Assembly: GCF_900142205.1 (NCBI RefSeq)
Contig: NZ_FRAA01000003.1
Span: 1 to 64,000 of the forward strand
Direction: 5' to 3'
Length of the DNA stretch: 64,000 bases
DNA from: Reichenbachiella agariperforans
GTDB lineage: Bacteria > Bacteroidota > Bacteroidia > Cytophagales > Cyclobacteriaceae
Shown: positions 1 through 64,000 of the stretch, one piece after another
Position numbering within the stretch: the stretch's first letter is position 1
How the letters are laid out: the number at the start of each line of letters is the position of its first letter
Notes under the pieces: model-generated
What the model was told of the DNA's origin: nothing
Seen by the model: the letters and a program-made list of their open reading frames with translations, nothing else
The model's database searches: none
Position numbers and translations under genes: made by a program

Positions 1-1
1 T

Positions 2-571
2 TTCCCGATCACGGCTTCTACGACTGTGACTTGGACATTTTCTGACGACTCTGGTAACCTGACGACTCAAACGCAAGAAGTAGTCATCTCTGACACCACT
101 GCTCCTGTAGCTGATGCGACCACTTTGACTACTGTCAATGGGGAGTGCTCAATAACTGCAGCTGACTTGACGGTGCCTACAGCTACTGACAATTGCTCAG
201 GTGCTATCAACGCAACCACCGATGTGACTTTCCCGATCACGGCTTCTACAACTGTGACTTGGACATTTACTGATGAATCAGGTAACAGTCATACTCAGAC
301 ACAAGAAGTCGTGGTTACTGAATGTAATACTTTGGCAGTGACAGATGAGACGATAGAGTTAGTGGTTTACCCTAACCCCGTAACTACTAGCTTTAGCATA
401 TCTGAGAAAAACATTAGAGAGTTGACAGTTCTAGATGTTAGCGGTCATATTTTGAAGTATTTCACTACATCACAAAACAAATATGATATAAGTGAATTAC
501 CACAAGGAGTCTACATCATCGAAATCCAAACTTCTAATGATCGACTGGTTCGTCGATTGATCAAACAATAA
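2..571 (+). CDS. Secreted repeat protein with C-terminal T9SS sorting domain (3' end only)
   Basis: The reading frame is open from base 2, so only the C-terminal part is present. It starts inside a repeat: F-P-I-T-A-S-T-T-V-T-W-T-F occurs at base 2 and again 228 bp (76 residues) later with nearly identical DNA, the pattern of HYR/Ig-like repeats in Bacteroidota surface proteins. From about base 355 it ends in a domain of about 70 residues with V-V-Y-P-N-P, then L-P-Q-G-V-Y-I-I-E-I and a basic tail, typical of type IX secretion type A sorting domains. The protein is therefore probably exported and anchored or released at the cell surface. Its function cannot be told from this fragment. A strong bidirectional terminator follows. 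Confidence 0.85.
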   Translation, partial: FPITASTTVTWTFSDDSGNLTTQTQEVVISDTTAPVADATTLTTVNGECSITAADLTVPTATDNCSGAINATTDVTFPITASTTVTWTFTDESGNSHTQTQEVVVTECNTLAVTDETIELVVYPNPVTTSFSISEKNIRELTVLDVSGHILKYFTTSQNKYDISELPQGVYIIEIQTSNDRLVRRLIKQ

Positions 572-582
572 ATAACACAACA

Positions 583-631
583 ACAAAGTAAAAAAGGCAG
601 ACTCCATTGGGGTCTGCCTTTTTTACTTTGT
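583..631. terminator. Bidirectional intrinsic terminator
   Basis: Perfect 20-bp inverted repeat (583-602 and 612-631) with a 9-nt loop. The G+C-rich core is flanked by A and T runs on both sides, so it can stop transcription from the plus-strand repeat gene and from the converging Bat operon. Confidence 0.9.
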
Positions 632-668
632 TTCTCCTAAAAACAACTCCTTCTAGTATTCTCCTAAA

Positions 669-1997
669 CTATGGATTGATAGAAATAGCAGTTGGTTTCT
701 CGACTTGATATGACTTATTTCTGCGGTCGCGCGCTTCTTGCCACAACTTGAATGTCAACCTACTTTTTGGCGTCTTTTCATTCTGCCAAGTCTCCCATTC
801 TTTATGTAAGGAAAGCGTTCCATACTGCTTTACAAAAGCACCAACGCTAGGCTCTCTTAACTCCAACTCATCTATCCAGCGATAAAGCGCCTGCATCACG
901 CTTTGACGACTACCTCTCCTGATGCTTTTTTTCACCTGATCAAAATAATATGCTTCTGACTGAAGATAAATCGCTCGCTTGTGTTTCAAAGACCTATAGA
1001 TTTTCACTAGGAGCTTGATAAAAAAGTAAGCTATCACTCCTAAAAACAGTACTACAACTGCAAATTGCTCTGGTGTCATGCCCAAAATCATCCAAGGCTG
1101 TTCTTCTTCCTCAGCGGCTACTTCTTTCTGCTGCTGAACCAGCAAGCTGTCTCGCACACTTTTGAGCACACCCAGATCAGGGTTAGGCTGTACCTCGATC
1201 GTTACTGCTTTGAGTGTCCGCTTGAACAACCGTTTCTTATAGGGATTAAAATAAGTATAGACCATCTCAGGTATGGTGACCGTCCCCTCCTTCTCGAACA
1301 GGTATCGCATACGCTCTGTTCGGGACGAGCTAATACTCGTCTTTCCTCTATTATTGTGCGTCACCGTACGATCAGGGTACATACTGACCTTAGCCGTACT
1401 ATCCCAGCCTACAGGCGGAATCAACTCTGCCACCGTTCCATATACAGTTCGAGTGATTTTACGTTCGAACACCTCCCCGACCTTCACCTCATTTAACTTC
1501 CCTGACCAATGATCAGACACATACATCCCTGTAGCCACCATCCAGTCCGCCTTATCAAACCCTGGAGGAACCGGTCGCACTTTAATAATTCTTTCTTTTG
1601 TTTTTAGTCTCCGTCTCACCCCTATATAATCACCCTCCTTAGGTGTTTCTACCTCCAGCGTCAAAGAAGGAAATACAATATCCTGTTCCTCATAGGGAAA
1701 GACATGATAGATCAGCTGAATACCCGGATAGGTCGTCCCTGCATCATACATCGAAACACTCACAGGTCTGAAATAAACTGTGTAAGCACCATCTACTTGG
1801 ATATTACCGAGATCTAACCCATCAGTAAACCACGTGGAAGTGTAAACTGTAATACTCACTTCCACAGGCTCTCCTACATACACCGACGAGCGGTTGAGCT
1901 GCACCTGACTCCATAGTTTTTGCGCATGTAGCCCTGTGGTGCTGATCATGCACAGCAACAACACCCCTACGATATTGCCTTTACCACTTGGTCTCAT
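669..1997 (-). CDS. batD: BatD-family protein (oxygen tolerance)
   Basis: 442 residues. An N-terminal signal peptide ends near H-A-Q (residue 26). A long beta-rich periplasmic region follows, then one transmembrane segment at about residues 313-333 and a basic cytoplasmic tail. This is the usual BatD layout. The start overlaps the end of the preceding batB-batC gene by 17 bp, so the two are translationally coupled. It is the last gene of the moxR/DUF58/DUF4381/batA/batBC/batD operon. BatD is thought to act with the von Willebrand A proteins BatA and BatB in an envelope complex linked to aerotolerance or stress; the molecular role is unknown. The assignment rests on architecture and synteny. 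Confidence 0.85.
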   Translation of the reverse strand: MRPSGKGNIVGVLLLCMISTTGLHAQKLWSQVQLNRSSVYVGEPVEVSITVYTSTWFTDGLDLGNIQVDGAYTVYFRPVSVSMYDAGTTYPGIQLIYHVFPYEEQDIVFPSLTLEVETPKEGDYIGVRRRLKTKERIIKVRPVPPGFDKADWMVATGMYVSDHWSGKLNEVKVGEVFERKITRTVYGTVAELIPPVGWDSTAKVSMYPDRTVTHNNRGKTSISSSRTERMRYLFEKEGTVTIPEMVYTYFNPYKKRLFKRTLKAVTIEVQPNPDLGVLKSVRDSLLVQQQKEVAAEEEEQPWMILGMTPEQFAVVVLFLGVIAYFFIKLLVKIYRSLKHKRAIYLQSEAYYFDQVKKSIRRGSRQSVMQALYRWIDELELREPSVGAFVKQYGTLSLHKEWETWQNEKTPKSRLTFKLWQEARDRRNKSYQVEKPTAISINP

Positions 1998-3693
1998 TTC
2001 CCTTCGGTTTTAGTTTATCTTTTTTTACTTGATACTCAAACTTTCTCTGGAGAAACATGGATGGGTCGTCATCCACTTTTTGCATAACGATCTTCGTCTT
2101 ATTCGGCTTCTGCATTTCAATATCCTTAGGTAGCGCATCTAGTTCTTTGCCTTTGTGAACATCACTGGCTACATTTTCTTCTAGACGCTTTTTCTCCATG
2201 TCTTTTTTGGTTGCTTCCTGACCACCTCCACTCAGGTCTTCCATACTTTTGTTGCGCTCGTTTTTAGCATTGGGTTTATTGACCTCTTCAGTAGCAGTGC
2301 CTACGCTCATGTGATCTACGCCTACCAAGTGGCTAATTAGCTGCTTATTATTTCGAGCAGACGCTAAATCTGGATCTAACTCCACTGCTTTATTAAAAGC
2401 CATCAATGCCGCTATGGTGTCTCCATTTTGGAAATAAGCCAAGCCCAAATTGTATGCACCATTGGCAGTTGTATCTTGATTAAACGCCTTGACTGCTTGA
2501 TCAAAATCACCCGCTTTATAGAAAGCAACTCCTTTGTGCATGGGTTCAGTATATCGATCACCTGCTAATTCATAGGCCTGTTCATCACTGAGCTTCTGCC
2601 CTTGATAGTCTTTCGAAAACCACAAATCCTCGAAAGACTCCACCTCTCCACAGGAGGAGAAACAAAGCAATAATACCGCATAGATCACCCAGCCTTTTCG
2701 AAACCAAAGCAAAGACAACAGTGCCATCGGAAATATTAACAACAGACCTGCATCTCTCCAGTCATCTTTTTTCTCCTTGGGCTGCTCGGTAAACTTCAGG
2801 TGTGCAGCGATCTTTTTACTGATCACCTCCACGTCACTGTCATCGAGCGTCAGGGCATTGACCGTTACCCCTTCCAGAGAGCCGAGCATATTCAGAGCGG
2901 GTTGATTGAGTGATGAAAAAGCTGGATGCCCTTCCTTGTCTTTCATCGTTCCTCGTCCCCATCGATTAGGAATCGTACTCCCTCCTAGCGTATTCATCAC
3001 TAGAATTTCTACTTTGTTATTTGTCCTTTCTGTAAAATCCTTGAAGAGACTAAACTGAGCCTCTTCAAAGTCATCCGACAAAATCACCACTGTTCCTGGC
3101 GCATCCGTCACTGACATGATCGTATCAGCCAATGCCAAAGCAGCACCTATATCAGAGCCTAAAAACGGCATCACGGACGGCTTGAGTCCTTTGACGTGAC
3201 TGTTGATGATTTTATAATCCCATGACAAGGGCACAATCGTGTGTGCAGTACCTGCGAACCCCACCAAAGCCACACGTGCTCTTGGGTTCTTGGTGAGCAA
3301 ATCCTGGATCTTAAACTTAGCTCTTTCGAGGCGGTTTGGTTGTAGATCATCACCCATCATACTCTGTGACAAATCGAGTAGAATCACCATAGGCGTCTCT
3401 AATATGCGCCCAGGTAGTTTAATTTTCTTCCAAGCAGGCCCTGCCAATGCCACTACGCCCAGGCTAAGCATCAATAGCAAAGCCAAACTCATCCAAACTT
3501 TCGTTCTTTGATTCCCTTTTTGGATCACATAAGGCCTCAGATGTGGAGCGATGACGGTTTTCCACCGAACCTCCTGCGCAAAGCTAATCAGTCCGATAAG
3601 TAGTATCACCCCTACAGGCACTAGTAACCACAAAAAGATGGGTCTGAGGAAGTGAAATGCTTCCCAATCGATAGGAAATAATCCGTCAAACAT
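1981..3693 (-). CDS. batB: BatB-BatC fusion: VWA membrane protein with TPR tail
   Basis: 570 residues from the ATG at 3693. I chose this over an in-frame start 36 bp upstream because AAGGAG lies just before it. N-terminal transmembrane segments (about 16-38 and 67-85) precede a VWA domain with an intact MIDAS D-L-S-Q-S-M at 107-112. Another membrane segment lies at about 315-331. A second hydrophobic stretch then ends in L-L-L-C-F-S-S-C (Cys 348), which resembles a lipoprotein signal. TPR repeats (about 385-455) and a charged Lys/Glu-rich tail follow, as in BatC. The gene therefore looks like batB fused to a former lipoprotein-type batC. It overlaps batA by 8 bp and batD by 17 bp. The gene symbol covers the N-terminal half. 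Confidence 0.85.
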   Translation of the reverse strand: MFDGLFPIDWEAFHFLRPIFLWLLVPVGVILLIGLISFAQEVRWKTVIAPHLRPYVIQKGNQRTKVWMSLALLLMLSLGVVALAGPAWKKIKLPGRILETPMVILLDLSQSMMGDDLQPNRLERAKFKIQDLLTKNPRARVALVGFAGTAHTIVPLSWDYKIINSHVKGLKPSVMPFLGSDIGAALALADTIMSVTDAPGTVVILSDDFEEAQFSLFKDFTERTNNKVEILVMNTLGGSTIPNRWGRGTMKDKEGHPAFSSLNQPALNMLGSLEGVTVNALTLDDSDVEVISKKIAAHLKFTEQPKEKKDDWRDAGLLLIFPMALLSLLWFRKGWVIYAVLLLCFSSCGEVESFEDLWFSKDYQGQKLSDEQAYELAGDRYTEPMHKGVAFYKAGDFDQAVKAFNQDTTANGAYNLGLAYFQNGDTIAALMAFNKAVELDPDLASARNNKQLISHLVGVDHMSVGTATEEVNKPNAKNERNKSMEDLSGGGQEATKKDMEKKRLEENVASDVHKGKELDALPKDIEMQKPNKTKIVMQKVDDDPSMFLQRKFEYQVKKDKLKPKGNETKW

Positions 3694-4693
3694 AAGTCTC
3701 CTTTCGGTCTCTAAATACTTTAATCGCACTCACCAATACAGCTATCAAAGTCGATAACAAAACTATCACCAGTGCTATTCCTAGCGGATAAGGGTAAAGC
3801 CTAGTGATCGGTTTGTTTTGCGCCTCTTCGTACTCCATAGGTTCTAACTTATCCAGCTCTGTGTATATTTCTTTGAGTCGTTCTTCGTCCTTAGCAAGGA
3901 AATAATGCCCCCCTGTCATCTCTGCAATTTGCTGAAGCGTCCGCTCGTCTAGATCCGAACCTCCATGACCCGGCGTGCCAATCCCCAGTGTGTAAATCAT
4001 CACCGAATCCTTGCGTGCCATATCCGCAGCATCCAATGGTAATACACCATCTCCTGCATCTATACCATCTGTCAGCAAAAGCATTACTTTACTTTTGATC
4101 GTATCATTCTCGAACATCTCGAGTCCTTTATTGATCGCCTTACCGACATGCGTCATCTGCCCTGCCATCCCTACATCGGCTTCCTCTAGCATTTGATCTA
4201 CCGTCTCCAAATCTGGTGTAAAGGGTGCCTGTATATAAGCATTCGTCCCAAAAAAAACCAAACCCATACGGTCTCCTTTTCTCTTCTTTATAAAATCATG
4301 CATCACGTCCTTCACGGCATCCCATCGACGAGCTTTCTTCCCCTCTATCTTCCAGTCATCCTTAGCCATACTAAAAGAAATATCTGCAACAATGAGGAAA
4401 CTACGCGAAGTTTTGATTTTCATCTCTGGCTGACCGACCAACTGAGGATTGACCATCGCTGCAACCAACAGACACCAAATCATCATCAAGATCAGCCAAC
4501 TAAAAAAACCTCTCCGCTTAACAAAAGCAGACTTCCGTGGCTTTTGCCCTGTATATTCTACTGCTTTGTGATAAGTAGGCAACAATAACGCGGCACTGCG
4601 CATATGAAGCGATGGCAGTATCCAGTACACCAACAGCGGCAAAGGAAGTGCAGTCAGTGCCCACGGAAATGCGATATGGAAATTATCTGGCAT
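3686..4693 (-). CDS. batA: BatA-like VWA membrane protein
   Basis: 335 residues. An N-terminal hydrophobic segment and a second at about 62-84 flank a short loop. A VWA domain follows with MIDAS D-I-S-F-S-M, then a T-D-G-I-D-A-G-D segment. A C-terminal transmembrane helix lies at about 305-328. This matches BatA, the first of the two VWA proteins of the Bat operon. It overlaps DUF4381 upstream by 11 bp and batBC downstream by 8 bp, so the genes are probably co-translated. The MIDAS residues are intact, so metal-dependent partner binding in the periplasm is expected from the family. Confidence 0.88.
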   Translation of the reverse strand: MPDNFHIAFPWALTALPLPLLVYWILPSLHMRSAALLLPTYHKAVEYTGQKPRKSAFVKRRGFFSWLILMMIWCLLVAAMVNPQLVGQPEMKIKTSRSFLIVADISFSMAKDDWKIEGKKARRWDAVKDVMHDFIKKRKGDRMGLVFFGTNAYIQAPFTPDLETVDQMLEEADVGMAGQMTHVGKAINKGLEMFENDTIKSKVMLLLTDGIDAGDGVLPLDAADMARKDSVMIYTLGIGTPGHGGSDLDERTLQQIAEMTGGHYFLAKDEERLKEIYTELDKLEPMEYEEAQNKPITRLYPYPLGIALVIVLLSTLIAVLVSAIKVFRDRKETYV

Positions 4694-5174
4694 GAGTCCG
4701 TATCCATTTTTTCACGTTGGACATAATATCTTGTTGTGTAGCGTCTGTCATAGATTGATCCGCATATAGCACGTCATAAATCCCCTCTTCGTAGCGAAGT
4801 AACTCTACTCCTTTGGCACTCTTTTCTAAAAACTCCAACCATTCACGACCATGTAGTGTTGCCACTTCCTCACGACCAAACACCTGTATGGCTACTCGTT
4901 TGATAATCAAAAAGCTTGACAACAAAGGAGCTTCTTGCAGTGCCTCCATTTCCTGTATAGCCTCTCGACGATAGCGATTCCGCACATACTTACGGATTTG
5001 AAAAAAGATCAAAATCAGTAACATCATCACTATAAGCACTGCCAAAATACTCCAACCTACAGTCTCAAAAGCAAATGGTATTGGCGGTGGCTCGTACAAT
5101 CCTTGCAGGGCAACATCTCGCACATCATTGGCTGTTTGAACACTATCTGCGATATCTTGATTTTGTAATATCAT
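4683..5174 (-). CDS. DUF4381-type membrane protein of the Bat operon
   Basis: 163 residues. A short N-terminal region containing P-P-P-I-P-F is followed by one transmembrane helix (about 42-62) and a basic, mostly helical cytoplasmic domain. This is the DUF4381 pattern, regularly found between DUF58 and batA. The start overlaps the DUF58 stop by 4 bp (ATGA) and the 3' end overlaps batA by 11 bp, so it belongs firmly to this operon. No catalytic motif is visible. Its role is presumably structural in the MoxR/Bat envelope complex (inference from synteny). Confidence 0.8.
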   Translation of the reverse strand: MILQNQDIADSVQTANDVRDVALQGLYEPPPIPFAFETVGWSILAVLIVMMLLILIFFQIRKYVRNRYRREAIQEMEALQEAPLLSSFLIIKRVAIQVFGREEVATLHGREWLEFLEKSAKGVELLRYEEGIYDVLYADQSMTDATQQDIMSNVKKWIRTHAR

Positions 5175-6115
5175 TTCTTCCTACCTGCAAAAACGTCTTT
5201 CAATTGCTCCTCTATACTGTCTACCGTATTGATCGAAAAAACTGGAATTCTGTGCTTTTTCATTTGGGACTGAAACTGTTGGTAATCCTCCTCAAACCCC
5301 GTCTCAAAATGATCACGCAAAGCCTTGCGCCTACCATCTACAGTTACCTGTGTTTTGCGATCTCCCGCGACAAACTTTGCCACTGGAATTTTACGCTCCA
5401 TAGGATCAGTGACTTTAGCTAAAATCACATCGTTGTGCTGGGCAATCTGGGAAATAAAACGAACCACACCAGCATCATAGTGATTAAAATCACTAATCAC
5501 CACCACTAGATAATCATGTGTGACAATGTTTCGAATCTTTACCATGGCATCTTTGAGTATGTCTTCTCTAGACTCCACCACAGAATCCTTGAGCCCTTGA
5601 TTCCTCATCACGATTTTCTCCAGAAAGCGCAAGATATTTCTCCGGTCACGCTTGGGCTGGATGATATCTACTCCATCGTCGGCGATAACGACACCTCCCA
5701 CACGATCACCTTGCTTCAGTACCCGAAAGGCTGAAACAGCGGCCAACTCAGCAGCTACGACAGACTTGGTACGCTTTTGTGAACCAAAAAACATAGACTT
5801 AGACTGATCCACCACGATAAGGGCTGGTTTTTCTTTTTCCTCGCTAAAAACTCTTGTGTGTGTGACCTTGGTTCTGGCCGTTACTTTCCAATCGATATTT
5901 CGAATGTCATCTCCTTTAACATAGTTTCTAACCTCCTCAAAATCTAACCCACGCCCACGAAGTTTAGAAGCATGCTTACCTCCTAACACACTTTTCACCT
6001 TTTGCCTGTTAGACAGCAAGCTCATCACCTGAGCAAACCGCTCCATCGTCAACAACTCTCGCAACGAGATGAATACGTTTTGGGGGTAGTCGATATGTGG
6101 GTTTTGTTTAGTCAT
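5171..6115 (-). CDS. DUF58 protein with VWA-like fold (MoxR partner)
   Basis: 314 residues, no signal peptide. The DUF58 signature R-G-x-x-F-x-x-V-R-x-Y-x-x-G-D-x-x-R-x-I-D-W-x-x-T-A-R is at about residues 53-82. A VWA-like D-Q-S-K-S-M motif follows (about 103-108). DUF58 proteins are almost always encoded beside MoxR ATPases and are thought to be their substrates or adaptors. Here the gene lies 115 bp downstream of moxR and overlaps DUF4381 by 4 bp. Cytoplasmic location is inferred from the lack of membrane segments. Confidence 0.9.
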   Translation of the reverse strand: MTKQNPHIDYPQNVFISLRELLTMERFAQVMSLLSNRQKVKSVLGGKHASKLRGRGLDFEEVRNYVKGDDIRNIDWKVTARTKVTHTRVFSEEKEKPALIVVDQSKSMFFGSQKRTKSVVAAELAAVSAFRVLKQGDRVGGVVIADDGVDIIQPKRDRRNILRFLEKIVMRNQGLKDSVVESREDILKDAMVKIRNIVTHDYLVVVISDFNHYDAGVVRFISQIAQHNDVILAKVTDPMERKIPVAKFVAGDRKTQVTVDGRRKALRDHFETGFEEDYQQFQSQMKKHRIPVFSINTVDSIEEQLKDVFAGRKK

Positions 6116-6230
6116 TTGTAGAAACTGATCTGATCGAAAGGAGAGGTCTAATATGTGAAAGCATACATGCAGTTGTCGCTTTGATTCCTCCTATCGTCGG
6201 AATGACAAACATATATGTAGTCAATATACA
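6116..6230. repeat. Intergenic spacer with a possible dispersed-repeat remnant
   Basis: The 115 bp between moxR and DUF58 contains, near 6182-6210, a segment whose reverse complement reads TTTGTCATTCCGACGATAGG. It resembles the short GTCATTCCGAC-type dispersed repeats common between Bacteroidota genes. A related-looking GTCATTTCGACC occurs near 33226. That these are one family is inference. Confidence 0.4.
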
Positions 6231-7196
6231 TCACCCCACCACAGCGACTTGTTTCAAAATCTCATCTAGGACTTGATCAGCGGTGATACCATCAGCATTG
6301 GCTTCATAGCTGAGGATCAGACGGTGGCGTAGGCAGTCATGTACCACTGCACGGATATCATCTGGCGTCACCGCGGTTCGTCCATGCATCCAAGCATGTG
6401 CACGAGCAGATCTATCCAGTCCTATCGTACCGCGAGGACTAGCACCATAATCAATCCATGACCTCAGCGTCTCATTATACTTTTCGGGAAAGCGTGTCGC
6501 GGAAATCAAATCCACAATATACTTCTCCATGCTTTCAGAAATCTTCACTTCAGCGATTTCCTTTCGCGCAGCAAAAATCACCTCCGGGGATAAACGAACC
6601 TTTTCAGTCTCACTGCTTTTGACATGCTCTGATCGGTTGAGTCGCATAATGGCCAATTCGGCATCATCGTCTGGGTAGCTAATCACCACGTGCATCAGAA
6701 AACGATCCATCTGTGCCTCAGGCAAAGGATATGTTCCTTCCTGCTCCACTGGATTTTGAGTTGCCATCACCATGAATAATGGTTCCATGGGGTAGGTCTT
6801 TCCCGCCACTGAGACTTGACGTTCTTCCATGGCCTCTAGCAGCGCCGATTGCACCTTGGCAGGTGAGCGATTGATTTCATCTGCTAGAATCAAATTACTA
6901 AATATAGGTCCTTCTTGAAAGATGAATTTCTCCGCTGCATCTGGCTGATAAATCTCTGTCCCTGTCACATCTGAAGGGAGTAAGTCAGGGGTGAATTGTA
7001 TCCTGCTCAATCCACAATCTAATTCCTTAGCAAGCGTTTTAATTGCACGAGTCTTTGCCAGTCCTGGCAATCCCTCTAACAGCATATTACCATCAGCAAG
7101 TAGTACTAGAATGATACGCTCAATCAATTGATCTTGACCAATGATAGAGGTTGACATTCGCTTCTCCAGTTCTTGTATTGATTCTAATGCAGTCAT
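6231..7196 (-). CDS. moxR: MoxR-family AAA+ ATPase
   Basis: 321 residues. Walker A is G-L-P-G-L-A-K-T (42-49), Walker B is L-I-L-A-D-E (102-107), and sensor 1 is A-T-Q-N (145-148). A C-terminal lid with S-P-R-G-T follows. Length and motifs are those of MoxR proteins, chaperone-like ATPases that act with VWA-domain partners. It is the first gene of the Bat operon. The promoter should lie in the 46-bp gap before the HAD gene or further upstream; no clear promoter was recognised. Confidence 0.93.
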   Translation of the reverse strand: MTALESIQELEKRMSTSIIGQDQLIERIILVLLADGNMLLEGLPGLAKTRAIKTLAKELDCGLSRIQFTPDLLPSDVTGTEIYQPDAAEKFIFQEGPIFSNLILADEINRSPAKVQSALLEAMEERQVSVAGKTYPMEPLFMVMATQNPVEQEGTYPLPEAQMDRFLMHVVISYPDDDAELAIMRLNRSEHVKSSETEKVRLSPEVIFAARKEIAEVKISESMEKYIVDLISATRFPEKYNETLRSWIDYGASPRGTIGLDRSARAHAWMHGRTAVTPDDIRAVVHDCLRHRLILSYEANADGITADQVLDEILKQVAVVG

Positions 7197-7242
7197 AGTT
7201 TATATATTTTCCCCTCCGATTTTCTATAGAGGATAACAACAA

Positions 7243-8271
7243 TTACTTCATCTCGAACGGGTAAATCACTTTCCAGTCCTCTTTCATGCTGGCTATAGTC
7301 CACCCCTTGTCAAGTGCCTCATCTAACCCCTTGTCGAACTGACCGATGTGTGATGATCTATCATAGGCCCATTCGCGTACCGAATCAGTATGGTGTATGT
7401 ATAATTTCATGGTTTTACCTCCACGAGAATCTGTCCACTGAAGCATTTGTAAATCTCCATCCGAGTTGCCAGCAGCGAAAATTGGTTTTCTCCCGATAAA
7501 ACGATTAATTGCTACAGGCTTACCCGCTTTATCATCGATGAAATCAAGCTCGGGTAATCGTATGATTTGTGCCTTACCCTCTTTGATCTCGAATTTTGTT
7601 TTGATGGTACTTCCTACAATTTGATCTTTAGGAATACCATAGACTACCTCTGCCCAAGGACGCATAAATTCAATACCTCCCCCAGACACTATAAAGGTCT
7701 TAAAATCATTGGCTCTTAGATAAGCTAAAAGCTCTAACATGGGCTGAAACACAAGTTCTTTATAAGGTTTGTCGAACCTGGGATGCTTGGCTGTCGCTAC
7801 CCAATCAGAAACAATCGTCTCAAATTCGTCTGTAGTCATGCCCGTGTGTGTCGCCAGTACGAGTTCCAAGAGTCCTTTTTCTCCAGAGGCCATAAGGGCT
7901 TTCATATCTCCTTCTAAAATAGCTTGATAGGGTTGTTGTTTTTTCCATTCAGGATGGTCGGATGCCATTGCTTTGATGCGATCAATCGCAAAAAAGAGCT
8001 GAAAGTAAGCAGGCTGCTCGCTCCACAGCGTACCATCATTGTCAAAGACTGCTATTCTATCCTCCACAGATACAAAATCTGTACTGGTACTGTCAGTCAC
8101 TGCTTTTACGAATGTTAAAATCGCGTCTTTGTTAATCCCGTCATTCCAAGAAGGAAGCGGATCACTGACTACCCTTTCTTCTGGCGAAGCGGTAGTTTTT
8201 TTTTGTTCTTGGCACGAAGCAAAAATTGCCAAGATAAGAACAAGAATTAAGCTTGATCGGAATATTTTCAT
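7243..8271 (-). CDS. HAD-superfamily phosphatase lipoprotein
   Basis: 342 residues. The N-terminal signal ends in a lipobox, A-I-F-A-S-C (Cys 20), predicting a lipid-anchored envelope protein. HAD motif I is F-D-N-D-G-T-L (76-82; Asp 77 nucleophile, Asp 79 acid/base). S-G-G-G (196-199) corresponds to motif II and G-N-S-D-G-D (268-273) to motif IV. All catalytic positions appear intact, so it should be an active phosphatase. It resembles serine-phosphatase-like HAD proteins; the substrate is unknown. It lies downstream of the sulfatase on the same strand, but a strong hairpin separates them. Confidence 0.8.
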   Translation of the reverse strand: MKIFRSSLILVLILAIFASCQEQKKTTASPEERVVSDPLPSWNDGINKDAILTFVKAVTDSTSTDFVSVEDRIAVFDNDGTLWSEQPAYFQLFFAIDRIKAMASDHPEWKKQQPYQAILEGDMKALMASGEKGLLELVLATHTGMTTDEFETIVSDWVATAKHPRFDKPYKELVFQPMLELLAYLRANDFKTFIVSGGGIEFMRPWAEVVYGIPKDQIVGSTIKTKFEIKEGKAQIIRLPELDFIDDKAGKPVAINRFIGRKPIFAAGNSDGDLQMLQWTDSRGGKTMKLYIHHTDSVREWAYDRSSHIGQFDKGLDEALDKGWTIASMKEDWKVIYPFEMK

Positions 8272-8287
8272 AGGATGGGATCGATAA

Positions 8288-8324
8288 TATTTCAGCCCGA
8301 AACACTATGTTTCGGGCTGAAATA
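8288..8324 (-). terminator. Hairpin between sulfatase and HAD genes
   Basis: Perfect 17-bp stem (8288-8304 and 8308-8324) with a 3-nt loop. No long T run follows on the minus strand, so it may be a weak terminator or a processing and stability element setting the ratio of the two messages. Confidence 0.65.
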
Positions 8325-8346
8325 AATAAGGTTAATCTTACAGTCT

Positions 8347-9897
8347 TTAGTTATTCGCAGGAGTATTCAACTTCTCCATCACCTTGTCTAAACTAAAGCT
8401 TGCTGCTTTCATCCTTGGTGGGTAGTCTTTGAAAGTCATCAGGAAGTCTCCTACTACCTTTTGCGCTGGCACTAACAAGAATGCATGATCCAATAACCAA
8501 TCATAATAAGTGTTAGACGTTATCGTAGCAAACTCGTAAGGATCTCGTCTTAAATTATAAATCATAGGTAATCTTAGAGGAATAAATGGCTCTGCCCAAA
8601 CTTGCAAAGTCCCTGGGGAACGTTGCTCCATAAAGATCAATTTCCAATCTTCATATCTTAATGCTGTCAAATCACCATCATCGGAGAAATAGAATAGTTC
8701 CTTTCTCGGCCCTTTATCTACACTTTCCTTAAAATAAGGAACAAAACTATAGCCATCTAGGTGCACTTTGAAATTTCTTCCATTAGCTGAATACCCCTTA
8801 AGTAATTTTTTAGGAACATCCTTTTGACCAGCTGCTTCTAAGAAAGTGGGCATCCAATCCATTCCTGACATGATTTCATTACATATAGATCCAGGCTTGA
8901 CTGTTCCAGGCCATCTGACCATAGCAGGCACTCTCCAACCGCCTTCCCAGTTGGTATTTTTCTCCCCTCTAAATGGGTTGAGCCCAGCATCTGGCCAAGT
9001 GTTTTTATGGGGTCCATTATCTGTCGAGTACATCACGATCGTGTTGTCAGTTATCTTAAGTTCATCGAGTAAGTCTAAGAATTTACCCACGTGCATGTCA
9101 TGCTCTACCATACCATCACCGTATTCGTTCTGTCCAGAAATCCCTCTTAGTTCATCCTTTACGTGTGTTCTGAAGTGCATTCTGGTGCCATTCCACCATA
9201 CAAAGAAGGGTTTGTCAGCCTTGACTGCATCTCTGATAAATTTGATGGCTGCCTCAGAAGACTCATCATCGATGGTCTCCATTCTTTTTTTGGTCAAAGG
9301 TCCTGTGTCTTTGATATCTCCATCTGCAGTTGAATGGATAACCCCTCTAGGCCCAAAATTCTTCCTGAAATCAGGGTACTCCTTAGGATCTGGATAATCT
9401 GGCAATTCGGGTTCTTCTTCAGCATTGAGATGATACAGGTTACCATAGAACTCATCAAAACCATGGTTAGTTGGCAAGTGTTCGTCTCTATCTCCTAGGT
9501 GATTTTTACCAAACTGACCAGTCACATATCCAGCAGGCTTAAGTAATTCTGCAATTGTAGGGTCTTTCTCAGAAATCCCTTCTTTGGCTCCAGGCATTCC
9601 CACTTTACTCAACCCTGTTCGGAATACGCTTTGGCCAAGAATAAATGAAGAACGCCCCGCAGTACATGACTGTTCTGCATAGTAGTCTGTAAAAATCATT
9701 CCTTCTTTGGCAATTCGATCTATATTAGGTGTGGTATAACCTACTACACCCATCGTATAGGCACTAATATTTGATTGACCTATATCGTCTCCCCATATCA
9801 CAAGGATATTCGGTTTCTTCTTTTGTGCCATTGCCAACATAGGCAACATGAGCACTAAAGAAAATGCAGTATTAAAAAATACAGTCCTTTTTTTCAT
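8347..9897 (-). CDS. Periplasmic arylsulfatase (sulfatase S1 family)
   Basis: 516 residues with a signal peptide cleaved near A-M-A-Q (about residue 25). The N-terminal metal site W-G-D-D (37-38) is followed by C-T-A-G-R with Cys 78 as the formylglycine precursor in a C-x-A-x-R sulfatase signature. Further motifs are G-K-N-H-L-G-D and M-Y-S-T-D-N-G. The enzyme should hydrolyse sulfate esters in the periplasm once activated by a formylglycine-generating enzyme, none of which is encoded here. The substrate is unknown; sulfated algal polysaccharide is possible from the surrounding carbohydrate genes. The 237 bp upstream (9898-10134) holds no gene I can see. Confidence 0.9.
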   Translation of the reverse strand: MKKRTVFFNTAFSLVLMLPMLAMAQKKKPNILVIWGDDIGQSNISAYTMGVVGYTTPNIDRIAKEGMIFTDYYAEQSCTAGRSSFILGQSVFRTGLSKVGMPGAKEGISEKDPTIAELLKPAGYVTGQFGKNHLGDRDEHLPTNHGFDEFYGNLYHLNAEEEPELPDYPDPKEYPDFRKNFGPRGVIHSTADGDIKDTGPLTKKRMETIDDESSEAAIKFIRDAVKADKPFFVWWNGTRMHFRTHVKDELRGISGQNEYGDGMVEHDMHVGKFLDLLDELKITDNTIVMYSTDNGPHKNTWPDAGLNPFRGEKNTNWEGGWRVPAMVRWPGTVKPGSICNEIMSGMDWMPTFLEAAGQKDVPKKLLKGYSANGRNFKVHLDGYSFVPYFKESVDKGPRKELFYFSDDGDLTALRYEDWKLIFMEQRSPGTLQVWAEPFIPLRLPMIYNLRRDPYEFATITSNTYYDWLLDHAFLLVPAQKVVGDFLMTFKDYPPRMKAASFSLDKVMEKLNTPANN

Positions 9898-10134
9898 AGT
9901 TAAATTGATTAAATGTTATTCGAATAATACATGTTACAATAGTCTTCTAATTGATATCTCTCACCTGCTAAATTAAATTTACCAAAACTTTCTCATTCTT
10001 AAAGCCTTGTATTTTCATTTCGAACCAAAAAAGAAATCTAAATCCATATCATAACATGTTGACACATTGCATATATGATTTCTCAAATGGAGAACAATAC
10101 CAAACTTTTTCTGATTCACTTTATTGGCTTCTTT

Positions 10135-11292
10135 TTACCTTCCAAATGTTTCTCCTATTCTAAAAGCTAAACTCCAATCATCTCGCCCGACTCCTACATC
10201 GAGCCCGATGTTAATTTTTTCTGAAGGGATCATTCTATACCTCACTCCTGCTCCTACACTAGGGAGCAATGGCCCATCCGATACCTCACTCATCTGATCG
10301 ACTGCTGTTCCTACACCTAGAAAACCAATCATGGCAAAACGTTTGTAAATATGCTGACGAAGTTCTGCTTGAATCGCATACACTTGAGCCCCTCGAAACT
10401 TTCCCTGCGAATATCCTCTCAGGTCATCTCTCCCGATAAAATTCTCCCCTTGGAAAGGCACATCTCCATCAGCTATGTTGGCATAGATACGGGATACCAA
10501 TATGGTGTTGCTATTCTTCTTGATGTCCCAAAAATTATTGATAGCCAATTCGTATTGGTTGTAGTCACTGCTCGCTCCCAACCCTTCTCTGATAAAAGAG
10601 TTCTTGAACTGTATAAAATATCCCTTGGTTGGATAATTGACATTGTCACGACTATCGTAAAGTAGGCTGTAGCCCAAACTCATCATCCTAGCACTCTTAG
10701 ACGGTAGCTCACCTGTAATGGGGTTCTCTATATCATATACGGTGTTGGCCCACTGGGCATTGAGCAGCGCTCCTGTGTAAAGGTTAGGCAATACTCGCCG
10801 TTTCGCATCTAGAACTGCAAACTGGGTATTGGTGGTAAAATCGACCCAAACACCTCCGTCATGCACCTCTCCAATCGAGGGGGGCAAATTGGGTAAACCT
10901 TGAAAGTACTGAAAGAAAATCTCCCCTGTCCCTCCTATCAATTTCAGCCTCCATCTATCCTCTCTCAAATAGAGCTGCTGTACGACCAAGGCCATGTAGG
11001 TATTACTAGTGGAATACATCCCCATGAGCATGGTAGATGAAGAAGGTGAAATAGTATCTTTAGGAGCAACCTTATAATACATAGAGCCCATCACCCCCAG
11101 CATAAAACCAAAAGACCTGTTGTAATTGGGCATCGGAATCGCTGCAAAAGTCACTTTCTTAGTAGAGTCCTTGGGGGATCGTTGCATTTGAGCATAAGAC
11201 GGAATGCTCACCAACACAGTCAAACTCAACAAAAAACCACACGCTAAACAAACATATCTAGAGAATCTATAAGTAGTTGCGGTCGAGGGCAT
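10135..11292 (-). CDS. Omp85/D15-like outer membrane beta-barrel protein
   Basis: 385 residues. A signal peptide ends near S-Y-A-Q (residue 35). The rest is alternating beta-strand sequence with repeated aromatic/glycine patterns, including D-S-R-D-N-V-N-Y-P-T-K-G-Y-F, which matches the conserved strand of bacterial surface antigen (D15) barrels. The C-terminus is a typical last strand (W-S-L-A-F-R-I-G). No POTRA domains are present, so it is a barrel-only member with unknown cargo. It is a paralogue of the protein at 24021-25310, with the same D-x-R-D-N-x-N-x-P pattern. Confidence 0.8.
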   Translation of the reverse strand: MPSTATTYRFSRYVCLACGFLLSLTVLVSIPSYAQMQRSPKDSTKKVTFAAIPMPNYNRSFGFMLGVMGSMYYKVAPKDTISPSSSTMLMGMYSTSNTYMALVVQQLYLREDRWRLKLIGGTGEIFFQYFQGLPNLPPSIGEVHDGGVWVDFTTNTQFAVLDAKRRVLPNLYTGALLNAQWANTVYDIENPITGELPSKSARMMSLGYSLLYDSRDNVNYPTKGYFIQFKNSFIREGLGASSDYNQYELAINNFWDIKKNSNTILVSRIYANIADGDVPFQGENFIGRDDLRGYSQGKFRGAQVYAIQAELRQHIYKRFAMIGFLGVGTAVDQMSEVSDGPLLPSVGAGVRYRMIPSEKINIGLDVGVGRDDWSLAFRIGETFGR

Positions 11293-11449
11293 TTAGACAG
11301 GAGAAAAGGTTAGTTAGTTTAGAGTAAATATAAACGTATTGTAATAGATCATGCATAAGTAGAGACAATAAACTACATACCTTCTCACCAGAAATAATCA
11401 CCTTGACCTCTTTATAACCGATATACAGCAGGTTATGAAGAACCCGTGA

Positions 11450-12154
11450 CTAGCTGTCAATCAATCTTCTATTAACACTTAACGGCATTTCCACTTTAGA
11501 AATGATCTTATCCATGTCCACCAAAAATATTTTCTTATCGCGTATTTCGATCAAGCCATCATCCTTAAACTCCTTCAAAGTCCTACCCACGCTTTCTCTA
11601 GTCGCTCCAATCAAGTTCGATAGATCCTGTCTAGAAAGCTTTATGCCCATACTATCATACCTATTGTTCAGTATCAATAGGAACAGAGCTAACCTAGGTG
11701 TTTGCGCTTTCTGCGCTAATACCGCTATGGTATTGGCGAGTACCCCAAACTCGTGCGCCATATTCTTTATGACAGCCGCTTTAAGGGATGGAATCGTTTC
11801 CATCAACTCCATGAAATTGTCTTTACTAATGAACTCGGTCGTTATGGACTCTAGGGCTTCACAGGAATCTTGGTACCGCTCATCGGAGAGCAATGCATGA
11901 TAGCCCAATAAATCCCCCTCTTTGTATATATAGAATATCTGCTCTTGATCCCCCACTACCTTCTTGTACTTCTTGACCGTGCCTTTCGTTATATAAAAAA
12001 TACCCGTTGGTATCCCATCTTCATAAAACAGTCTATCTCCTCTTTTGAACGTCATTGGTTCAAAGCAACTCATCACCTTCCTTTTATCGGGTTCTGATAA
12101 CTCTTGAAGCAAGAAATTACTCATAAAATCAAACTTTCTATATAATCTATTCAT
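11450..12154 (-). CDS. Crp/Fnr-family transcriptional regulator
   Basis: 234 residues. An N-terminal cyclic-nucleotide-binding-like barrel (about 15-125) precedes a long dimer helix and a winged helix-turn-helix (about 170-215). The recognition helix reads R-E-S-V-G-R (186-191), nearly the same as R-E-T-V-G-R of E. coli CRP, which contacts TGTGA half-sites. No N-terminal cysteine cluster is present, so an Fe-S sensor like FNR is unlikely. A TGTGA-N6-TCACA site lies in the divergent spacer at 12248-12263, suggesting self-regulation and control of the carbonic anhydrase operon. An alternative start at 12124 would shorten it by 10 residues. Confidence 0.88.
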   Translation of the reverse strand: MNRLYRKFDFMSNFLLQELSEPDKRKVMSCFEPMTFKRGDRLFYEDGIPTGIFYITKGTVKKYKKVVGDQEQIFYIYKEGDLLGYHALLSDERYQDSCEALESITTEFISKDNFMELMETIPSLKAAVIKNMAHEFGVLANTIAVLAQKAQTPRLALFLLILNNRYDSMGIKLSRQDLSNLIGATRESVGRTLKEFKDDGLIEIRDKKIFLVDMDKIISKVEMPLSVNRRLIDS

Positions 12155-12226
12155 AGGAGATGTTTCTTAGAAAGAACAAACAAACGAAATAAGTACTAAT
12201 GATAAAAATAAAGTACCAAGCAAGTG

Positions 12227-12263
12227 TGTGATATATATTACTATATTTGTGACATATATCACA
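12227..12263. promoter_or_regulatory. Crp-like operators and promoter element in divergent spacer
   Basis: 12248-12263 reads TGTGA-CATATA-TCACA, a perfect CRP-type dyad. A weaker copy starts at 12227 (TGTGA-TATATA-TTACT). The outer arms 12227-12236 and 12254-12263 are also perfect 10-bp inverted repeats. A Bacteroidota -7 element, TATATTTG, at 12242-12249 on the plus strand overlaps the strong site, so binding would probably repress the plus-strand operon. No good -33 element was found. Confidence 0.65.
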
Positions 12264-12386
12264 TTGATACATTTAATACATTAGTCCCATATAGCGGTAC
12301 CCGACTCTACAAGAGCTAACCAATATCACTCTAACAAGACAATCGTTGACTGCACTTAAAAGCAAAAAACTACAGCCCCTGACACA

Positions 12387-12893
12387 ATGAGTTCAATCAA
12401 AAAATCGAAACCCCTCTTTGTAGTATGCCCCGAATGTCATTTAGAACATAAATTACAAGCCAAATACGGCGATGACATTGTCTTTATTAGTGCGTTAGGA
12501 GGTCTATATCAGTTCGAATCATTTGATGAATATGAAGAGGTGTCTCAATTGATCTCTAACCAAAATATAAACCGCATTTATATCGTAAACTCCCATCACT
12601 GCTCATTCTTCCAAAATGTCATTGTTGGGAAAAAACTCAAAGCCACCTACGCCGAAGACACTCTCAACAACCTGTATTTTGAAAACATCGAAGCGCTAAT
12701 ACCTCTCAACAGGATCAGCGAAAAAATCCGTCTACTGTCTAGCCTTTTCCTTAAATCTCAAGGCCAAAAGTTTTTGGATAGTCCTCTCTTAGGTGATCGG
12801 ATTGAATCTGGTGAATTGGAGTGTATCGGACTATTCATTGACCATGAGTATACATTCAATGAAGTCCCTATATATGGAACCACCACTATTTAG
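12387..12893 (+). CDS. Small protein, possibly a degenerate beta-carbonic anhydrase relative
   Basis: 168 residues, no signal peptide. I do not recognise the family with certainty. The order of elements C-P-E-C (14-17), a hydrophobic strand, then I-Y-I-V-N-S-H-H-C (64-72) resembles the zinc-site layout of beta-carbonic anhydrases. The key D/R dyad is absent and the His-Cys spacing differs, so it would be inactive as an anhydrase. It is followed 50 bp later by a genuine beta-carbonic anhydrase on the same strand and is probably co-transcribed. It could be a regulatory or structural partner of that enzyme (inference) or an unrelated metal-binding protein. Confidence 0.6.
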   Translation: MSSIKKSKPLFVVCPECHLEHKLQAKYGDDIVFISALGGLYQFESFDEYEEVSQLISNQNINRIYIVNSHHCSFFQNVIVGKKLKATYAEDTLNNLYFENIEALIPLNRISEKIRLLSSLFLKSQGQKFLDSPLLGDRIESGELECIGLFIDHEYTFNEVPIYGTTTI

Positions 12894-12943
12894 CAAAACC
12901 TAAATTCCGCACTGAAATCGTACTACACCAAAACACTACTACA

Positions 12944-13585
12944 ATGAAAACTTCATATGACAAACTGATCAAAGGAAACGAAGAATGGGTACAAGAGAAA
13001 CTATCACTCGATCCTAATTATTTTGTACAGTTGGCGAAGGGACAAGAGCCGAATTTTCTATGGATTGGGTGCTCGGACAGCCGAGTTCCGGCTAATGAAA
13101 TAACCAAAACTCAATCAGGTGAGATATTCGTACACCGCAACATCGCCAACCAAGTCATACACTCTGACACCAATATGCTGAGTGTATTGCAGTATGCGAT
13201 CGAATACTTGCATGTCAAACATGTCATTGTATGTGGACACTATGGGTGCGGTGGGGTCAAGGCTGCTATGAGCAACTCCTATGTCGGGCTCGTGGGTAGA
13301 TGGCTGGCTTATCTCAAAGACATCTACCAAAACAACAAGTCCACACTCGACAGCCTCTCAACTGAAGAAGAACGTGAAAACAAAATGGTCGAGCTCAATG
13401 TCATCGAACAGGTGCACAACCTGGCCAAAACGTCGTTTGTCCAAAAAGCATGGATGAAACGAGAACTAGAAATACATGGATGGGTCTATTCGCTCAATGA
13501 CGGAAAAATAATAGATCTCAACTGCAAATACGCAAGTATCGACCAGCTGGAGCCTATCTATCGCTTTAGTGGGCTGAGTAAATGA
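12944..13585 (+). CDS. can: Beta-carbonic anhydrase
   Basis: 213 residues, close to the usual length of bacterial beta-class enzymes. Zinc ligands are Cys 43 and Asp 45 in C-S-D-S-R, and His 99 and Cys 102 in G-H-Y-G-C-G-G. The Asp/Arg dyad (Asp 45, Arg 47) is intact. It interconverts CO2 and bicarbonate in the cytoplasm. It sits 50 bp behind the 12387 gene and downstream of the Crp-like operators, so a Crp/Fnr regulator probably sets its expression. Confidence 0.95.
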   Translation: MKTSYDKLIKGNEEWVQEKLSLDPNYFVQLAKGQEPNFLWIGCSDSRVPANEITKTQSGEIFVHRNIANQVIHSDTNMLSVLQYAIEYLHVKHVIVCGHYGCGGVKAAMSNSYVGLVGRWLAYLKDIYQNNKSTLDSLSTEEERENKMVELNVIEQVHNLAKTSFVQKAWMKRELEIHGWVYSLNDGKIIDLNCKYASIDQLEPIYRFSGLSK

Positions 13586-13660
13586 TAACGTTTTAGATAC
13601 AGGTAACCTGTCTCTTGGTAATTACAATGGTTGTAATCTCTAAACAAGTCTATCCCTTGT

Positions 13661-13690
13661 CCGTTCCGTGGCCTGTATGCCACGGAACGG
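13661..13690. terminator. Hairpin downstream of carbonic anhydrase
   Basis: Perfect 12-bp stem (13661-13672 and 13679-13690) with a 6-nt loop. A T run follows only after about 12 more bases, so termination is likely but not of textbook form. Confidence 0.6.
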
Positions 13691-13796
13691 TTATCGTACG
13701 GATTTTTTCAGAAATCAAGTAACTCATCAATCCAGTACTGTCTCTGGCATTGTTATACAAGTGCTCCTCATATTACATGAGTTCTTTTTTCCACGT

Positions 13797-14291
13797 TTAG
13801 TTTGGGGAATGCAGACCAATTTTATTCCCTTCCGAATCGAGAAATATTGCGTAATATCCGCTTTCATCTGCGTGAGGTGATTTTGGAACAATTATTTTTC
13901 CGTCATTTTCTTCGACCTTATCAAGAATTATTTGAAGATTATCTCCTCCATTTAGATATATGGTCACTCCATCCGCAGAGGGTTTATAACCTTCTGCTTT
14001 CATAATAACTCCCGTTATCATTTGCCCTTCGTATGGGAATATTCCCATTTGCATTTCTGGGAATTCCATTTTTTCAATCTTAAGGTCTAAAATTGCCTGA
14101 TAAAAATCGACTGCTCTTGAAATATCTGTAGCTGGAATTTCAAAAATGGAAATAAAACTTTTCATATCGCTCGTTTTTTGTGCTTCCTTTGAATCTGTTT
14201 GTTGGTTCTCGGTACTGGATTTGCCTTGACCTTTACAAGCTATAATGCAAAAGGAAAGTATAACCGCACTACAAAGTATTCTCTTTTTCAT
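13797..14291 (-). CDS. VOC/glyoxalase-fold lipoprotein
   Basis: 164 residues. The lipoprotein signal ends at I-I-A-C (Cys 19), followed by a short polar linker. One VOC domain starts near residue 45 (F-E-I-P-A-T-D-I-S-R-A-V-D-F-Y) and ends with Y-Y-A-I-F-L-D-S-E-G-N-K-I-G-L-H, the usual closing strand. VOC proteins of this kind are normally cytoplasmic; a lipid-anchored version is less common, and its ligand is unknown. The gene and its AraC neighbour are noticeably richer in A+T than the flanking genes, suggesting recent acquisition. Confidence 0.8.
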   Translation of the reverse strand: MKKRILCSAVILSFCIIACKGQGKSSTENQQTDSKEAQKTSDMKSFISIFEIPATDISRAVDFYQAILDLKIEKMEFPEMQMGIFPYEGQMITGVIMKAEGYKPSADGVTIYLNGGDNLQIILDKVEENDGKIIVPKSPHADESGYYAIFLDSEGNKIGLHSPN

Positions 14292-14368
14292 ATTTGATTT
14301 TTTTAAGTTCTCGGTACAAATATGAATTATTTGAAAAGTCTAAAATTGTAAAAATGCGACACGTGGTT

Positions 14369-15184
14369 TTACTTGTAGAAGAGTGTTGAAAGAGCCATAT
14401 TTTCGTTAGCTAAAAACTCCTTCGGGTTGACACCTGTAAACTCCTTAAAATCTTTTATAAAATGTGCTTGGTCGAAATATTCACTTTCGTATGCAATGTT
14501 GATTAGGTTATCCTTTTTTTTGTTTAGCAACATTTTTAAAGCGGTTTGAAGTCGAATTACTTTACCTAATTGTTTTGGGCTGACACCAATTTGCTTTTTA
14601 AAATTTCTTTCGAGTTGTCTTCTTTTGGATAAATCTTCTTTAAGAATGGTGGTGATTGATTCAGTTCCATTTGATGATAAAAGAGCCTCAACGGTTTGTT
14701 TTACGATATTATCAATGGTGATTTTGTCACTTAACTTTTCTAAAAGAAAGTTTTCTATAATTTCAATTCGTTGTTCGATGTCCGTTGCTTGAATTATTTT
14801 TTGTTCCAATTCTTTGGCGGTGTTTGCTCCGAACAGTAATTCTATAGGTGTTTCTTTATTTGCCAAATCTTTAATTGGCATTGTAACGAAATTTGCAAAC
14901 CCATAAGGGTAAAACCTAATTGCAAATGTATTTACGTAACCTGTTGGTTCGATATAAAATGGTTCAATAGTTTGTCCTAGTACCATTGCACGCGGTTGCA
15001 GTATAAATTCATCTTTCGATGTATAACGCTTAATATCGTCTCCGAGAATAAATGCCATTTCTATACAACCATCAGGTATAATCCGCTGTCTTTCCGAATC
15101 GTTATCCGCAGGAACTTCTAAAGTCCAATAACAACTTACAAGAGATGCTAAATCTGAATGTGGTCGAAATGTTTGATAGTTCAT
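14369..15184 (-). CDS. AraC-family transcriptional regulator
   Basis: 271 residues. The N-terminal sensor begins Y-Q-T-F-R-P-H-S-D-L-A-S-L-V-S-C-Y-W, typical of the DUF6597-type domain in Bacteroidota AraC proteins. The C-terminal double helix-turn-helix spans about 165-265 and includes F-D-Q-A-H-F-I-K-D-F-K-E-F-T-G-V-N-P-K-E-F, the second AraC motif. It is 77 bp upstream of the VOC lipoprotein on the same strand, which it may control. The gene is AT-rich. The remnant of a barrel protein gene begins 91 bp beyond its start. Confidence 0.88.
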   Translation of the reverse strand: MNYQTFRPHSDLASLVSCYWTLEVPADNDSERQRIIPDGCIEMAFILGDDIKRYTSKDEFILQPRAMVLGQTIEPFYIEPTGYVNTFAIRFYPYGFANFVTMPIKDLANKETPIELLFGANTAKELEQKIIQATDIEQRIEIIENFLLEKLSDKITIDNIVKQTVEALLSSNGTESITTILKEDLSKRRQLERNFKKQIGVSPKQLGKVIRLQTALKMLLNKKKDNLINIAYESEYFDQAHFIKDFKEFTGVNPKEFLANENMALSTLFYK

Positions 15185-15223
15185 TGATTAATTGATGCTT
15201 TTTTGAATGAAGTCCTATGCATA

Positions 15224-15362
15224 TAATGAAGGCTGACTGGAGAAAGTGTGGAGGCTTAATTTCATTTGGGTTGTTTTAGAAGTTTTCGTTGAGTCTGAGG
15301 AAGAGACCTGAAGTCCCGTAGTTGGCCCAGACATAATCTATACCGATGTTGGTATGGAATTT
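15224..15362. repeat. Left copy of island-flanking direct repeat
   Basis: From TAATGAAGGCTGACT onward this segment matches 23974-24107 in the same orientation. It covers the 3' end and downstream flank of the barrel protein gene. The first 85 bases of coding sequence differ at about 7 positions; the noncoding part has small indels. Together the copies bracket the restriction-modification genes. Confidence 0.8.
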
Positions 15363-15437
15363 TGAGGTGTACTTTTTACGCGTCATATCAATAAATTCAA
15401 TCGCCATTTCTGAACTAAACTCACTATCCCATTTTTT
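15276..15437 (-). pseudogene. Truncated 3' end of an Omp85-like barrel gene
   Basis: Read on the minus strand, the 3' end encodes T-N-I-G-I-D-Y-x-W-x-N-Y-G-T-S-G-L-F-L-R-L-N-E-N-F followed by a stop, matching the C-terminus of the protein at 24021-25310. Upstream the frame continues for about 30 residues to an in-frame stop near 15435. No start or signal peptide is present. It is a relic of a second barrel gene or of a partial duplication. Confidence 0.75.
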
Positions 15438-15440
15438 GGG

Positions 15441-15941
15441 CTATCATCACTATGAAAAGTGAGGGGTTGAGTGGTCTTTTCGATGGGTATTATGGACCAT
15501 AAATGGGCGTATCATAGATGTTTTAATAATTGTACTATTCAAAGTTAAAAAAACCACTTGTCTTTCCACCCTCAACCACGTGTGTTTCGAGCGCCAAAGA
15601 CCTGTGTTCGGACGGTCAAACACGTGTGTTCCGAGCCTCAATCACCTGTGTTCGGAGCTACATGAACATGTGGCCTAAAAAACCCTGCTCTATTCGACTG
15701 AAACGCACTATTTGAAAATACCTTTGAATGTATACGATAACCATTCGGCATCAAACGCTAGTCAGTGACATTGTACTATTCTAACATTCAGTCATTTGCT
15801 ATTTTCTTTTAGTAGCAGAAAGTTTCGGTTTACCACCGTGCGATGGGCAGACATACGCTACCGGCAAGTTTTGGTTTGCGGGTTTGCCTTGCGCGACTTA
15901 GCAATGTGTATGGCTGAGAAGGGCGGGTTGTGTCATTTTGA
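15441..15941. other. 500-bp noncoding spacer with 22-bp array
   Basis: No convincing gene. A short open frame (15450-15641, minus) lies across the tandem array and has no recognisable protein features. The stretch holds the 22-bp tandem array (15556-15687), and otherwise G/T-rich sequence just downstream of hsdM. Confidence 0.7.
15556..15687. repeat. Imperfect 22-bp tandem repeat array
   Basis: Six consecutive units start exactly every 22 bp at 15556, 15578, 15600, 15622, 15644 and 15666. The four central units share AC(G/C)TGTGTT(C/T)(G/C)GA, with a variable tail ending in CAA or similar; the outer two are decayed. Period 22 is about two DNA turns. Confidence 0.8.
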
Positions 15942-17573
15942 TTAGATCGTTTTCAACCCCAACTCCTTCAAAAACTTATTATGTTCCTTTGTCTTGGCCT
16001 CAATAGTTTCATTGATGTTTGTAAGTTTCTTATTCACCTCCTTAAGATCAATCTGTATTTCATCCTCTGATGTACTTACATATCTTGAAATGTTCAGGTT
16101 GTAACTGTTCTTTTCTATTTCATCCATCGAGACTTTACGCGAATAGCGTTCTGCCTCTTTTCTGTATTTGTAGGTCTCGACAATGCTTTGAATGTCATTC
16201 GGTTCATCATCTTCTCCTTCACGCAAACGATTCAAGCGTCCATCCTTTTCAAAATGCTCACTGGCATTGATGAACAGCACATCGTCTTCTTTTTTACATT
16301 TCTTTAAAACCAGAATGCAAACTGGAATTCCTGTTGAATAGAATAAATTAGCAGGTAAACCAATAACTGTGTCAATGTTATTGCCTTTCAAAAGTTTGGT
16401 TCGAATGCGTTCTTCTGCTCCTCCACGGAATAAAACACCATGAGGCAAAATGATCGCCATTGTACCTGCTTGACTTAGGAAATGAAAACCGTGTAATAGA
16501 AAAGAAAAATCGGCCGCTGACTTGGGTGCTAAACCATAGCTTTTGAAGCGGAAATCCTCCGCCATTGTATCGTTGGGTTCCCAACGCAAACTAAAAGGTG
16601 GATTGGCTACAATGGCATCAAATTCTGTTTTCTTGGATGGATTCATCTCGTTTAAGATGTTCCATTGGTTTTTTAAGGTATCCCCATGATAGATTTCAAA
16701 TTCCGTGTCCTTCATGCCATGTAAAAGCATGTTCATTCTTGCCAAGTTGTAGGTAGTGATGTTGTTCTCTTGTCCGTAAATTTTACCTACTGTACCGCCA
16801 TTGTCTTTGATCCGCTTTCTTACGTTCAGCAATAAGGAACCTGAGCCGCAGGCAAAATCCAATACTTTATCCAACTTGCTTTTCTTGCCGGTTGAGGGGT
16901 CTTGACTGTCTAAGGTGACAATCTCAGAAAGGATGGTTGAGATTTGTTGTGGCGTATAAAACTCGCCTGCTTTTTTTCCCGAACCTGCTGCAAACTGACC
17001 AATCAAATATTCATAGGCATCTCCAAGTGTATCGGTATCGGTTGAGAAATCTGCAATGCCTTCTGCAATCTTTTGTATGATGTTGCAAAGCTTTTTGTTC
17101 CGTTCTACAGGTGTTTTCCCTAGCTTTTCAGAGTTCAAGTTAATTTCTGAAAATAGCCCTTGAAAGGAGTTGTCGAAGGATTCATTTTCGATATAGCGGA
17201 AACCTTCTTCCAACGTGACCAATAACTCGCCATTTTGGGTACGAGCCAATTCTGAAATGTTGCTCCATAGATGGTCTGGTTTGATCACATAATGCACCTT
17301 TCTGCGCATTTGCTTTTCAAACTCAAGTACATCTTCTTCGTTAGAAGCATACCAAATACCAAGAGGCGTGCGACCATCATCTTCTGCTACTTTTGGGTAA
17401 TCAGATCCCAATTCCTTTTTGGCAGATTCTTCGTAATTGTGTGATAGGTAGCGTAAAAACAAAAACGACAGCATGTAATCACGGAAATCATCCGCATTCA
17501 TAGCACCTCTTAAATCGTTTGCAATGCCCCACAGCGTATCGCCCAGTTTTTTATGTTGTTCTTTTTGTGTCAT
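15942..17573 (-). CDS. hsdM: Type I restriction-modification methyltransferase subunit HsdM
   Basis: 543 residues, normal length. N-terminal helical domain (1-150), then an N6-adenine methyltransferase domain with motif I D-F-A-C-G-S-G-S-L (239-247) for AdoMet binding and motif IV N-P-P-F (324-327), the catalytic signature. Both are intact. With HsdS it forms the modification complex that methylates adenine in a bipartite site. It is last in the transcription order xre-hsdR-gxxexxy-hsdS-transposase-hsdM. A REP-associated transposase separates it from hsdS by over 800 bp, so it may need its own promoter in 17574-17761. Confidence 0.95.
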   Translation of the reverse strand: MTQKEQHKKLGDTLWGIANDLRGAMNADDFRDYMLSFLFLRYLSHNYEESAKKELGSDYPKVAEDDGRTPLGIWYASNEEDVLEFEKQMRRKVHYVIKPDHLWSNISELARTQNGELLVTLEEGFRYIENESFDNSFQGLFSEINLNSEKLGKTPVERNKKLCNIIQKIAEGIADFSTDTDTLGDAYEYLIGQFAAGSGKKAGEFYTPQQISTILSEIVTLDSQDPSTGKKSKLDKVLDFACGSGSLLLNVRKRIKDNGGTVGKIYGQENNITTYNLARMNMLLHGMKDTEFEIYHGDTLKNQWNILNEMNPSKKTEFDAIVANPPFSLRWEPNDTMAEDFRFKSYGLAPKSAADFSFLLHGFHFLSQAGTMAIILPHGVLFRGGAEERIRTKLLKGNNIDTVIGLPANLFYSTGIPVCILVLKKCKKEDDVLFINASEHFEKDGRLNRLREGEDDEPNDIQSIVETYKYRKEAERYSRKVSMDEIEKNSYNLNISRYVSTSEDEIQIDLKEVNKKLTNINETIEAKTKEHNKFLKELGLKTI

Positions 17574-17685
17574 ATTGTGTTTGATAAAATTAGCTGATGA
17601 GTTTCTAGTGAATAAGGCAATCGACAGATATAAAGTGACTTATGAACCCTCACAAACTAAGAGTGATTTTCTAATGAAATAAAAA

Positions 17686-17757
17686 AGGGGCATAGCCCTG
17701 TTGTCTTCATAGCCGAATGTGTACACGGAATTTATAAGGGGCGTTAGCCCTGATATC
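17686..17757. repeat. Two REP-like hairpins downstream of the transposase
   Basis: AGGGGCATAGCCCTG at 17686-17700 and AAGGGGCGTTAGCCCTGATA beginning at 17736 both fold as short bulged stems with a 4-nt loop. They share the AGGGGC-N4-GCCCTG core found four more times on the other side of the transposase. Confidence 0.75.
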
Positions 17758-17761
17758 TTTT

Positions 17762-18223
17762 CTAATCGTACCATTCAAATACATATTTTGGGTTAAAATC
17801 AACGTCAAATTTTTCAAGCAATAACAAATACTCTTCTCGAAACGATTGTTTTTTATGGTGTTCGGGTTGGTTCAAAACATATTTTACCACCTTATCGATA
17901 TGTGATTTCGAATAGGTAAATGCCCCGTATCCATCTTGCCACGAAAATTTACCGGGAATGTATTTTTTCTCATTAAGCCATTTAGAAGAACCTGATTTAA
18001 CTTGCTCCATTAATTTTGAAGGTGCAATGGTTGGATGCATTCCTACAAAAATATGGGTGTGATCGGGATTGCAATAGATGGCATACGTTTTACATTTTTG
18101 GTTCGTGACAATGCCACACATTACCTTTTCCAATTCATCTCTAAACGATTCCTTGATAAGATTTTCTCGCCCTTTAACCGAGAAAACGAATTGAATGTAT
18201 AGTTGTGTGTAGGTGTTTGCCAT
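17762..18223 (-). CDS. REP-associated tyrosine transposase (RAYT, IS200-like Y1)
   Basis: 153 residues. The HUH-type metal motif is H-T-H (55-57) within N-P-D-H-T-H-I-F-V. W-Q-D-G-Y-G-A-F-T-Y-S is at about 95-105. The likely catalytic tyrosine is Tyr 115 in V-K-Y-V-L-N-Q. These mark the Y1 transposase superfamily, which cuts and rejoins single-stranded DNA at hairpins. It lacks left and right ends of a classical IS. Instead it is surrounded by at least six REP-like palindromes, two upstream ones forming an inverted pair, as expected for a RAYT. It is inserted between hsdS and hsdM, in the same direction. An ordinary IS200 member is the alternative. Confidence 0.85.
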   Translation of the reverse strand: MANTYTQLYIQFVFSVKGRENLIKESFRDELEKVMCGIVTNQKCKTYAIYCNPDHTHIFVGMHPTIAPSKLMEQVKSGSSKWLNEKKYIPGKFSWQDGYGAFTYSKSHIDKVVKYVLNQPEHHKKQSFREEYLLLLEKFDVDFNPKYVFEWYD

Positions 18224-18229
18224 TTTTTT

Positions 18230-18387
18230 GATGTCAGGGCTACGCCCCTTCTATTATTGGTTATATTTTTCTACGAAGATTTTAGGGCTAACGCCCCTGT
18301 ATATCAACTTTGTTAAGGGGCATAGCCCCGATATCATCGTAGAAAAAGTCATGTTTATAACAATTTAGGGGCGTTAGACCTGATATC
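18230..18387. repeat. Four REP-like palindromes including a REPIN
   Basis: Copies lie at 18230-18250 (inverted), 18284-18298 (inverted), 18315-18335 (direct) and 18364-18387 (direct). The middle two face each other and are bounded by perfect 11-bp inverted arms, TTTTTCTACGA at 18266-18276 and its complement at 18337-18347. This makes an 82-bp REPIN-like unit. All share the AGGGGC-N4-GCCCTGATATC core. Confidence 0.75.
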
Positions 18388-18416
18388 GTTTGCTTGTTAT
18401 CGATTTTTTCATTTTT

Positions 18417-19682
18417 CTAATCATTAATCTTTGGAAACAAACCCTGCATTAAACCTTTTTTGTGCTGCTGCAATTGCTCAATTTTCTCTGCTTGGGCTGT
18501 GATTAATTCATCCAACGCTGAAAGGCAGGAAGCGATTTTTTGTTGTTCACCGCTTTTAGTACTTGGATAACAAATAGGAATATTTTTTACAAGCTCACCG
18601 CTTAAATTATCTTGTCCACCTTGATTACTAATAGTTCGAATTTCATCATATCTGGAAGCTAAATTTTGAAACACGAAATTGACATTCATTCCTGCATTCA
18701 ATTTTATAGCTGCACATGCCTGATTAATTGCTGCATCAAAACCCAGAACAGCGACTTTGCCTCGAGTTTTCCCCTGTCCATACATTGCCATTAAAATCGT
18801 ACCCTTTGGAAAAATTTTAGTTGATGATTTTTTTAATCCTAATGTCGTAATGAATTCATTTGATTTTTTTATTTCATTAAAATCAATCAAAGTTGTTGAA
18901 ACCCACGGGATATTACCATTCCAATACTCCATTTTTGAACGACTTGGAGTACCTCCGGAAGATATATCTGCTATTCCATCCAATATTGTGAAATTCCACT
19001 CCCCATCACCTTCAAACTCCTTAAAACGCACCTTAGGCACAGTTTCGCCTTCTTGTGGGAAAAGGTTTTGCATCAAGCCTTTTTTGTGGTCTTTGAGGGC
19101 GCCCAGCTTATCGTTGTGGGCAGCCAATAGCTCATCTAAAGAAGAAAGGCAGGAGGCGATTTTTTGTTGTTCTGGGAGATTTTTAGGAACAATACACTCA
19201 AACTCTTCTAAGTCAGAATTTTTTAAATTATTTATATTTCCGCCTCCGATTGATAAGGCAATAAATGTTTGATAAGCATCAGATTGTAAAAGGTACTTAG
19301 TGAATCTATTTTTCGGCCTCATTATAGAGCAGAAAGCACCTACCGTTATCTTCCCATCATACTCACCTTGATATTCCGCATTCTTACCTACTAAGGATTT
19401 ACTACCATTTGACATACATATGACTATGTCACCATTCAGTAGTTTTAGGTCATCAGGACATTCCTTCTCAACAAAAACTAAATCTTTATCTAGAACAAGT
19501 GTGTCATTTTGAATATTACCTGACCTCAATACCAGTAAGCCTTTATTTGCAGTATCATTTTTCCCATAGGTTAAACCTCTGTAAAAAGTAGCGTATTGCT
19601 TTAATTTGATTTCCGACCATTCTCCGTCATTCACAAACTCGGGAAAACGAAATTCAGGTATTAATTTCATCTCTTTACTCAT
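18417..19682 (-). CDS. hsdS: Type I restriction-modification specificity subunit HsdS
   Basis: 421 residues, normal length. Two target-recognition domains (about 20-160 and 225-370) are each followed by a conserved helical region containing Q-Q-K-I-A-S-C-L-S-x-L-D-E-L and H-K-K-G-L-M-Q. The near-identity of these two repeats is usual and forms the spacer in the bipartite recognition site. Its ATG overlaps a duplicated copy of the hsdR 3' codons (Leu-Ala-Ala-Tyr-Glu-stop, 19677-19694), left by insertion of the upstream nuclease cassette. No second partial hsdS or invertase is present, so phase variation by inversion is not indicated. Confidence 0.95.
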   Translation of the reverse strand: MSKEMKLIPEFRFPEFVNDGEWSEIKLKQYATFYRGLTYGKNDTANKGLLVLRSGNIQNDTLVLDKDLVFVEKECPDDLKLLNGDIVICMSNGSKSLVGKNAEYQGEYDGKITVGAFCSIMRPKNRFTKYLLQSDAYQTFIALSIGGGNINNLKNSDLEEFECIVPKNLPEQQKIASCLSSLDELLAAHNDKLGALKDHKKGLMQNLFPQEGETVPKVRFKEFEGDGEWNFTILDGIADISSGGTPSRSKMEYWNGNIPWVSTTLIDFNEIKKSNEFITTLGLKKSSTKIFPKGTILMAMYGQGKTRGKVAVLGFDAAINQACAAIKLNAGMNVNFVFQNLASRYDEIRTISNQGGQDNLSGELVKNIPICYPSTKSGEQQKIASCLSALDELITAQAEKIEQLQQHKKGLMQGLFPKIND

Positions 19683-20286
19683 AAGCTGCTAATTGTCTGA
19701 ACCTTAATTTTTTGGATTTTCTTGATTGCCTGATTTTCTTAGATGGATCAAATCATGTCCATCCTTTAATCCTTTTTTATAATGGTTCAAGACTTTGTTG
19801 TTGTGTACTCTTTTGAACTGTAATGACTTTGCTCCAAAATTGATGAGCAAGCCAATTTCTAAATTATAGGCTTCCACGTAATTCATGGCTTGCGCCAGGT
19901 GCACATCTTCGAGGTTGATAATTGCTTTTATTTCCACCATGATTTTGTCTTCTACAAAAAAGTCGACTCTACGTGTGCCTATGTCATGCCCTTTGTATTG
20001 AATGCTCATTTCATACTCTCGGCTATACGCAATATTCTTTTCTGCCATTTCAATTGCCAAGGCCCTTTGATAAATGACTTCTTGGAACCCATTGCCCAGT
20101 GTTTTATGCACTTCCATGGCTGCTCCAATTATATTATGAGTCAACTCCTTATATTCCATATTGTCAGAACCTTGTTTTTTTTGATTGGCTTGATGACTTG
20201 ATTTTTCCCTTTTTGTTATCCTTAATCATGGTAATCCAATAATCCTTATTAATCATGGTTCAGACGACTATTCATAAGCTGCCAAT
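19680..20286. mobile_element. GxxExxY nuclease cassette with target duplication
   Basis: The cassette is bounded by exact 9-bp inverted repeats, GTCTGAACC (19695-19703) and GGTTCAGAC (20257-20265). A further GTCAGAACC (20163-20171) sits just before the gene start. Outside lie near-perfect direct repeats CATAAGCTGC(T/C)AAT at 19680-19693 and 20273-20286 (13 of 14 identical). These are the overlapping hsdR end and hsdS start of the ancestral operon, so they behave as a target duplication. The segment 20163-20265 is noncoding and could fold. Confidence 0.8.
19704..20159 (-). CDS. GxxExxY-family PD-(D/E)XK nuclease-like protein
   Basis: 151 residues. The family signature G-F-Q-E-V-I-Y is at 24-30. 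The core continues with R-V-D-F-F (Asp 66) and V-E-I-K (Glu 76, Lys 78), giving the complete PD-(D/E)XK-type set Glu 27, Asp 66, Glu 76, Lys 78. An active nuclease is therefore plausible, though no member's function is firmly known to me. The gene is inserted between hsdR and hsdS as a discrete cassette in the same direction. It is probably not a subunit of the restriction enzyme but a passenger. The tail after about residue 130 is polar and may be partly element sequence. Confidence 0.88.
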   Translation of the reverse strand: MEYKELTHNIIGAAMEVHKTLGNGFQEVIYQRALAIEMAEKNIAYSREYEMSIQYKGHDIGTRRVDFFVEDKIMVEIKAIINLEDVHLAQAMNYVEAYNLEIGLLINFGAKSLQFKRVHNNKVLNHYKKGLKDGHDLIHLRKSGNQENPKN

Positions 20287-23234
20287 CCACTAATTTCCCT
20301 GCCTTGCGCCAACTTCTTAAGTTGTGGTACCAGATCACTCATTAGTGCCGTTTCAGCTTTGCTTCTTTGTTTCCAACCCAGTTCCAGGGGCTCCATCAAG
20401 TCGGTGAGTTTTTCTCCGTCAAAAATCATTCGGTTCATGATCTGCTCTACAAAGGTTTTTAGGGCTGTGGTTTGCAAACCATGGTTGTTGGCAATTTTTG
20501 CCAGCTCTTTGTCGTATTTTTCTACTCTAAAGGTTTCGACCATGTTGTATATTTCTTCAACGCTATATCCCCTAGACCTGTCTAGCTGTTTTATAAAATC
20601 GGTTAAGTCTTCCTCTTCTTCCATCAGATTCGAATTGGACTTAAACAAACTGATGAGTTGTGAATCAGTCATTTTCTGTTTAGCAGGCTTTTGCTGCGTG
20701 CTGTCGGCAATCAGGCGTATGATGTAATCGTAATCAATCACCGCAGAGGCAAAGAGTACAAATTCAAAATCGAGTTGCTGAATGTCTTCGGGTGCATCTG
20801 TCCCTTCTTTTTCTTGCCTTTTCTTAAAGGCTTTTGCTGTTTCTAAATAGGAACTTTTGAATTCTTGATAGTTGTTTTTTGGCAGAATGGCTTCAATGGT
20901 ATTTTTCTGCTGTTCTTCCAAATCGGTGTATTGGTCGAGTTGGGTTTTTAGGCGTTGTACTTCCTTAAAGTTTTTTACGAAAGCAATCTTAGCCGCATCT
21001 CCACGAAGGTTGTACACTTCTTGTGGTTCATTTACCAAGTTGTGTGCTGCCATAAAATCGCCCAAAGCTTCCACTGCTTTTTGGTATTGGTCAATCACCA
21101 CTGGAGCAGGATCCACCATCCAAATTTCTTTGGCTTTACTTCCATCTTCACCAGAGAAGAGGGTTATAGCTTGGTTTACAGCTTCTTGTTGCGAACGGAA
21201 ATCGAGGATATTACCGTGGGGTTTGGTGTTGTTTAATACCCGATTGGTTCGTGAAAACGCTTGAATTAGTCCGTGGTATTTCAGGTTTTTGTCAACATAT
21301 AGCGTATTCAAGTATTTTGAATCAAAACCTGTGAGTAGCATATCTACCACGATGGTGATGTCTATCCTTTCTTCTGGTTTAAATTCCTTGCGGGTCCATT
21401 TTTGGTCTTTGATGCGTTTTTGCACATTTTGATAGTAGCTATCAAAATTGTTGATGTCGTGATTGGTGCCAAACTGTTGGTTATAATCGGCAATAATTTC
21501 TATCAGGGCTTGTTTCTTCTCTTCAGGGTTATGCTTGTTGTCTTCTTTCTCCTGCGCTAAGTCTTCCTGAATTTGCAGAATGTCTTTGTTGCCTTCTGCA
21601 GGAGGTGAAAATACGCAAGTGATATTTAAGGGCACATATTCAGGATTTTCTGCTTGCTTTTGCTTCTGTATTTCCTTGAACAAACGGTAGTATTCAATGG
21701 CATTATTGATAGAGGCAGTGGCCAACACCGCATTGAATTTGCGTTGATTGGTAGCTGCATTGTGTTTGTCGATAATCGCTTCTGCAACGGCTTGTTGCGC
21801 AATGGCTTCACCGGGTTTGGCCTGTACTTTTCCTTCTCCTTTAAAATAATCGATGCGAAACCTGAGTACGTTTTCATCATCTATGGCATGGGTGATGGTA
21901 TAAGCGTGCAACTGCTTTTCAAAAATGGCGTCTGTGGTTTTTAATGTTTCTTCTTCACCTGTTATTTGTCTATAAGTAGCATTTTGCTCAAAAATGGGCG
22001 TTCCTGTAAATCCAAACAATTGTGCATTTGGGAAGAACTCTTTAATCGCTTTATGATTTTCACCAAACTGTGAACGGTGGCACTCGTCAAAAATGAAAAC
22101 GATGCGTTTGTTGCTCAGCGGCTCTAAACGCTCTTTGTAGTTTTTCTTGGAGGTGCTATCTAATGCAATGCCTAATTTTTGAATGGTGGTAACAATTACT
22201 TTGTCGGCATAATCGGTAGAAAGTAATCGTCTTACCAAGGTTTCGGTATTGGTATTTTCTTCTACACTACCTTCCTGAAATTTATTGAACTCTTCACGAG
22301 TTTGTCGGTCAAGGTCTTTTCGGTCCACTACAAACAAACATTTTTCAATATCTGCATTGTCTTTTAGTAGCGTAGAGGCTTTAAATGAAGTCAGTGTTTT
22401 ACCACTACCTGTGGTGTGCCAGATATAACCATTTCCACGGTTATCCTTAATACAATCAACAATCGCCTTTACTGCATATACTTGGTAAGGTCGCATCACG
22501 AGCAATTTCTGTTCGCTTTCCACCAATACCATATACTTGCTAATCATTTCACCAAGTGTGCACTTGGACAAAAATTTCTCAGCAAATAAATCCAGTCGAT
22601 TAATCTTTTTATTATTCACATCTGCCAATTCATAAACAGGCAAGAATTGTTCGTCCGCATTGAATTGAAAGTGTTGGTTTTTATTGTTGGAGAAGTAAAT
22701 TGTTCTTGACCCATTACTTACAATGAACAACTGCATGTAACACATCAAAGTATTTGTATAGCCATTGCCAGGATCATTTTTGTAATCCACAATTTGTTGC
22801 ATGGCCTTGCGGTGAGTAACATCTAGCTTCTTCAATTCAATTTGCACAACAGGCAAGCCATTAATCAGCAAAATGATGTCGTATCGTTGATGGCTGTTTT
22901 CTGTATTGATGCGTAATTGACTAATTACTTCAAACTCATTTTTACACCAATCTTTGATGTTGACCAACGTGTAATGCAGTGGAGTCCCATCTTCTCTTTG
23001 AAAATACTGTCTTTCTCTAAGTTTTTTAGAAGCAGCAAAGACATCAGGTTCAATGATTTCTTCTCGTAAGCGTAGAAACTCGCTTTCCGATAGGCGCACA
23101 CGGTTCAGTGCCTCAAACTTTTCTTTGAAATTCTGTTCAAGCGCCTTCCTGTCCGTAATATCAGAACGGTAGGTGTATTTGAGCTCTTTGAGTTGCTCAA
23201 TCAGATTTTCTTCTATTTGATGTTCTTTAGTCAT
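20268..23234 (-). CDS. hsdR: Type I restriction enzyme endonuclease/translocase subunit HsdR
   Basis: 988 residues, full length. The N-terminal PD-(D/E)XK nuclease has Asp 119 and Glu 133-x-Lys 135. The SF2 translocase follows, with Walker A T-T-G-S-G-K-T (274-280), D-E-C-H (383-386) and later motifs including D-M-L-L-T-G-F-D. The C-terminal helical domain binds HsdM/HsdS. All key residues are intact, so the system can probably cut. It overlaps the xre gene by 8 bp. Its natural terminal codons Leu-Ala-Ala-Tyr-Glu occur a second time in front of hsdS; here the stop codon is supplied by the inserted cassette. Confidence 0.96.
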   Translation of the reverse strand: MTKEHQIEENLIEQLKELKYTYRSDITDRKALEQNFKEKFEALNRVRLSESEFLRLREEIIEPDVFAASKKLRERQYFQREDGTPLHYTLVNIKDWCKNEFEVISQLRINTENSHQRYDIILLINGLPVVQIELKKLDVTHRKAMQQIVDYKNDPGNGYTNTLMCYMQLFIVSNGSRTIYFSNNKNQHFQFNADEQFLPVYELADVNNKKINRLDLFAEKFLSKCTLGEMISKYMVLVESEQKLLVMRPYQVYAVKAIVDCIKDNRGNGYIWHTTGSGKTLTSFKASTLLKDNADIEKCLFVVDRKDLDRQTREEFNKFQEGSVEENTNTETLVRRLLSTDYADKVIVTTIQKLGIALDSTSKKNYKERLEPLSNKRIVFIFDECHRSQFGENHKAIKEFFPNAQLFGFTGTPIFEQNATYRQITGEEETLKTTDAIFEKQLHAYTITHAIDDENVLRFRIDYFKGEGKVQAKPGEAIAQQAVAEAIIDKHNAATNQRKFNAVLATASINNAIEYYRLFKEIQKQKQAENPEYVPLNITCVFSPPAEGNKDILQIQEDLAQEKEDNKHNPEEKKQALIEIIADYNQQFGTNHDINNFDSYYQNVQKRIKDQKWTRKEFKPEERIDITIVVDMLLTGFDSKYLNTLYVDKNLKYHGLIQAFSRTNRVLNNTKPHGNILDFRSQQEAVNQAITLFSGEDGSKAKEIWMVDPAPVVIDQYQKAVEALGDFMAAHNLVNEPQEVYNLRGDAAKIAFVKNFKEVQRLKTQLDQYTDLEEQQKNTIEAILPKNNYQEFKSSYLETAKAFKKRQEKEGTDAPEDIQQLDFEFVLFASAVIDYDYIIRLIADSTQQKPAKQKMTDSQLISLFKSNSNLMEEEEDLTDFIKQLDRSRGYSVEEIYNMVETFRVEKYDKELAKIANNHGLQTTALKTFVEQIMNRMIFDGEKLTDLMEPLELGWKQRSKAETALMSDLVPQLKKLAQGREISGLAAYE

Positions 23235-23424
23235 TCAAACCTTCTTTCAATAAATCCTTTGGATTGACATCCAATACTCTTGCTATCTCATAAAGTACTT
23301 CTAGTCTGGGCTGCTGTCTGTTCTGAACATAGGCATTGACCATATTATAGCTTTTGCCTATCTGAACACCCAACCATTTTTGACTTCTTCCTTGTTCTTC
23401 CAGAACTTCTTTTATGCGATTCAT
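23227..23424 (-). CDS. XRE-type helix-turn-helix regulator of the RM operon
   Basis: 65 residues, almost entirely one HTH_3 domain: R-S-Q-K-W-L-G-V-Q-I-G-K-S-Y-N-M-V-N-A-Y-V at about 13-33 carries the two helices. It is the first gene of the operon and overlaps hsdR by 8 bp. It resembles the controller proteins that delay restriction until modification is complete, which is its likely role (inference). Its operator should lie in 23425-23520, where no clean dyad was recognised. Confidence 0.88.
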   Translation of the reverse strand: MNRIKEVLEEQGRSQKWLGVQIGKSYNMVNAYVQNRQQPRLEVLYEIARVLDVNPKDLLKEGLND

Positions 23425-24020
23425 TTTCTTTTATTTCAAAAAATATAAATATAGAATGTCTGTGAGAATATTCACTATAAAATGAGATGAATTATCACAC
23501 TTCACCGAGCGGTGGGAGATTTTAGCTCTTTTGGTTTTTTGGGGGAGGGGTTTGTGTGTTGGTAAAAAACAAATGTGCTAAAATGTGCGGTGGGTTTTTC
23601 TTCGTTCTCGCATGGCACACAACAACCAGATATATAACACCTTGCCACATATCCGCCTTATATCTTTTAATTTGTTTTCTTTTCAAAACATGCTTTATCT
23701 AATGAATCTGGTGTAAAGTATGCCTTGGTCGGTTCGGTAATAGAAAGTAAAATAACCCAATAGAGCCAAAGGGACAAGTCTAATCTAACCCATCTCTGTA
23801 CTAAGACCTGTGATGCATAGACCGCATTTAGGGAGTAAGCCCTCCTATTCTATGACAAACCTTATAGGTCTATCGGCACAGCTGTATATAGATCTATAAG
23901 GTTTAGAGGCCTTGCTATAAAAAAGACCTTCCTTAGGGTTTCACTCCCAAAGAAGATCTGTTATCATCCCTAATAATGAAGGCTGACTTAAGAAGGTGCG
24001 GTTAATTATATTTTGGTTGT
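23425..24020. other. 596-bp noncoding spacer upstream of the RM operon
   Basis: No convincing gene. It holds a large hairpin: 17-bp arms 23857-23873 and 23888-23904 (16 of 17 paired) around a 14-nt loop with core AAACCTTATAG. It also carries the presumed promoter of the xre-hsdR operon close to 23430-23470, and the start of the right-hand direct repeat near 23974. Confidence 0.65.
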
Positions 24021-24107
24021 TTAGAAGTTTTCGTTGAGTCTGAGGAAGAGACCTGAGGTCCCGTAGTTGCCCCAGCCATAATCAATACCGATGTTGGTGC
24101 GGGATTT
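23974..24107. repeat. Right copy of island-flanking direct repeat
   Basis: Intact counterpart of 15224-15362. It covers the last 28 or so codons of the barrel gene at 24021 plus about 47 bp beyond its stop. Same orientation as the left copy, offset about 8,750 bp. Confidence 0.8.
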
Positions 24108-25310
24108 TTGACTGATGTTGAACCTAAGGCCAAGCCCATAGCCTGGCTCTATGTACTCGAACAGGTCTATGCCGTTTTCATCTCCACTGGCAGTGGTCAT
24201 GTTCGCATAGGCTACTGCACCGAAGAACTTAGGGTTCTTCTTGGTTGCTATTAGATGTTTTCTAAATTCAAGTCCTGCAAAAACGAGATCATATCCTCTA
24301 AATCGTCCTTGTGCATAAGGCTCAGAAGATTTGCTGTATTGATCCCAAGCTGAAGCTGGCAAGTTCATGTAGGGCAAATTGCCAGAGGTGGTGAAGTTGC
24401 CAAAAGCCCAAACAGCCAGGATATTGTTGTTGTCATCCGTGAAATTGAAGTAGTCACGGTACTCTAACCACAGAGAGGTAGAATTCTGGTCACTACCGAT
24501 GAACGCTGGATTCATTTTGAATGAAATGAGGGCATATCTCCCCGCATAGGGATTGTTGATGTTGTCACGAGTATCCAGCATCCCGTTGAGCGATAGTCCC
24601 ACCAGTGTGCTTTTGTCCTGATCAAAACCTTTGGATACGTTATATGCATAATAAGGTGTAATGACCGTATCACCTGGCGCTAAACGCAGTAGTTGGTCAT
24701 TGATATTATTGAACAAATCAAGGTGCAAACCAACCCCTGCATAAAACCCATTGTCGTTGACTTTGCGCAAAGCGGTTTCATAAAAACGAAAGAAGTTGAA
24801 CTCCATCATATCCACTTCAGAGGTACCATCATAGCTTTTGTCATCAAACTCAAAACCATCATCGGCTAGTCTAGCGGACTGAGGACCTGTACCAATACCG
24901 TAAGTGGGCTGTGAAGAATCCAAATAGCGCCAATCCCCCATGAATACCCAATCATTCGAACTGGTAAACACCGTAGACTTCAGCGTCACAATCGTTTGTT
25001 TTTTGGTCGTAAAAGCCAAACCTAAAAGCGCGGATGACAACTTGGTATCGCTAGGTTCACCCAGAAATGAACTAACCGCTGCGCCCGCTCCATAGATGAA
25101 TCCAAAAGCTGGGTTAGCGCCCAATACGGGAACAGGGGAAAAGTAGACATCACCTTTTTCAGGCACTTTGTTTTTCTTGGCTTCTTTTGCGGCTTTTTTA
25201 TCCTCTTTGGTAGCGGTGGTGTCCTGCGCTACTAGCGAAAAGGACAACAAGACCAATAGGATCATACTCAGAGATTTAATACGCCGAGTGTTCATTAAGT
25301 TTAGTTTCAT
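24021..25310 (-). CDS. Omp85/D15-like outer membrane beta-barrel protein
   Basis: 429 residues. A signal peptide near residues 10-30 ends S-L-V-A-Q, followed by a Lys/Ala-rich linker and a barrel of alternating strands with D-T-R-D-N-I-N-N-P-Y-A-G-R and the final strand F-L-R-L-N-E-N-F. No POTRA domains. It is a paralogue of the protein at 10135-11292. Its last codons and downstream DNA are duplicated at 15224-15362, the other edge of the restriction island. The cargo is unknown. Confidence 0.82.
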   Translation of the reverse strand: MKLNLMNTRRIKSLSMILLVLLSFSLVAQDTTATKEDKKAAKEAKKNKVPEKGDVYFSPVPVLGANPAFGFIYGAGAAVSSFLGEPSDTKLSSALLGLAFTTKKQTIVTLKSTVFTSSNDWVFMGDWRYLDSSQPTYGIGTGPQSARLADDGFEFDDKSYDGTSEVDMMEFNFFRFYETALRKVNDNGFYAGVGLHLDLFNNINDQLLRLAPGDTVITPYYAYNVSKGFDQDKSTLVGLSLNGMLDTRDNINNPYAGRYALISFKMNPAFIGSDQNSTSLWLEYRDYFNFTDDNNNILAVWAFGNFTTSGNLPYMNLPASAWDQYSKSSEPYAQGRFRGYDLVFAGLEFRKHLIATKKNPKFFGAVAYANMTTASGDENGIDLFEYIEPGYGLGLRFNISQKSRTNIGIDYGWGNYGTSGLFLRLNENF

Positions 25311-25420
25311 ACAGGTGAGTTTAATGGTAACGGTGGCTTATTAAACACCAATTAAAGATAATCATTCCAAACCTAAAGACTAACCAATCCCTATCTATCT
25401 ACACGCACCATGTCTCTAAA

Positions 25421-25458
25421 ACAAAGAAAGCCGACGCTATCGCATCGGCTTTCTTTGT
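25421..25458. terminator. Terminator of the galactose operon
   Basis: Perfect 14-bp stem (25421-25434 and 25445-25458), 10-nt loop. It lies 18 bp after the galT stop on the minus strand. Confidence 0.85.
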
Positions 25459-25475
25459 TTTCTCTCTTCTGAAGA

Positions 25476-26519
25476 TCAATTCCCTGATTGGGCGTAATGC
25501 ACTGCTGGTAAATCTCTCAGACGCTGCGCCGCAAACTCCGCAGTGATGTCCCGCTGCGGATTGGCAAACATCTCGTACCCTACCATGAACTTCTTGACCG
25601 TAGCTGATCTCAACAGCGGTGGATAAAAAGACATGTGCCAGTGCCACTCTGGATGCTCTCGGTTGTCATACGGTGCTTGGTGTATCCCCGCCGAATACGG
25701 AAAGGACGTCTCGAACAAGTTGTCATACTTGATCGTCAAGTGCTGATACGCTTCTGCAAAAGCACGTCTTTCCTCTGCAGTCATCTCAATAATCTGCGCC
25801 ATGCGTCGCTTCGGCAAGATCATCGCCTCAAACGGCCATACCGCCCAATACGGGATCAAGACCACCATGTGCTCGTTTTCAAATAGGACACGCTCCTTGG
25901 CAGCTAGCTCCTGCTGGATATAATCCTCCAACAAGTCTGTCTTATGATCCAACCGGTACTTCTCCTGCTGAAACTGCTTTTTCATCGGCTCGACAGGAAT
26001 CGACTCTTGCGCCCAGATTTGGCCGTGTGGATGGGGGTTAGAGCACCCCATCACACTGCCTTTGTTTTCGAAGATTTGGATATGATTGATGTAGTCAATC
26101 GCTCCTATTTCCTTGCATTGTTCGACCCAAAGCTCCACTACCTTTTCGATCCCATCGACATCCATTTCTGGTATGGTCAAATCGTGTCGTGGAGAGAAAC
26201 AGATCACTTTACACAGTCCTCTTTCGCTCTTGGATTGCAAGAGCCCCGTGCTCTCACCTCCTGAGGGGATATCCCCTTGCAGCGCAGCAAAATCATTGGT
26301 AAAGACGAAAGTGTCCTTGTAATCAGGGTTTCGCTCTCCACCTATGCGCTCATTGCCAGCGCATAGGTAGCAGTTCGGATCATGCTCAGGTCGTCTCTCT
26401 TGCTCCAGCTTCTCTACCTGCCCCTGCCATGGTCTTTTGGACCGATGCGGGCTTACCTGAACCCACTCCCCTGTCAGTACATTGAGTCTTCTATGAGAAT
26501 GTTCCTTTGAATCAAACAT
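25476..26519 (-). CDS. galT: Galactose-1-phosphate uridylyltransferase
   Basis: 347 residues. The active-site motif [10 protein letters not shown] is at 161-170; His 165 is the expected uridylylated residue. The zinc-site C-x-x-C is at 50-53. It transfers UMP from UDP-glucose to galactose-1-phosphate in the Leloir pathway, in the cytoplasm. It is the last gene of the galE-galK-transporter-galT operon, 22 bp after the transporter, and is closed by a terminator. Confidence 0.97.
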
Positions 26520-26541
26520 GTTTTATTCTTCTTTTATAATG

Positions 26542-28155
26542 TTACCAAAACATCGCATACAACACTGCGGTGAGTATACAGATGACAAATGCCGAAATGT
26601 TAAATACCGGATTGGTTTTGAACAATCCTTTGGTCAAGTCGATACCTTTTGGATCGTCCTTTCCTCCACCGGTCAACTGGCTAATGATCACGATCACTAC
26701 CATGGTAGCTACAGCGGTCAAACCCATTTGGTTCATAAACGGCATACCCGGTACGAACTTGAATGCTATGGCTATCGGCACAGAGATCACCGCTCCCCAT
26801 ATCGCTGCTGCGTTGGTGGTTTTCTTCCAGAACAGCCCCAGTAGGAATACGGCCAAGATACCTGGACTCACGATCCCTGTATACTCTTGGATAAACTGAA
26901 ACGCCTGATCGATTCCTCCCAAGAGAGGTGCCATGATACAGGCGATGATCAATGCACCTGCCGCCGCAAAACGACCTGTGTTTACCATTTGCTTGTCAGA
27001 AGCATTCTTGTTGATGTACTGCTTGTAGATGTCCATCGTAAAGATGGTCGATGTAGAGTTCAGCATAGAAGCCAATGACGATACGACCGCAGCTGTCAGT
27101 GCTGCGAATGCTATCCCCTTCAGTCCTGAAGGCAACAATTGCAGCAACCAAGGATACGCTTTGTCGGCTTGTCCTACACTTGGCAAATTGGACTGTGCGA
27201 TTTCGCCCAACCTCGCCATCATGGCTGGATCATTGACGATCACATACGCAGCGATACCCGGCACCACTACGATGAATGGAATGATCAATTTGAGGAAGGC
27301 TGCTAATGCGATACCTTTTTGCGCCTCGCCCAGTGACTTAGCTGCCAAAGTTCTTTGGATGATGTACTGGTTGAATCCCCAATAGTAGATATTGGCTACC
27401 CATAGCCCTCCTACCAATACCCAGATCCCTGGGAGGTTGGAGTATTGCTCATTAGTCTCTTCTAAAATCATGTGAAAACGATCTGGTGCTGCATCGACTA
27501 AATGCTTAAACCCTGCCATCATGCCTTGCCCATCAGAGACAACGTCGAGCGCGAGATAGGTCGTAATCAAACCTCCAAGAACCAAGAACACGACCTGGAT
27601 CACGTCCGTCCATGCCACAGCAGACAACCCACCGTACAGCGAATAAGCCGCCGCAAACAAGGCCAAGCCAATCACGCCGTACATCATCGGGATACCCATG
27701 ATGGTCTCTAGTGCCAGCGAACCGAGATACAATACCGAGCTCAGGTTGACAAACACATACAAGGCCACCCAAAAGACCGCAAGGATCGTTTTGAGGTTGG
27801 TACTGAATCGTTTTTCAACAAACTCAGGAATGGTATACAGTCCTTTTTCGATGAAAATCGGCAGGAAATACTTACCGACAATCAGTAGCGTAATAGCAGC
27901 CATCCATTCGTAGGATGCGATCGCGAGTCCCAGCGCAAAGCCCGAACCCGACATGCCGATGAACTGCTCGGCAGAGATATTCGCTGCGATGAGAGATGCC
28001 CCTATCGCCCACCACGGCAAAGACTTGCCTGCCAAAAAATAGTCTTCTGCACTCTTTTCGTGCCCTTCTTTGTCCCGAGAGACAAATAATCCAACCCCCA
28101 AAATAACGGCGCAGTATGCGCCGAAAATAATAAAGTCTAACGTAGAAAAATTCAT
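26542..28155 (-). CDS. Sodium/sugar symporter (SSS family, probable galactose uptake)
   Basis: 537 residues with about 14 predicted membrane segments. It has the SGLT-type beginning (F-I-I-F-G-A-Y-C-A-V-I-L-G-V-G), F-L-A-G-K-S-L-P-W-W-A-I-G-A-S-L and N-I-S-A-E-Q-F-I-G-M-S-G-S-G, all characteristic of Na+/glucose-galactose symporters such as vSGLT. Lying between galK and galT with 12- and 22-bp gaps, it is almost certainly the inner-membrane galactose importer; glucose transport is also possible. Confidence 0.93.
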   Translation of the reverse strand: MNFSTLDFIIFGAYCAVILGVGLFVSRDKEGHEKSAEDYFLAGKSLPWWAIGASLIAANISAEQFIGMSGSGFALGLAIASYEWMAAITLLIVGKYFLPIFIEKGLYTIPEFVEKRFSTNLKTILAVFWVALYVFVNLSSVLYLGSLALETIMGIPMMYGVIGLALFAAAYSLYGGLSAVAWTDVIQVVFLVLGGLITTYLALDVVSDGQGMMAGFKHLVDAAPDRFHMILEETNEQYSNLPGIWVLVGGLWVANIYYWGFNQYIIQRTLAAKSLGEAQKGIALAAFLKLIIPFIVVVPGIAAYVIVNDPAMMARLGEIAQSNLPSVGQADKAYPWLLQLLPSGLKGIAFAALTAAVVSSLASMLNSTSTIFTMDIYKQYINKNASDKQMVNTGRFAAAGALIIACIMAPLLGGIDQAFQFIQEYTGIVSPGILAVFLLGLFWKKTTNAAAIWGAVISVPIAIAFKFVPGMPFMNQMGLTAVATMVVIVIISQLTGGGKDDPKGIDLTKGLFKTNPVFNISAFVICILTAVLYAMFW

Positions 28156-28167
28156 TTGTTTTAGTAA

Positions 28168-29340
28168 TTAGTTTTTAAGTAAAGTGGCGCCATCGCCAGG
28201 GGCGACAATATAATGCTTTAGTTCCACTTGGGTGACCTTTTTATAACTTTCAAGGACACTTTCTACTGCTGTGTCTAATCCCGATTTCTTGACAATATTG
28301 ATGGTGCAGCCTCCGAATCCACCTCCCATCATTCGTGCGCCGATGATGTCAGGGTTAGCCTTAGCAATGTCCGCCAACAAGTCCAGCTCTGCACAGCTCA
28401 CTTCATATTGTTTGCTCAGACCTTCGTGCGTTTCGGTCATGAGTTTGCCTAGCAGTTCGATATCACCACTCTTCAATGCTTCAGCAGCTTTAAGTACGCG
28501 ATTGTTTTCACTGATCACGTATGCACACCTATCGTACACGACGGCATCTAGTTCCGACTTGACCGCATCGAGCTGCTCCATTGTCGCATCTCTCAAACTC
28601 TCGACTCCTTCAAATTTCTTTTGCAGCACAGCTACACCGGATTCGCATTGCTCGCGGCGTACATTGTACTCCGAGCTGGCTAGGTTGTGCTTGACCGCTG
28701 TATCGAATAGCACCAGTTGGTAGTCTTTCAGGTCACAAGGGATAGACGTGTACTCCAGCGAGCGACAATCCAACATGATCGCATGATCCGCAGTACTCAA
28801 ACAACTCGCAAACTGATCCATGATCCCGCACTTCACGCCTGCGAAGTTGTGCTCTGCCTGCTGCCCCATCTTGGCAACATCCACCAACGACACCTCGTGC
28901 CCGAACAACTGACTCACTGCAAACCCAAAAGAACATTCTAACGCTGCGGAAGAAGACAGACCCGCTCCCAACGGCACATCACTCGTAAAGACCATGTTGA
29001 ATCCTTCGAGAGCCAGTCCTTTCTTGTTGTACTGATCGAGTACACCGAGGAAATAGTTGACCCATCCCATCTCTACAGGTTTGAGTGCATCGTCGATGGA
29101 GAAACTGTACTGTTCATCTAAATCTAACGCTTCCAGTTTACACTCCTTGGATCCGCTCTTGGCGATGGCTACATAGGCCGCCTGCTCGATCGCAGCGGGC
29201 ATGACATACCCATTGTTGTAGTCTGTGTGCTCACCGATAAGGTTGATACGCCCAGGTGACTTGATCACCAAAGGTTCTCCACCGAATTTCTCTTTGAAAC
29301 ACGCTATTATAGCTTCCTTCTTCGCATTGACCTCTTTCAT
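28168..29340 (-). CDS. galK: Galactokinase
   Basis: 390 residues. GHMP-kinase motifs: P-G-R-I-N-L-I-G-E-H-T-D-Y-N-N-G near the N-terminus (galactokinase signature), P-L-G-A-G-L-S-S-S-A-A-L (ATP loop) and G-G-G-F-G-G-C near the C-terminus. It phosphorylates galactose at C1. Gaps of 9 bp to galE and 12 bp to the transporter place it in one operon. Confidence 0.97.
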   Translation of the reverse strand: MKEVNAKKEAIIACFKEKFGGEPLVIKSPGRINLIGEHTDYNNGYVMPAAIEQAAYVAIAKSGSKECKLEALDLDEQYSFSIDDALKPVEMGWVNYFLGVLDQYNKKGLALEGFNMVFTSDVPLGAGLSSSAALECSFGFAVSQLFGHEVSLVDVAKMGQQAEHNFAGVKCGIMDQFASCLSTADHAIMLDCRSLEYTSIPCDLKDYQLVLFDTAVKHNLASSEYNVRREQCESGVAVLQKKFEGVESLRDATMEQLDAVKSELDAVVYDRCAYVISENNRVLKAAEALKSGDIELLGKLMTETHEGLSKQYEVSCAELDLLADIAKANPDIIGARMMGGGFGGCTINIVKKSGLDTAVESVLESYKKVTQVELKHYIVAPGDGATLLKN

Positions 29341-29349
29341 AACTCTCGT

Positions 29350-30372
29350 TTAACCTTTTAATTTCAATTGCCAATTCCACGCAGAGGACATCATGTCATC
29401 GAGAGACAACTGTGCTGTCCAGCCCAGTTCCTCCGTAGCGTAGGTATTGTCAGCGTATATTTTTTCTATATCTCCATCTCTTCTATCCGCGATTTGATAG
29501 TTGACCTTCACGCCATTGATTTTCTCGAAAGACTGGATGATTTCCAACACTGAAAATCCTGAACCTGACCCTAAGTTAAAGTACTCATAGGCCGTCTTTT
29601 GCTTCTTCTCCAACTGACGATTAACAGCGATCACATGTGCCTTGGCTAAGTCTACCACATGGATATAATCTCGAACCGCTGTCCCATCAGGCGTATCATA
29701 GTCATTGCCAAAGACGCTGAGCATCTCGCGCTCCCCCGTGGCTACCTGCATCAGATAAGGCATCAGGTTATTAGGGATCCCCTTTGGTCGCTCACCGATC
29801 AGCGACGAACTATGCGCCCCGATAGGGTTGAAATAGCGCAGTGCGATGGCATTGATATTCTCATAGGCCCGTGAACTGTCACGCAGGATATCCTCCCCGA
29901 TTTTTTTGGTATTCCCATAAGGAGACTCGGCAGGCTGAATAGGTGTCTGCTCCGTCACTGGTAGCACCTCTGGCTGGCCGTACACCGTGCACGATGAAGA
30001 AAACACGATGTTTGACACACCGTGTTTTTTCATGCTTGCAATCAAGTTTACTAAACCTGAAATATTATTGTCATAGTATAGCAGTGGGTCAGTAGAGGAC
30101 TCACCTACAGATTTGGAAGCCGCAAAGTGTATCACTCCATCAAAAAACTGTGACGAAAACAAAGCCTCCACAGCCACTCCATCTCTCAGATCCAGCAATG
30201 TAAATGCTGGTTTGACCCCTGTAATTTCTTTGATCCTATCCAGTACAACCTCCTCGGTATTGGATAGATCATCTACGATATGAACCTGATGACCTGCTTG
30301 TATCAGTTCTACCACGGTATGTGCTCCTATATAGCCCAATCCTCCCGTTACTAGTATTGTTTTATCTGCCAT
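29350..30372 (-). CDS. galE: UDP-glucose 4-epimerase
   Basis: 340 residues. Rossmann motif T-G-G-L-G-Y-I-G-A-H-T at the N-terminus, S-S-S-C-T-V-Y-G and the catalytic Y-G-N-T-K, all typical of bacterial GalE. It regenerates UDP-glucose from UDP-galactose for GalT. First gene of the operon; its start is 85 bp from the divergent Nudix-type regulator, with two dyads between. Confidence 0.96.
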   Translation of the reverse strand: MADKTILVTGGLGYIGAHTVVELIQAGHQVHIVDDLSNTEEVVLDRIKEITGVKPAFTLLDLRDGVAVEALFSSQFFDGVIHFAASKSVGESSTDPLLYYDNNISGLVNLIASMKKHGVSNIVFSSSCTVYGQPEVLPVTEQTPIQPAESPYGNTKKIGEDILRDSSRAYENINAIALRYFNPIGAHSSSLIGERPKGIPNNLMPYLMQVATGEREMLSVFGNDYDTPDGTAVRDYIHVVDLAKAHVIAVNRQLEKKQKTAYEYFNLGSGSGFSVLEIIQSFEKINGVKVNYQIADRRDGDIEKIYADNTYATEELGWTAQLSLDDMMSSAWNWQLKLKG

Positions 30373-30389
30373 AGTTGTCGTCTCTACTA

Positions 30390-30440
30390 ATTAAACGTAA
30401 TAATAACGCTTTTAATTTAAGCGTACAAGAAACGTTTAAT
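30390..30440. promoter_or_regulatory. Two operator-like dyads between galE and the Nudix regulator
   Basis: Dyad 1 spans 30390-30416 (ATTAAACGT ... ACGCTTTTAAT) and dyad 2 spans 30416-30440 (TTTAAGCGT ... ACGTTTAAT). They share the half-site ATTAAACGT and its complement, with a 6- to 7-nt spacer. They fill the 85-bp divergent promoter region, as expected for a local repressor that controls both directions. Confidence 0.65.
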
Positions 30441-30457
30441 TATATTATCTTTACTAA

Positions 30458-31189
30458 ATGAATGAAATCAAAGGTATAAATCTAGCCAAACACAACGAGA
30501 CGTATCAAGATGGCACGCCTATTTTAGTGGCGGTAGACAATGTTATCTTTGGTTTTGATCCTGTGGAAGAGAAACTCAAAGTGCTTTTGTTTAAAAGACA
30601 AGTAGAACCTCAGGCAGGCAACTGGTCATTGATCGGTAGCTTTGTGCAGAGCGATGAATCTGCCGAGCTGGCTTCTCAGCGTATCCTAACCAAGTTCACT
30701 GGACTGACGGATGTGTTTTTGGAGCATTTCAACACCTATTCTGACATTGACCGAGACCCTGGTGCACGCGTCATTTCGTTAGGATACTACAGCCTCATTC
30801 GTATCGACGAGCAAAAAGAAGAGCTTGTCCAGTCCTTTCATGCACAGTGGTTTCATATCGATGAGATTCCTGACCTAGTCATCGATCACAACCAAATGAT
30901 TCTCGATGCGCTACATACCTTGCAAAATGAATCCCGCAGAAAGCCTATTGGGTTCAACCTCCTTCCGGAGAAATTTACCATCCCGAAACTGCTCAAGCTC
31001 TATCAAGAGATCCTGCAAGCACCGCTAGACGATCGAAACTTCAGAAAGAAGATTCTATCTGCAGGCTACCTAGATCGACTCGATAGCAAAGACAAATCCA
31101 CCTCCAAAAAAGGCGCATACCACTATCAGTTCAATATAGAAGCCTATTTTGATCTCGTAAAAAAAGGTTACTCATTGGTCTTGCCGTAG
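30458..31189 (+). CDS. Nudix-type transcriptional regulator, probable galactose regulator
   Basis: 243 residues. The N-terminal Nudix-like domain (about 22-145) has a Nudix box position G-S-F-V-Q-S-D-E at 60-67, but the catalytic R-E-x-x-E-E is degenerate (Q-R-I-L-T-K-F), so it should bind rather than hydrolyse a ligand. The C-terminal winged helix (about 160-240) contains P-E-K-F-T-I-P-K-L-L-K-L-Y-Q-E-I and R-N-F-R-K-K-I, typical of NrtR-like proteins. A Nudix-family AraR controls arabinose genes in Bacteroides. Divergence from the gal operon suggests this one responds to a galactose-pathway sugar (inference). Confidence 0.85.
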   Translation: MNEIKGINLAKHNETYQDGTPILVAVDNVIFGFDPVEEKLKVLLFKRQVEPQAGNWSLIGSFVQSDESAELASQRILTKFTGLTDVFLEHFNTYSDIDRDPGARVISLGYYSLIRIDEQKEELVQSFHAQWFHIDEIPDLVIDHNQMILDALHTLQNESRRKPIGFNLLPEKFTIPKLLKLYQEILQAPLDDRNFRKKILSAGYLDRLDSKDKSTSKKGAYHYQFNIEAYFDLVKKGYSLVLP

Positions 31190-31272
31190 GTATAGTCACC
31201 TGTTCGATAGGATACTACAGCTGCGTGACTATTTTTGCAGTCTAATTTCACCGTGCGTTGCGATTTTGACGC

Positions 31273-31878
31273 ATGTCACGCCAATGCTATACTATGCCCG
31301 CACACCAGCACTTCATGCTACACAAACCCTACGGTTATCTTTCACAATTCGTAAGCAACGAAAGCAGGCGCAGGAACAAAAAGAAACTAGGAGAACTGTA
31401 CGACTTTCCCGATGGCACGATGGCAATAGGCCGCTTAGATGAAGCCTCTGAGGGATTGCTACTCCTCACCACTGATGGCCAAGTCAGCCTAGATGTGCGA
31501 AGCAAAAAAGTAGAAAAAGAATACCTCGCACTGGTAGATGGTATCATCACCGAACAAGCAATCACCGAGCTACAGTCAGGCGTGGATATCACCGTAAAAC
31601 AAGAAACCTACACGACCCTACCCTGTCAAGCGCAAGCTTTAGAAGATGAAGAAGTGCGCTGGACCAACTCGCGCCATGTGCGAGACGAGAGACACGGACC
31701 GACTAGCTGGGTATCCATCACCCTCACGGAAGGCAAAAACCGCCAAGTCCGAAAGATGACTGCTGCCGTGGGATTCCCCACACTTCGACTCATCAGAGTT
31801 CGCATCGGTGACATCCATTTGGGACAACTAGCCGCGGGCAAGGTCGTGACACTAGATGAGATAGTCGTCGGTTCATAG
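31273..31878 (+). CDS. RluE/RsuA-type pseudouridine synthase
   Basis: 201 residues. L-H-K-P-Y-G-Y-L-S-Q-F and the catalytic G-R-L-D-E-A-S-E-G-L-L-L-L-T (nucleophile Asp in R-L-D) identify a short RsuA-family enzyme without an S4 domain, closest to RluE, which modifies 23S rRNA. The first methionines at 31273, 31294 and 31315 are all possible; the family usually starts close to L-H-K-P. A strong terminator follows. Confidence 0.88.
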   Translation: MSRQCYTMPAHQHFMLHKPYGYLSQFVSNESRRRNKKKLGELYDFPDGTMAIGRLDEASEGLLLLTTDGQVSLDVRSKKVEKEYLALVDGIITEQAITELQSGVDITVKQETYTTLPCQAQALEDEEVRWTNSRHVRDERHGPTSWVSITLTEGKNRQVRKMTAAVGFPTLRLIRVRIGDIHLGQLAAGKVVTLDEIVVGS

Positions 31879-31895
31879 ACTCCCCAAAGGCGCAC

Positions 31896-31941
31896 AAAAA
31901 AGCCGTCACACCTAATCAATCAAGGTTGTGACGGCTTTTTT
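31896..31941. terminator. Bidirectional intrinsic terminator
   Basis: Perfect 15-bp stem (31896-31910 and 31927-31941) with A and T runs on both sides. It separates the pseudouridine synthase gene from the converging mannose-6-phosphate isomerase gene. Confidence 0.9.
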
Positions 31942-31955
31942 ATTACCATTGGCTG

Positions 31956-32927
31956 TTAGACCGTCACTTCCAGCAATTCCATGCCTGTGGAAGACAACTG
32001 CACCTCATCTATCGCCGCGGGCAGCAGGATAGTCTCGCCTTTCTTGATCGCAACACTGTGCGCGTTTGCCGTGACTGTACCTTCTCCGTCCACACACATA
32101 TAGATCACAAAAGAATCTGTAGCACTGTAGTCCTGTGTCGTCTCGCCTTTGACTGGTAGATAGTGGGTGGTAAAGTACGGACATGAAGCGATTTCGTTCG
32201 AACTATTCTCCAGTTTGGTATAGTCCAACCAGAAGTCATCCTTCTTCGCAAAGTCAATCGCATCGAGTGCTAGTTCCGTGTGCAGCTCTCTTGGCTTGCC
32301 ATCCTTGTCGACACGGTTCCAGTCGAAGACTCTATAGGTCACATCAGAGGTCTGCTGAATCTCAGCGATCAGACAGCCCGCACCTATGGCGTGAATCTTA
32401 CCTGTATTGATGAAGAAGCTATCGCCTTTTTTGACTTTCTCGACATTGAGGATATCCTCTAGTGTATTGTTATCCACATGCTGTACATACTCCTCTTTGG
32501 TCACTTCTTTGTTGAAGCCTACGATCAGATCTGCGTCTGGCTCAGCATCCATGACATACCACATCTCGGTCTTGCCGAAGGAGTTGTGACGCTCTTTGGC
32601 CAGAGCATCGTTAGGGTGCAGCTGGATAGATAGTGGGACTTTCGCATCGATGTATTTGATCAGGATAGGAAAATCCGTACCGAATCGCTCTCGGTTCTTC
32701 TGCCCTACTAGGTCTGCTCCATATAGCGTCAGCAGTTGTTTGAGGTCTTTGCCCTTGAGGTCTCCATTGGCTACCACAGAGATATCACCGGGTACATCTG
32801 AGAGTTCCCAGCTCTCGCCGAGGTTCTTTTCGTCGGATTGTTTGTTGAGTACGTCTACTAGTTTGTCTCCACCCCACATTCTGTATTTCAGAATCGGTTC
32901 GAATTTGATAGGATAGTCTAATTTCAT
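31956..32927 (-). CDS. manA: Class I mannose-6-phosphate isomerase
   Basis: 323 residues from ATG 32927, preferred over an in-frame ATG 24 bp upstream because family members start with a K-L-x-Y-P-I-K-F-type strand and AAGGG lies upstream. Metal-site residues appear in S-I-Q-L-H-P (Gln, His) and K-T-E-M-W-Y (Glu), with a later His in N-T-G-K-I-H-A-I-G-A-G. It converts mannose-6-phosphate to fructose-6-phosphate in the cytoplasm. It stands alone between terminators and a long noncoding stretch. Confidence 0.93.
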   Translation of the reverse strand: MKLDYPIKFEPILKYRMWGGDKLVDVLNKQSDEKNLGESWELSDVPGDISVVANGDLKGKDLKQLLTLYGADLVGQKNRERFGTDFPILIKYIDAKVPLSIQLHPNDALAKERHNSFGKTEMWYVMDAEPDADLIVGFNKEVTKEEYVQHVDNNTLEDILNVEKVKKGDSFFINTGKIHAIGAGCLIAEIQQTSDVTYRVFDWNRVDKDGKPRELHTELALDAIDFAKKDDFWLDYTKLENSSNEIASCPYFTTHYLPVKGETTQDYSATDSFVIYMCVDGEGTVTANAHSVAIKKGETILLPAAIDEVQLSSTGMELLEVTV

Positions 32928-34158
32928 TTTTCCCTTAGGTTTAAGATGCAAGTATAAAAACTACCTTTCAAACCGATGGAAAATAGGAGGTAAATTTGGG
33001 GCAAGTGATGTCTCGTCAGAGGCTGTAGTAGAGAGATATGTGAGTTTCGGGAAGATACTCGTATAGAGAATACTGATGCGACGAGCCGCTGCAACTTGTA
33101 GGAAGCTTTCGCACCCGTGCAGTGGGTAGTAGCGGAGTAGATTCGGCCAATTATCTCCACACTTTGATTTTGGCCAATGCCAACCTTTAGCTATTCTGCA
33201 AGATGCCCTCATCCTGTTTTTTTGTCATTTCGACCGCTCTATGCTACACGTCATTCCCTTTGCTTGACAAGGGAATCCGCTGGAGTGAACACCATAGTTG
33301 TGTAACAACTGTACTGCCCATAGCGGGGGATTGCTCCGATCTGCGTCCTCGTCCCTCGTCCTGGTCGGGCAATGACGGTCAGTGGGTAATCGTAGGCTCG
33401 GGTCAAGTCTCGCAGTGCACCCAAAAAGACTAAACGCTCGACAGGAAGAAAACACCCACAACAGAACGGACGCCCTTCTTTATTCTAGGTCTTAGCGGAG
33501 GCTAAGAGCAGAGGAGGGACAGATAACCACCAAACTTTCTTAACCCACCGAACGTCCTATTGGCTATATACAGTGTTTGTGATAGTTTTTATCAAATAAG
33601 ATTATTCGTTATAAAAAATAAATGGAGAGGGGTGTCATTAAGTAGTATTATCATCAACAACCATACAAATCCCACTTCCCTAGTAGTCTTTACATACTTG
33701 TTACCCGGACTGTATCCGTTTTTATCAATACTTATTTTACACTAATTCTTCTCGATGGGCTACTGACACCTTTGGGTTCAGTAGATATAGACCTTAGTTG
33801 CTGCGTCGGCCTAGGTGTAGCAAAATAGTCCAAAGTCGGCAAAGTATCAAAAGAAATTAGCAGTGATCAGTAGGGGCAGTACGATGCTTTCGAGTCTCAT
33901 ACTGCTGAGCCTTGACAGAGGAACACCTACCGAACCTACTGCTCATTCAGGGGCCTTTCTTGTCTTAACAAGCCCATGCTTCTCAACGTCCTCACGGGTA
34001 CTGTTATAAACCCCCGCAGACTTCATTCCATACCTGCGCAGGTTTGAAAACAAACCCGCGGGGGTTTAAGCGCAAACCTGCGGGGGTTTAGGCGTAAACC
34101 CGCACAGGTTTGGAGTCAACATCCAGATGGTGCTATGGAAGTCACGGGCAGCGGTTTG
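32928..34158. other. 1.2-kb intergenic stretch without a convincing gene
   Basis: Short open frames on both strands show no recognisable protein features. Visible elements are a GTCATTTCGACC segment near 33226, a hairpin with 8-bp arms (33253-33260 and 33269-33276), a TCTTAGC-ggag-GCTAAGA hairpin near 33491, and the 22-bp palindromic array at 34010-34119. It may be an old insertion hotspot. Confidence 0.7.
34010..34119. repeat. 22-bp tandem array of palindromic units
   Basis: Units start exactly every 22 bp at 34010, 34032, 34054, 34076 and 34098. Each central unit is a 16-bp near-palindrome of the form AAACC(C/T)GCG(C/G)(A/G)GGTTT followed by a 6-nt spacer; the one near 34032 is a full palindrome apart from its first base. 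The period equals that of the array at 15556-15687. Confidence 0.8.
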
Positions 34159-35235
34159 TCAAAAGTCAAAATTCTCAGGTTCTCCCTGTAGCTTACGACC
34201 TTTCAGGATGAGGTCTTTCATCCATTTGGCAGAGTCATATTCTTTTTTTCGACCTTCTGGGGTGAGCCTGATTCCAATTTGCTTTTTCATGAGATACTCC
34301 TCATAGATAGTGGGGAGTATTTCGATCACTTTCTGTCGCTTGTGCCTATCTACAGCGTCTACGACGCTCTCTTGCCAGTCGTCATGGGCTCGGATAGAGA
34401 CCTTCTCTGGGGATGTCCATTTCAGATAGTCCAAAGCATACTTAATTTCCAAATCAGGATTATCCCTCAGCCACTGGCTATAGTCGGTAATAAACCGAGA
34501 GGTCTTTCGGTCTTTGAACCGCTCTGCAAATTTGATCAATTCCTCATCACAAGAACTCAGGTATGGTTTTTCGGGTGGCGCATTCTTCACCTTCTCCTCA
34601 TGGTCAGCATGTATACTTTCCATACTCTTTTTAATATAGAACAACTCCTTTTCTAACCTGAGCGGGGGCTGCTGTAGCAGCGTATAATTGCCTGTGTGCG
34701 TATTGTGAAAGTCAAAATAGGCAATACCCGTCTCTCCCTCCTCCATGTAGTGCTCTTGTATATCTTGGTATTGCTGATAGTCCATTTCGTACACTTCGCG
34801 GTGATCTATTTCGTCGGATTGGTAGTAATCGATATACTGATCTAGGTCTACTTCAGAAATATCCGATAGCACTGAATAATCTAACACATGCCCTCCTACC
34901 GTCACAAAATCATGCGTAATCTCAATCTCGGGTAGGTCTGTCACCTGCCCGGCCTGCCAGCGACAGCACAGGTCAAAGAGCTTTTTTTGCTGGATTTCGC
35001 GCAGACAGTACCATGCCGAATCCTGCCATATATCCCATAGGTAGCGTTGCTGAAACTTGGTAAAGTCGCCATACACCAGCAGGTTGGCCTTGTGGTGCGC
35101 ATAGGCTTTGGCAAAGAGAGGTATCGAGTTGTCACGATACTGCAAAAAAAACGCTTCATAACGTGGGTCGGACAGCAATTCTTCGATGATTTGGTTTTGC
35201 ACCTTATCGTACTCTTTTAGTTGGTTAGCTTTCAT
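34159..35235 (-). CDS. Orphan protein of unknown function
   Basis: 358 residues from ATG 35235; an upstream in-frame ATG at 35322 would add 29 residues that look like translated promoter sequence. Not recognised. No signal peptide, no membrane segment. It is rich in Tyr, Gln, Glu and Asp, with clusters such as Y-Y-Q-S-D-E-I-D-H-R-E-V-Y-E-M-D-Y-Q-Q-Y, and a basic C-terminal third. It stands alone between the 22-bp palindromic array (immediately downstream) and pckA. Its length and regular codon use argue for a real gene. Confidence 0.65.
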   Translation of the reverse strand: MKANQLKEYDKVQNQIIEELLSDPRYEAFFLQYRDNSIPLFAKAYAHHKANLLVYGDFTKFQQRYLWDIWQDSAWYCLREIQQKKLFDLCCRWQAGQVTDLPEIEITHDFVTVGGHVLDYSVLSDISEVDLDQYIDYYQSDEIDHREVYEMDYQQYQDIQEHYMEEGETGIAYFDFHNTHTGNYTLLQQPPLRLEKELFYIKKSMESIHADHEEKVKNAPPEKPYLSSCDEELIKFAERFKDRKTSRFITDYSQWLRDNPDLEIKYALDYLKWTSPEKVSIRAHDDWQESVVDAVDRHKRQKVIEILPTIYEEYLMKKQIGIRLTPEGRKKEYDSAKWMKDLILKGRKLQGEPENFDF

Positions 35236-35426
35236 AGTTTCGTTTAGGTCTGAATGAGGCCATTCAGGGGTTAGTTCAATATATAATCTCGAAACAGTGC
35301 TGACTATCAATCCATTGATCAACTCATCACACTATAGTGAATATAATAAATATGCTCAAAATGTAAAAATGTGATCTGCGAGAATATATATCGGCACCAA
35401 ATACCTAGCGATATACAGAAATGGGC

Positions 35427-35457
35427 AAAAAAAAGGCCACCCTAGTAAAAGGTGGCC
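35427..35457 (-). terminator. Terminator of pckA
   Basis: GGCCACC (35435-35441) pairs with GGTGGCC (35451-35457). On the minus strand the stem is followed by eight T residues, 20 bp after the pckA stop. Confidence 0.88.
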
Positions 35458-35476
35458 ACAACTCACGAATTAGGCA

Positions 35477-37099
35477 TTAGGCCAAAACAGAATCCTCTAC
35501 GACGGGTGCTCCTGACATAATCTCATCATTGGCATACTCCTCGAATTTCACAAAGTTAGCGACGAACTGACTCGCTAGCTTATCCGCTTTTCGGTCATAG
35601 GCTGCCTGATCTGCCCATGTATTTCTAGGGTTGAGTATCTCAGCGGGGACACCTGCCACGGCATCAGGCATGGCCAGGCCGAAGACTGGATGCTGGCTAT
35701 AGTTGACATCATCCAACTTGCCTTCTAGCGCCGCAGAGATCATGGCTCTGGTGTATTTCAGTTTGATACGCTGTCCTACACCATATTCTCCACCAGACCA
35801 TCCGGTGTTGATCAACCAGATGTTGACATCATGCGTTTTGATTTTCTCTCCTAGAAGTTCCGCATATTTGGTCGGGTGTAGTGGCATGAATGGTGCCCCA
35901 AAACACGCTGAGAAAACACTCACTGGCTCAGTTATTCCCGCCTCGGTACCTGCTACCTTGGCAGTAAAACCAGAAATAAAATGATACATGGCCTGTCCTA
36001 CGGTCAGTTTAGAGATCGGAGGCAGTACCCCACTGGCGTCACAGGTCAGAAAGAATATATTTTCTGGAATCCCTCCTACAGATGGCGTGACCGCATTCTT
36101 AACATTTTTGAGTGGATAAGACACCCGTGTATTCTCTGTGATACTGCAGTCAGCATAATTCACCGTGTTGGTCCCAGGATAGAATTTGGTATTCTCTAGT
36201 ATGGCACCAAATTTAATCGCATCCCATATCTCTGGTTCTTTCTCCTGCGTCAGGTCGATGGTTTTGGCATAGCAGCCTCCTTCGAAGTTGAAGATTCCCT
36301 CGTCTGTCCATCCATGCTCATCGTCACCGATCAGCAGTCTATTCGGATCAGCAGATAGGGTGGTCTTGCCTGTACCTGATAGGCCAAAGAAAACTGCGCT
36401 ATCGCCACGTTCCTTGCCGATATTGGCACTACAGTGCATAGAGAGTACATGGTCTTTGTCTGGTAGGAGGAAATTGAGCACTGAGAAAATTCCTTTTTTG
36501 GTCTCTCCTGTATAGCCCGTACCTCCCACCATGATCACTTTCTTGGTGAAGTTGACAATCGCAAAATTCTTTTGGCGTGTGCCGTCTACCTCTGGATCAG
36601 CATAGAACTCTGGGACAGCCAAAACAGTGAACTCAGGATGGAAATCCGTCAAGTCATCGTTTTCAGGCTGGATGAACATGTTGTAGCAAAACAGATTGTG
36701 CCAAGCCTGTGTATCGATCACCCGGACTTTCAACCGGTGCTGAGGGTCAGCACCAGCATAGGCATCACGCACATATAATATTTTATCACCCAGTGATGCC
36801 ACCATCTTGTTGTACAACGCGTCGAACTTGTCCTCATCAAATGAGATATTGATATCGCCCCACCACACTTTGTCTTTGGTGATGGCGTCTTTGACAATGT
36901 AGCGATCCTTAGGAGATCTACCTGTGAACTTACCGGTACGGCACATCAGCGCACCTGTATCAGTCAAGACACCTTCGTCTTTTTTGACTGCTTCTGTGAT
37001 CAACTCGGCGGGAGTCAAATTCCACAATACGCCTTTGACATGCTCTAAGCCTAGCTCGATCATGTCTTCCATTAGTGACTTTAGATTTGTGTTTTTCAT
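35477..37099 (-). CDS. pckA: Phosphoenolpyruvate carboxykinase (ATP)
   Basis: 540 residues, full length. P-loop G-L-S-G-T-G-K-T (239-246), then D-D-E-H-G-W with the metal-binding Asp, and R-T-G-K-F-T-G-R-S-P-K-D-R at about 54-66. It converts oxaloacetate to PEP with ATP, the first committed step of gluconeogenesis. Transcribed alone, divergent from the DASS transporter. Confidence 0.97.
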   Translation of the reverse strand: MKNTNLKSLMEDMIELGLEHVKGVLWNLTPAELITEAVKKDEGVLTDTGALMCRTGKFTGRSPKDRYIVKDAITKDKVWWGDINISFDEDKFDALYNKMVASLGDKILYVRDAYAGADPQHRLKVRVIDTQAWHNLFCYNMFIQPENDDLTDFHPEFTVLAVPEFYADPEVDGTRQKNFAIVNFTKKVIMVGGTGYTGETKKGIFSVLNFLLPDKDHVLSMHCSANIGKERGDSAVFFGLSGTGKTTLSADPNRLLIGDDEHGWTDEGIFNFEGGCYAKTIDLTQEKEPEIWDAIKFGAILENTKFYPGTNTVNYADCSITENTRVSYPLKNVKNAVTPSVGGIPENIFFLTCDASGVLPPISKLTVGQAMYHFISGFTAKVAGTEAGITEPVSVFSACFGAPFMPLHPTKYAELLGEKIKTHDVNIWLINTGWSGGEYGVGQRIKLKYTRAMISAALEGKLDDVNYSQHPVFGLAMPDAVAGVPAEILNPRNTWADQAAYDRKADKLASQFVANFVKFEEYANDEIMSGAPVVEDSVLA

Positions 37100-37242
37100 T
37101 ACAGTGAGATTTAGTTATCGTTCGCTTTTGATATACTTTATATGGCCCTCACTTAGATATCAGGAAGGTCACCACCAAGGAATTCAGCCTTTGTACTGCC
37201 CTGATGGCCTAACAAATTGACGCATTCTTCTAGTCAATAAAA

Positions 37243-37308
37243 CTGATCAAGATCAGCCCTTCACATGTTTTGGGTCACCTCTTTGATCCACGCTTGATTC
37301 TACATTTG
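37243..37308. promoter_or_regulatory. Fnr-like dyad and candidate promoter before the DASS operon
   Basis: CTGAT-CAAG-ATCAG at 37243-37256 matches the TTGAT-N4-ATCAA pattern at 8 of 10 half-site positions. TACATTTG at 37301-37308 is a perfect TAnnTTTG element for the plus-strand operon; the nearest TTTG (37282-37285) is only 15 bp away, closer than usual. Assignment is tentative. Confidence 0.4.
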
Positions 37309-37338
37309 TTCTATTACTGACCTCTAGAACAAAATCAA

Positions 37339-38754
37339 GTGACCTCACAAGCTAAAAATTTCATCCTTAGTCTGGTAGTAGCCATCGCCATTGTGCTCAT
37401 CCCCAGCCAGTACTTTCCTCTAGCACAGCTCAGCGTCATCGAGCAACGTGTGATGGCACTCTTCGTATTTGCAGCGATGCTGTGGGTACTGGAGCCTATT
37501 CCTATCTATGCCACCTCTATTTTGATCATTGTACTAGAGCTCTTGACGATCTCCACTTCAGGGATCAATGTCCTGATCGACAATCAGGGCGACCATTTCG
37601 GTGAGTTGATTGCCTACAAAGACATCATGGGCACCTTTGCCTCTCCCATCATACTGCTCTTTCTTGGTGGTTTTTTCCTAGCGATGGCCTCTACCAAATA
37701 TCGACTAGATCAGGGATTGGCCAAGGTCCTGCTCAAGCCCTTTGGCACACGCCCCAAAATGATCATGCTAGGACTGATGATCATCACAGCGGTATTTTCC
37801 ATGTTTATGAGTAACACCGCTACGACGGCTATGATGCTGGCTATTCTGGCACCTGTATTGACCTGTTTCGACGAGAAAGACCCTGGACGAATTGCCTTTG
37901 CTCTCAGCATCCCATTCGCGGCTAACATCGGCGGGATAGGCACACCGATAGGTACACCTCCCAACGCCCTCGCCCTGAAATATCTGACAGGCGAAAACAA
38001 CATTGGCTTTGGCGAGTGGATGGCATTTGGTGTTCCCTTTGTCATCGTCCTGTTGGCAGTAGCCTGGTTTCTCTTGCTCAAATTCTTCCCTCCCAAGGCC
38101 GAACACTTGGCACTAGAGATCAAAGGCAAATTCATGACCTCTCGCAAAGCCATCATCGTCTATGTCACCTTCGGCCTCACTATCCTGCTATGGTTGTTTG
38201 ATTTCGTACATGGTATGAACTCCTATACCGTCGCGATGATTCCTGTGGCTGTCTTTCTGGCCTTTGGTATCATCACCAAAGAAGATCTAAAGAAAATGAG
38301 TTGGGATGTCCTATGGCTCGTCTCAGGAGGGATCGCTCTAGGCCTAGGGCTAGAAAAGAGCGGCTTGGCAGCACACTTGGTCAACAGCATCCCTTTTGAT
38401 CAGTATGCCCCTGTGTTGATCGTAGCGATGGCTGCCATACTTGCAACGATCATGGCCAACTTCATGTCCAACACTGCGACTGCCAACCTGCTACTGCCCA
38501 TCATCACAGCAGTAGGTGTGTCAGTCATGAGCCTCGAAGCGCTCGGAGGCGCAAAAATGCTCATCCTCGCCACCACACTAGCTGCATCCCTGGGCATGTC
38601 CCTACCGATCAGCACTCCGCCCAATGCACTCGCTCATGCGACAGGCATGATAGAATCTCGGCATATGTCCAAAGTAGGCGTCACCTTGGCCATAGTAGGT
38701 TTAGTCCTCATAGGCATACTCATGTACGTTTTGAACAAAGTCAATTTTTTATAG
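37339..38754 (+). CDS. DASS-family (SLC13) sodium/anion symporter
   Basis: 471 residues from a GTG start. About 11-12 membrane segments. Two copies of the substrate- and sodium-binding motif Ser-Asn-Thr occur, at 158-160 (M-S-N-T-A-T-T-A-M-M) and near 375 (M-S-N-T-A-T-A-N-L-L-L-P), the hallmark of divalent-anion:Na+ symporters. Substrate probably a dicarboxylate such as succinate, malate or fumarate; sulfate or phosphate cannot be excluded. First gene of a four-gene operon with a kinase, a receiver and a porin. Divergence from pckA fits C4-dicarboxylate gluconeogenesis. Confidence 0.9.
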   Translation: MTSQAKNFILSLVVAIAIVLIPSQYFPLAQLSVIEQRVMALFVFAAMLWVLEPIPIYATSILIIVLELLTISTSGINVLIDNQGDHFGELIAYKDIMGTFASPIILLFLGGFFLAMASTKYRLDQGLAKVLLKPFGTRPKMIMLGLMIITAVFSMFMSNTATTAMMLAILAPVLTCFDEKDPGRIAFALSIPFAANIGGIGTPIGTPPNALALKYLTGENNIGFGEWMAFGVPFVIVLLAVAWFLLLKFFPPKAEHLALEIKGKFMTSRKAIIVYVTFGLTILLWLFDFVHGMNSYTVAMIPVAVFLAFGIITKEDLKKMSWDVLWLVSGGIALGLGLEKSGLAAHLVNSIPFDQYAPVLIVAMAAILATIMANFMSNTATANLLLPIITAVGVSVMSLEALGGAKMLILATTLAASLGMSLPISTPPNALAHATGMIESRHMSKVGVTLAIVGLVLIGILMYVLNKVNFL

Positions 38755-38760
38755 CACGTC

Positions 38761-40131
38761 ATGGAAGGAAAAGGAAACAAACTATCCAGTTTTACCGATA
38801 CGAGTTGGTTGAAGAAACATTTCTTCTCCAATCCCGCACAGAAAGTATTGCTCAAAAAAGGAGAGACAATCCTGAAGCAGGGAGAGAAAAATGACCGCAT
38901 CTACTATGTCGCTAGTGGCAAACTCAGTGGCCACCATCAGCCCGAAAATGGGAGTATACTGTTGATATTTCAGACAGGAGCAGATGCGGTATTGGGGATC
39001 TACAGTTTCTTTTCTCCAGACGGATGCAGCTACACGACTGTCACAGCAGACGAAGACACGACCCTATACTATATGAGCAAGGCTAACCTGCCAGCCAAAG
39101 ATCACCCCGACCACTTGCTGTTTTCGGAGCATATCCTACCGATCATCGTCAATGAGATCTACCTCAGACAAATGCTCGTCGTACGAAATGCTACCCAAAT
39201 GGAGGTCACACTCAAAAAGCTCATGCAAAGCGAAAAGCTAGCGACACTAGGACAACTCGCTGCAGGGCTAGCTCACGAACTAAACAATGCCATCGGTGTA
39301 TTGCAAAACAAAACCCAATGGATGACCGATCGACTAAAGACAATTTTCAATCACAAAGAATTTGATCATGTGTACCCGATGTTCGTCAAAGGGCTCGAAC
39401 AAGGGCAACATTGCTCTACTGCCGAAGCAAGAAAACGCAAAGAGCAAATCAAAAAGACACTCAAAATAGACGACCGACTAGCCAAAAAACTAGCAAGGAT
39501 CAATCTCACAGACGATGAAATCCAACAAATAGCCAAACAAAACCAAAGCACAGCTATCGAAGAGATGGACGAGTTTTGGGAGATAGGTATGGCGCTGCAT
39601 GATATGCAAGTGGCATCCACACACACCACACATGTCATTCGCTCAATCAAAGACCTAGGATCTCAAAACCATAGCAACGTACAAGCATGCGATCTACGAT
39701 TAACCTTCAAAAAGTCACTCTCACTCCTGTCCAACATGACAAGAACGATCTCAATCGATTTGGCAATCGAAAAAGGATTGATGCTAGTCGCTCGCGAAGG
39801 AGATTTGATACAGATCTGGGTCAACCTCATCAAAAATGCAGCCGAAAGCCTAGTCAATGCCCATACGCCAAACCCTAGTATACGGCTGGTTTCTGAACTG
39901 CATCAGGACAGCATCCAGATCCAAATCATTGACAATGGACCTGGTATACCACATCACCTGCTATCGACGATTTTCCAACCCAACGTCACCACCAAAGTGT
40001 CTGGCCTATCCTTTGGCCTGGGACTCGGGCTATCTATTGTCCAAAAAATCATCACCAGCTACGGAGGTACCATATCAGTGACCTCCCAAGCGGGGCGTAC
40101 CGCTTTCAACATTCAACTACCTAAAGCATAA
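38761..40131 (+). CDS. Sensor histidine kinase with N-terminal cNMP-binding-like domain
   Basis: 456 residues, no membrane segment. A cyclic-nucleotide-binding-like barrel (about 20-125) precedes a HisKA domain with H-box G-L-A-H-E-L-N-N (His 172). A charged helical insertion of roughly 100 residues follows. The HATPase domain contains the N-box (I-W-V-N-L-I-K-N-A-A-E-S), D-N-G-P-G-I-P and G-L-G-L-G-L-S-I-V. It starts 6 bp after the transporter and ends 4 bp before the receiver gene. It is a cytoplasmic kinase that may read a small effector or the transporter state; the ligand is unknown. Confidence 0.9.
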   Translation: MEGKGNKLSSFTDTSWLKKHFFSNPAQKVLLKKGETILKQGEKNDRIYYVASGKLSGHHQPENGSILLIFQTGADAVLGIYSFFSPDGCSYTTVTADEDTTLYYMSKANLPAKDHPDHLLFSEHILPIIVNEIYLRQMLVVRNATQMEVTLKKLMQSEKLATLGQLAAGLAHELNNAIGVLQNKTQWMTDRLKTIFNHKEFDHVYPMFVKGLEQGQHCSTAEARKRKEQIKKTLKIDDRLAKKLARINLTDDEIQQIAKQNQSTAIEEMDEFWEIGMALHDMQVASTHTTHVIRSIKDLGSQNHSNVQACDLRLTFKKSLSLLSNMTRTISIDLAIEKGLMLVAREGDLIQIWVNLIKNAAESLVNAHTPNPSIRLVSELHQDSIQIQIIDNGPGIPHHLLSTIFQPNVTTKVSGLSFGLGLGLSIVQKIITSYGGTISVTSQAGRTAFNIQLPKA

Positions 40132-40135
40132 CATC

Positions 40136-40618
40136 ATGGAAAAAATATATATCATCTGTGTCGAGGATCAAAGAGAGGTTCTCAATACCATCGCTACCCA
40201 ACTCTCCAGCTTGGATCAGTACGTGATCATAGAAGAGTGTGAATCCGCACCCGAGGCAGAAGAACTCATAGAAGAGATAGACACCAAGGGAGATTTCATC
40301 GCAGTAGTCGTATCTGACCATGTGATGCCCGGCAAAACAGGCGTAGAACTACTCACTACCCTCCACAATGACCAGCGGTTTTCGGATACCAAGAAAATCC
40401 TCCTCACAGGTCAGGCTACCCATATGGACACGATACAGGCCATCAACATGGCGGGGATTGACTACTATCTCGAGAAGCCATGGCAGGCAGATGACCTCCT
40501 CCACAAGATAAAAATACTCTTGACCTCATACATCATCCAAAAAGGACTTAACTACAAACTATTCTTGGAGGTGCTTGATCAAGAAACACTTTTTGGTCTT
40601 TTAAAACAAACACCATGA
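40136..40618 (+). CDS. Stand-alone response regulator receiver protein
   Basis: 160 residues. Receiver domain (1-125) with acidic pocket Glu 10-Asp 11, phospho-acceptor Asp 61 in V-S-D-H-V-M-P-G and the conserved Lys in L-E-K-P-W. The C-terminal 35 residues are helical with no DNA-binding or enzymatic motif. It may signal by protein contact, or pass phosphate on to another regulator. Overlaps the porin gene by 4 bp (ATGA). Confidence 0.9.
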   Translation: MEKIYIICVEDQREVLNTIATQLSSLDQYVIIEECESAPEAEELIEEIDTKGDFIAVVVSDHVMPGKTGVELLTTLHNDQRFSDTKKILLTGQATHMDTIQAINMAGIDYYLEKPWQADDLLHKIKILLTSYIIQKGLNYKLFLEVLDQETLFGLLKQTP

Positions 40619-41934
40619 TTGGGCATAACAAGAAGTTTTCACGGCTACTCGTGTACGTACTGAATATTGTGTTATTGACGATGACCTATGGGTGGGCGAC
40701 TATGTCCTATGCCCAACCCGTCACTCCCCCACAGCTAAAACTAGGGAACCAATCTCAGCTCAAATTGTCTGCCTCTGCTCAGCTCTGGCTCAGAACTACC
40801 GAACTAAACCCTGGCACGACCATTCAAGGAGAAACCAAAGACTATGTCAGTGATGTATCCATACGCAGGTTTCGAATGATTCTATCTGGATCAATCACCG
40901 ACCGATGGTACGTCAAGTTCCAACTGGGAACCAACAACCTCAACTACATCAACAACAACAGCACGCTGAAAATACTGGATATAGAGACCTCCTATCGCTT
41001 TGCCGATGTTTTCGAAATAGGAGGAGGCAAAAATGCCTACGTCGGACTCTCTCGCTATGCTGCTCCTGCCACTTCATCTGCCCTCAGCTATGACTGCCCA
41101 CTATTCACCATGCCCACAGTCGGTATCAGCGATGACCTCCTGCGCAAGTTCAGCCTCTATGCCAAAGGCAACATCGGACACTTCGCCTACCGCGCAGTAG
41201 TCGCTCGTCCACTCGCTGTATATCAAAATACGCTAAGTGAGGAGGCCAATTTCTACAGCAACTTCCCTGACCTCCAGTACTCTGCCTATCTCAGTTATGA
41301 GTTTATGGACAGAGAGAGTCAAACCAGTGCTTTCAAGGCAGGCACCTACCATGGCAGCAAAAAAATCATAAATCTCAGTGTAGGGTTCTTGTATCAAGAG
41401 GACGCACTGGCAGGACTTGACACACAGATGGACACCATCAGCTATGACATGCTCCTACTGGCGGCTGATTTTTTCATGGATCTACCACTCAACAATGAGA
41501 ACAGCCGCTCTGTCACCGTCTATCTTGGATACTTCGACTATGATTTCGGAAAAGACTACATCCGCCTCTCTGGTGCCAACAACCCGAGCAATGGCGTGAG
41601 GAACGGTTCATACGCTGGGGCGGGCAACTCCTTCCCTACTACCGGAACAGGACAGGTCGCCTATCTACAGTTGGGCTACCGTACACGTATCAGCCCAAAC
41701 GAAAAGTTGCCTTACCTTCAACCCTATGCTTCCATACAAGTTGCCGACTATGATGGACTAAATGACCAAATGATCATGTATGACTATGGGCTTAACTTCT
41801 TATTCGACGGTCACAGATCCAAACTAACCTTAGCCATCCAAAACCGCCCGATCTACAGCAACCAAACCCGTGACTACTCCCAAGTCACCGAACGCATGGA
41901 TATGTGGATACTACAGTACCAGTTCAAGATTTAA
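40615..41934 (+). CDS. Outer membrane porin (phosphate-selective porin O/P-like)
   Basis: 439 residues. A signal peptide with a hydrophobic core (about 12-35) ends M-S-Y-A-Q. The mature part begins with an amphipathic barrel, S-I-R-R-F-R-M-I-L-S-G-S-I-T-D-R-W-Y-V-K-F-Q-L-G, the typical first strands of OprP/OprO-like porins, and ends in a terminal strand (W-I-L-Q-Y-Q-F-K-I). Co-translated with the receiver and so with the DASS transporter: probably the outer membrane pore for the same anion. Confidence 0.82.
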   Translation: MIGHNKKFSRLLVYVLNIVLLTMTYGWATMSYAQPVTPPQLKLGNQSQLKLSASAQLWLRTTELNPGTTIQGETKDYVSDVSIRRFRMILSGSITDRWYVKFQLGTNNLNYINNNSTLKILDIETSYRFADVFEIGGGKNAYVGLSRYAAPATSSALSYDCPLFTMPTVGISDDLLRKFSLYAKGNIGHFAYRAVVARPLAVYQNTLSEEANFYSNFPDLQYSAYLSYEFMDRESQTSAFKAGTYHGSKKIINLSVGFLYQEDALAGLDTQMDTISYDMLLLAADFFMDLPLNNENSRSVTVYLGYFDYDFGKDYIRLSGANNPSNGVRNGSYAGAGNSFPTTGTGQVAYLQLGYRTRISPNEKLPYLQPYASIQVADYDGLNDQMIMYDYGLNFLFDGHRSKLTLAIQNRPIYSNQTRDYSQVTERMDMWILQYQFKI

Positions 41935-42278
41935 ATCCTTTAACTGGTAGGTCAATACAAGAATCAAACTGCCAGTTTCTAACAATGTATACTCTCGTCC
42001 CTAAATAGGCATACTGTCGTTTTATGTGTCCATCAAGAAAGAATAAGTAAGAGCCATTTATGCTCTCTCAGATTGAGAAAAATTAGTAACGCAATCGGTT
42101 GCGTGATATGCATTCTATCTATAAATTTGAGCTTTATAACACAAGGTTACCGTAATCAAAACAGCAACACTTAATCTCTCCACCTACTCGTAATGTTGAA
42201 AAATGCACTCCTAGTTTGCATAGCCCCTACTTAGATAGAAACGCATACAAAGTATAAATACAAATAAGAGCAACTAAT
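41935..42278. other. 344-bp promoter region of the GH43 gene
   Basis: No gene. It holds a LacI-type operator and a promoter (42089-42129). The 150-nt leader before the GH43 start shows no strong fold. Confidence 0.7.
42089..42129 (+). promoter_or_regulatory. LacI-type operator overlapping a Bacteroidota promoter
   Basis: ACGCAATCGGTTGCGT (42089-42104) is palindromic at 14 of 16 positions with the central CG typical of LacI/GalR operators. GTTG at 42098-42101, 20 bp, then TAAATTTG at 42122-42129 fits the Bacteroidota -33/-7 promoter. The operator covers the -33 box, so a repressor should block transcription of the GH43 gene. No LacI-family gene lies in this window. Confidence 0.72.
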
Positions 42279-43379
42279 ATGAAAGAAGTAATGAAAGGGA
42301 TGTACCTCACACTAGGTATTGCAACTTTTTTGGTGGCCTGCCAACCTACCAGTAAGCCATCGTCCGAAGAGTCGTCAGTAATAGATACCACAGCAGTACG
42401 AGCATTTAAAAGTGAACCACTCGTGACACACATCTATACAGCTGACCCATCTGCACATGTATTTGAAGGAAAACTTTACATCTATCCATCCCATGATTGG
42501 GAGTCTGGCATAGCAGAAGATGATTTTGGCAGTCATTTCGATATGCAAGATTATCACATACTCTCCATGGACGAAGTAGGTGGAGAGGTCACCGATCACG
42601 GCGTAGCATTAGACAAGAAGGACATTGCTTGGGCTGGACGTCAACTATGGGCGCCCGATGCAGCCGAAAAAGACGGTACGTATTATCTATACTTCCCTCT
42701 GAAAGACAAGCAAGATATTTTCAAGATCGGGGTAGCGACTAGTGATCGACCAGAAGGGCCTTTTACAGCCGAGCCAGAACCGATGAAAAACAGCTACAGC
42801 ATGGATCCAGCTGTATTCAAGGACGATGACGGAGCATACTACATGTACTTTGGGGGTGTATGGGGCGGTCAGCTACAGCGATGGGATGACAATACCTATG
42901 ACGCTAGCGTTACTGCTCAGGAGCCTAGTGGTGATGTCCCAGCGTTGCTACCGAGGGTGGCTAAACTAAGTGATGACATGAAGCAATTTGCTGAAGAAGT
43001 AAAAGAAGTAGAGATACTAGATGCAGACGGTAGCCCTATCATGGCTGATGACCATGACAAACGATTCTTCGAAGCTTCATGGGTTCACAAATACAACGAC
43101 AAATACTACTTCTCCTACTCCACAGGTGACACACATAATATCTGCTATGCCACTGGTGATAATCCTTATGGTCCCTTTACCTACCAAGGCATTATTTTAG
43201 AACCAGTATATGGCTGGACCAACCACCACTCCATTACCGAGTTCAACGGAAAATGGTACTTGTTCTATCACGATACATCTCTATCAGAAGGCCAAACGCA
43301 CCTACGTAGTGTCAAGATGATGGAATTAAAGCACGATGAAAATGGTAAGATCGAAACCTTAAGTGCTTTTAAAGAATAG
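42279..43379 (+). CDS. Glycoside hydrolase family 43 lipoprotein
   Basis: 366 residues. Lipobox F-L-V-A-C (Cys 21). Five-bladed propeller GH43 residues: catalytic base Asp 56 in A-D-P-S-A-H-V, pKa-modulating Asp 176 in S-M-D-P-A-V-F, and general acid Glu 265 in F-F-E-A-S-W-V. All three are intact. Family activities include beta-xylosidase, alpha-L-arabinofuranosidase and arabinanase, so it probably trims arabinose- or xylose-containing polysaccharide at the cell surface or in the periplasm. It stands alone under a LacI-type operator and ends before a 25-bp terminator stem. Confidence 0.9.
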   Translation: MKEVMKGMYLTLGIATFLVACQPTSKPSSEESSVIDTTAVRAFKSEPLVTHIYTADPSAHVFEGKLYIYPSHDWESGIAEDDFGSHFDMQDYHILSMDEVGGEVTDHGVALDKKDIAWAGRQLWAPDAAEKDGTYYLYFPLKDKQDIFKIGVATSDRPEGPFTAEPEPMKNSYSMDPAVFKDDDGAYYMYFGGVWGGQLQRWDDNTYDASVTAQEPSGDVPALLPRVAKLSDDMKQFAEEVKEVEILDADGSPIMADDHDKRFFEASWVHKYNDKYYFSYSTGDTHNICYATGDNPYGPFTYQGIILEPVYGWTNHHSITEFNGKWYLFYHDTSLSEGQTHLRSVKMMELKHDENGKIETLSAFKE

Positions 43380-43463
43380 TAATCATAAACAACTTCCCTA
43401 CTGAGACAGAAAGATTGACTTTTTAAGCAGATCACTAAACGGCCAATCTTCATTCGTACGGAT

Positions 43464-43520
43464 AAAACAGCAGCCGTTGTTGCAAGTAACTGAACTACTT
43501 GCAACAACGGCTGCTGTTTT
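43464..43520. terminator. Terminator of the GH43 gene
   Basis: Perfect 25-bp stem (43464-43488 and 43496-43520) with a 7-nt loop ending in a T run, the longest perfect hairpin in the window. Confidence 0.9.
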
Positions 43521-43663
43521 TGATACTGAACGAAAGTATAAACCACACTATCGGCCAAGACATTTAAACCCTGATTATAAATACGAACGCTAAGGATGGA
43601 GTGCTAAAAAAACGATAAGGTACAGATTGCTTAATGTTAAAAAAAGAGCATTAAATTGGCGCT

Positions 43664-44050
43664 TTGATCGATCAAATAAAAAATAGCATCTTTTCAAAAG
43701 TCCTCTGGGGATTCATGGGGCTGTACCTACTCAATATAAGTGTGGATACGGCAGACCCGTACCCAGATCATATTCCAGAGGATTTGTCAATCAATGATCA
43801 AGAAAGTATCATTGAAATCATCGTGGAGAAAGTCCTAGGCTATGATGATGCCATTAAAGAGTATGATGATCATGATACCGAAGATCATAACAAGAAAGCA
43901 AACTTTAAAATAGAGCTAATTGCTCAATTCAGTATTGATTCTACCATTAATCAACCGTCCTTTGACTCAGTAAAAAGGGCATTCCCCCGCTATAACACTT
44001 CTCTAATTAACGGCTTTCACAAAATAGACACTCCTCCACCGAAAGCATGA
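43664..44050 (+). CDS. Small membrane-anchored protein of unknown function
   Basis: 128 residues from TTG 43664; an in-frame stop at 43652 rules out a start further upstream. One hydrophobic N-terminal segment (S-K-V-L-W-G-F-M-G-L-Y-L-L-N) precedes an acidic region with E-D-L-S-I-N-D-Q-E-S-I-I-E-I-I-V-E-K-V-L-G and D-D-H-D-T-E-D-H-N-K-K. I recall similar proteins in other Bacteroidota next to the barrel protein that follows here, but no function. The two genes are 82 bp apart on the same strand. Confidence 0.7.
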   Translation: MIDQIKNSIFSKVLWGFMGLYLLNISVDTADPYPDHIPEDLSINDQESIIEIIVEKVLGYDDAIKEYDDHDTEDHNKKANFKIELIAQFSIDSTINQPSFDSVKRAFPRYNTSLINGFHKIDTPPPKA

Positions 44051-44132
44051 TTTGTTTTTTCACAATTGACTATCCCCACTATTAAAAAGTAGTGCTGGGA
44101 CAATTTTATTATGCTTAAAAAAACAAATCAAT

Positions 44133-44987
44133 ATGAACATCAAGAAGAAATTGATGCTAATTACACTATTGGCATCTTCGATATATTCAGTCGCTCAAAC
44201 GACCAAATCTGAAAGGGATGAAATTTACATTCAAACAATAGAAGACGATAAAGAACCTGATAAAGTACTGCATGCCGAGCCTCTCTATGTAGACCTGATA
44301 CGGGATTTAGGTGCACGGAAAGGTGAAAAAGAGTGGAACTTAGGATTTGGGCTCACGGACAATTTAAAATTTGATTCATATGAAGCACTCATAGAATATG
44401 AATGGGCTCCCATGGATAGGTTAGGGTTAGAGGTTGAACTGCCTTTCACCTTTTATTCACCCGTAAGTGATACAGGTGAGGAGTTGAACCCCGCTAATGA
44501 ATTGAATAGTATTAAAATTGCGACACAATGGTCATTCTTTGTAAGCGAACCAATGGCAACTTCAATGGCGCTTGGGTACATTAACGAATTTGAACTCTCT
44601 GACTTTAGGAATTTTGGAAAGCCTTTCATTACTGGCAATATCTACAATCCATTCTTTGTGATTGCCAAACGCTGGGGAAACAACTTTCATTCATTGATTT
44701 ATACAGGGCCAATGATTGAGCAGCATTTCAATACCAACAAATTCCATACGACTTATGACGTCAATACAAGTTTTCATTATATGATTCCAGGTACACGCAA
44801 TTTTATTGGTGTTGAATTTAATAAAACCATCGACGAGAGTGATTTTGACATGACCATTCGTCCTCAGATGCGTTTAGGTATTACAGACCATTTATTGATT
44901 GGAATAGTGGGAGGAATTCCTGTGAGAAGAGAAAATGAAAGATTAAGCTCTTTCGTAAGACTAATTTGGGAACCCAAACATCACTAA
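44133..44987 (+). CDS. Predicted outer membrane protein with H-A-E-P-L-Y motif
   Basis: 284 residues. Signal peptide ends S-V-A-Q (about residue 22). H-A-E-P-L-Y-V-D-L-I-R-D-L-G-A-R-K-G-E-K (47-66) is a strikingly polar motif; the rest is alternating beta sequence (E-Y-E-W-A-P-M-D-R-L-G-L-E-V-E-L-P-F) ending with a strand rich in aromatic and basic residues. It is most likely a small outer membrane barrel. Function unknown. It pairs with the preceding small membrane protein. A perfect 16-bp terminator follows. Confidence 0.72.
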   Translation: MNIKKKLMLITLLASSIYSVAQTTKSERDEIYIQTIEDDKEPDKVLHAEPLYVDLIRDLGARKGEKEWNLGFGLTDNLKFDSYEALIEYEWAPMDRLGLEVELPFTFYSPVSDTGEELNPANELNSIKIATQWSFFVSEPMATSMALGYINEFELSDFRNFGKPFITGNIYNPFFVIAKRWGNNFHSLIYTGPMIEQHFNTNKFHTTYDVNTSFHYMIPGTRNFIGVEFNKTIDESDFDMTIRPQMRLGITDHLLIGIVGGIPVRRENERLSSFVRLIWEPKHH

Positions 44988-45038
44988 AGATGCCCCACAG
45001 TAAGCCAACGAAGTGTTAACTACCACTTCGTATCAAAC

Positions 45039-45074
45039 AAAAAAGGGATACATCTAATGATGTATCCCTTTTTT
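45039..45074. terminator. Bidirectional intrinsic terminator
   Basis: Perfect 16-bp stem (45039-45054 and 45059-45074), 4-nt loop, A/T runs on both sides. It separates the barrel gene from the converging transaldolase gene. Confidence 0.92.
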
Positions 45075-45095
45075 AATTTCTAGAAAGTAAACCCC

Positions 45096-45752
45096 TTACT
45101 TGTTTCCTTTGGCGTAATCCGCTAGGAAAGTCGCCAATCCACTGTCGGTCAATGGGTGTTTCAACAAGCCCATGATCGCACTCAATGGACAGGTCACTAC
45201 GTCTGCACCTACCTCAGCACACTTGATCAAGTGTAGTGGGTTGCGCACAGATGCCGCTAGGATTTCTGTTTCGAAACCGAAGTTATCGTAGATGCCTACG
45301 ATCTGCTCGATGAGGTTCATCCCGTCAAACCCGATATCGTCCAATCTCCCGATGAATGGAGAGATATAGCTCGCACCCGCTTTCGCAGCAAGGATTGCTT
45401 GTCCTGGGCTAAAGATCAACGTACAGTTGGTTCTGATCCCTTTGTCACTCAACGCCTTGATGGTCTTGATACCGTCTTTGATCATTGGGATTTTCACGAC
45501 GATCTTTGGATCGATCGCTGCTAGTTCCAGCCCTTCTTTAAGCATCGCATCAAATTCGGTAGAGATTACCTCTGCACTTACCTTGTCATCTACGATATCA
45601 CAGATTTTCTTGTAGTGTGCTCTGATGTTCTCCTCACCAGTGATGCCTTCTTTGGCCATCAACGATGGGTTGGTGGTCACACCGTCTAATACTCCTAAGT
45701 CATATGCCTCCTTGATGTGATCAAGATTGGCGGTATCGATGAAAAATTGCAT
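45096..45752 (-). CDS. tal: Transaldolase (short Fsa/TalC type)
   Basis: 218 residues. M-Q-F-F-I-D-T-A-N-L starts the short transaldolase/fructose-6-phosphate aldolase family. T-T-N-P-S-L (26-31) and Schiff-base Lys 87 in V-V-K-I-P-M are intact. Cytoplasmic, pentose-phosphate pathway. It follows transketolase by 86 bp in the same direction; a 9-bp hairpin (45797-45805 and 45821-45829) lies in that gap, so the genes are probably one operon with separate control of the second. Confidence 0.93.
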   Translation of the reverse strand: MQFFIDTANLDHIKEAYDLGVLDGVTTNPSLMAKEGITGEENIRAHYKKICDIVDDKVSAEVISTEFDAMLKEGLELAAIDPKIVVKIPMIKDGIKTIKALSDKGIRTNCTLIFSPGQAILAAKAGASYISPFIGRLDDIGFDGMNLIEQIVGIYDNFGFETEILAASVRNPLHLIKCAEVGADVVTCPLSAIMGLLKHPLTDSGLATFLADYAKGNK

Positions 45753-45838
45753 GTCTATTGTCTGTTTATAGTCAAAGTTTTATTCTATGTATCAGATCTT
45801 CTTGGCTCGTCATAAACAAACCAAGAAGACCATCGGAA

Positions 45839-47872
45839 TTAAAGTCCCAACAATTCAACCACTTGGTTGTATACGTTTTCGCCCGTGAATCCGAATTTCT
45901 CATCCAATACTCCAGCAGGAGCAGAATATCCGAAATGTCCCAATCCAAAGACTTTACCGTTTGGTCCCGCGAGTCCTTCCAAGTTGACAGGCAATCCAGC
46001 CGTCATACCGAAGATAGGCTTGTCTGTAGGGATTACTGATTCCTGATAAGCTTTGTCTTGGCTTCTGAATAGTCCCTCAGAAGGAATCGAAGCAATGTTG
46101 ATTTTCAATCCTTTCTTCTCTTCGAGCAAAGCTGCTCCCGCAAACAAAGTCGCCACTTCCGAACCATTGGCGATCAACACCACGTCTGGATTTTCTACTT
46201 TTTGCACAAGGTATCCACCTTTCTCCGCTTGGAGCGCATCTTCGTATCTCGAAGCACCTACAGCTGGTAAGTCTTTGATTCCTTGTCTCGATAGGATCAA
46301 ACCTGTCGAGACGTCTGTGTTTTCCATAGCCATTTTCCACGCTACGGTTGTCTCTGCAGCATCTGCAGGTCTAAGTGCAAGGAAGCTATTTTTGTGGCTG
46401 TGGTTTTGAACTTTCTCCATCAATCTGATCTGAGCCTCTTGCTCGATCGGCTGGTGAGTCGGTCCATCCTCTCCTACTCTAAACGCATCATGTGTCCATA
46501 CATATTTCACCGGTAGCTCTTGGATCGCTCCGAGTCTGATCGCGGGCTTCATGTAGTCAGAGAATACGAAGAACGTACCCACCACTGGAATCACACCACC
46601 GTGCAGTGCCATCCCATTGGCGATAGCCGCCATAGACAGCTCAGCCACACCTGACTGCAAGAAAGCGCCACCGAAATCATTTTTCTGGATGGCTCTTGTT
46701 TTCTTCAAGAAACCGTCCGTCTTGTCTGAGTTAGACAAATCCGCAGAAGACACGATCATGTTTTCTACTTTGTCCGCGAGGTAAGCCAATACCGCAGAGC
46801 CTGCTGCTCTTGACGCTACTCCCTCTTTTTGAACGATCTCACTAAAATCAATTCCTTCTGGCATCTTACCTGTCAAGAACTGATCAAGTTTCGCTGCGAG
46901 TGCTGCATTGTCTTTTCTCCACGCTTCTTCTTTCGCGTAAGCTTCTTGAGCAGCAGCCGCTTTATCCTTCAGTACTTGCGCATAGTGTGCAGCTACTTCA
47001 GGGAATATTTTGAATGGGTCCTTAGGATCCGATCCTAGGTTCTCCAATGTCTTTTCGTAATCCGCACCTGTCGCGCCGATTGGCTGACCGTGTAGTTCGC
47101 AGTGTCCTTCGAACATCTCGCCTTCAGCTGTCACACAGCCTTTGCCCATGATGGTCTTACCAATGATGAGTACTGGCTTCTCCGTCTCAGCGTTTGCGTC
47201 TTTGAGTGCTTTTCTGATTTCGTCGTGGTTGTGTGCGTCGATTGTGACGACTTTCCATCCCCATGACTCGTATTTCATCGCAGTATCCTCAGTAGTCACC
47301 TCGTCAGTCATCGTAGAGAGCTGCACGTCGTTGCTATCAAAGAACATGATGAAGTTGTTCAATCCCAAGTGACCCGCGATACGTCCTACCCCTTGAGAGA
47401 TTTCTTCTTGGATCCCTCCGTCAGAGATGAATCCGTATATTTTTTGATCCATCCAGTTGCCAAACTTCGCCTGGAGAAACTTCGCAGCGATCGCCGCTCC
47501 TACTCCCATAGCGTGTCCTTGACCGAGTGGCCCTGAGGTGTTTTCTATCGCGCGTTCTACGTCTACTTCTGGGTGGCCTGGAGTGACCGATCCCCACTGT
47601 CTGAAGTTGGAGAGGTCTTCCATCGAGAACTTGCCCAACAGGCTATACTGCGCATACATCAGTGAAGACAAATGGCCTGCGTCCATGAAGAACCTGTCTC
47701 TTGCATGCCAGCTCATGTTGTCCGGATCGAATCTTAAAAACTCTGAGTATAAAATGTGCATGAAATCTGCACCTCCCATGGGTCCACCTGGATGACCAGA
47801 TTTTGCCTTCTCTACCATCGAAACGGCTAGTGCCCTAATGTTGTCTGCTGCCTGTAAGTCTACTGTCTTCAT
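45839..47872 (-). CDS. tkt: Transketolase
   Basis: 677 residues, full length. K-S-G-H-P-G-G-P-M-G near the N-terminus, the thiamine-diphosphate region G-F-I-S-D-G-G-I-Q-E-E-I-S and the pyrimidine-domain motif around T-H-D-A-F-R-V-G-E-D-G-P-T-H-Q-P are all intact. It transfers two-carbon units in the pentose-phosphate pathway and works with the transaldolase encoded next to it. A terminator-like hairpin lies just upstream of the start. Confidence 0.96.
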   Translation of the reverse strand: MKTVDLQAADNIRALAVSMVEKAKSGHPGGPMGGADFMHILYSEFLRFDPDNMSWHARDRFFMDAGHLSSLMYAQYSLLGKFSMEDLSNFRQWGSVTPGHPEVDVERAIENTSGPLGQGHAMGVGAAIAAKFLQAKFGNWMDQKIYGFISDGGIQEEISQGVGRIAGHLGLNNFIMFFDSNDVQLSTMTDEVTTEDTAMKYESWGWKVVTIDAHNHDEIRKALKDANAETEKPVLIIGKTIMGKGCVTAEGEMFEGHCELHGQPIGATGADYEKTLENLGSDPKDPFKIFPEVAAHYAQVLKDKAAAAQEAYAKEEAWRKDNAALAAKLDQFLTGKMPEGIDFSEIVQKEGVASRAAGSAVLAYLADKVENMIVSSADLSNSDKTDGFLKKTRAIQKNDFGGAFLQSGVAELSMAAIANGMALHGGVIPVVGTFFVFSDYMKPAIRLGAIQELPVKYVWTHDAFRVGEDGPTHQPIEQEAQIRLMEKVQNHSHKNSFLALRPADAAETTVAWKMAMENTDVSTGLILSRQGIKDLPAVGASRYEDALQAEKGGYLVQKVENPDVVLIANGSEVATLFAGAALLEEKKGLKINIASIPSEGLFRSQDKAYQESVIPTDKPIFGMTAGLPVNLEGLAGPNGKVFGLGHFGYSAPAGVLDEKFGFTGENVYNQVVELLGL

Positions 47873-47892
47873 TTGTACTGTTTCTAGAAATT

Positions 47893-47930
47893 AAAAAATG
47901 CCTCGGAAATCTTTTAAATCCAAGGCATTT
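47893..47930 (-). promoter_or_regulatory. Terminator-like hairpin in the tkt leader
   Basis: On the minus strand AAATGCCT pairs with AGGCATTT, with additional pairing inside, and is followed by a T run; it ends about 20 bp before the tkt ATG. A TAGTTTTG element lies only 9 bp upstream, so the hairpin would form the very 5' end of the message. It could be an attenuator or a 5' stabilising stem. Confidence 0.55.
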
Positions 47931-48222
47931 ACTAAACCCAAAACTAATTTAAAAATCTATTATTTATAACCTCAAAGGTGGATATTAATCCCAAAACGCA
48001 AGTAAACCACGCTACTGCAAGCCCCCTTCAATTCTATTTCACCGATACTTCAAATAGGACTCACAATGCCTAAACACCTCTTTAGGGAGCACCAGCCTTG
48101 ATTACAATACTTCACAGTACCATTTAGCTACTTCAAGACCTGAATCCATACGTCAAATGTAGCACAAATTATAACGTGTACAAAATACACTTTATAATTT
48201 GTGATTGATCGGTAACTAAGAC

Positions 48223-48255
48223 AAAAAAAAGAGGGTGTCTATATAGACACCCTCT
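48223..48255 (-). terminator. Terminator of the pectinesterase gene
   Basis: Perfect 26-bp palindrome (48230-48255); on the minus strand it is followed by eight or more T residues. Confidence 0.9.
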
Positions 48256-48278
48256 TCTAACACTTTGAACATTTAAGA

Positions 48279-51200
48279 TCAGCGCGTTAACACTTTCACT
48301 GCCTTTTGACCGTCAGCTGAGTTCATCATGACTATCCAAAGCCCGTTGTTGAGACTAAAATTAATATCATGGTTTGTTTCTACAGTTTTCACTTTACGTC
48401 CCATGAGGTTATATACATGTACTTGTGTTTTGGACATCACATTGCCAACGTGAACCTGATTTTCGTAAGCGTAAACTTGAACACCTGAAACTGGAATCAA
48501 AGGAGTAGATAGGACTTCTTCTTCCTCCTCTAACTCTTCCTCTTCGGCCGTCACCAACCCCGGTAACGGATCCCAATCGTCATTTCCTTTGGTAAAGGTA
48601 AAGTTCGAGATTTCACTATCGTCACTGAGCACTGCTTCGGTCAAGAGTGTAGACCAGCTCGCTCGACTACCCGAATTATCAGCACCTGATAGTTCGGTCG
48701 TCCCAAACTCATACATACCTGGAGACTCACCTCCCAGCGTACTCAACCAGCCTTCTGCAGCGATCAACGATTCTCCGTCGTTGTCTGGGAAGTTGGTGGT
48801 CTCGATGGTCGTGTTGTAGAAGACTACCTCACTGGTTGCCCCCTGCCATGGACGCCCAAAGTACCCAGGCTTAGAGCGATACGCTGAGGCAGTTTCTGAG
48901 CCTGGAGTCGCTGAGGTGATGGTGCATTCGTACATCAAATACCCACGACCACTGCTTTGTTGGGCGGCGGTGATATAGCATCTGTCATTTTTGTCTTCGC
49001 TGGTATTCATGACCAGGTCAGTTTGGTAAAATACGGCTGTCATGCCACCAAAGATGTAGTCTGTAGCCCCCATCATAGCACCTTTGTAGACGACTACTCT
49101 TGATCCTGTACCTCCATAGAAGGAGTCTTGTCTACCAACCACTCGGCATTTGTTTAGTACCACTTTGTCTACGTCGTTCGTAATGGCTATCGCAGCGGCT
49201 CTTTCTACAAAACTCTTGTTTTGCACCTCTGTGCTACCAGCAGTAGTAGGTCTCTCTCCCTTGCTACCTGATGCCCACATGACAACTTTATCTTCGGATT
49301 CTTTTTTGGATATGTATTGGTTGAATGAGTTTTCGAAGATGATGTCTTCAGCTTCGAACCCATCTGCACTCACGACCACCGTAGCGTTCCAATACGAACC
49401 GTTGGTGGTGCCACTTCCAGCATTCTCATAGGAGAGTGAACCGTTGGCTTTGTTGACACGGAGTACGTCTTCATTCCATTTTTGGTCATTGCCCATACTG
49501 TAATAGCTGTAGCCGTGCCCATAGTAAGAAGTGATTCTGACGGCTTGATCAGAGATATCCACACCTGCGTTGGCTAGGGAGATATCTGGAATAGCTGCTG
49601 CGTTTTTCAAGGTGACATTATTCACACGGATCACCAACATCTCTTCATAGTTGCCTGGATCAATCATGATGGTGACGCGCTGATCACTTTCACGAGCCAT
49701 TCTTGAGACTGCGTCTAAAGCCTCATTGATCGTTTCAAAATCCTTGTTTGCGCCGACCGTCAATGTTTCGCTATAGTCTACGGCTTGCTGTGTCGCTATC
49801 TGCGTGATATATGTCGTCCCTACACTTGCGCCGATGGTCAGCGTGATGTGCCCAGATTCTGAACCTGTGTAGTTGTAGTCCACACTCTCCAAGGTGCTCG
49901 TACTGCCACTGGTAGTCGTGATTGCTTCACCCCCTTCGATGGAAAAGTCCGCCTCGTAGTAATACGTAATAGTCACTTTGTCTCCCGCGTTGACAGGGAC
50001 TTGGATCGTGGCGTCTGCTTTTGCTGTCAAGTGCCCTTTGCTGATCTGGTTCGCGATGGCTCCTGAGAACAACAGCCCCTTGTAGGCTGTAGTTGTACCA
50101 CTTTCGATGACTTGATCGTCAAAGTTCCATTGGGTCACAGTGGTGAACGAAAGTGTTTTGCTGACATCCGCTGCTTCTATTGTCAGATTCGAAGTGGGAG
50201 CCAACTGCACTGGCGACTCGTCCAGTCCTGTATAGGCTACCGAGTAAGTTCCAGTTCTTAGTTGAACATCACTTGCTGATGGGAAATCATATTCATAGCC
50301 TTCCTCGTAGAGGTTGGTGAATACTAGGCCTAATTTGGCGACCTGGTCGTCAGTCAGTCCTTCTGTAGTAATGACAACATCAAAGAGCGCCTTCTCTGTG
50401 AAAGCAATGGCTTGTGTCGCATCTGCCGTGATAGATACTGTACTTTCGGTCAATTCATAGTCGTTGACTCCTTTGGCTGTAATCGTGTAACTCGTGTTGG
50501 GCTCGAGTTGCACACTGTATGTGCCAGCTTCTGTATCTATACTTGGTTCTGGTTGGTAGATTTTGCCATCTGCGCTGTAGTTCAACTCCAAGTCCATGAG
50601 CTGATCGTCGAGACCAGTGATACTCCCTGTCACGGTGTAGAGCTCTACTTTCTCAAGTGTCAAATCATAAGTAGTCGTTTCTGCTGTCACAGCCAATGTG
50701 CTCTCCGTACTGATCACGTACCCATTGGCATCTGTCAGTCCCAAGGTATAGCTGTAGCCCGCCGGCAATGAAACACTGTAGCTGTTGCTCGATTGATCTG
50801 CGACCCAAGTTTTGCCGACTTCATTGGTAAAGGAGATCGAGTAGCCCTCAGGTATGTCTGTCGCGGCTGTGACGTCTATGCTACCTGTCAAGTCTGCATA
50901 CGTAGCATCCTTGCGGTAGATCCTATAGTAGCTTGGTTTGCCTAAGTCATCGTAGATGTGGTAAATTCCTTTGTGCTGAGCCACGAATTTTACTTCGACG
51001 ATATCACTTCCGAGTTCGATTTGATCGGATTGGAGCGTAGGGTCTTCTGCATAGTCGAAGTTTAGGTTTCCACCTGCGTCGGTTTTGACAATCATCGTGA
51101 CTTCATCGTCTTCGTAGAGAGTCAAACTCATGTATCGTGTGGTCGCTGCAGAAGCATTGACGTAGACTCGTCCCGTGTACTCTTCTGCACCAGCGATATT

Positions 51201-52340
51201 GTCATCGTATCGTGTCAGGCTTTCGTTGGTAGAGCGGAGTCTGTCATTTCCTCCACCGACCCAGCTCAGTACATCTGCCGTGAAGCTTGGTAGTGTAGGT
51301 CCCGCAGTGCCTGCTTCGGTATCTGCATACCAAGCATTGATGATGTCGACGGTTAGATTATTTTTGTAAGTAGCTTCGTCTAGCTGTGCCGCTCCGAAAT
51401 CCCATACATCAATCAATCCGTTCGAATTCGGGTACGAGGGGCCGATTTGCACTTCGTATGGAATCGGAGCTACCTCTAAATAGGGGACGTAATTGGTGCC
51501 TGTGAAATCCAAAGTTACGCTCCCTGCTTCGCCTACATACAGGATGTCTAGCGTATAGTTGTCATTGTCATACTCGCCAGCGGTATTGTCAGATTCGGTG
51601 ATGTCAAACTCCCCTGATTCGCTAGAGATCGCAATAGTGCCTCCAGAGTAGACACATCCCCCTATTTTGATGTAGGAGTTGCCTGCTACATCTAGTACAA
51701 TTTGGTTGCCTGTTTTCAAAACCGAACCGTGATCATCCCCATTGTATCCGAATGCGTTGCTTGTCCCCACGATCACGTCGATCAAACCAGCATTGATATC
51801 CGACTGACCATCGGTATCTGTAGGGATGATGCTGCCATCTCGCAAGTCATAATAGTAGATGATACTGGTCTCTGCAGTAGTCGCTGTAGCACCTGATTGT
51901 GCGGGGATCACTTCAATAGAGGGCAGGTAGATGTCACTACCGGTTCCTTCTACTGCTTTGAAGTTAAGTGTGGTCTCTGGTCCCGAATAGACAAATGAGT
52001 AGGTGTCAGATAGATCTGTTTCTACTTTGGTGGTCAGAGTTCCCAAATCTCCAGATTCGAAAGCGGTACCCGTGAGTTCTAGTCCAGAGTGTTTTGATCC
52101 CAAAAATCGAATGGTGCTACTTCCTGAGACTTTGACGTTGATCTCGTCACCGAGCTTCATGTTCATGCCGTAAGTGCCCCCGTGGTATCCAGCGGTCCAG
52201 TCTACTAGTCCATCTGTACTCGTACCTGAGTCTATGATGGTTTCGTCCAAAAACTCGTAGGTGACTGTCCCTGCGAGTTGCGCGTTTGCCCATAGTGAGC
52301 AAACCAACAATGCTACAATAGCGAAGTAAGTTTTTTTCAT
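48279..52340 (-). CDS. Large secreted pectinesterase with T9SS sorting domain
   Basis: 1353 residues. Signal peptide (about 1-20, ends A-N-A-Q). The first 850 residues are repeated beta domains, including three related Y-x-x-D-L-R-D/W-D-F-type carbohydrate-binding-like modules and several fibronectin/carboxypeptidase-like repeats (T-V-T-G-S-I-T-G-L-D-D...). A CE8 pectin methylesterase beta-helix runs from about 857 to 1200, with G-R-Q-D-S-F-Y-G-G (catalytic Asp near 1070), G-A-T-D-Y-I-F-G-G (Asp near 1095) and G-R-P-W near 1163. A Glu-rich linker and a type IX sorting domain (about 1280-1353) end it. It should remove methyl groups from pectin outside the cell. Confidence 0.88.
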   Translation of the reverse strand: MKKTYFAIVALLVCSLWANAQLAGTVTYEFLDETIIDSGTSTDGLVDWTAGYHGGTYGMNMKLGDEINVKVSGSSTIRFLGSKHSGLELTGTAFESGDLGTLTTKVETDLSDTYSFVYSGPETTLNFKAVEGTGSDIYLPSIEVIPAQSGATATTAETSIIYYYDLRDGSIIPTDTDGQSDINAGLIDVIVGTSNAFGYNGDDHGSVLKTGNQIVLDVAGNSYIKIGGCVYSGGTIAISSESGEFDITESDNTAGEYDNDNYTLDILYVGEAGSVTLDFTGTNYVPYLEVAPIPYEVQIGPSYPNSNGLIDVWDFGAAQLDEATYKNNLTVDIINAWYADTEAGTAGPTLPSFTADVLSWVGGGNDRLRSTNESLTRYDDNIAGAEEYTGRVYVNASAATTRYMSLTLYEDDEVTMIVKTDAGGNLNFDYAEDPTLQSDQIELGSDIVEVKFVAQHKGIYHIYDDLGKPSYYRIYRKDATYADLTGSIDVTAATDIPEGYSISFTNEVGKTWVADQSSNSYSVSLPAGYSYTLGLTDANGYVISTESTLAVTAETTTYDLTLEKVELYTVTGSITGLDDQLMDLELNYSADGKIYQPEPSIDTEAGTYSVQLEPNTSYTITAKGVNDYELTESTVSITADATQAIAFTEKALFDVVITTEGLTDDQVAKLGLVFTNLYEEGYEYDFPSASDVQLRTGTYSVAYTGLDESPVQLAPTSNLTIEAADVSKTLSFTTVTQWNFDDQVIESGTTTAYKGLLFSGAIANQISKGHLTAKADATIQVPVNAGDKVTITYYYEADFSIEGGEAITTTSGSTSTLESVDYNYTGSESGHITLTIGASVGTTYITQIATQQAVDYSETLTVGANKDFETINEALDAVSRMARESDQRVTIMIDPGNYEEMLVIRVNNVTLKNAAAIPDISLANAGVDISDQAVRITSYYGHGYSYYSMGNDQKWNEDVLRVNKANGSLSYENAGSGTTNGSYWNATVVVSADGFEAEDIIFENSFNQYISKKESEDKVVMWASGSKGERPTTAGSTEVQNKSFVERAAAIAITNDVDKVVLNKCRVVGRQDSFYGGTGSRVVVYKGAMMGATDYIFGGMTAVFYQTDLVMNTSEDKNDRCYITAAQQSSGRGYLMYECTITSATPGSETASAYRSKPGYFGRPWQGATSEVVFYNTTIETTNFPDNDGESLIAAEGWLSTLGGESPGMYEFGTTELSGADNSGSRASWSTLLTEAVLSDDSEISNFTFTKGNDDWDPLPGLVTAEEEELEEEEEVLSTPLIPVSGVQVYAYENQVHVGNVMSKTQVHVYNLMGRKVKTVETNHDINFSLNNGLWIVMMNSADGQKAVKVLTR

Positions 52341-52844
52341 AATTTAGTCTTTAATCGTACATCTTTCAATTTGACTTCACTAGACCGATCCAATATTAAA
52401 ACCAATCACATAATGAAACCCGACGCTAAAGATGAAGCATGGAAAAACATTGGACTATTCATTTATTCACATTGACTTAACAAGGAACAAATAACTATGT
52501 AAATAATACACTTCATATAAATGAGTCGGGAGACTAAGTGTTGATCCCAAAATGTGCATTCGGAATCCCCTATCAGCAGGTATACTGATATTCAGCGTCT
52601 AAATAATTTCCAACTCAACCTTATTTACAATCAATTAGATCACAAAAGACTACTTACAAACGCAAAAGCCCGACTGAAACGAATTCGGTCGGGCTTTTGT
52701 CAGTAGATGAGATATAAAACTATTTTCCTCGCATCGCAGCAAGCTGCTGGATAGTCACAAGCCTAAGCATCATTACCAAAACACTCTTGCACATACGTGG
52801 GTATAGCCAAAATCTAATCATCACATTTACACTTGAAGTATAAC
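52341..52844. other. 504-bp spacer between pectinesterase and SMP-30 genes
   Basis: No gene. Holds the SMP-30 terminator (52663-52699) and a short inverted repeat TATCAG ... CTGATA near 52571-52590. No clear promoter for the pectinesterase gene was found. Confidence 0.65.
52663..52699. terminator. Terminator-like hairpin downstream of the SMP-30 gene
   Basis: CAAAAGCCCGAC (52663-52674) pairs perfectly with 52688-52699. Further pairing is possible in the 13-nt loop. It lies about 145 bp beyond the SMP-30 stop. Confidence 0.75.
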
Positions 52845-53822
52845 TTACTTCTGACCGAAGAAATTGGCTTTAACCCCTTTGACTCCCGGGACTGCTACGA
52901 ATATACTTCCAGCGTGTGGTAGAGAGTCCAATTCCGCCTCACTCATATCCACTCTAGCAGAAGTGATGAATAGCGAGTCCAAGTTCTCTCCCCCGAAAGC
53001 ACAAGACGTGATGTTGTGTGCAGGAATATGCACTTCACCAATGATCTCTCCTGACTCGGTATCGATCTGCAACACTTTGTTGCCATTCCATAGGCACACC
53101 CACAGATTGTTCTCAGCATCAATTGTGCTGCCATCGGGATAGCCGTATGCCGTAAAATCCATCAAACTACGCTCGTTTGAGATCGTACCCGTCTCGTCAT
53201 CATAATCGAATACCCGTACTTTGCCATCTGGTGTATCGATATAGTACATCGTCTTTTGGTCAGATGACCAAACGATCCCGTTGGAGATGGTCACACTGTC
53301 AAGCATCTGCTCTGAGCCACCGTCAGCGCTAATTTTATAGAGGCTTGCCGCATCACTAATCTGATCGAGATGCATCGAGCCTACCCAAAGTCTGCCTGAC
53401 GGGTCACACTTGCCGTCGTTGAAGCGAATCTTACCCGTATGCATATCAGGTGTCACGATTAGTTCTTGTTCTCCTGTAGTAGGATCATAATAGTACACAC
53501 CGTCTTCTAGTGCTACTACTGCACGTCCATCCGCAGACGGTACGATCGTTCCTATCCGCTGTACCAACTGATGTACCAACTGAGACTTGTTAGACACATC
53601 GAGCTGAAACCACTTCTTGCCCTCAATATCTACCGACCAGAGCTCATTCGTCTCGTGGTTCCAAATGGCCCCTTCGCCTAACTCGTTTTTGTCTTCATAA
53701 AACAATTCGGCTTCCCATCGTTGGATATCGTCTTGTGGTGTTTGAACTTCCCCTTCGGAGGTCTTTGGTGCGGTGCAAGATACCATTGCCAATAGACCAG
53801 CGGCTAGTAATGTGTTTTTCAT
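52845..53822 (-). CDS. SMP-30/gluconolactonase-family lipoprotein
   Basis: 325 residues. Lipobox M-V-S-C (Cys 16). The beta-propeller begins E-D-K-N-E-L-G-E-G-A-I-W-N, where Glu of G-E-G is the first metal ligand; N-D-G-K-C-D-P-S-G-R-L-W-V-G-S-M, I-S-N-G-I-V-W-S and Y-P-D-G-S-T-I-D follow, all characteristic of SMP-30 lactonases. It probably opens a sugar lactone in the periplasm. Transcribed alone in the same direction as the pectinesterase gene. Confidence 0.9.
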   Translation of the reverse strand: MKNTLLAAGLLAMVSCTAPKTSEGEVQTPQDDIQRWEAELFYEDKNELGEGAIWNHETNELWSVDIEGKKWFQLDVSNKSQLVHQLVQRIGTIVPSADGRAVVALEDGVYYYDPTTGEQELIVTPDMHTGKIRFNDGKCDPSGRLWVGSMHLDQISDAASLYKISADGGSEQMLDSVTISNGIVWSSDQKTMYYIDTPDGKVRVFDYDDETGTISNERSLMDFTAYGYPDGSTIDAENNLWVCLWNGNKVLQIDTESGEIIGEVHIPAHNITSCAFGGENLDSLFITSARVDMSEAELDSLPHAGSIFVAVPGVKGVKANFFGQK

Positions 53823-53983
53823 GTCTTAATATTCTGTATTAATTTCAGTTCTTTGGTTTCAATCCTCAAATCAACCTACAATCCTTCACATCTGCACTGG
53901 GTGAATCGCACAATTGTTGATACATAAATCTAGTTTCTCAATTGTTTTCTTAGTTTTGGTCATACCTAACGCAAATTTCCTTA

Positions 53984-55795
53984 ATGAACCGCTTCCGTTT
54001 AACACTGACGATCACCTTATCTATTCTATCCTGTACCTGCTGGAGTCAAGACAAGAGCTATATCGATAGCCTGAAAGCTGTCCTCATCGAGCAGCCCGAA
54101 AATCTAATCGTACTCAATGACCTGGCCTATGAATACACATACAAAGATTTGGATAGTGCGAGAGTCTTTCTACTAAAGGCCATTGAGATCAACGAAAATG
54201 ACAGCCTACAACTAGGGATATCCAAAGAGACTCTAGCCATAGTCGATGAAATTCAAGGAAATATTTCTGACGCACTCGTCTTACATTTTGAGAGTATTGA
54301 GATTTTTGAACAAATCAATTCTCCTAAACATCTGGCGTGGGCCTACAATGGTGTAGGGGCTCTCCATTATCAACAATATGATTATGACCAAGCGTTGACT
54401 TATTTCCTCAAGAGTATGAATATCAGGACACAACTCAATAACCCTGAGGAAGTGGCCAAATCCAAGATCAACATTGCACTGATATTTAACAAGACAGAAC
54501 AGTACGACTCCTCACTCTTCTACCTACATAGCTCACTAGCTCCTTTCGTAGAGAGTGCAGATCAATTGATGGAGAGTATTGTCTACTTAAACTTAGGTAG
54601 TACTTTCTCCTATATGGAAGAATTCGATAGTGCAGAATATTACTTTAATAAGTCTGAGGCCATCCAGAAGAAAATCGGAGATCATGAAGGGTTAGGCGTA
54701 CTCTATCGAAAACTCGGTGAACTATATAGTGAGAAAAACGAACTACTCAAAGCGCTGGATTACTACACTTTAAGTCTAGAATATATACAAAAACTGGGAG
54801 ACATTGGTCGTTTCATAGAGACTAAACAAGCACAATACTTAGTCTATGAGACAATGAAGGATTATGAAAACGCATACCGCTTACAGTCCGAATATCTCAT
54901 ACTTCGTGATTCGTTGATTAACATCAAGAATAAAGAAACCATCAACGAGTACAATGCCAAATACGAAGCGGAACAAAAAGAACGAGTCATCACAGAGCTA
55001 GAATTGGAACAAAAAAATGCAGCACTGGCTTTGGCCAACTCTCAGAACCAACGCAATGTATTCGTCTCTGGATTTACTATCCTTATCATTTTTGCAGGCT
55101 TTTTGTACCAACGCTATACTTCCAAAAAGAAAACCTCCGAACTACTCACAAACAAAAACATTGAGATCACCCATGCATTGGAAGATCGTGAAACACTCCT
55201 CAAAGAGATTCATCACCGTGTCAAAAACAACCTGCAAGTCATTTCTAGCTTACTCAATCTGCAAGCAGGATCGCTAGACGATGAAGCAGCCATAGATGCA
55301 GTCAAAGAAGGACAAAACCGCGTAAAATCAATGGCCTTGATCCATCAAAGACTCTACAGTGCCGACGATATCAGAGGAGTCGACATCCATGACTATATAG
55401 AGAATCTGGTCTCTGAACTTTTTACTGCTTTTGGCACAGACAGAGATCGAGTGGAAAGCAGTGTCTCTGCACATAAAATAAAAATGGATATCGATACCGT
55501 CATCCCATTAGGTCTCATCTTAAACGAACTCATCACCAATTGCCTGAAATATGCCTTTGGAGGGATTGAGCATGGTCGGTTGGACATAGAGATCAAAGAA
55601 ATAGATGACATACTACAAGTCATGGTCCGTGACAATGGGGTCGGTATGGATGAAGAAACGATGCGAAACTCGAACTCATTTGGCTGGAAAATGATTAAGT
55701 CACTCTCCCGAAAACTGAAGGCTGAGATTATAGTAAAAAATGAAAACGGCACAATCGTGTATTTGAACCTTTCCCGATATAAATTAGTCGTATGA
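53984..55795 (+). CDS. TPR-containing membrane sensor histidine kinase (HisKA_2)
   Basis: 603 residues. Signal sequence (1-21) leads a periplasmic region with about six TPR repeats (40-310) and a coiled coil (320-350). One transmembrane helix (359-376) follows. The dimerisation domain has E-I-H-H-R-V-K-N-N-L-Q-V-I-S-S-L-L (His 410 or 411), the HisKA_2 type, and the HATPase has N-E-L-I-T-N-C-L-K-Y-A and D-N-G-V-G-M-D. Overlaps the LytTR regulator gene by 4 bp, so the two form a coupled two-component pair. The signal is unknown. Confidence 0.93.
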   Translation: MNRFRLTLTITLSILSCTCWSQDKSYIDSLKAVLIEQPENLIVLNDLAYEYTYKDLDSARVFLLKAIEINENDSLQLGISKETLAIVDEIQGNISDALVLHFESIEIFEQINSPKHLAWAYNGVGALHYQQYDYDQALTYFLKSMNIRTQLNNPEEVAKSKINIALIFNKTEQYDSSLFYLHSSLAPFVESADQLMESIVYLNLGSTFSYMEEFDSAEYYFNKSEAIQKKIGDHEGLGVLYRKLGELYSEKNELLKALDYYTLSLEYIQKLGDIGRFIETKQAQYLVYETMKDYENAYRLQSEYLILRDSLINIKNKETINEYNAKYEAEQKERVITELELEQKNAALALANSQNQRNVFVSGFTILIIFAGFLYQRYTSKKKTSELLTNKNIEITHALEDRETLLKEIHHRVKNNLQVISSLLNLQAGSLDDEAAIDAVKEGQNRVKSMALIHQRLYSADDIRGVDIHDYIENLVSELFTAFGTDRDRVESSVSAHKIKMDIDTVIPLGLILNELITNCLKYAFGGIEHGRLDIEIKEIDDILQVMVRDNGVGMDEETMRNSNSFGWKMIKSLSRKLKAEIIVKNENGTIVYLNLSRYKLVV

Positions 55796-56487
55796 GTAAA
55801 CCCTCCGTGTTGGTAGTAGAAGACGAGCCATTGATCGCCGATGATATAGCAGGCATTCTTGAGAAAAACGGGTACACCGTCGTAGACATAGTAGATGAAG
55901 CCCCAGATGCCTTAGCATCTATTGACAAACACAATCCAGACATAGCGCTACTTGATGTCAATATAGAAGGAGATGCAGACGGAATCGACCTAGCAGGGAA
56001 ACTGAATATCCCCTTTGTATTTCTGACATCCTACTACGATCAGCAAACACTCGATCGAGCGAAAAAGACTAACCCCTCTGGCTACATCGTGAAACCCTTC
56101 AACGAAAGTGACCTCATCGCTAATGTAGAAATTGCCCTATCCAGGGTTCAGAAAACCACGAAAGAAGCCAAAACTCCTGAGAAACTCTTCTTGCGAAACG
56201 GACAAGAGATTGTCTCTGTGATGTCATCAGATATCGTCTACGTAGAGGCCTTTGATAACTATGCCAATGTCTATACAGAAAAAGACAAATTCATCATCAG
56301 CCACACACTGAAGAGTGTAGAAGAAAAGCTCCTACCTTTCGGTTTTATGCGTATCCACAGATCTTATCTTATCAATTTTGATCATATTGATTCTATCTCA
56401 GAAGGCTATGTATTTTTAAGAGGACACAAAGTACTACTAGGAAAATCCTATCGTAAGGAGTTTTTAAAAATGCTATCCATGCTGTAA
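55792..56487 (+). CDS. LytTR-family response regulator
   Basis: 231 residues. Receiver domain (1-125) with acidic Glu 10/Asp 11/Glu 12 and phospho-acceptor Asp 55 in L-L-D-V-N-I-E-G. The C-terminal LytTR DNA-binding domain contains Y-V-E-A-F-D-N-Y-A-N-V-Y and F-M-R-I-H-R-S-Y-L-I-N. It is the partner of the overlapping TPR kinase. The giant secreted protein gene starts 117 bp downstream and may be a target (inference from position only). Confidence 0.95.
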   Translation: MSKPSVLVVEDEPLIADDIAGILEKNGYTVVDIVDEAPDALASIDKHNPDIALLDVNIEGDADGIDLAGKLNIPFVFLTSYYDQQTLDRAKKTNPSGYIVKPFNESDLIANVEIALSRVQKTTKEAKTPEKLFLRNGQEIVSVMSSDIVYVEAFDNYANVYTEKDKFIISHTLKSVEEKLLPFGFMRIHRSYLINFDHIDSISEGYVFLRGHKVLLGKSYRKEFLKMLSML

Positions 56488-56603
56488 TTTCTTTACTTGT
56501 TCAAACCTCCCCTTCACTAAATGAAAATACCCCTCTGCTAAAAGGGAATTCGTGAGCTAAAGGGATCTAGCGATTTTAGATCTAAATATTTAAAAATCGC
56601 TGT

Positions 56604-59600
56604 ATGAAAACCTTACTTACCACTCTATTAGTCTTTACACTTTTCTCTGGGTATGCTCAATTAGAGATTACGAGCTTATCTCCTAATCAAAACGAAAATT
56701 ACGCGTTAATAGACCAGGATATCGAAATAACCTTCAACGCTTCTATTGATGCGACCACTTTGGCAGACAACATCATCGTCACCAGTGCCGTCAAAGGTGC
56801 TTTGCCGTTTTCTGTTTCTGGCGGAGGTACAGCCGTCATCACAGTGAATCCTACGAATGATTTCTTGTATGGAGATCGGATACAAGTGACGCTGACCGAA
56901 TCCATAGAATCTACTGGAAGCGATCCATTGACGAACGGTTTTTCATTTACATTTCGAGTCAAGACCTTGCCAGCATATTCTACTCCTCTTAGCCTTGCCA
57001 AATTGGTAACCAGTATAGGTGCGGGAGCAACACAAATAGCTGACATAGAGGGTGATGATGATTTGGATATATTAGGAGGTAATTATGGAAACATGCGTTG
57101 GTATGAAAATGATGGAGACGAAAACTTCTCCTATGGTGCCAGCGATGAAGTTTATGATGCAAACCCTACTACCATACAGGTAGGTGATATTAATAGTGAT
57201 GGTTATCCAGATGTCTTGGGTGTAAGTAATTATTTTAATTATGTCAATTGGTATGAAAATGATGGTACTGGCAGTTTTTCAGAAAACGTGATAGTAAACT
57301 CAGGCTATGCGCCGTACGCAGCTGATGTAGCCGATTTGAATGGTGATGGATGGAACGATATAGGCGTAGCAACTAATGGCGGAGGAGTTGTTTTGTATAT
57401 CAATTCTGGTTCGGGAACCTATATACCACAAAACATGTCAGAAACCCACGCTAATGGAAGAGCGGTAACTTTTTCTGATATAGATGGTGATGGTGATATG
57501 GATATATTATGTCAGCCATTAGGATCTAATACTAGGTTTGCATGGTACGAAAACGATGGCGCCCTTTCATTTACTGAGCATTTTATAGACGGTAATGGGT
57601 ATGGTTTTAATACAGAGTTCCAAGTTGTAGATTTAGATGATGATGGTGATTTAGATCTGATCACCACATTTCATAATAACGACTGGTTGTTATGGTATGA
57701 AAATGATGGTAGCCAATCCTTTACAAAACATACAATAATCAACTCAGCAGAAGTGATGCATAACCCATCGGTGGGCGATGTAGATGGTGATGGAGATATG
57801 GATGTTTTTGCAGCAGATAATGTAGGTAAAGCTATACTTTGGTTTGAAAATGATGGACTTGAAAACTTCACAGAAAGAACACTATGTGCGGACATAATCA
57901 GACCATATATTAGTGATTTAGTCGACTTAAATTTAGATGGGCGATTGGACTTAGTAGGTACGGGTAATGAAAAAATTATTTGGTTTGAAAACAAAACCAA
58001 TGAATCTCCTGTCTTAGACAACCCCTTAGCAGACCAAGTTGCTCAGTCATATCTAACCTTCAGTTATCTCGTACCTTCAGATGCCTTTTCAGACCCTGAG
58101 CTATCAACACTCAGCTATAGTGCTGCTCTATCCAATGATGACCCTTTGCCCGATTGGTTGACTTTTGATCCAGAGTCGAGGAATTTATCAGGGATTCCTA
58201 CTGCTACTGATGTAGGTACTATATCAGTTAAAATAATCGCTACTGATCCAGGAGGGTTATCTACAGACGATGTAATTGATATTGTGATCTCACCTACTTC
58301 GCTGATGACCATAGACGACCATTCGCCTACACATCAGAGTCGCGGGATTGTTGCATCATCTAATATTAGTATTACTTTTTCTGAAAGCATAGATGCCACT
58401 ACACTCAACATCCAACATTTCCAAGTCATTGGCTCTATGTCTGGTTTGGTTTCGGGTGCTTTTTCTGGTGGTGGCACGCCCAATATTATTTTTGACCCGA
58501 CTAATGATTTCTTTCCGGGAGAGGCCGTGAATGTAAAAATATTGACTACTCTGACGAGTCAAGGGGGAAGTATCGTGGTAGAAAATAATACTTTCAGTTT
58601 TGTCGTAGGTGCGGCTGTCTCCCCTAGTAGTCCAGCATTAATCGTAGGATCTACCGAATTATCAGCAGGGGCAAATGCCGAAAAACTTAAAATGATTGAT
58701 TTGGATGGAGATGGAGATTTAGATATACTTAATGGTATTGATACGGGCAATATTGAATGGTATGAAAACGATGGAGATGGCAATTTTACTGCTACTACCA
58801 TAGATAATTCAGGATCATCCCTAGGGTTCGATATAGGCGATATTGACTTGGACGGAGATTTAGATTTGGTTACTGCTCGAAGGCCTACAATTCAATGGGT
58901 CGAAAACGATGGCAATGAGACATTCTCAAGTCACTCAATTACCACCGATCTTGACTTTATCGGAAGTGTCATTTTATCTGACATCAATGGAGACGGGTAC
59001 CTTGACGTTATTGTATGGGAAATCAACTCTGAAGGAATATGGTGGCTAAAAAACGATGGTGCAGGCAATTTTACTCAAATAGAATTAGGTGTTTTGACTC
59101 AAATGACTGAGACGGTACTTCCTGTCGACTTGGATCAAGATGGAGATATGGACCTTGTGGCAGGTGGGCATGTGTACGCTTCCAATACACTAGTCTGGTT
59201 TGAAAACGATGGGTTCCAAAATTTCACTCAGCATCAAATAACGACAGACGCTGATGGTGTATCTGATTTGGATGTAGCAGATGTGGATGGCGATGGAGAT
59301 TTGGATTTGCTTACCGCTGAGAATAGGGAAGATCATGTGGTGATCTATCAAAACGATGGCAATCAGGTATTCACCGATACGAATATTTTTGAGGGTACGG
59401 ACGGTCCCAGTTTCGCAAGGTTTGTAGACATAGATGCAGATGGAGACCTAGATATTATCACCAGTGCAGCTGACATCAAAGAAGTGGGTTGGCTAGAAAA
59501 CAAAGGCTCATTAGATTTTACCTATTGGCATATAGCAGATAAAGAAGGCTACTCTATGGTTTTTGGGGATGTAGATAGTGATGGTGATTTGGATTTTGCA

Positions 59601-62600
59601 GCTATTTCTACAGTAGATTCAGATATCACGATTTATGAAAATGTAGTCAACCAAACGCCAGTGGTAGATACGCCCAAAGAAGATGAGGAGGTAATAGGTG
59701 ATGTAGCGTTTTCTATCTCAGTGGATGATATCTTTGTAGACCCTGATGGTAGTGATGTTTTTGTCTATTCAATGACTTTGGACAATGGAGATCCTTTGCC
59801 AGGATGGATGGCCTTTAGCAACGAGACGCGTTTGCTGACGGGCACTGCTCCTCTATCTGCAGAAAGTGAGTACAGCCTAAAAGTGCGAGGAACCGATCAT
59901 GCGGGAGAATATGCGGAAGACGTATTTGAGCTTTCGGTGACACTACCCGCACTGATTTCAATAAACTCTTTTTCGCCATCACTCGCTACATACAATGATA
60001 CGGATGTCATAGTCTCCATTGTGTTTGATAAAACGGTAGAAACCACTACTTTGGACGATGCGATCATTGTTAGGAATTCTAAAGGGTTGCGGGTATCAGG
60101 CGTTATCTCTGGTGGAGGTACTGCCACGATTAGCTTTACGCCTGATGACGCTCTATTAAACAATGAAGAATATCGCGTATTGGTTTCATCTGATATAGAG
60201 TCCGAGGATGGTGGGATTAGCGTTTCTGCGTATTCATTTTTCTTTTACACGAACGCCGATATTTCAGGTGCCTTTTTTCAAAAACAACCTACCATCGCAC
60301 AACCTATAGATCCAACTAGTATTGATCTAGGTGATATGAATGGAAATGGAGTGAATGACATTATAGCCTCTAGTGTGTCTTCTGGAATAGGCATTTCTGT
60401 GAATTGGTTAGATGTTGAGAGTCGAGCAACAACTACTGCCACCAATCTCAATACACAAGCAACTCATTCTATCGTATACGACATGGATCAAGATGGCGAC
60501 TTAGATATTGTGAGTGTTTGGTCACTTAGCAACGCCATAAAAATTGACAGCAATGACGGAACAGGTTCATTTACGAGCAGCAACTTGATTACAGGTGTTT
60601 CTGGTGCAAATGATTTCAGTCTCTTGGATATGGATTTTGATGGAGATATTGATGTAATCGTACCGTCAGACAACTCATTGGATTATTATGAAAATGATGG
60701 TACGTTGAATTTCACCAAACATCATCTATCCAATGACGACCATACAAATGTGACGGTAGCAGACCTGGATTTGGATGGTGATTATGATGTGTTAGGATCT
60801 GGCGGAGAATGGTACGAAAATGATGGTTTTCAATCATTCGAATCTCACGAAGGTTTTGAATTTAAAGAAGCAGCAGTGGTAGATATCGATCAGGATGGTG
60901 ACATGGATATCGTCAGGTTACACTACAGCAGTGATTTAGAAATTTTATACAATGATGGCACATTGACATTCACTACTGAAACTATTTTTGACGATAATTT
61001 TGAGGACTTTAAAGTTGCCGATATAGATGCCGATGGTGATTTGGACCTTGTTGTAGCCTCTCAAACTACAAACTCACTATTTTATTTAGAAAACAATGGA
61101 GATGATACCTTTGATACACAGCTATTGTCCGGTCAAGAATTGGGTATTCAGCGTCTTCAGGTCTCTGATATCAATGGAGATGGTCGATTGGACATCCTAA
61201 CCTCCAACTACAATGCTGACGAAATTGGTTACTTCAAAAACCGCAACAACACTGTACCGACAATCGCCAATGCATTGTCCAATTTGGAGACCAACGAAGA
61301 TGCAGAATTCAGTTTTAGCATTCCAAGTGAGACGTTTGAAGATGCTGATTCAGATGAATTGACCCTCAGTGTGACACTAACAGACGATTCGGACATTCCT
61401 GATTGGTTAAGTTTTGACGATTCGGACAATTCTTTGAGCGGTACACCTTTGCAAGCCAACGTAGGGACGATTGCGATAAAAGTATCTGCTGACGATGGTG
61501 CAGGAGGTAATGTCTCTGACGAATTTGATTTGACTATACTCAATGTCAACGACGCACCAACTGTATCTAGTTCAATAACCAAAAAAACAGCCATAGTAAA
61601 TGCATTGTTCAGTTATGAAGTAGCTGAAGCTACATTTACTGATGAAGATGGTGATGAATTGACAATGACCGCATCTTTGGATGACGATTCGGAGTTACCA
61701 GAGTGGCTAACATTCGACACTGAAACAAACACCTTTGAAGGAACGCCAGTAGTAGATGATGTCGCTGAATTTGACGTAAAACTAATAGCCACTGATCCTA
61801 ATGATGCTAGTGTTACCACTGAGTTCACCATAGAAGTTTCTATCCAAAATGATGCACCAATAGTTGCTAATGAAATTGAGGATTTAGAAACCGATGAGGA
61901 TGACTTGTTTGAGTTTTCTATTGATGAGAATACGTTCAGCGATGCGGATGAAGACGAATTGACTTATTCAATTTCATTGTCAGATGATTCTGACTTACCC
62001 GAATGGCTGATTTTCGATGAGGAAACGTTGAACTTCTCCGGTACACCACGACAAGACAACACAGGCGTATTGATGATTAAACTGACCGCACAGGATGAGT
62101 TTGCATCTGTCAGCACTACTTTTAGCCTGACTATCAATGAGGTCAATGACGCACCTTATTTGGCTTCTGGACTCAGTGACATAGAAGTAGACGCAGGAGC
62201 AACTGTGTCAAAAGTACTCACAGGCCATTTCAGTGATGAAGAGGATGAAGAATTAAGCTATTCTGTGACATTGGCTGATGGAGAAGACTTGCCGGATTGG
62301 TTGACTTATGATGAAGAGACCAAAACCCTATCTGGTATCAGTAGTGAATCTGTAGTTGGAGATTGGGATATTAAAGTGACTGGTACTGATGTAGGAGAAC
62401 TAACAGTTTCTGATATTTTTGAAATTAGTGTGATCTCAACCAATCAGTCACCAGTGAATGCTAACCCATTAAGTGATCAGACTGTATTCATTGATATAGT
62501 ATCGACAATCGATATATCAACTGTTTTTGAAGATGCTGATGATGAAGTATTAGTTTATACAGTGACATACAATACAGGCTCTACAGTGCCAGAATGGATG

Positions 62601-64000
62601 TCCATTGAAGGTGATGTTTTCACCATCAACCCGCCAACTGGATCAGTTGGGGACTACAGCATTCGTTTCGAAGCTACGGATTCTCATGGAGCAAGTGTTT
62701 ATTCTTATGTGGATATTGAAATAGCCAAACAAAGTCAGTTGATTACCTTTAGTGATTTGACAACTAAGACTTACGGGGATGAAGAGTTTGACTTAACAGC
62801 AGTCGCTAATTCTGAATTGGCAATATCATACTCGAGCTCCAACTCTTCGGTGGCAACTGTCTCAGGTAGCACGGTTACTATTATTGCCGCTGGCACGACA
62901 ACAATCACTGCCTCTCAAACAGGTGACGAAATTTACAATCCTGCAACAGCAGTCGAGCAAGTTTTAACTGTCAACAAAACAGAACAAACTATCACATTTG
63001 CGGAAATAGCAAATATAGACATTGCCATAGGTAGCGTAGCGTTGGATGCAACGGCTAACTCTGGACTCACGGTGACTTATGAACTCACTGCAGGTGACGG
63101 CTCCATAGAAGACGGTACGTTGACTGTCAATACTACAGGCACATTTACCATCATCGCGTCACAAGCAGGTAATGATAACTATCTGGCTGCTGAGTCGGTT
63201 TCACAATCATTTGAAGTGACAAGTCCCTCTAAATCTGATCAAACCATCACTTTTACCACATTGGAGGAGAAAACCTTTGGTGATGAGGCTTTTGACTTGA
63301 CTGCTACTGCGGATTCAGAACTCGAGGTGACCTATACCAGTTCGGACGAAAACGTCGCGACTGTATCTGGTAGCACAGTTACCATTGTTGGCGCTGGCAC
63401 GACAACAATCACTGCTATACAGACAGGTGACGAAATTTACAATCCTGCAACAGCAGTCGAACAAGTTTTAACAGTCAACAAAGCAGAACAAACAATCACA
63501 TTTGCGGAAATAGCAGACATAGACATTACCATAGGTAGCGTAGCGTTGAATGCAACGGCTAACTCTGGACTCGCGGTGACTTATGAACTCACTGCAGGTG
63601 ACGGATCTATAGATGACGGTACGTTGACAGTCAATGCGACAGGCACATTTACCATCACCGCATCACAAGCAGGTAATGACAACTATCTGGCTGCTGAGTC
63701 GGTTTCACAATCATTTGAAGTGACAGACGCTTCGAAATCCGATCAAATCATCACGTTCACAGCTTTGGAGGAGAAAACCTTTGGTGATGAGGCTTTTGAT
63801 TTGACTGCTACTGCGGATTCAGAACTTGATGTAACCTATACCAGTTCCGATGAAAACGTCGCAACTATATCTGGTAGCACCATAACCATTGTTGGCGCTG
63901 GGACTACAACAATCACTGCCACGCAGACAGGTGACGAAACCTACAACCCTGCTACAGCTGTCGAACAAGTTTTAACAGTCAACAAAGCAGAACAAACCAT
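56604..64000 (+). CDS. Giant secreted repeat protein with FG-GAP and cadherin-like modules (5' part)
   Basis: ATG at 56604; the frame stays open to the window edge, at least 2,465 residues, so the C-terminus is missing. Signal peptide 1-19. Three copies of a super-module of roughly 550 residues follow: Ig-like Big_5 domain (first residues about 20, 570 and 1116), FG-GAP/VCBS repeats with D-x-D-G-D-x-D and W-Y-E-N-D-G (about 150-463, 696-1016, 1236-1546) and a He_PIG/cadherin-like domain. The third module runs into five He_PIG domains (about 1550-2043). From 62740 come Ig-like repeats organised as 168-residue units. Secreted adhesin-like surface protein; a type IX sorting domain is expected beyond the window. 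Confidence 0.9.
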   Translation, partial: MKTLLTTLLVFTLFSGYAQLEITSLSPNQNENYALIDQDIEITFNASIDATTLADNIIVTSAVKGALPFSVSGGGTAVITVNPTNDFLYGDRIQVTLTESIESTGSDPLTNGFSFTFRVKTLPAYSTPLSLAKLVTSIGAGATQIADIEGDDDLDILGGNYGNMRWYENDGDENFSYGASDEVYDANPTTIQVGDINSDGYPDVLGVSNYFNYVNWYENDGTGSFSENVIVNSGYAPYAADVADLNGDGWNDIGVATNGGGVVLYINSGSGTYIPQNMSETHANGRAVTFSDIDGDGDMDILCQPLGSNTRFAWYENDGALSFTEHFIDGNGYGFNTEFQVVDLDDDGDLDLITTFHNNDWLLWYENDGSQSFTKHTIINSAEVMHNPSVGDVDGDGDMDVFAADNVGKAILWFENDGLENFTERTLCADIIRPYISDLVDLNLDGRLDLVGTGNEKIIWFENKTNESPVLDNPLADQVAQSYLTFSYLVPSDAFSDPELSTLSYSAALSNDDPLPDWLTFDPESRNLSGIPTATDVGTISVKIIATDPGGLSTDDVIDIVISPTSLMTIDDHSPTHQSRGIVASSNISITFSESIDATTLNIQHFQVIGSMSGLVSGAFSGGGTPNIIFDPTNDFFPGEAVNVKILTTLTSQGGSIVVENNTFSFVVGAAVSPSSPALIVGSTELSAGANAEKLKMIDLDGDGDLDILNGIDTGNIEWYENDGDGNFTATTIDNSGSSLGFDIGDIDLDGDLDLVTARRPTIQWVENDGNETFSSHSITTDLDFIGSVILSDINGDGYLDVIVWEINSEGIWWLKNDGAGNFTQIELGVLTQMTETVLPVDLDQDGDMDLVAGGHVYASNTLVWFENDGFQNFTQHQITTDADGVSDLDVADVDGDGDLDLLTAENREDHVVIYQNDGNQVFTDTNIFEGTDGPSFARFVDIDADGDLDIITSAADIKEVGWLENKGSLDFTYWHIADKEGYSMVFGDVDSDGDLDFAAISTVDSDITIYENVVNQTPVVDTPKEDEEVIGDVAFSISVDDIFVDPDGSDVFVYSMTLDNGDPLPGWMAFSNETRLLTGTAPLSAESEYSLKVRGTDHAGEYAEDVFELSVTLPALISINSFSPSLATYNDTDVIVSIVFDKTVETTTLDDAIIVRNSKGLRVSGVISGGGTATISFTPDDALLNNEEYRVLVSSDIESEDGGISVSAYSFFFYTNADISGAFFQKQPTIAQPIDPTSIDLGDMNGNGVNDIIASSVSSGIGISVNWLDVESRATTTATNLNTQATHSIVYDMDQDGDLDIVSVWSLSNAIKIDSNDGTGSFTSSNLITGVSGANDFSLLDMDFDGDIDVIVPSDNSLDYYENDGTLNFTKHHLSNDDHTNVTVADLDLDGDYDVLGSGGEWYENDGFQSFESHEGFEFKEAAVVDIDQDGDMDIVRLHYSSDLEILYNDGTLTFTTETIFDDNFEDFKVADIDADGDLDLVVASQTTNSLFYLENNGDDTFDTQLLSGQELGIQRLQVSDINGDGRLDILTSNYNADEIGYFKNRNNTVPTIANALSNLETNEDAEFSFSIPSETFEDADSDELTLSVTLTDDSDIPDWLSFDDSDNSLSGTPLQANVGTIAIKVSADDGAGGNVSDEFDLTILNVNDAPTVSSSITKKTAIVNALFSYEVAEATFTDEDGDELTMTASLDDDSELPEWLTFDTETNTFEGTPVVDDVAEFDVKLIATDPNDASVTTEFTIEVSIQNDAPIVANEIEDLETDEDDLFEFSIDENTFSDADEDELTYSISLSDDSDLPEWLIFDEETLNFSGTPRQDNTGVLMIKLTAQDEFASVSTTFSLTINEVNDAPYLASGLSDIEVDAGATVSKVLTGHFSDEEDEELSYSVTLADGEDLPDWLTYDEETKTLSGISSESVVGDWDIKVTGTDVGELTVSDIFEISVISTNQSPVNANPLSDQTVFIDIVSTIDISTVFEDADDEVLVYTVTYNTGSTVPEWMSIEGDVFTINPPTGSVGDYSIRFEATDSHGASVYSYVDIEIAKQSQLITFSDLTTKTYGDEEFDLTAVANSELAISYSSSNSSVATVSGSTVTIIAAGTTTITASQTGDEIYNPATAVEQVLTVNKTEQTITFAEIANIDIAIGSVALDATANSGLTVTYELTAGDGSIEDGTLTVNTTGTFTIIASQAGNDNYLAAESVSQSFEVTSPSKSDQTITFTTLEEKTFGDEAFDLTATADSELEVTYTSSDENVATVSGSTVTIVGAGTTTITAIQTGDEIYNPATAVEQVLTVNKAEQTITFAEIADIDITIGSVALNATANSGLAVTYELTAGDGSIDDGTLTVNATGTFTITASQAGNDNYLAAESVSQSFEVTDASKSDQIITFTALEEKTFGDEAFDLTATADSELDVTYTSSDENVATISGSTITIVGAGTTTITATQTGDETYNPATAVEQVLTVNKAEQT
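62982..64000 (+). repeat. 504-bp tandem repeat inside the giant gene
   Basis: Units start at 62982, 63486 and 63990 (next unit cut by the window), each exactly 504 bp or 168 codons. The first two are about 90% identical at the DNA level. A related half unit precedes them (62750-62981). Each unit combines a T-F-A-E-I-A...-type and an E-E-K-T-F-G-D-E-type Ig-like domain. Confidence 0.85.

Follow-up and report, generated by a model that had tools for sequence, protein, structure and literature searches.

We propose that the GxxExxY gene lying between hsdR and hsdS in the window (the whole stretch of 64,000 nucleotides analysed here) belongs to a small mobile DNA element, in which inverted ends made of GATT boxes surround one gene for a RecB/Cas4-like nuclease. 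The nuclease would recognise the ends and cut, and the host would complete insertion; we give this reading as a whole a probability of about 0.6. Mobility, already put forward in a preliminary description of this DNA, is well supported by sequence comparison: the ends recur family-wide, gene-less copies and empty sites exist, different elements occupy one junction and both orientations are found at another. GxxExxY genes would thus apparently mark a widespread family of small, apparently mobile nuclease-only elements, often located at gene boundaries without breaking the neighbours.

On the minus strand, the operon reads hsdR, the GxxExxY gene, hsdS, an IS200-type Y1 gene (17762-18223) and hsdM (15942-17573). 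The element and its surroundings are composed as follows, cores being given in minus-strand reading.

20268-23234, minus strand: hsdR, the upstream neighbour, with an open frame.
20269-20286, no strand assigned: copy 1 of the target duplication, the end of hsdR (Leu-Ala-Ala-Tyr-Glu).
19695-20265, minus strand: whole element between the outer 9-bp cores, 571 bp, absent from homologous empty junctions; 20266-20268 may be element DNA too.
20257-20265, minus strand: 5′ terminal core, GTCTGAACC.
20221-20265, minus strand: 5′ arm with GATT boxes at element positions 12, 22, 30 and 39, from the window sequence and the family profile.
20163-20265, minus strand: upstream hairpin-type unit of 103 bp, GTCTGAACC...GGTTCTGAC, of the gene-less-hairpin design but degenerate.
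19704-20159, minus strand: GxxExxY gene, 151 aa, predicted RecB/Cas4-like PD-(D/E)XK nuclease, its last codons within the 3′ arm.
19695-19739, minus strand: 3′ arm with GATT boxes at reverse-complement positions 21, 30 and 38, the first box mutated.
19695-19703, minus strand: 3′ core, GGTTCAGAC, inside the 3′ arm.
19676-19693, no strand assigned: copy 2 of the target duplication, the residual hsdR end overlapping the hsdS start.
18417-19682, minus strand: hsdS, the downstream neighbour, with an open frame.

The exact 9-bp inverted repeats bounding the gene had been correctly reported in sequence and position. Read on the forward strand (GTCTGAACC at 19695-19703 and GGTTCAGAC at 20257-20265), they are the sole two copies of this 9-mer in 64 kb, where 0.53 are expected. 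Since two copies were reached in 10 of 100 shuffles of the window, the 9-mers by themselves are not decisive. A third core copy, GTCAGAACC (20163-20171), closes the 103-bp hairpin-type unit upstream of the start codon. The ‘100-bp noncoding module’ of the preliminary description does adjoin the gene inside the cassette, but it is itself this hairpin-type unit; folded as DNA (20166-20265, cut 3 nt short) it gave a z of -0.19. GATT boxes in the arms of the window element are spaced by 8-10 nt. The window's own genome holds one copy of the element only, and high copy number was not seen in its genus, with 0-7 end-pattern matches per genome in 8 genomes.

A GxxExxY gene was present in 58 of 98 genomes searched, the window's own included. 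From a scan of GTDB genomes for relatives, we retained the best 80 of 160 loci; according to the record titles, they come from Bacteroidota, Chloroflexi, Spirochaetes, Patescibacteria and others, and many are metagenome bins. Plasmids gave 8 records. Among the 81 loci formed by these best 80 of 160 and the window, both ends were detected at most 300 bp from the gene in 59, the right end only in 9, the left end only in 7 and neither in 6, compared to 0 of 81 with a reversed-pattern control. The density of end motifs was 2.75 per kb near the gene and 0.033 per kb beyond 1 kb. These ends are composed of the core GTCTGAACC and of GATT boxes mostly 8-9 nt apart: 541 of 627 intervals between successive boxes had this length when full elements were pooled with hairpin units, against 73 intervals, whatever their length, in shuffled arms; the first box belongs to the search pattern. 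Core variants include GTCTTAACC, common in Chloroflexi loci, and GTCTAAACC, among others. Left and right cores were identical in 24 of 59 elements (shuffle mean 8.0, maximum 17 in 5000). Of the 63 loci with a detected left core, 18 resemble the window in having a complete hairpin unit ahead of the gene, and the other 45 have a simple left arm.

The 30 loci best matching the family model (L002-L031) are more distant. In the 28 of them whose flanks were long enough, these flanks likewise match each other in inverted orientation: own-partner scores averaged 29.4, when permuted partners averaged 19.5 and reached at most 23.5 in 2000, and the own partner alone ranked first in 8 of the 28. Here the boxes are CACAGAG, CGCAAAG or similar, so the inverted-end layout, rather than its sequence, may be common to the whole family. 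No match was obtained with Rfam at gathering scores for 14 loci. We found no description of these GxxExxY elements in open-licence papers; one of them mentions GxxExxY in a CRISPR-type RT neighbourhood (PMC8934634).

Copies of the ends also occur without the gene. The end pattern was searched in 24 genomes and matched in 23, with maxima of 31+30 against 0+0 for the control (G347) and 24+23 against 0+1 (G356). Counts did not exceed the control in G021, G057 and G346 and were barely above it in G024, G027 and G342. Some matches are expected there, because these genomes were mostly chosen for holding GxxExxY loci, a choice that applies as well to the search for homologues of hairpin sites and to the RuvX-methyltransferase set described below. 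From the stretches read we extracted 47 hairpin units of 83-185 bp: 38 are free-standing, 5 adjoin a nuclease gene, 2 sit inside another unit and 2 carry a gene remnant. G347, a genome of 1.6 Mb, contributes 25 of the 47, including 24 free-standing units, against 2 distinct GxxExxY loci in the stretches read. The remnants lie in L198 (genome of L050), where two shortened copies (226-410 and 1333-1515) are found between the same ends as the nuclease element and retain 22 codons that match residues 100-121 of the window protein at 86% identity, the outcome to be expected from internal deletions. As for MITEs, gene-less copies and ORF-bearing elements with the same ends are thus found in the same genome (G347 and G001, with a remnant in the L050 genome). 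Seven of 8 units folded gave z values of -5.4 to -13.5, the exception being the inner unit of the window. One gene-less copy sits 9 nt after a tRNA gene. In-frame hairpins within HsdS, adding ~30 residues, were observed for 2 of the 47 units (L194, L195) and in L131; L194 (13-1536) is a single open frame where a Polbeta/nucleotidyltransferase domain is joined to HsdS with its in-frame hairpin. Several hairpin loops of G347 (L204 1397-1515, L216, L250, L252, L257) include a GC-rich stretch (CCTTCCTGTCGGCCGTAGCCCAGAGGCGTAGGCTGA-like) that looks like a second, nested repeat.

The window protein scored 137 bits against the GxxExxY model TIGR04256 (curated cut-off 35) and 132.5 against PDDEXK_3 PF13366 (cut-off 22). 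Glu27, Asp66, Glu76 and Lys78, which had been pointed out from the window protein, are invariant in an alignment of 71 sequences, and so is Q90. This alignment (A3) includes the window protein and 70 of the 80 relatives (best 80 of 160), 68-85% identical to it; L035, eight loci (six with early stops; L069 and L102 without ATG at the match start) and L082, a near-copy of L071, were left out. An early in-frame stop was present in 6 of 79 relatives checked. The segment QAMNY is presumably the RecB/Cas4 QxxxY motif. The predicted structure (mean pLDDT 84.8) matched Cas4 SSO0001, LHK-Exo, Pcal_0546 Cas4, MGME1 and lambda exonuclease in Foldseek, with E values of 1e-4 to 2.5e-3 and modest TM-scores to the query of 0.38-0.48. 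Two predicted viral nucleases were closer in fold at ~30% identity (best E 4e-12), the second being the PD-(D/E)XK nuclease of Halogranum tailed virus 1. As modelled, the window protein has a Cas4/RecB-like nuclease fold, its activity being predicted. Solved structures searched by sequence gave one match, at E 0.73; PADLOC gave no match for the nuclease, PHROGs only one weak family of unknown function, and tblastn of phage records no match. The median dN/dS was 0.082 over 110 pairs, and the four values above 1 all involve L102, whose match begins off the start codon. The nuclease gene is under strong purifying selection.

In the mechanism that we favour, the nuclease most likely recognises the GATT-box arrays as DNA. 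It would then cut or nick, and host repair or replication would complete the insertion, sometimes duplicating ~18-39 bp of target. The gene-less hairpins would presumably be served in trans. We infer that the nuclease is the mobilising enzyme, as the word ‘self-mobilising’ in the preliminary description implied, and that insertion and duplication follow this chemistry. Persistence of the element may be due to insertion at stop/start junctions, where both neighbours remain functional and the host operon can express the nuclease.

Alternatively, what moves would be the hairpin ends, mobilised by replication of the host or by a different enzyme (e.g. a Y1/REP-type transposase or a Cas1-like integrase), and the nuclease would be a stabilising or regulating cargo. 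Such a cargo role, which we hold to be unlikely though to be reckoned with, would fit the excess of gene-less units over genes seen in G347 and the presence of a Y1 transposase cassette in the same operon. However, the hairpins of this cassette in the window (AGGGGCGTTAGCCC) are unrelated to the ends of the nuclease element, purifying selection acts strongly on the nuclease gene, and the window element gave no match to a further protein family. The Y1 (IS200-like) cassette, which lies at 17685-18391, between hsdS and hsdM, and has its own flanking AGGGGCGTTAGCCCTGATATC-type repeats, is a second small element of this operon, unrelated to the first.

Empty and filled states were compared at two sites. 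The RuvX / O-methyltransferase interval was read in 13 genomes, 10 of them named Mucilaginibacter and mostly picked for holding GxxExxY genes. It contained a full element in sense orientation in 4, an inverted full element in 4 and ends without gene in 2; it was empty in 2 (gaps of 49 and 26 bp) and unclear in 1. The methyltransferase frame was open in 13/13. The RuvX stop was readable beside the element in L071, L082, L093, L110, L083, L107 and L109, and element DNA forms it in some of these. Gaps of 0.87-1.4 kb in G349, G356 and G362 may hold other DNA.

At the second site, hsdR 3′ junctions homologous to that of the window were filled in 7 of 21 operons (window, G001, L032, L033, L047, G027 and G178). 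L032, L033 and L047 were found via the nuclease itself; without these three, 4 of 18 are filled, window included. Some empty junctions continue with genes other than hsdS. In the G001 operon, from the same genus, HsdR is 93% identical over its whole length and is the sister of that of the window on the HsdR tree (100/100), while the junction element differs: its nuclease is 67.6% identical to that of the window and its ends are TTGTCTGAATTAGGATT...AATCCTAATTCAGACCA. On the HsdR tree (calculated without L152), the filled/empty state needs 3 changes. The seven junction elements need 7 changes on the nuclease tree (shuffled mean 6.9), a tree based on few columns and poorly resolved, in which the starred branches alone force only 2 changes for these copies. 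AU tests on the nuclease tree, without five long-branch rows and the second L047 copy, rejected the seven junction copies as one clade (p 0.0016) and the grouping of the window with G001 (p 0.027). The different nucleases at related hsdR junctions therefore imply repeated insertion or replacement, and either needs mobility relative to the operon.

A homing-endonuclease-like gene, whose product would cleave hsdR|hsdS and similar junctions while they are empty so that repair copies the gene in, could also account for one junction filled in 7 of 21 operons by nucleases not forming one clade, and for a shared site such as RuvX-OMT. We judge this improbable: for such a gene, inverted ends, flank duplications and both orientations at one site would be unexpected, and the terminal inverted repeats and gene-less copies at many unrelated sites observed here are unlike homing endonuclease genes with one conserved homing site.

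The flanking repeat on both sides of the window element was found to be longer than first described, with 16 of 18 nt identical (19676-19693 and 20269-20286), an identity reached by 1 of 3000 random site pairs drawn at equal spacing. As first noticed, the hsdR stop is formed with cassette DNA, since TAG takes one base (20268) outside the repeat. The ancestral hsdR/hsdS overlap supposed at that time is visible in the empty junction L139 (G198), of sequence GCTTATGAGTAACGAG, where the hsdR stop overlaps the hsdS start (ATGAGTAA). This empty site has one repeat copy and no pre-existing duplicated codons. The long repeat, real in the window, is missing from some relatives of the same gene order, L032, L047 and L131 sharing 7-8 nt only, ATGARTA(A); a long duplication is therefore not constant. 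That both neighbours are spared is supported by the hsdR|hsdS junction and by those RuvX-methyltransferase cases that could be read. In L131 (1690-1710) and L140, the GxxExxY ORF continues through the 3′ arm; its stop lies in the ATGA of the hsdS start, giving a stop/start overlap.

Among 66 elements with both borders, 7 (L072, L057, L065, L091, L090, L046 and the window) reached a flank match score of at least 14, all at the border and over 18-39 nt, compared to 8 of 600 cross-locus controls, in which a shared target gene is possible. The other 59, and 46 of 47 hairpin units, had no long duplication exceeding background. Long duplications of the target do occur, but they are uncommon and vary in length. 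The duplicated segment is the end of an N6-methylase-type gene in L046, L057 and L065, the start of an LRR-type gene in L072 and L090, and a similar start in L091. At hairpin L237, the end of the upstream gene is perfectly duplicated over 19 bp, and within the 160 nt read the hairpin is absent from 8/8 loci homologous to this site (71-75% identity).

In 25 of 69 loci, a downstream frame of at least 80 aa has its start codon 2-5 nt from the right border, 12 others having no such frame, and an upstream stop lies between 6 nt before the left border and 43 nt inside in 34 of 64, with 11 lacking such a frame; both are raw counts with no random control. The targeting of operon junctions proposed earlier thus rests on a real pattern, but selection against gene-breaking insertions can give it too, and junction placement may reflect survival by selection rather than targeting. 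The neighbours are mostly in sense with the element (upstream 62 plus and 18 minus, downstream 61 and 16, of the 81 loci made up of the best 80 of 160 and the window). They include N6_Mtase (14), Methylase_S (14) and EcoR124_C (4) among 74 upstream proteins, and Methylase_S (14) and HSDR_N (6) among 69 downstream proteins. Sites outside type I restriction genes are RuvX, LRR/Roc and one adjacent to a tRNA gene.

Type I subunits are therefore common neighbours, and both mismatches of the window's 18-nt repeat are synonymous, which is also compatible with recombination between two operons. The nuclease could accordingly be a restriction-modification accessory spread by type I operon exchange, the flanking repeat resulting from inter-operon recombination. 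We give this still less credit than homing: it is weakened by elements of the same kind beside RuvX/methyltransferase and LRR/Roc genes and by gene-less copies elsewhere, including the one after a tRNA gene, and the nuclease has no PADLOC match.

Pairing of the ends was compared on both strands for 56 elements. The mean energy was -33.8 in sense and -34.1 in antisense (p 0.82), and the first 4-nt spacer matched between arms in 28% versus 27% among unrelated elements. Own arms paired somewhat better than crossed ones (-33.8 versus -30.0, p 0.0002), as is bound to happen when ends match. With no sense-strand bias, free spacers and conserved boxes, the ends look recognised as DNA and the boxes look like candidate protein sites. 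Least probable of all is an RNA-level element similar to the 23S rRNA intervening sequence, with ends pairing in the transcript, RNase III cutting and the gene as passenger: hairpin potential (the 7 of 8 folded units above; whole window element folded as RNA, z -3.3) and the prevalence of sense neighbours (upstream 62 against 18 of 81) would suit it, but the strand-pairing and spacer comparisons did not support it and inverted copies occur in the RuvX-OMT interval.

The mobile nuclease element resembles insertion sequences and MITEs in having one ORF between inverted ends (59/81 loci), gene-less derivatives with the same ends, some target duplications and empty sites, and to this extent the arrangement is of an already known kind. 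It differs in its sole protein, a predicted RecB/Cas4-like nuclease: only GxxExxY/PDDEXK_3 was matched in the window element, with no DDE, HUH, serine or tyrosine recombinase. It also differs from insertion sequences in a duplication of inconstant length (18-39 nt in 7/66; 7-8 nt in L032, L047 and L131; none visible in most), in ends of iterated GATT boxes and in insertions that hug stop/start codons. To our knowledge, neither this enzyme class, nor box-array ends, nor variable duplications are typical of insertion sequences. Rickettsia palindromic elements are palindromic repeats that can sit in frame within proteins, as do the three hairpins in HsdS, whereas ends of this kind also occur here around a nuclease gene. 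Cas4, lambda exonuclease and MGME1 share the predicted fold and, presumably, the QxxxY segment, a RecB/Cas4 signature; in contrast, the present proteins have a minimal core of ~120 aa and stand alone in an inverted-repeat element. The window protein has no cysteine and therefore no Cas4-type iron-sulphur cluster.

Two further systems can be compared. REPIN/RAYT (PMC3116915) also involve small hairpin-forming repeats, dispersed in the genome and tied to a gene class, but RAYT is a tyrosine transposase, whereas here a nuclease gene lies inside the hairpin ends, and the window's Y1 cassette carries other hairpins than the nuclease element. The 23S rRNA intervening sequence with an S23 ORF (PMC4990558) likewise places an ORF inside long complementary ends, with horizontal spread and degenerating copies; here the ORF in the window is PDDEXK_3, the site is an operon and there is no sign of selection for RNA pairing.

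More tentatively, these elements might represent a whole class of transposable elements of bacteria whose sole encoded enzyme is a minimal Cas4/RecB-type nuclease recognising arrays of short boxes (GATT in the window's branch, CACAGAG/CGCAAAG-like in other GxxExxY branches), with gene-boundary insertion and long variable target duplications, without known transposase chemistry; we regard this as possible rather than probable. GxxExxY genes are common yet named by motif only. The mobile-element reading explains their odd operon positions, defines the true ends and offers a new candidate nuclease-plus-site pair. If the nuclease moves the element, this would be a route of DNA insertion without a classical transposase and with built-in sparing of host genes.

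Some other repeats were observed in these loci. Tandem arrays of end-type motifs, with periods of ~97 bp and 83 bp, occur upstream of or around the nuclease gene in L045 (2224-2918), L058 (2742-2916) and L050. Downstream of hsdM, the window contains 22-nt imperfect tandem units (ACGTGTGTTTCGAGCGCCAAAG-like, 15556-15665). In the window's own genome, two genes for four-helix-bundle proteins (L116 and L118; TIGR02436, S23-like) have flanks that match mutually as inverted short-repeat arrays. This design, clear in 2 of the 6 matches, parallels that of the nuclease element but involves another protein.
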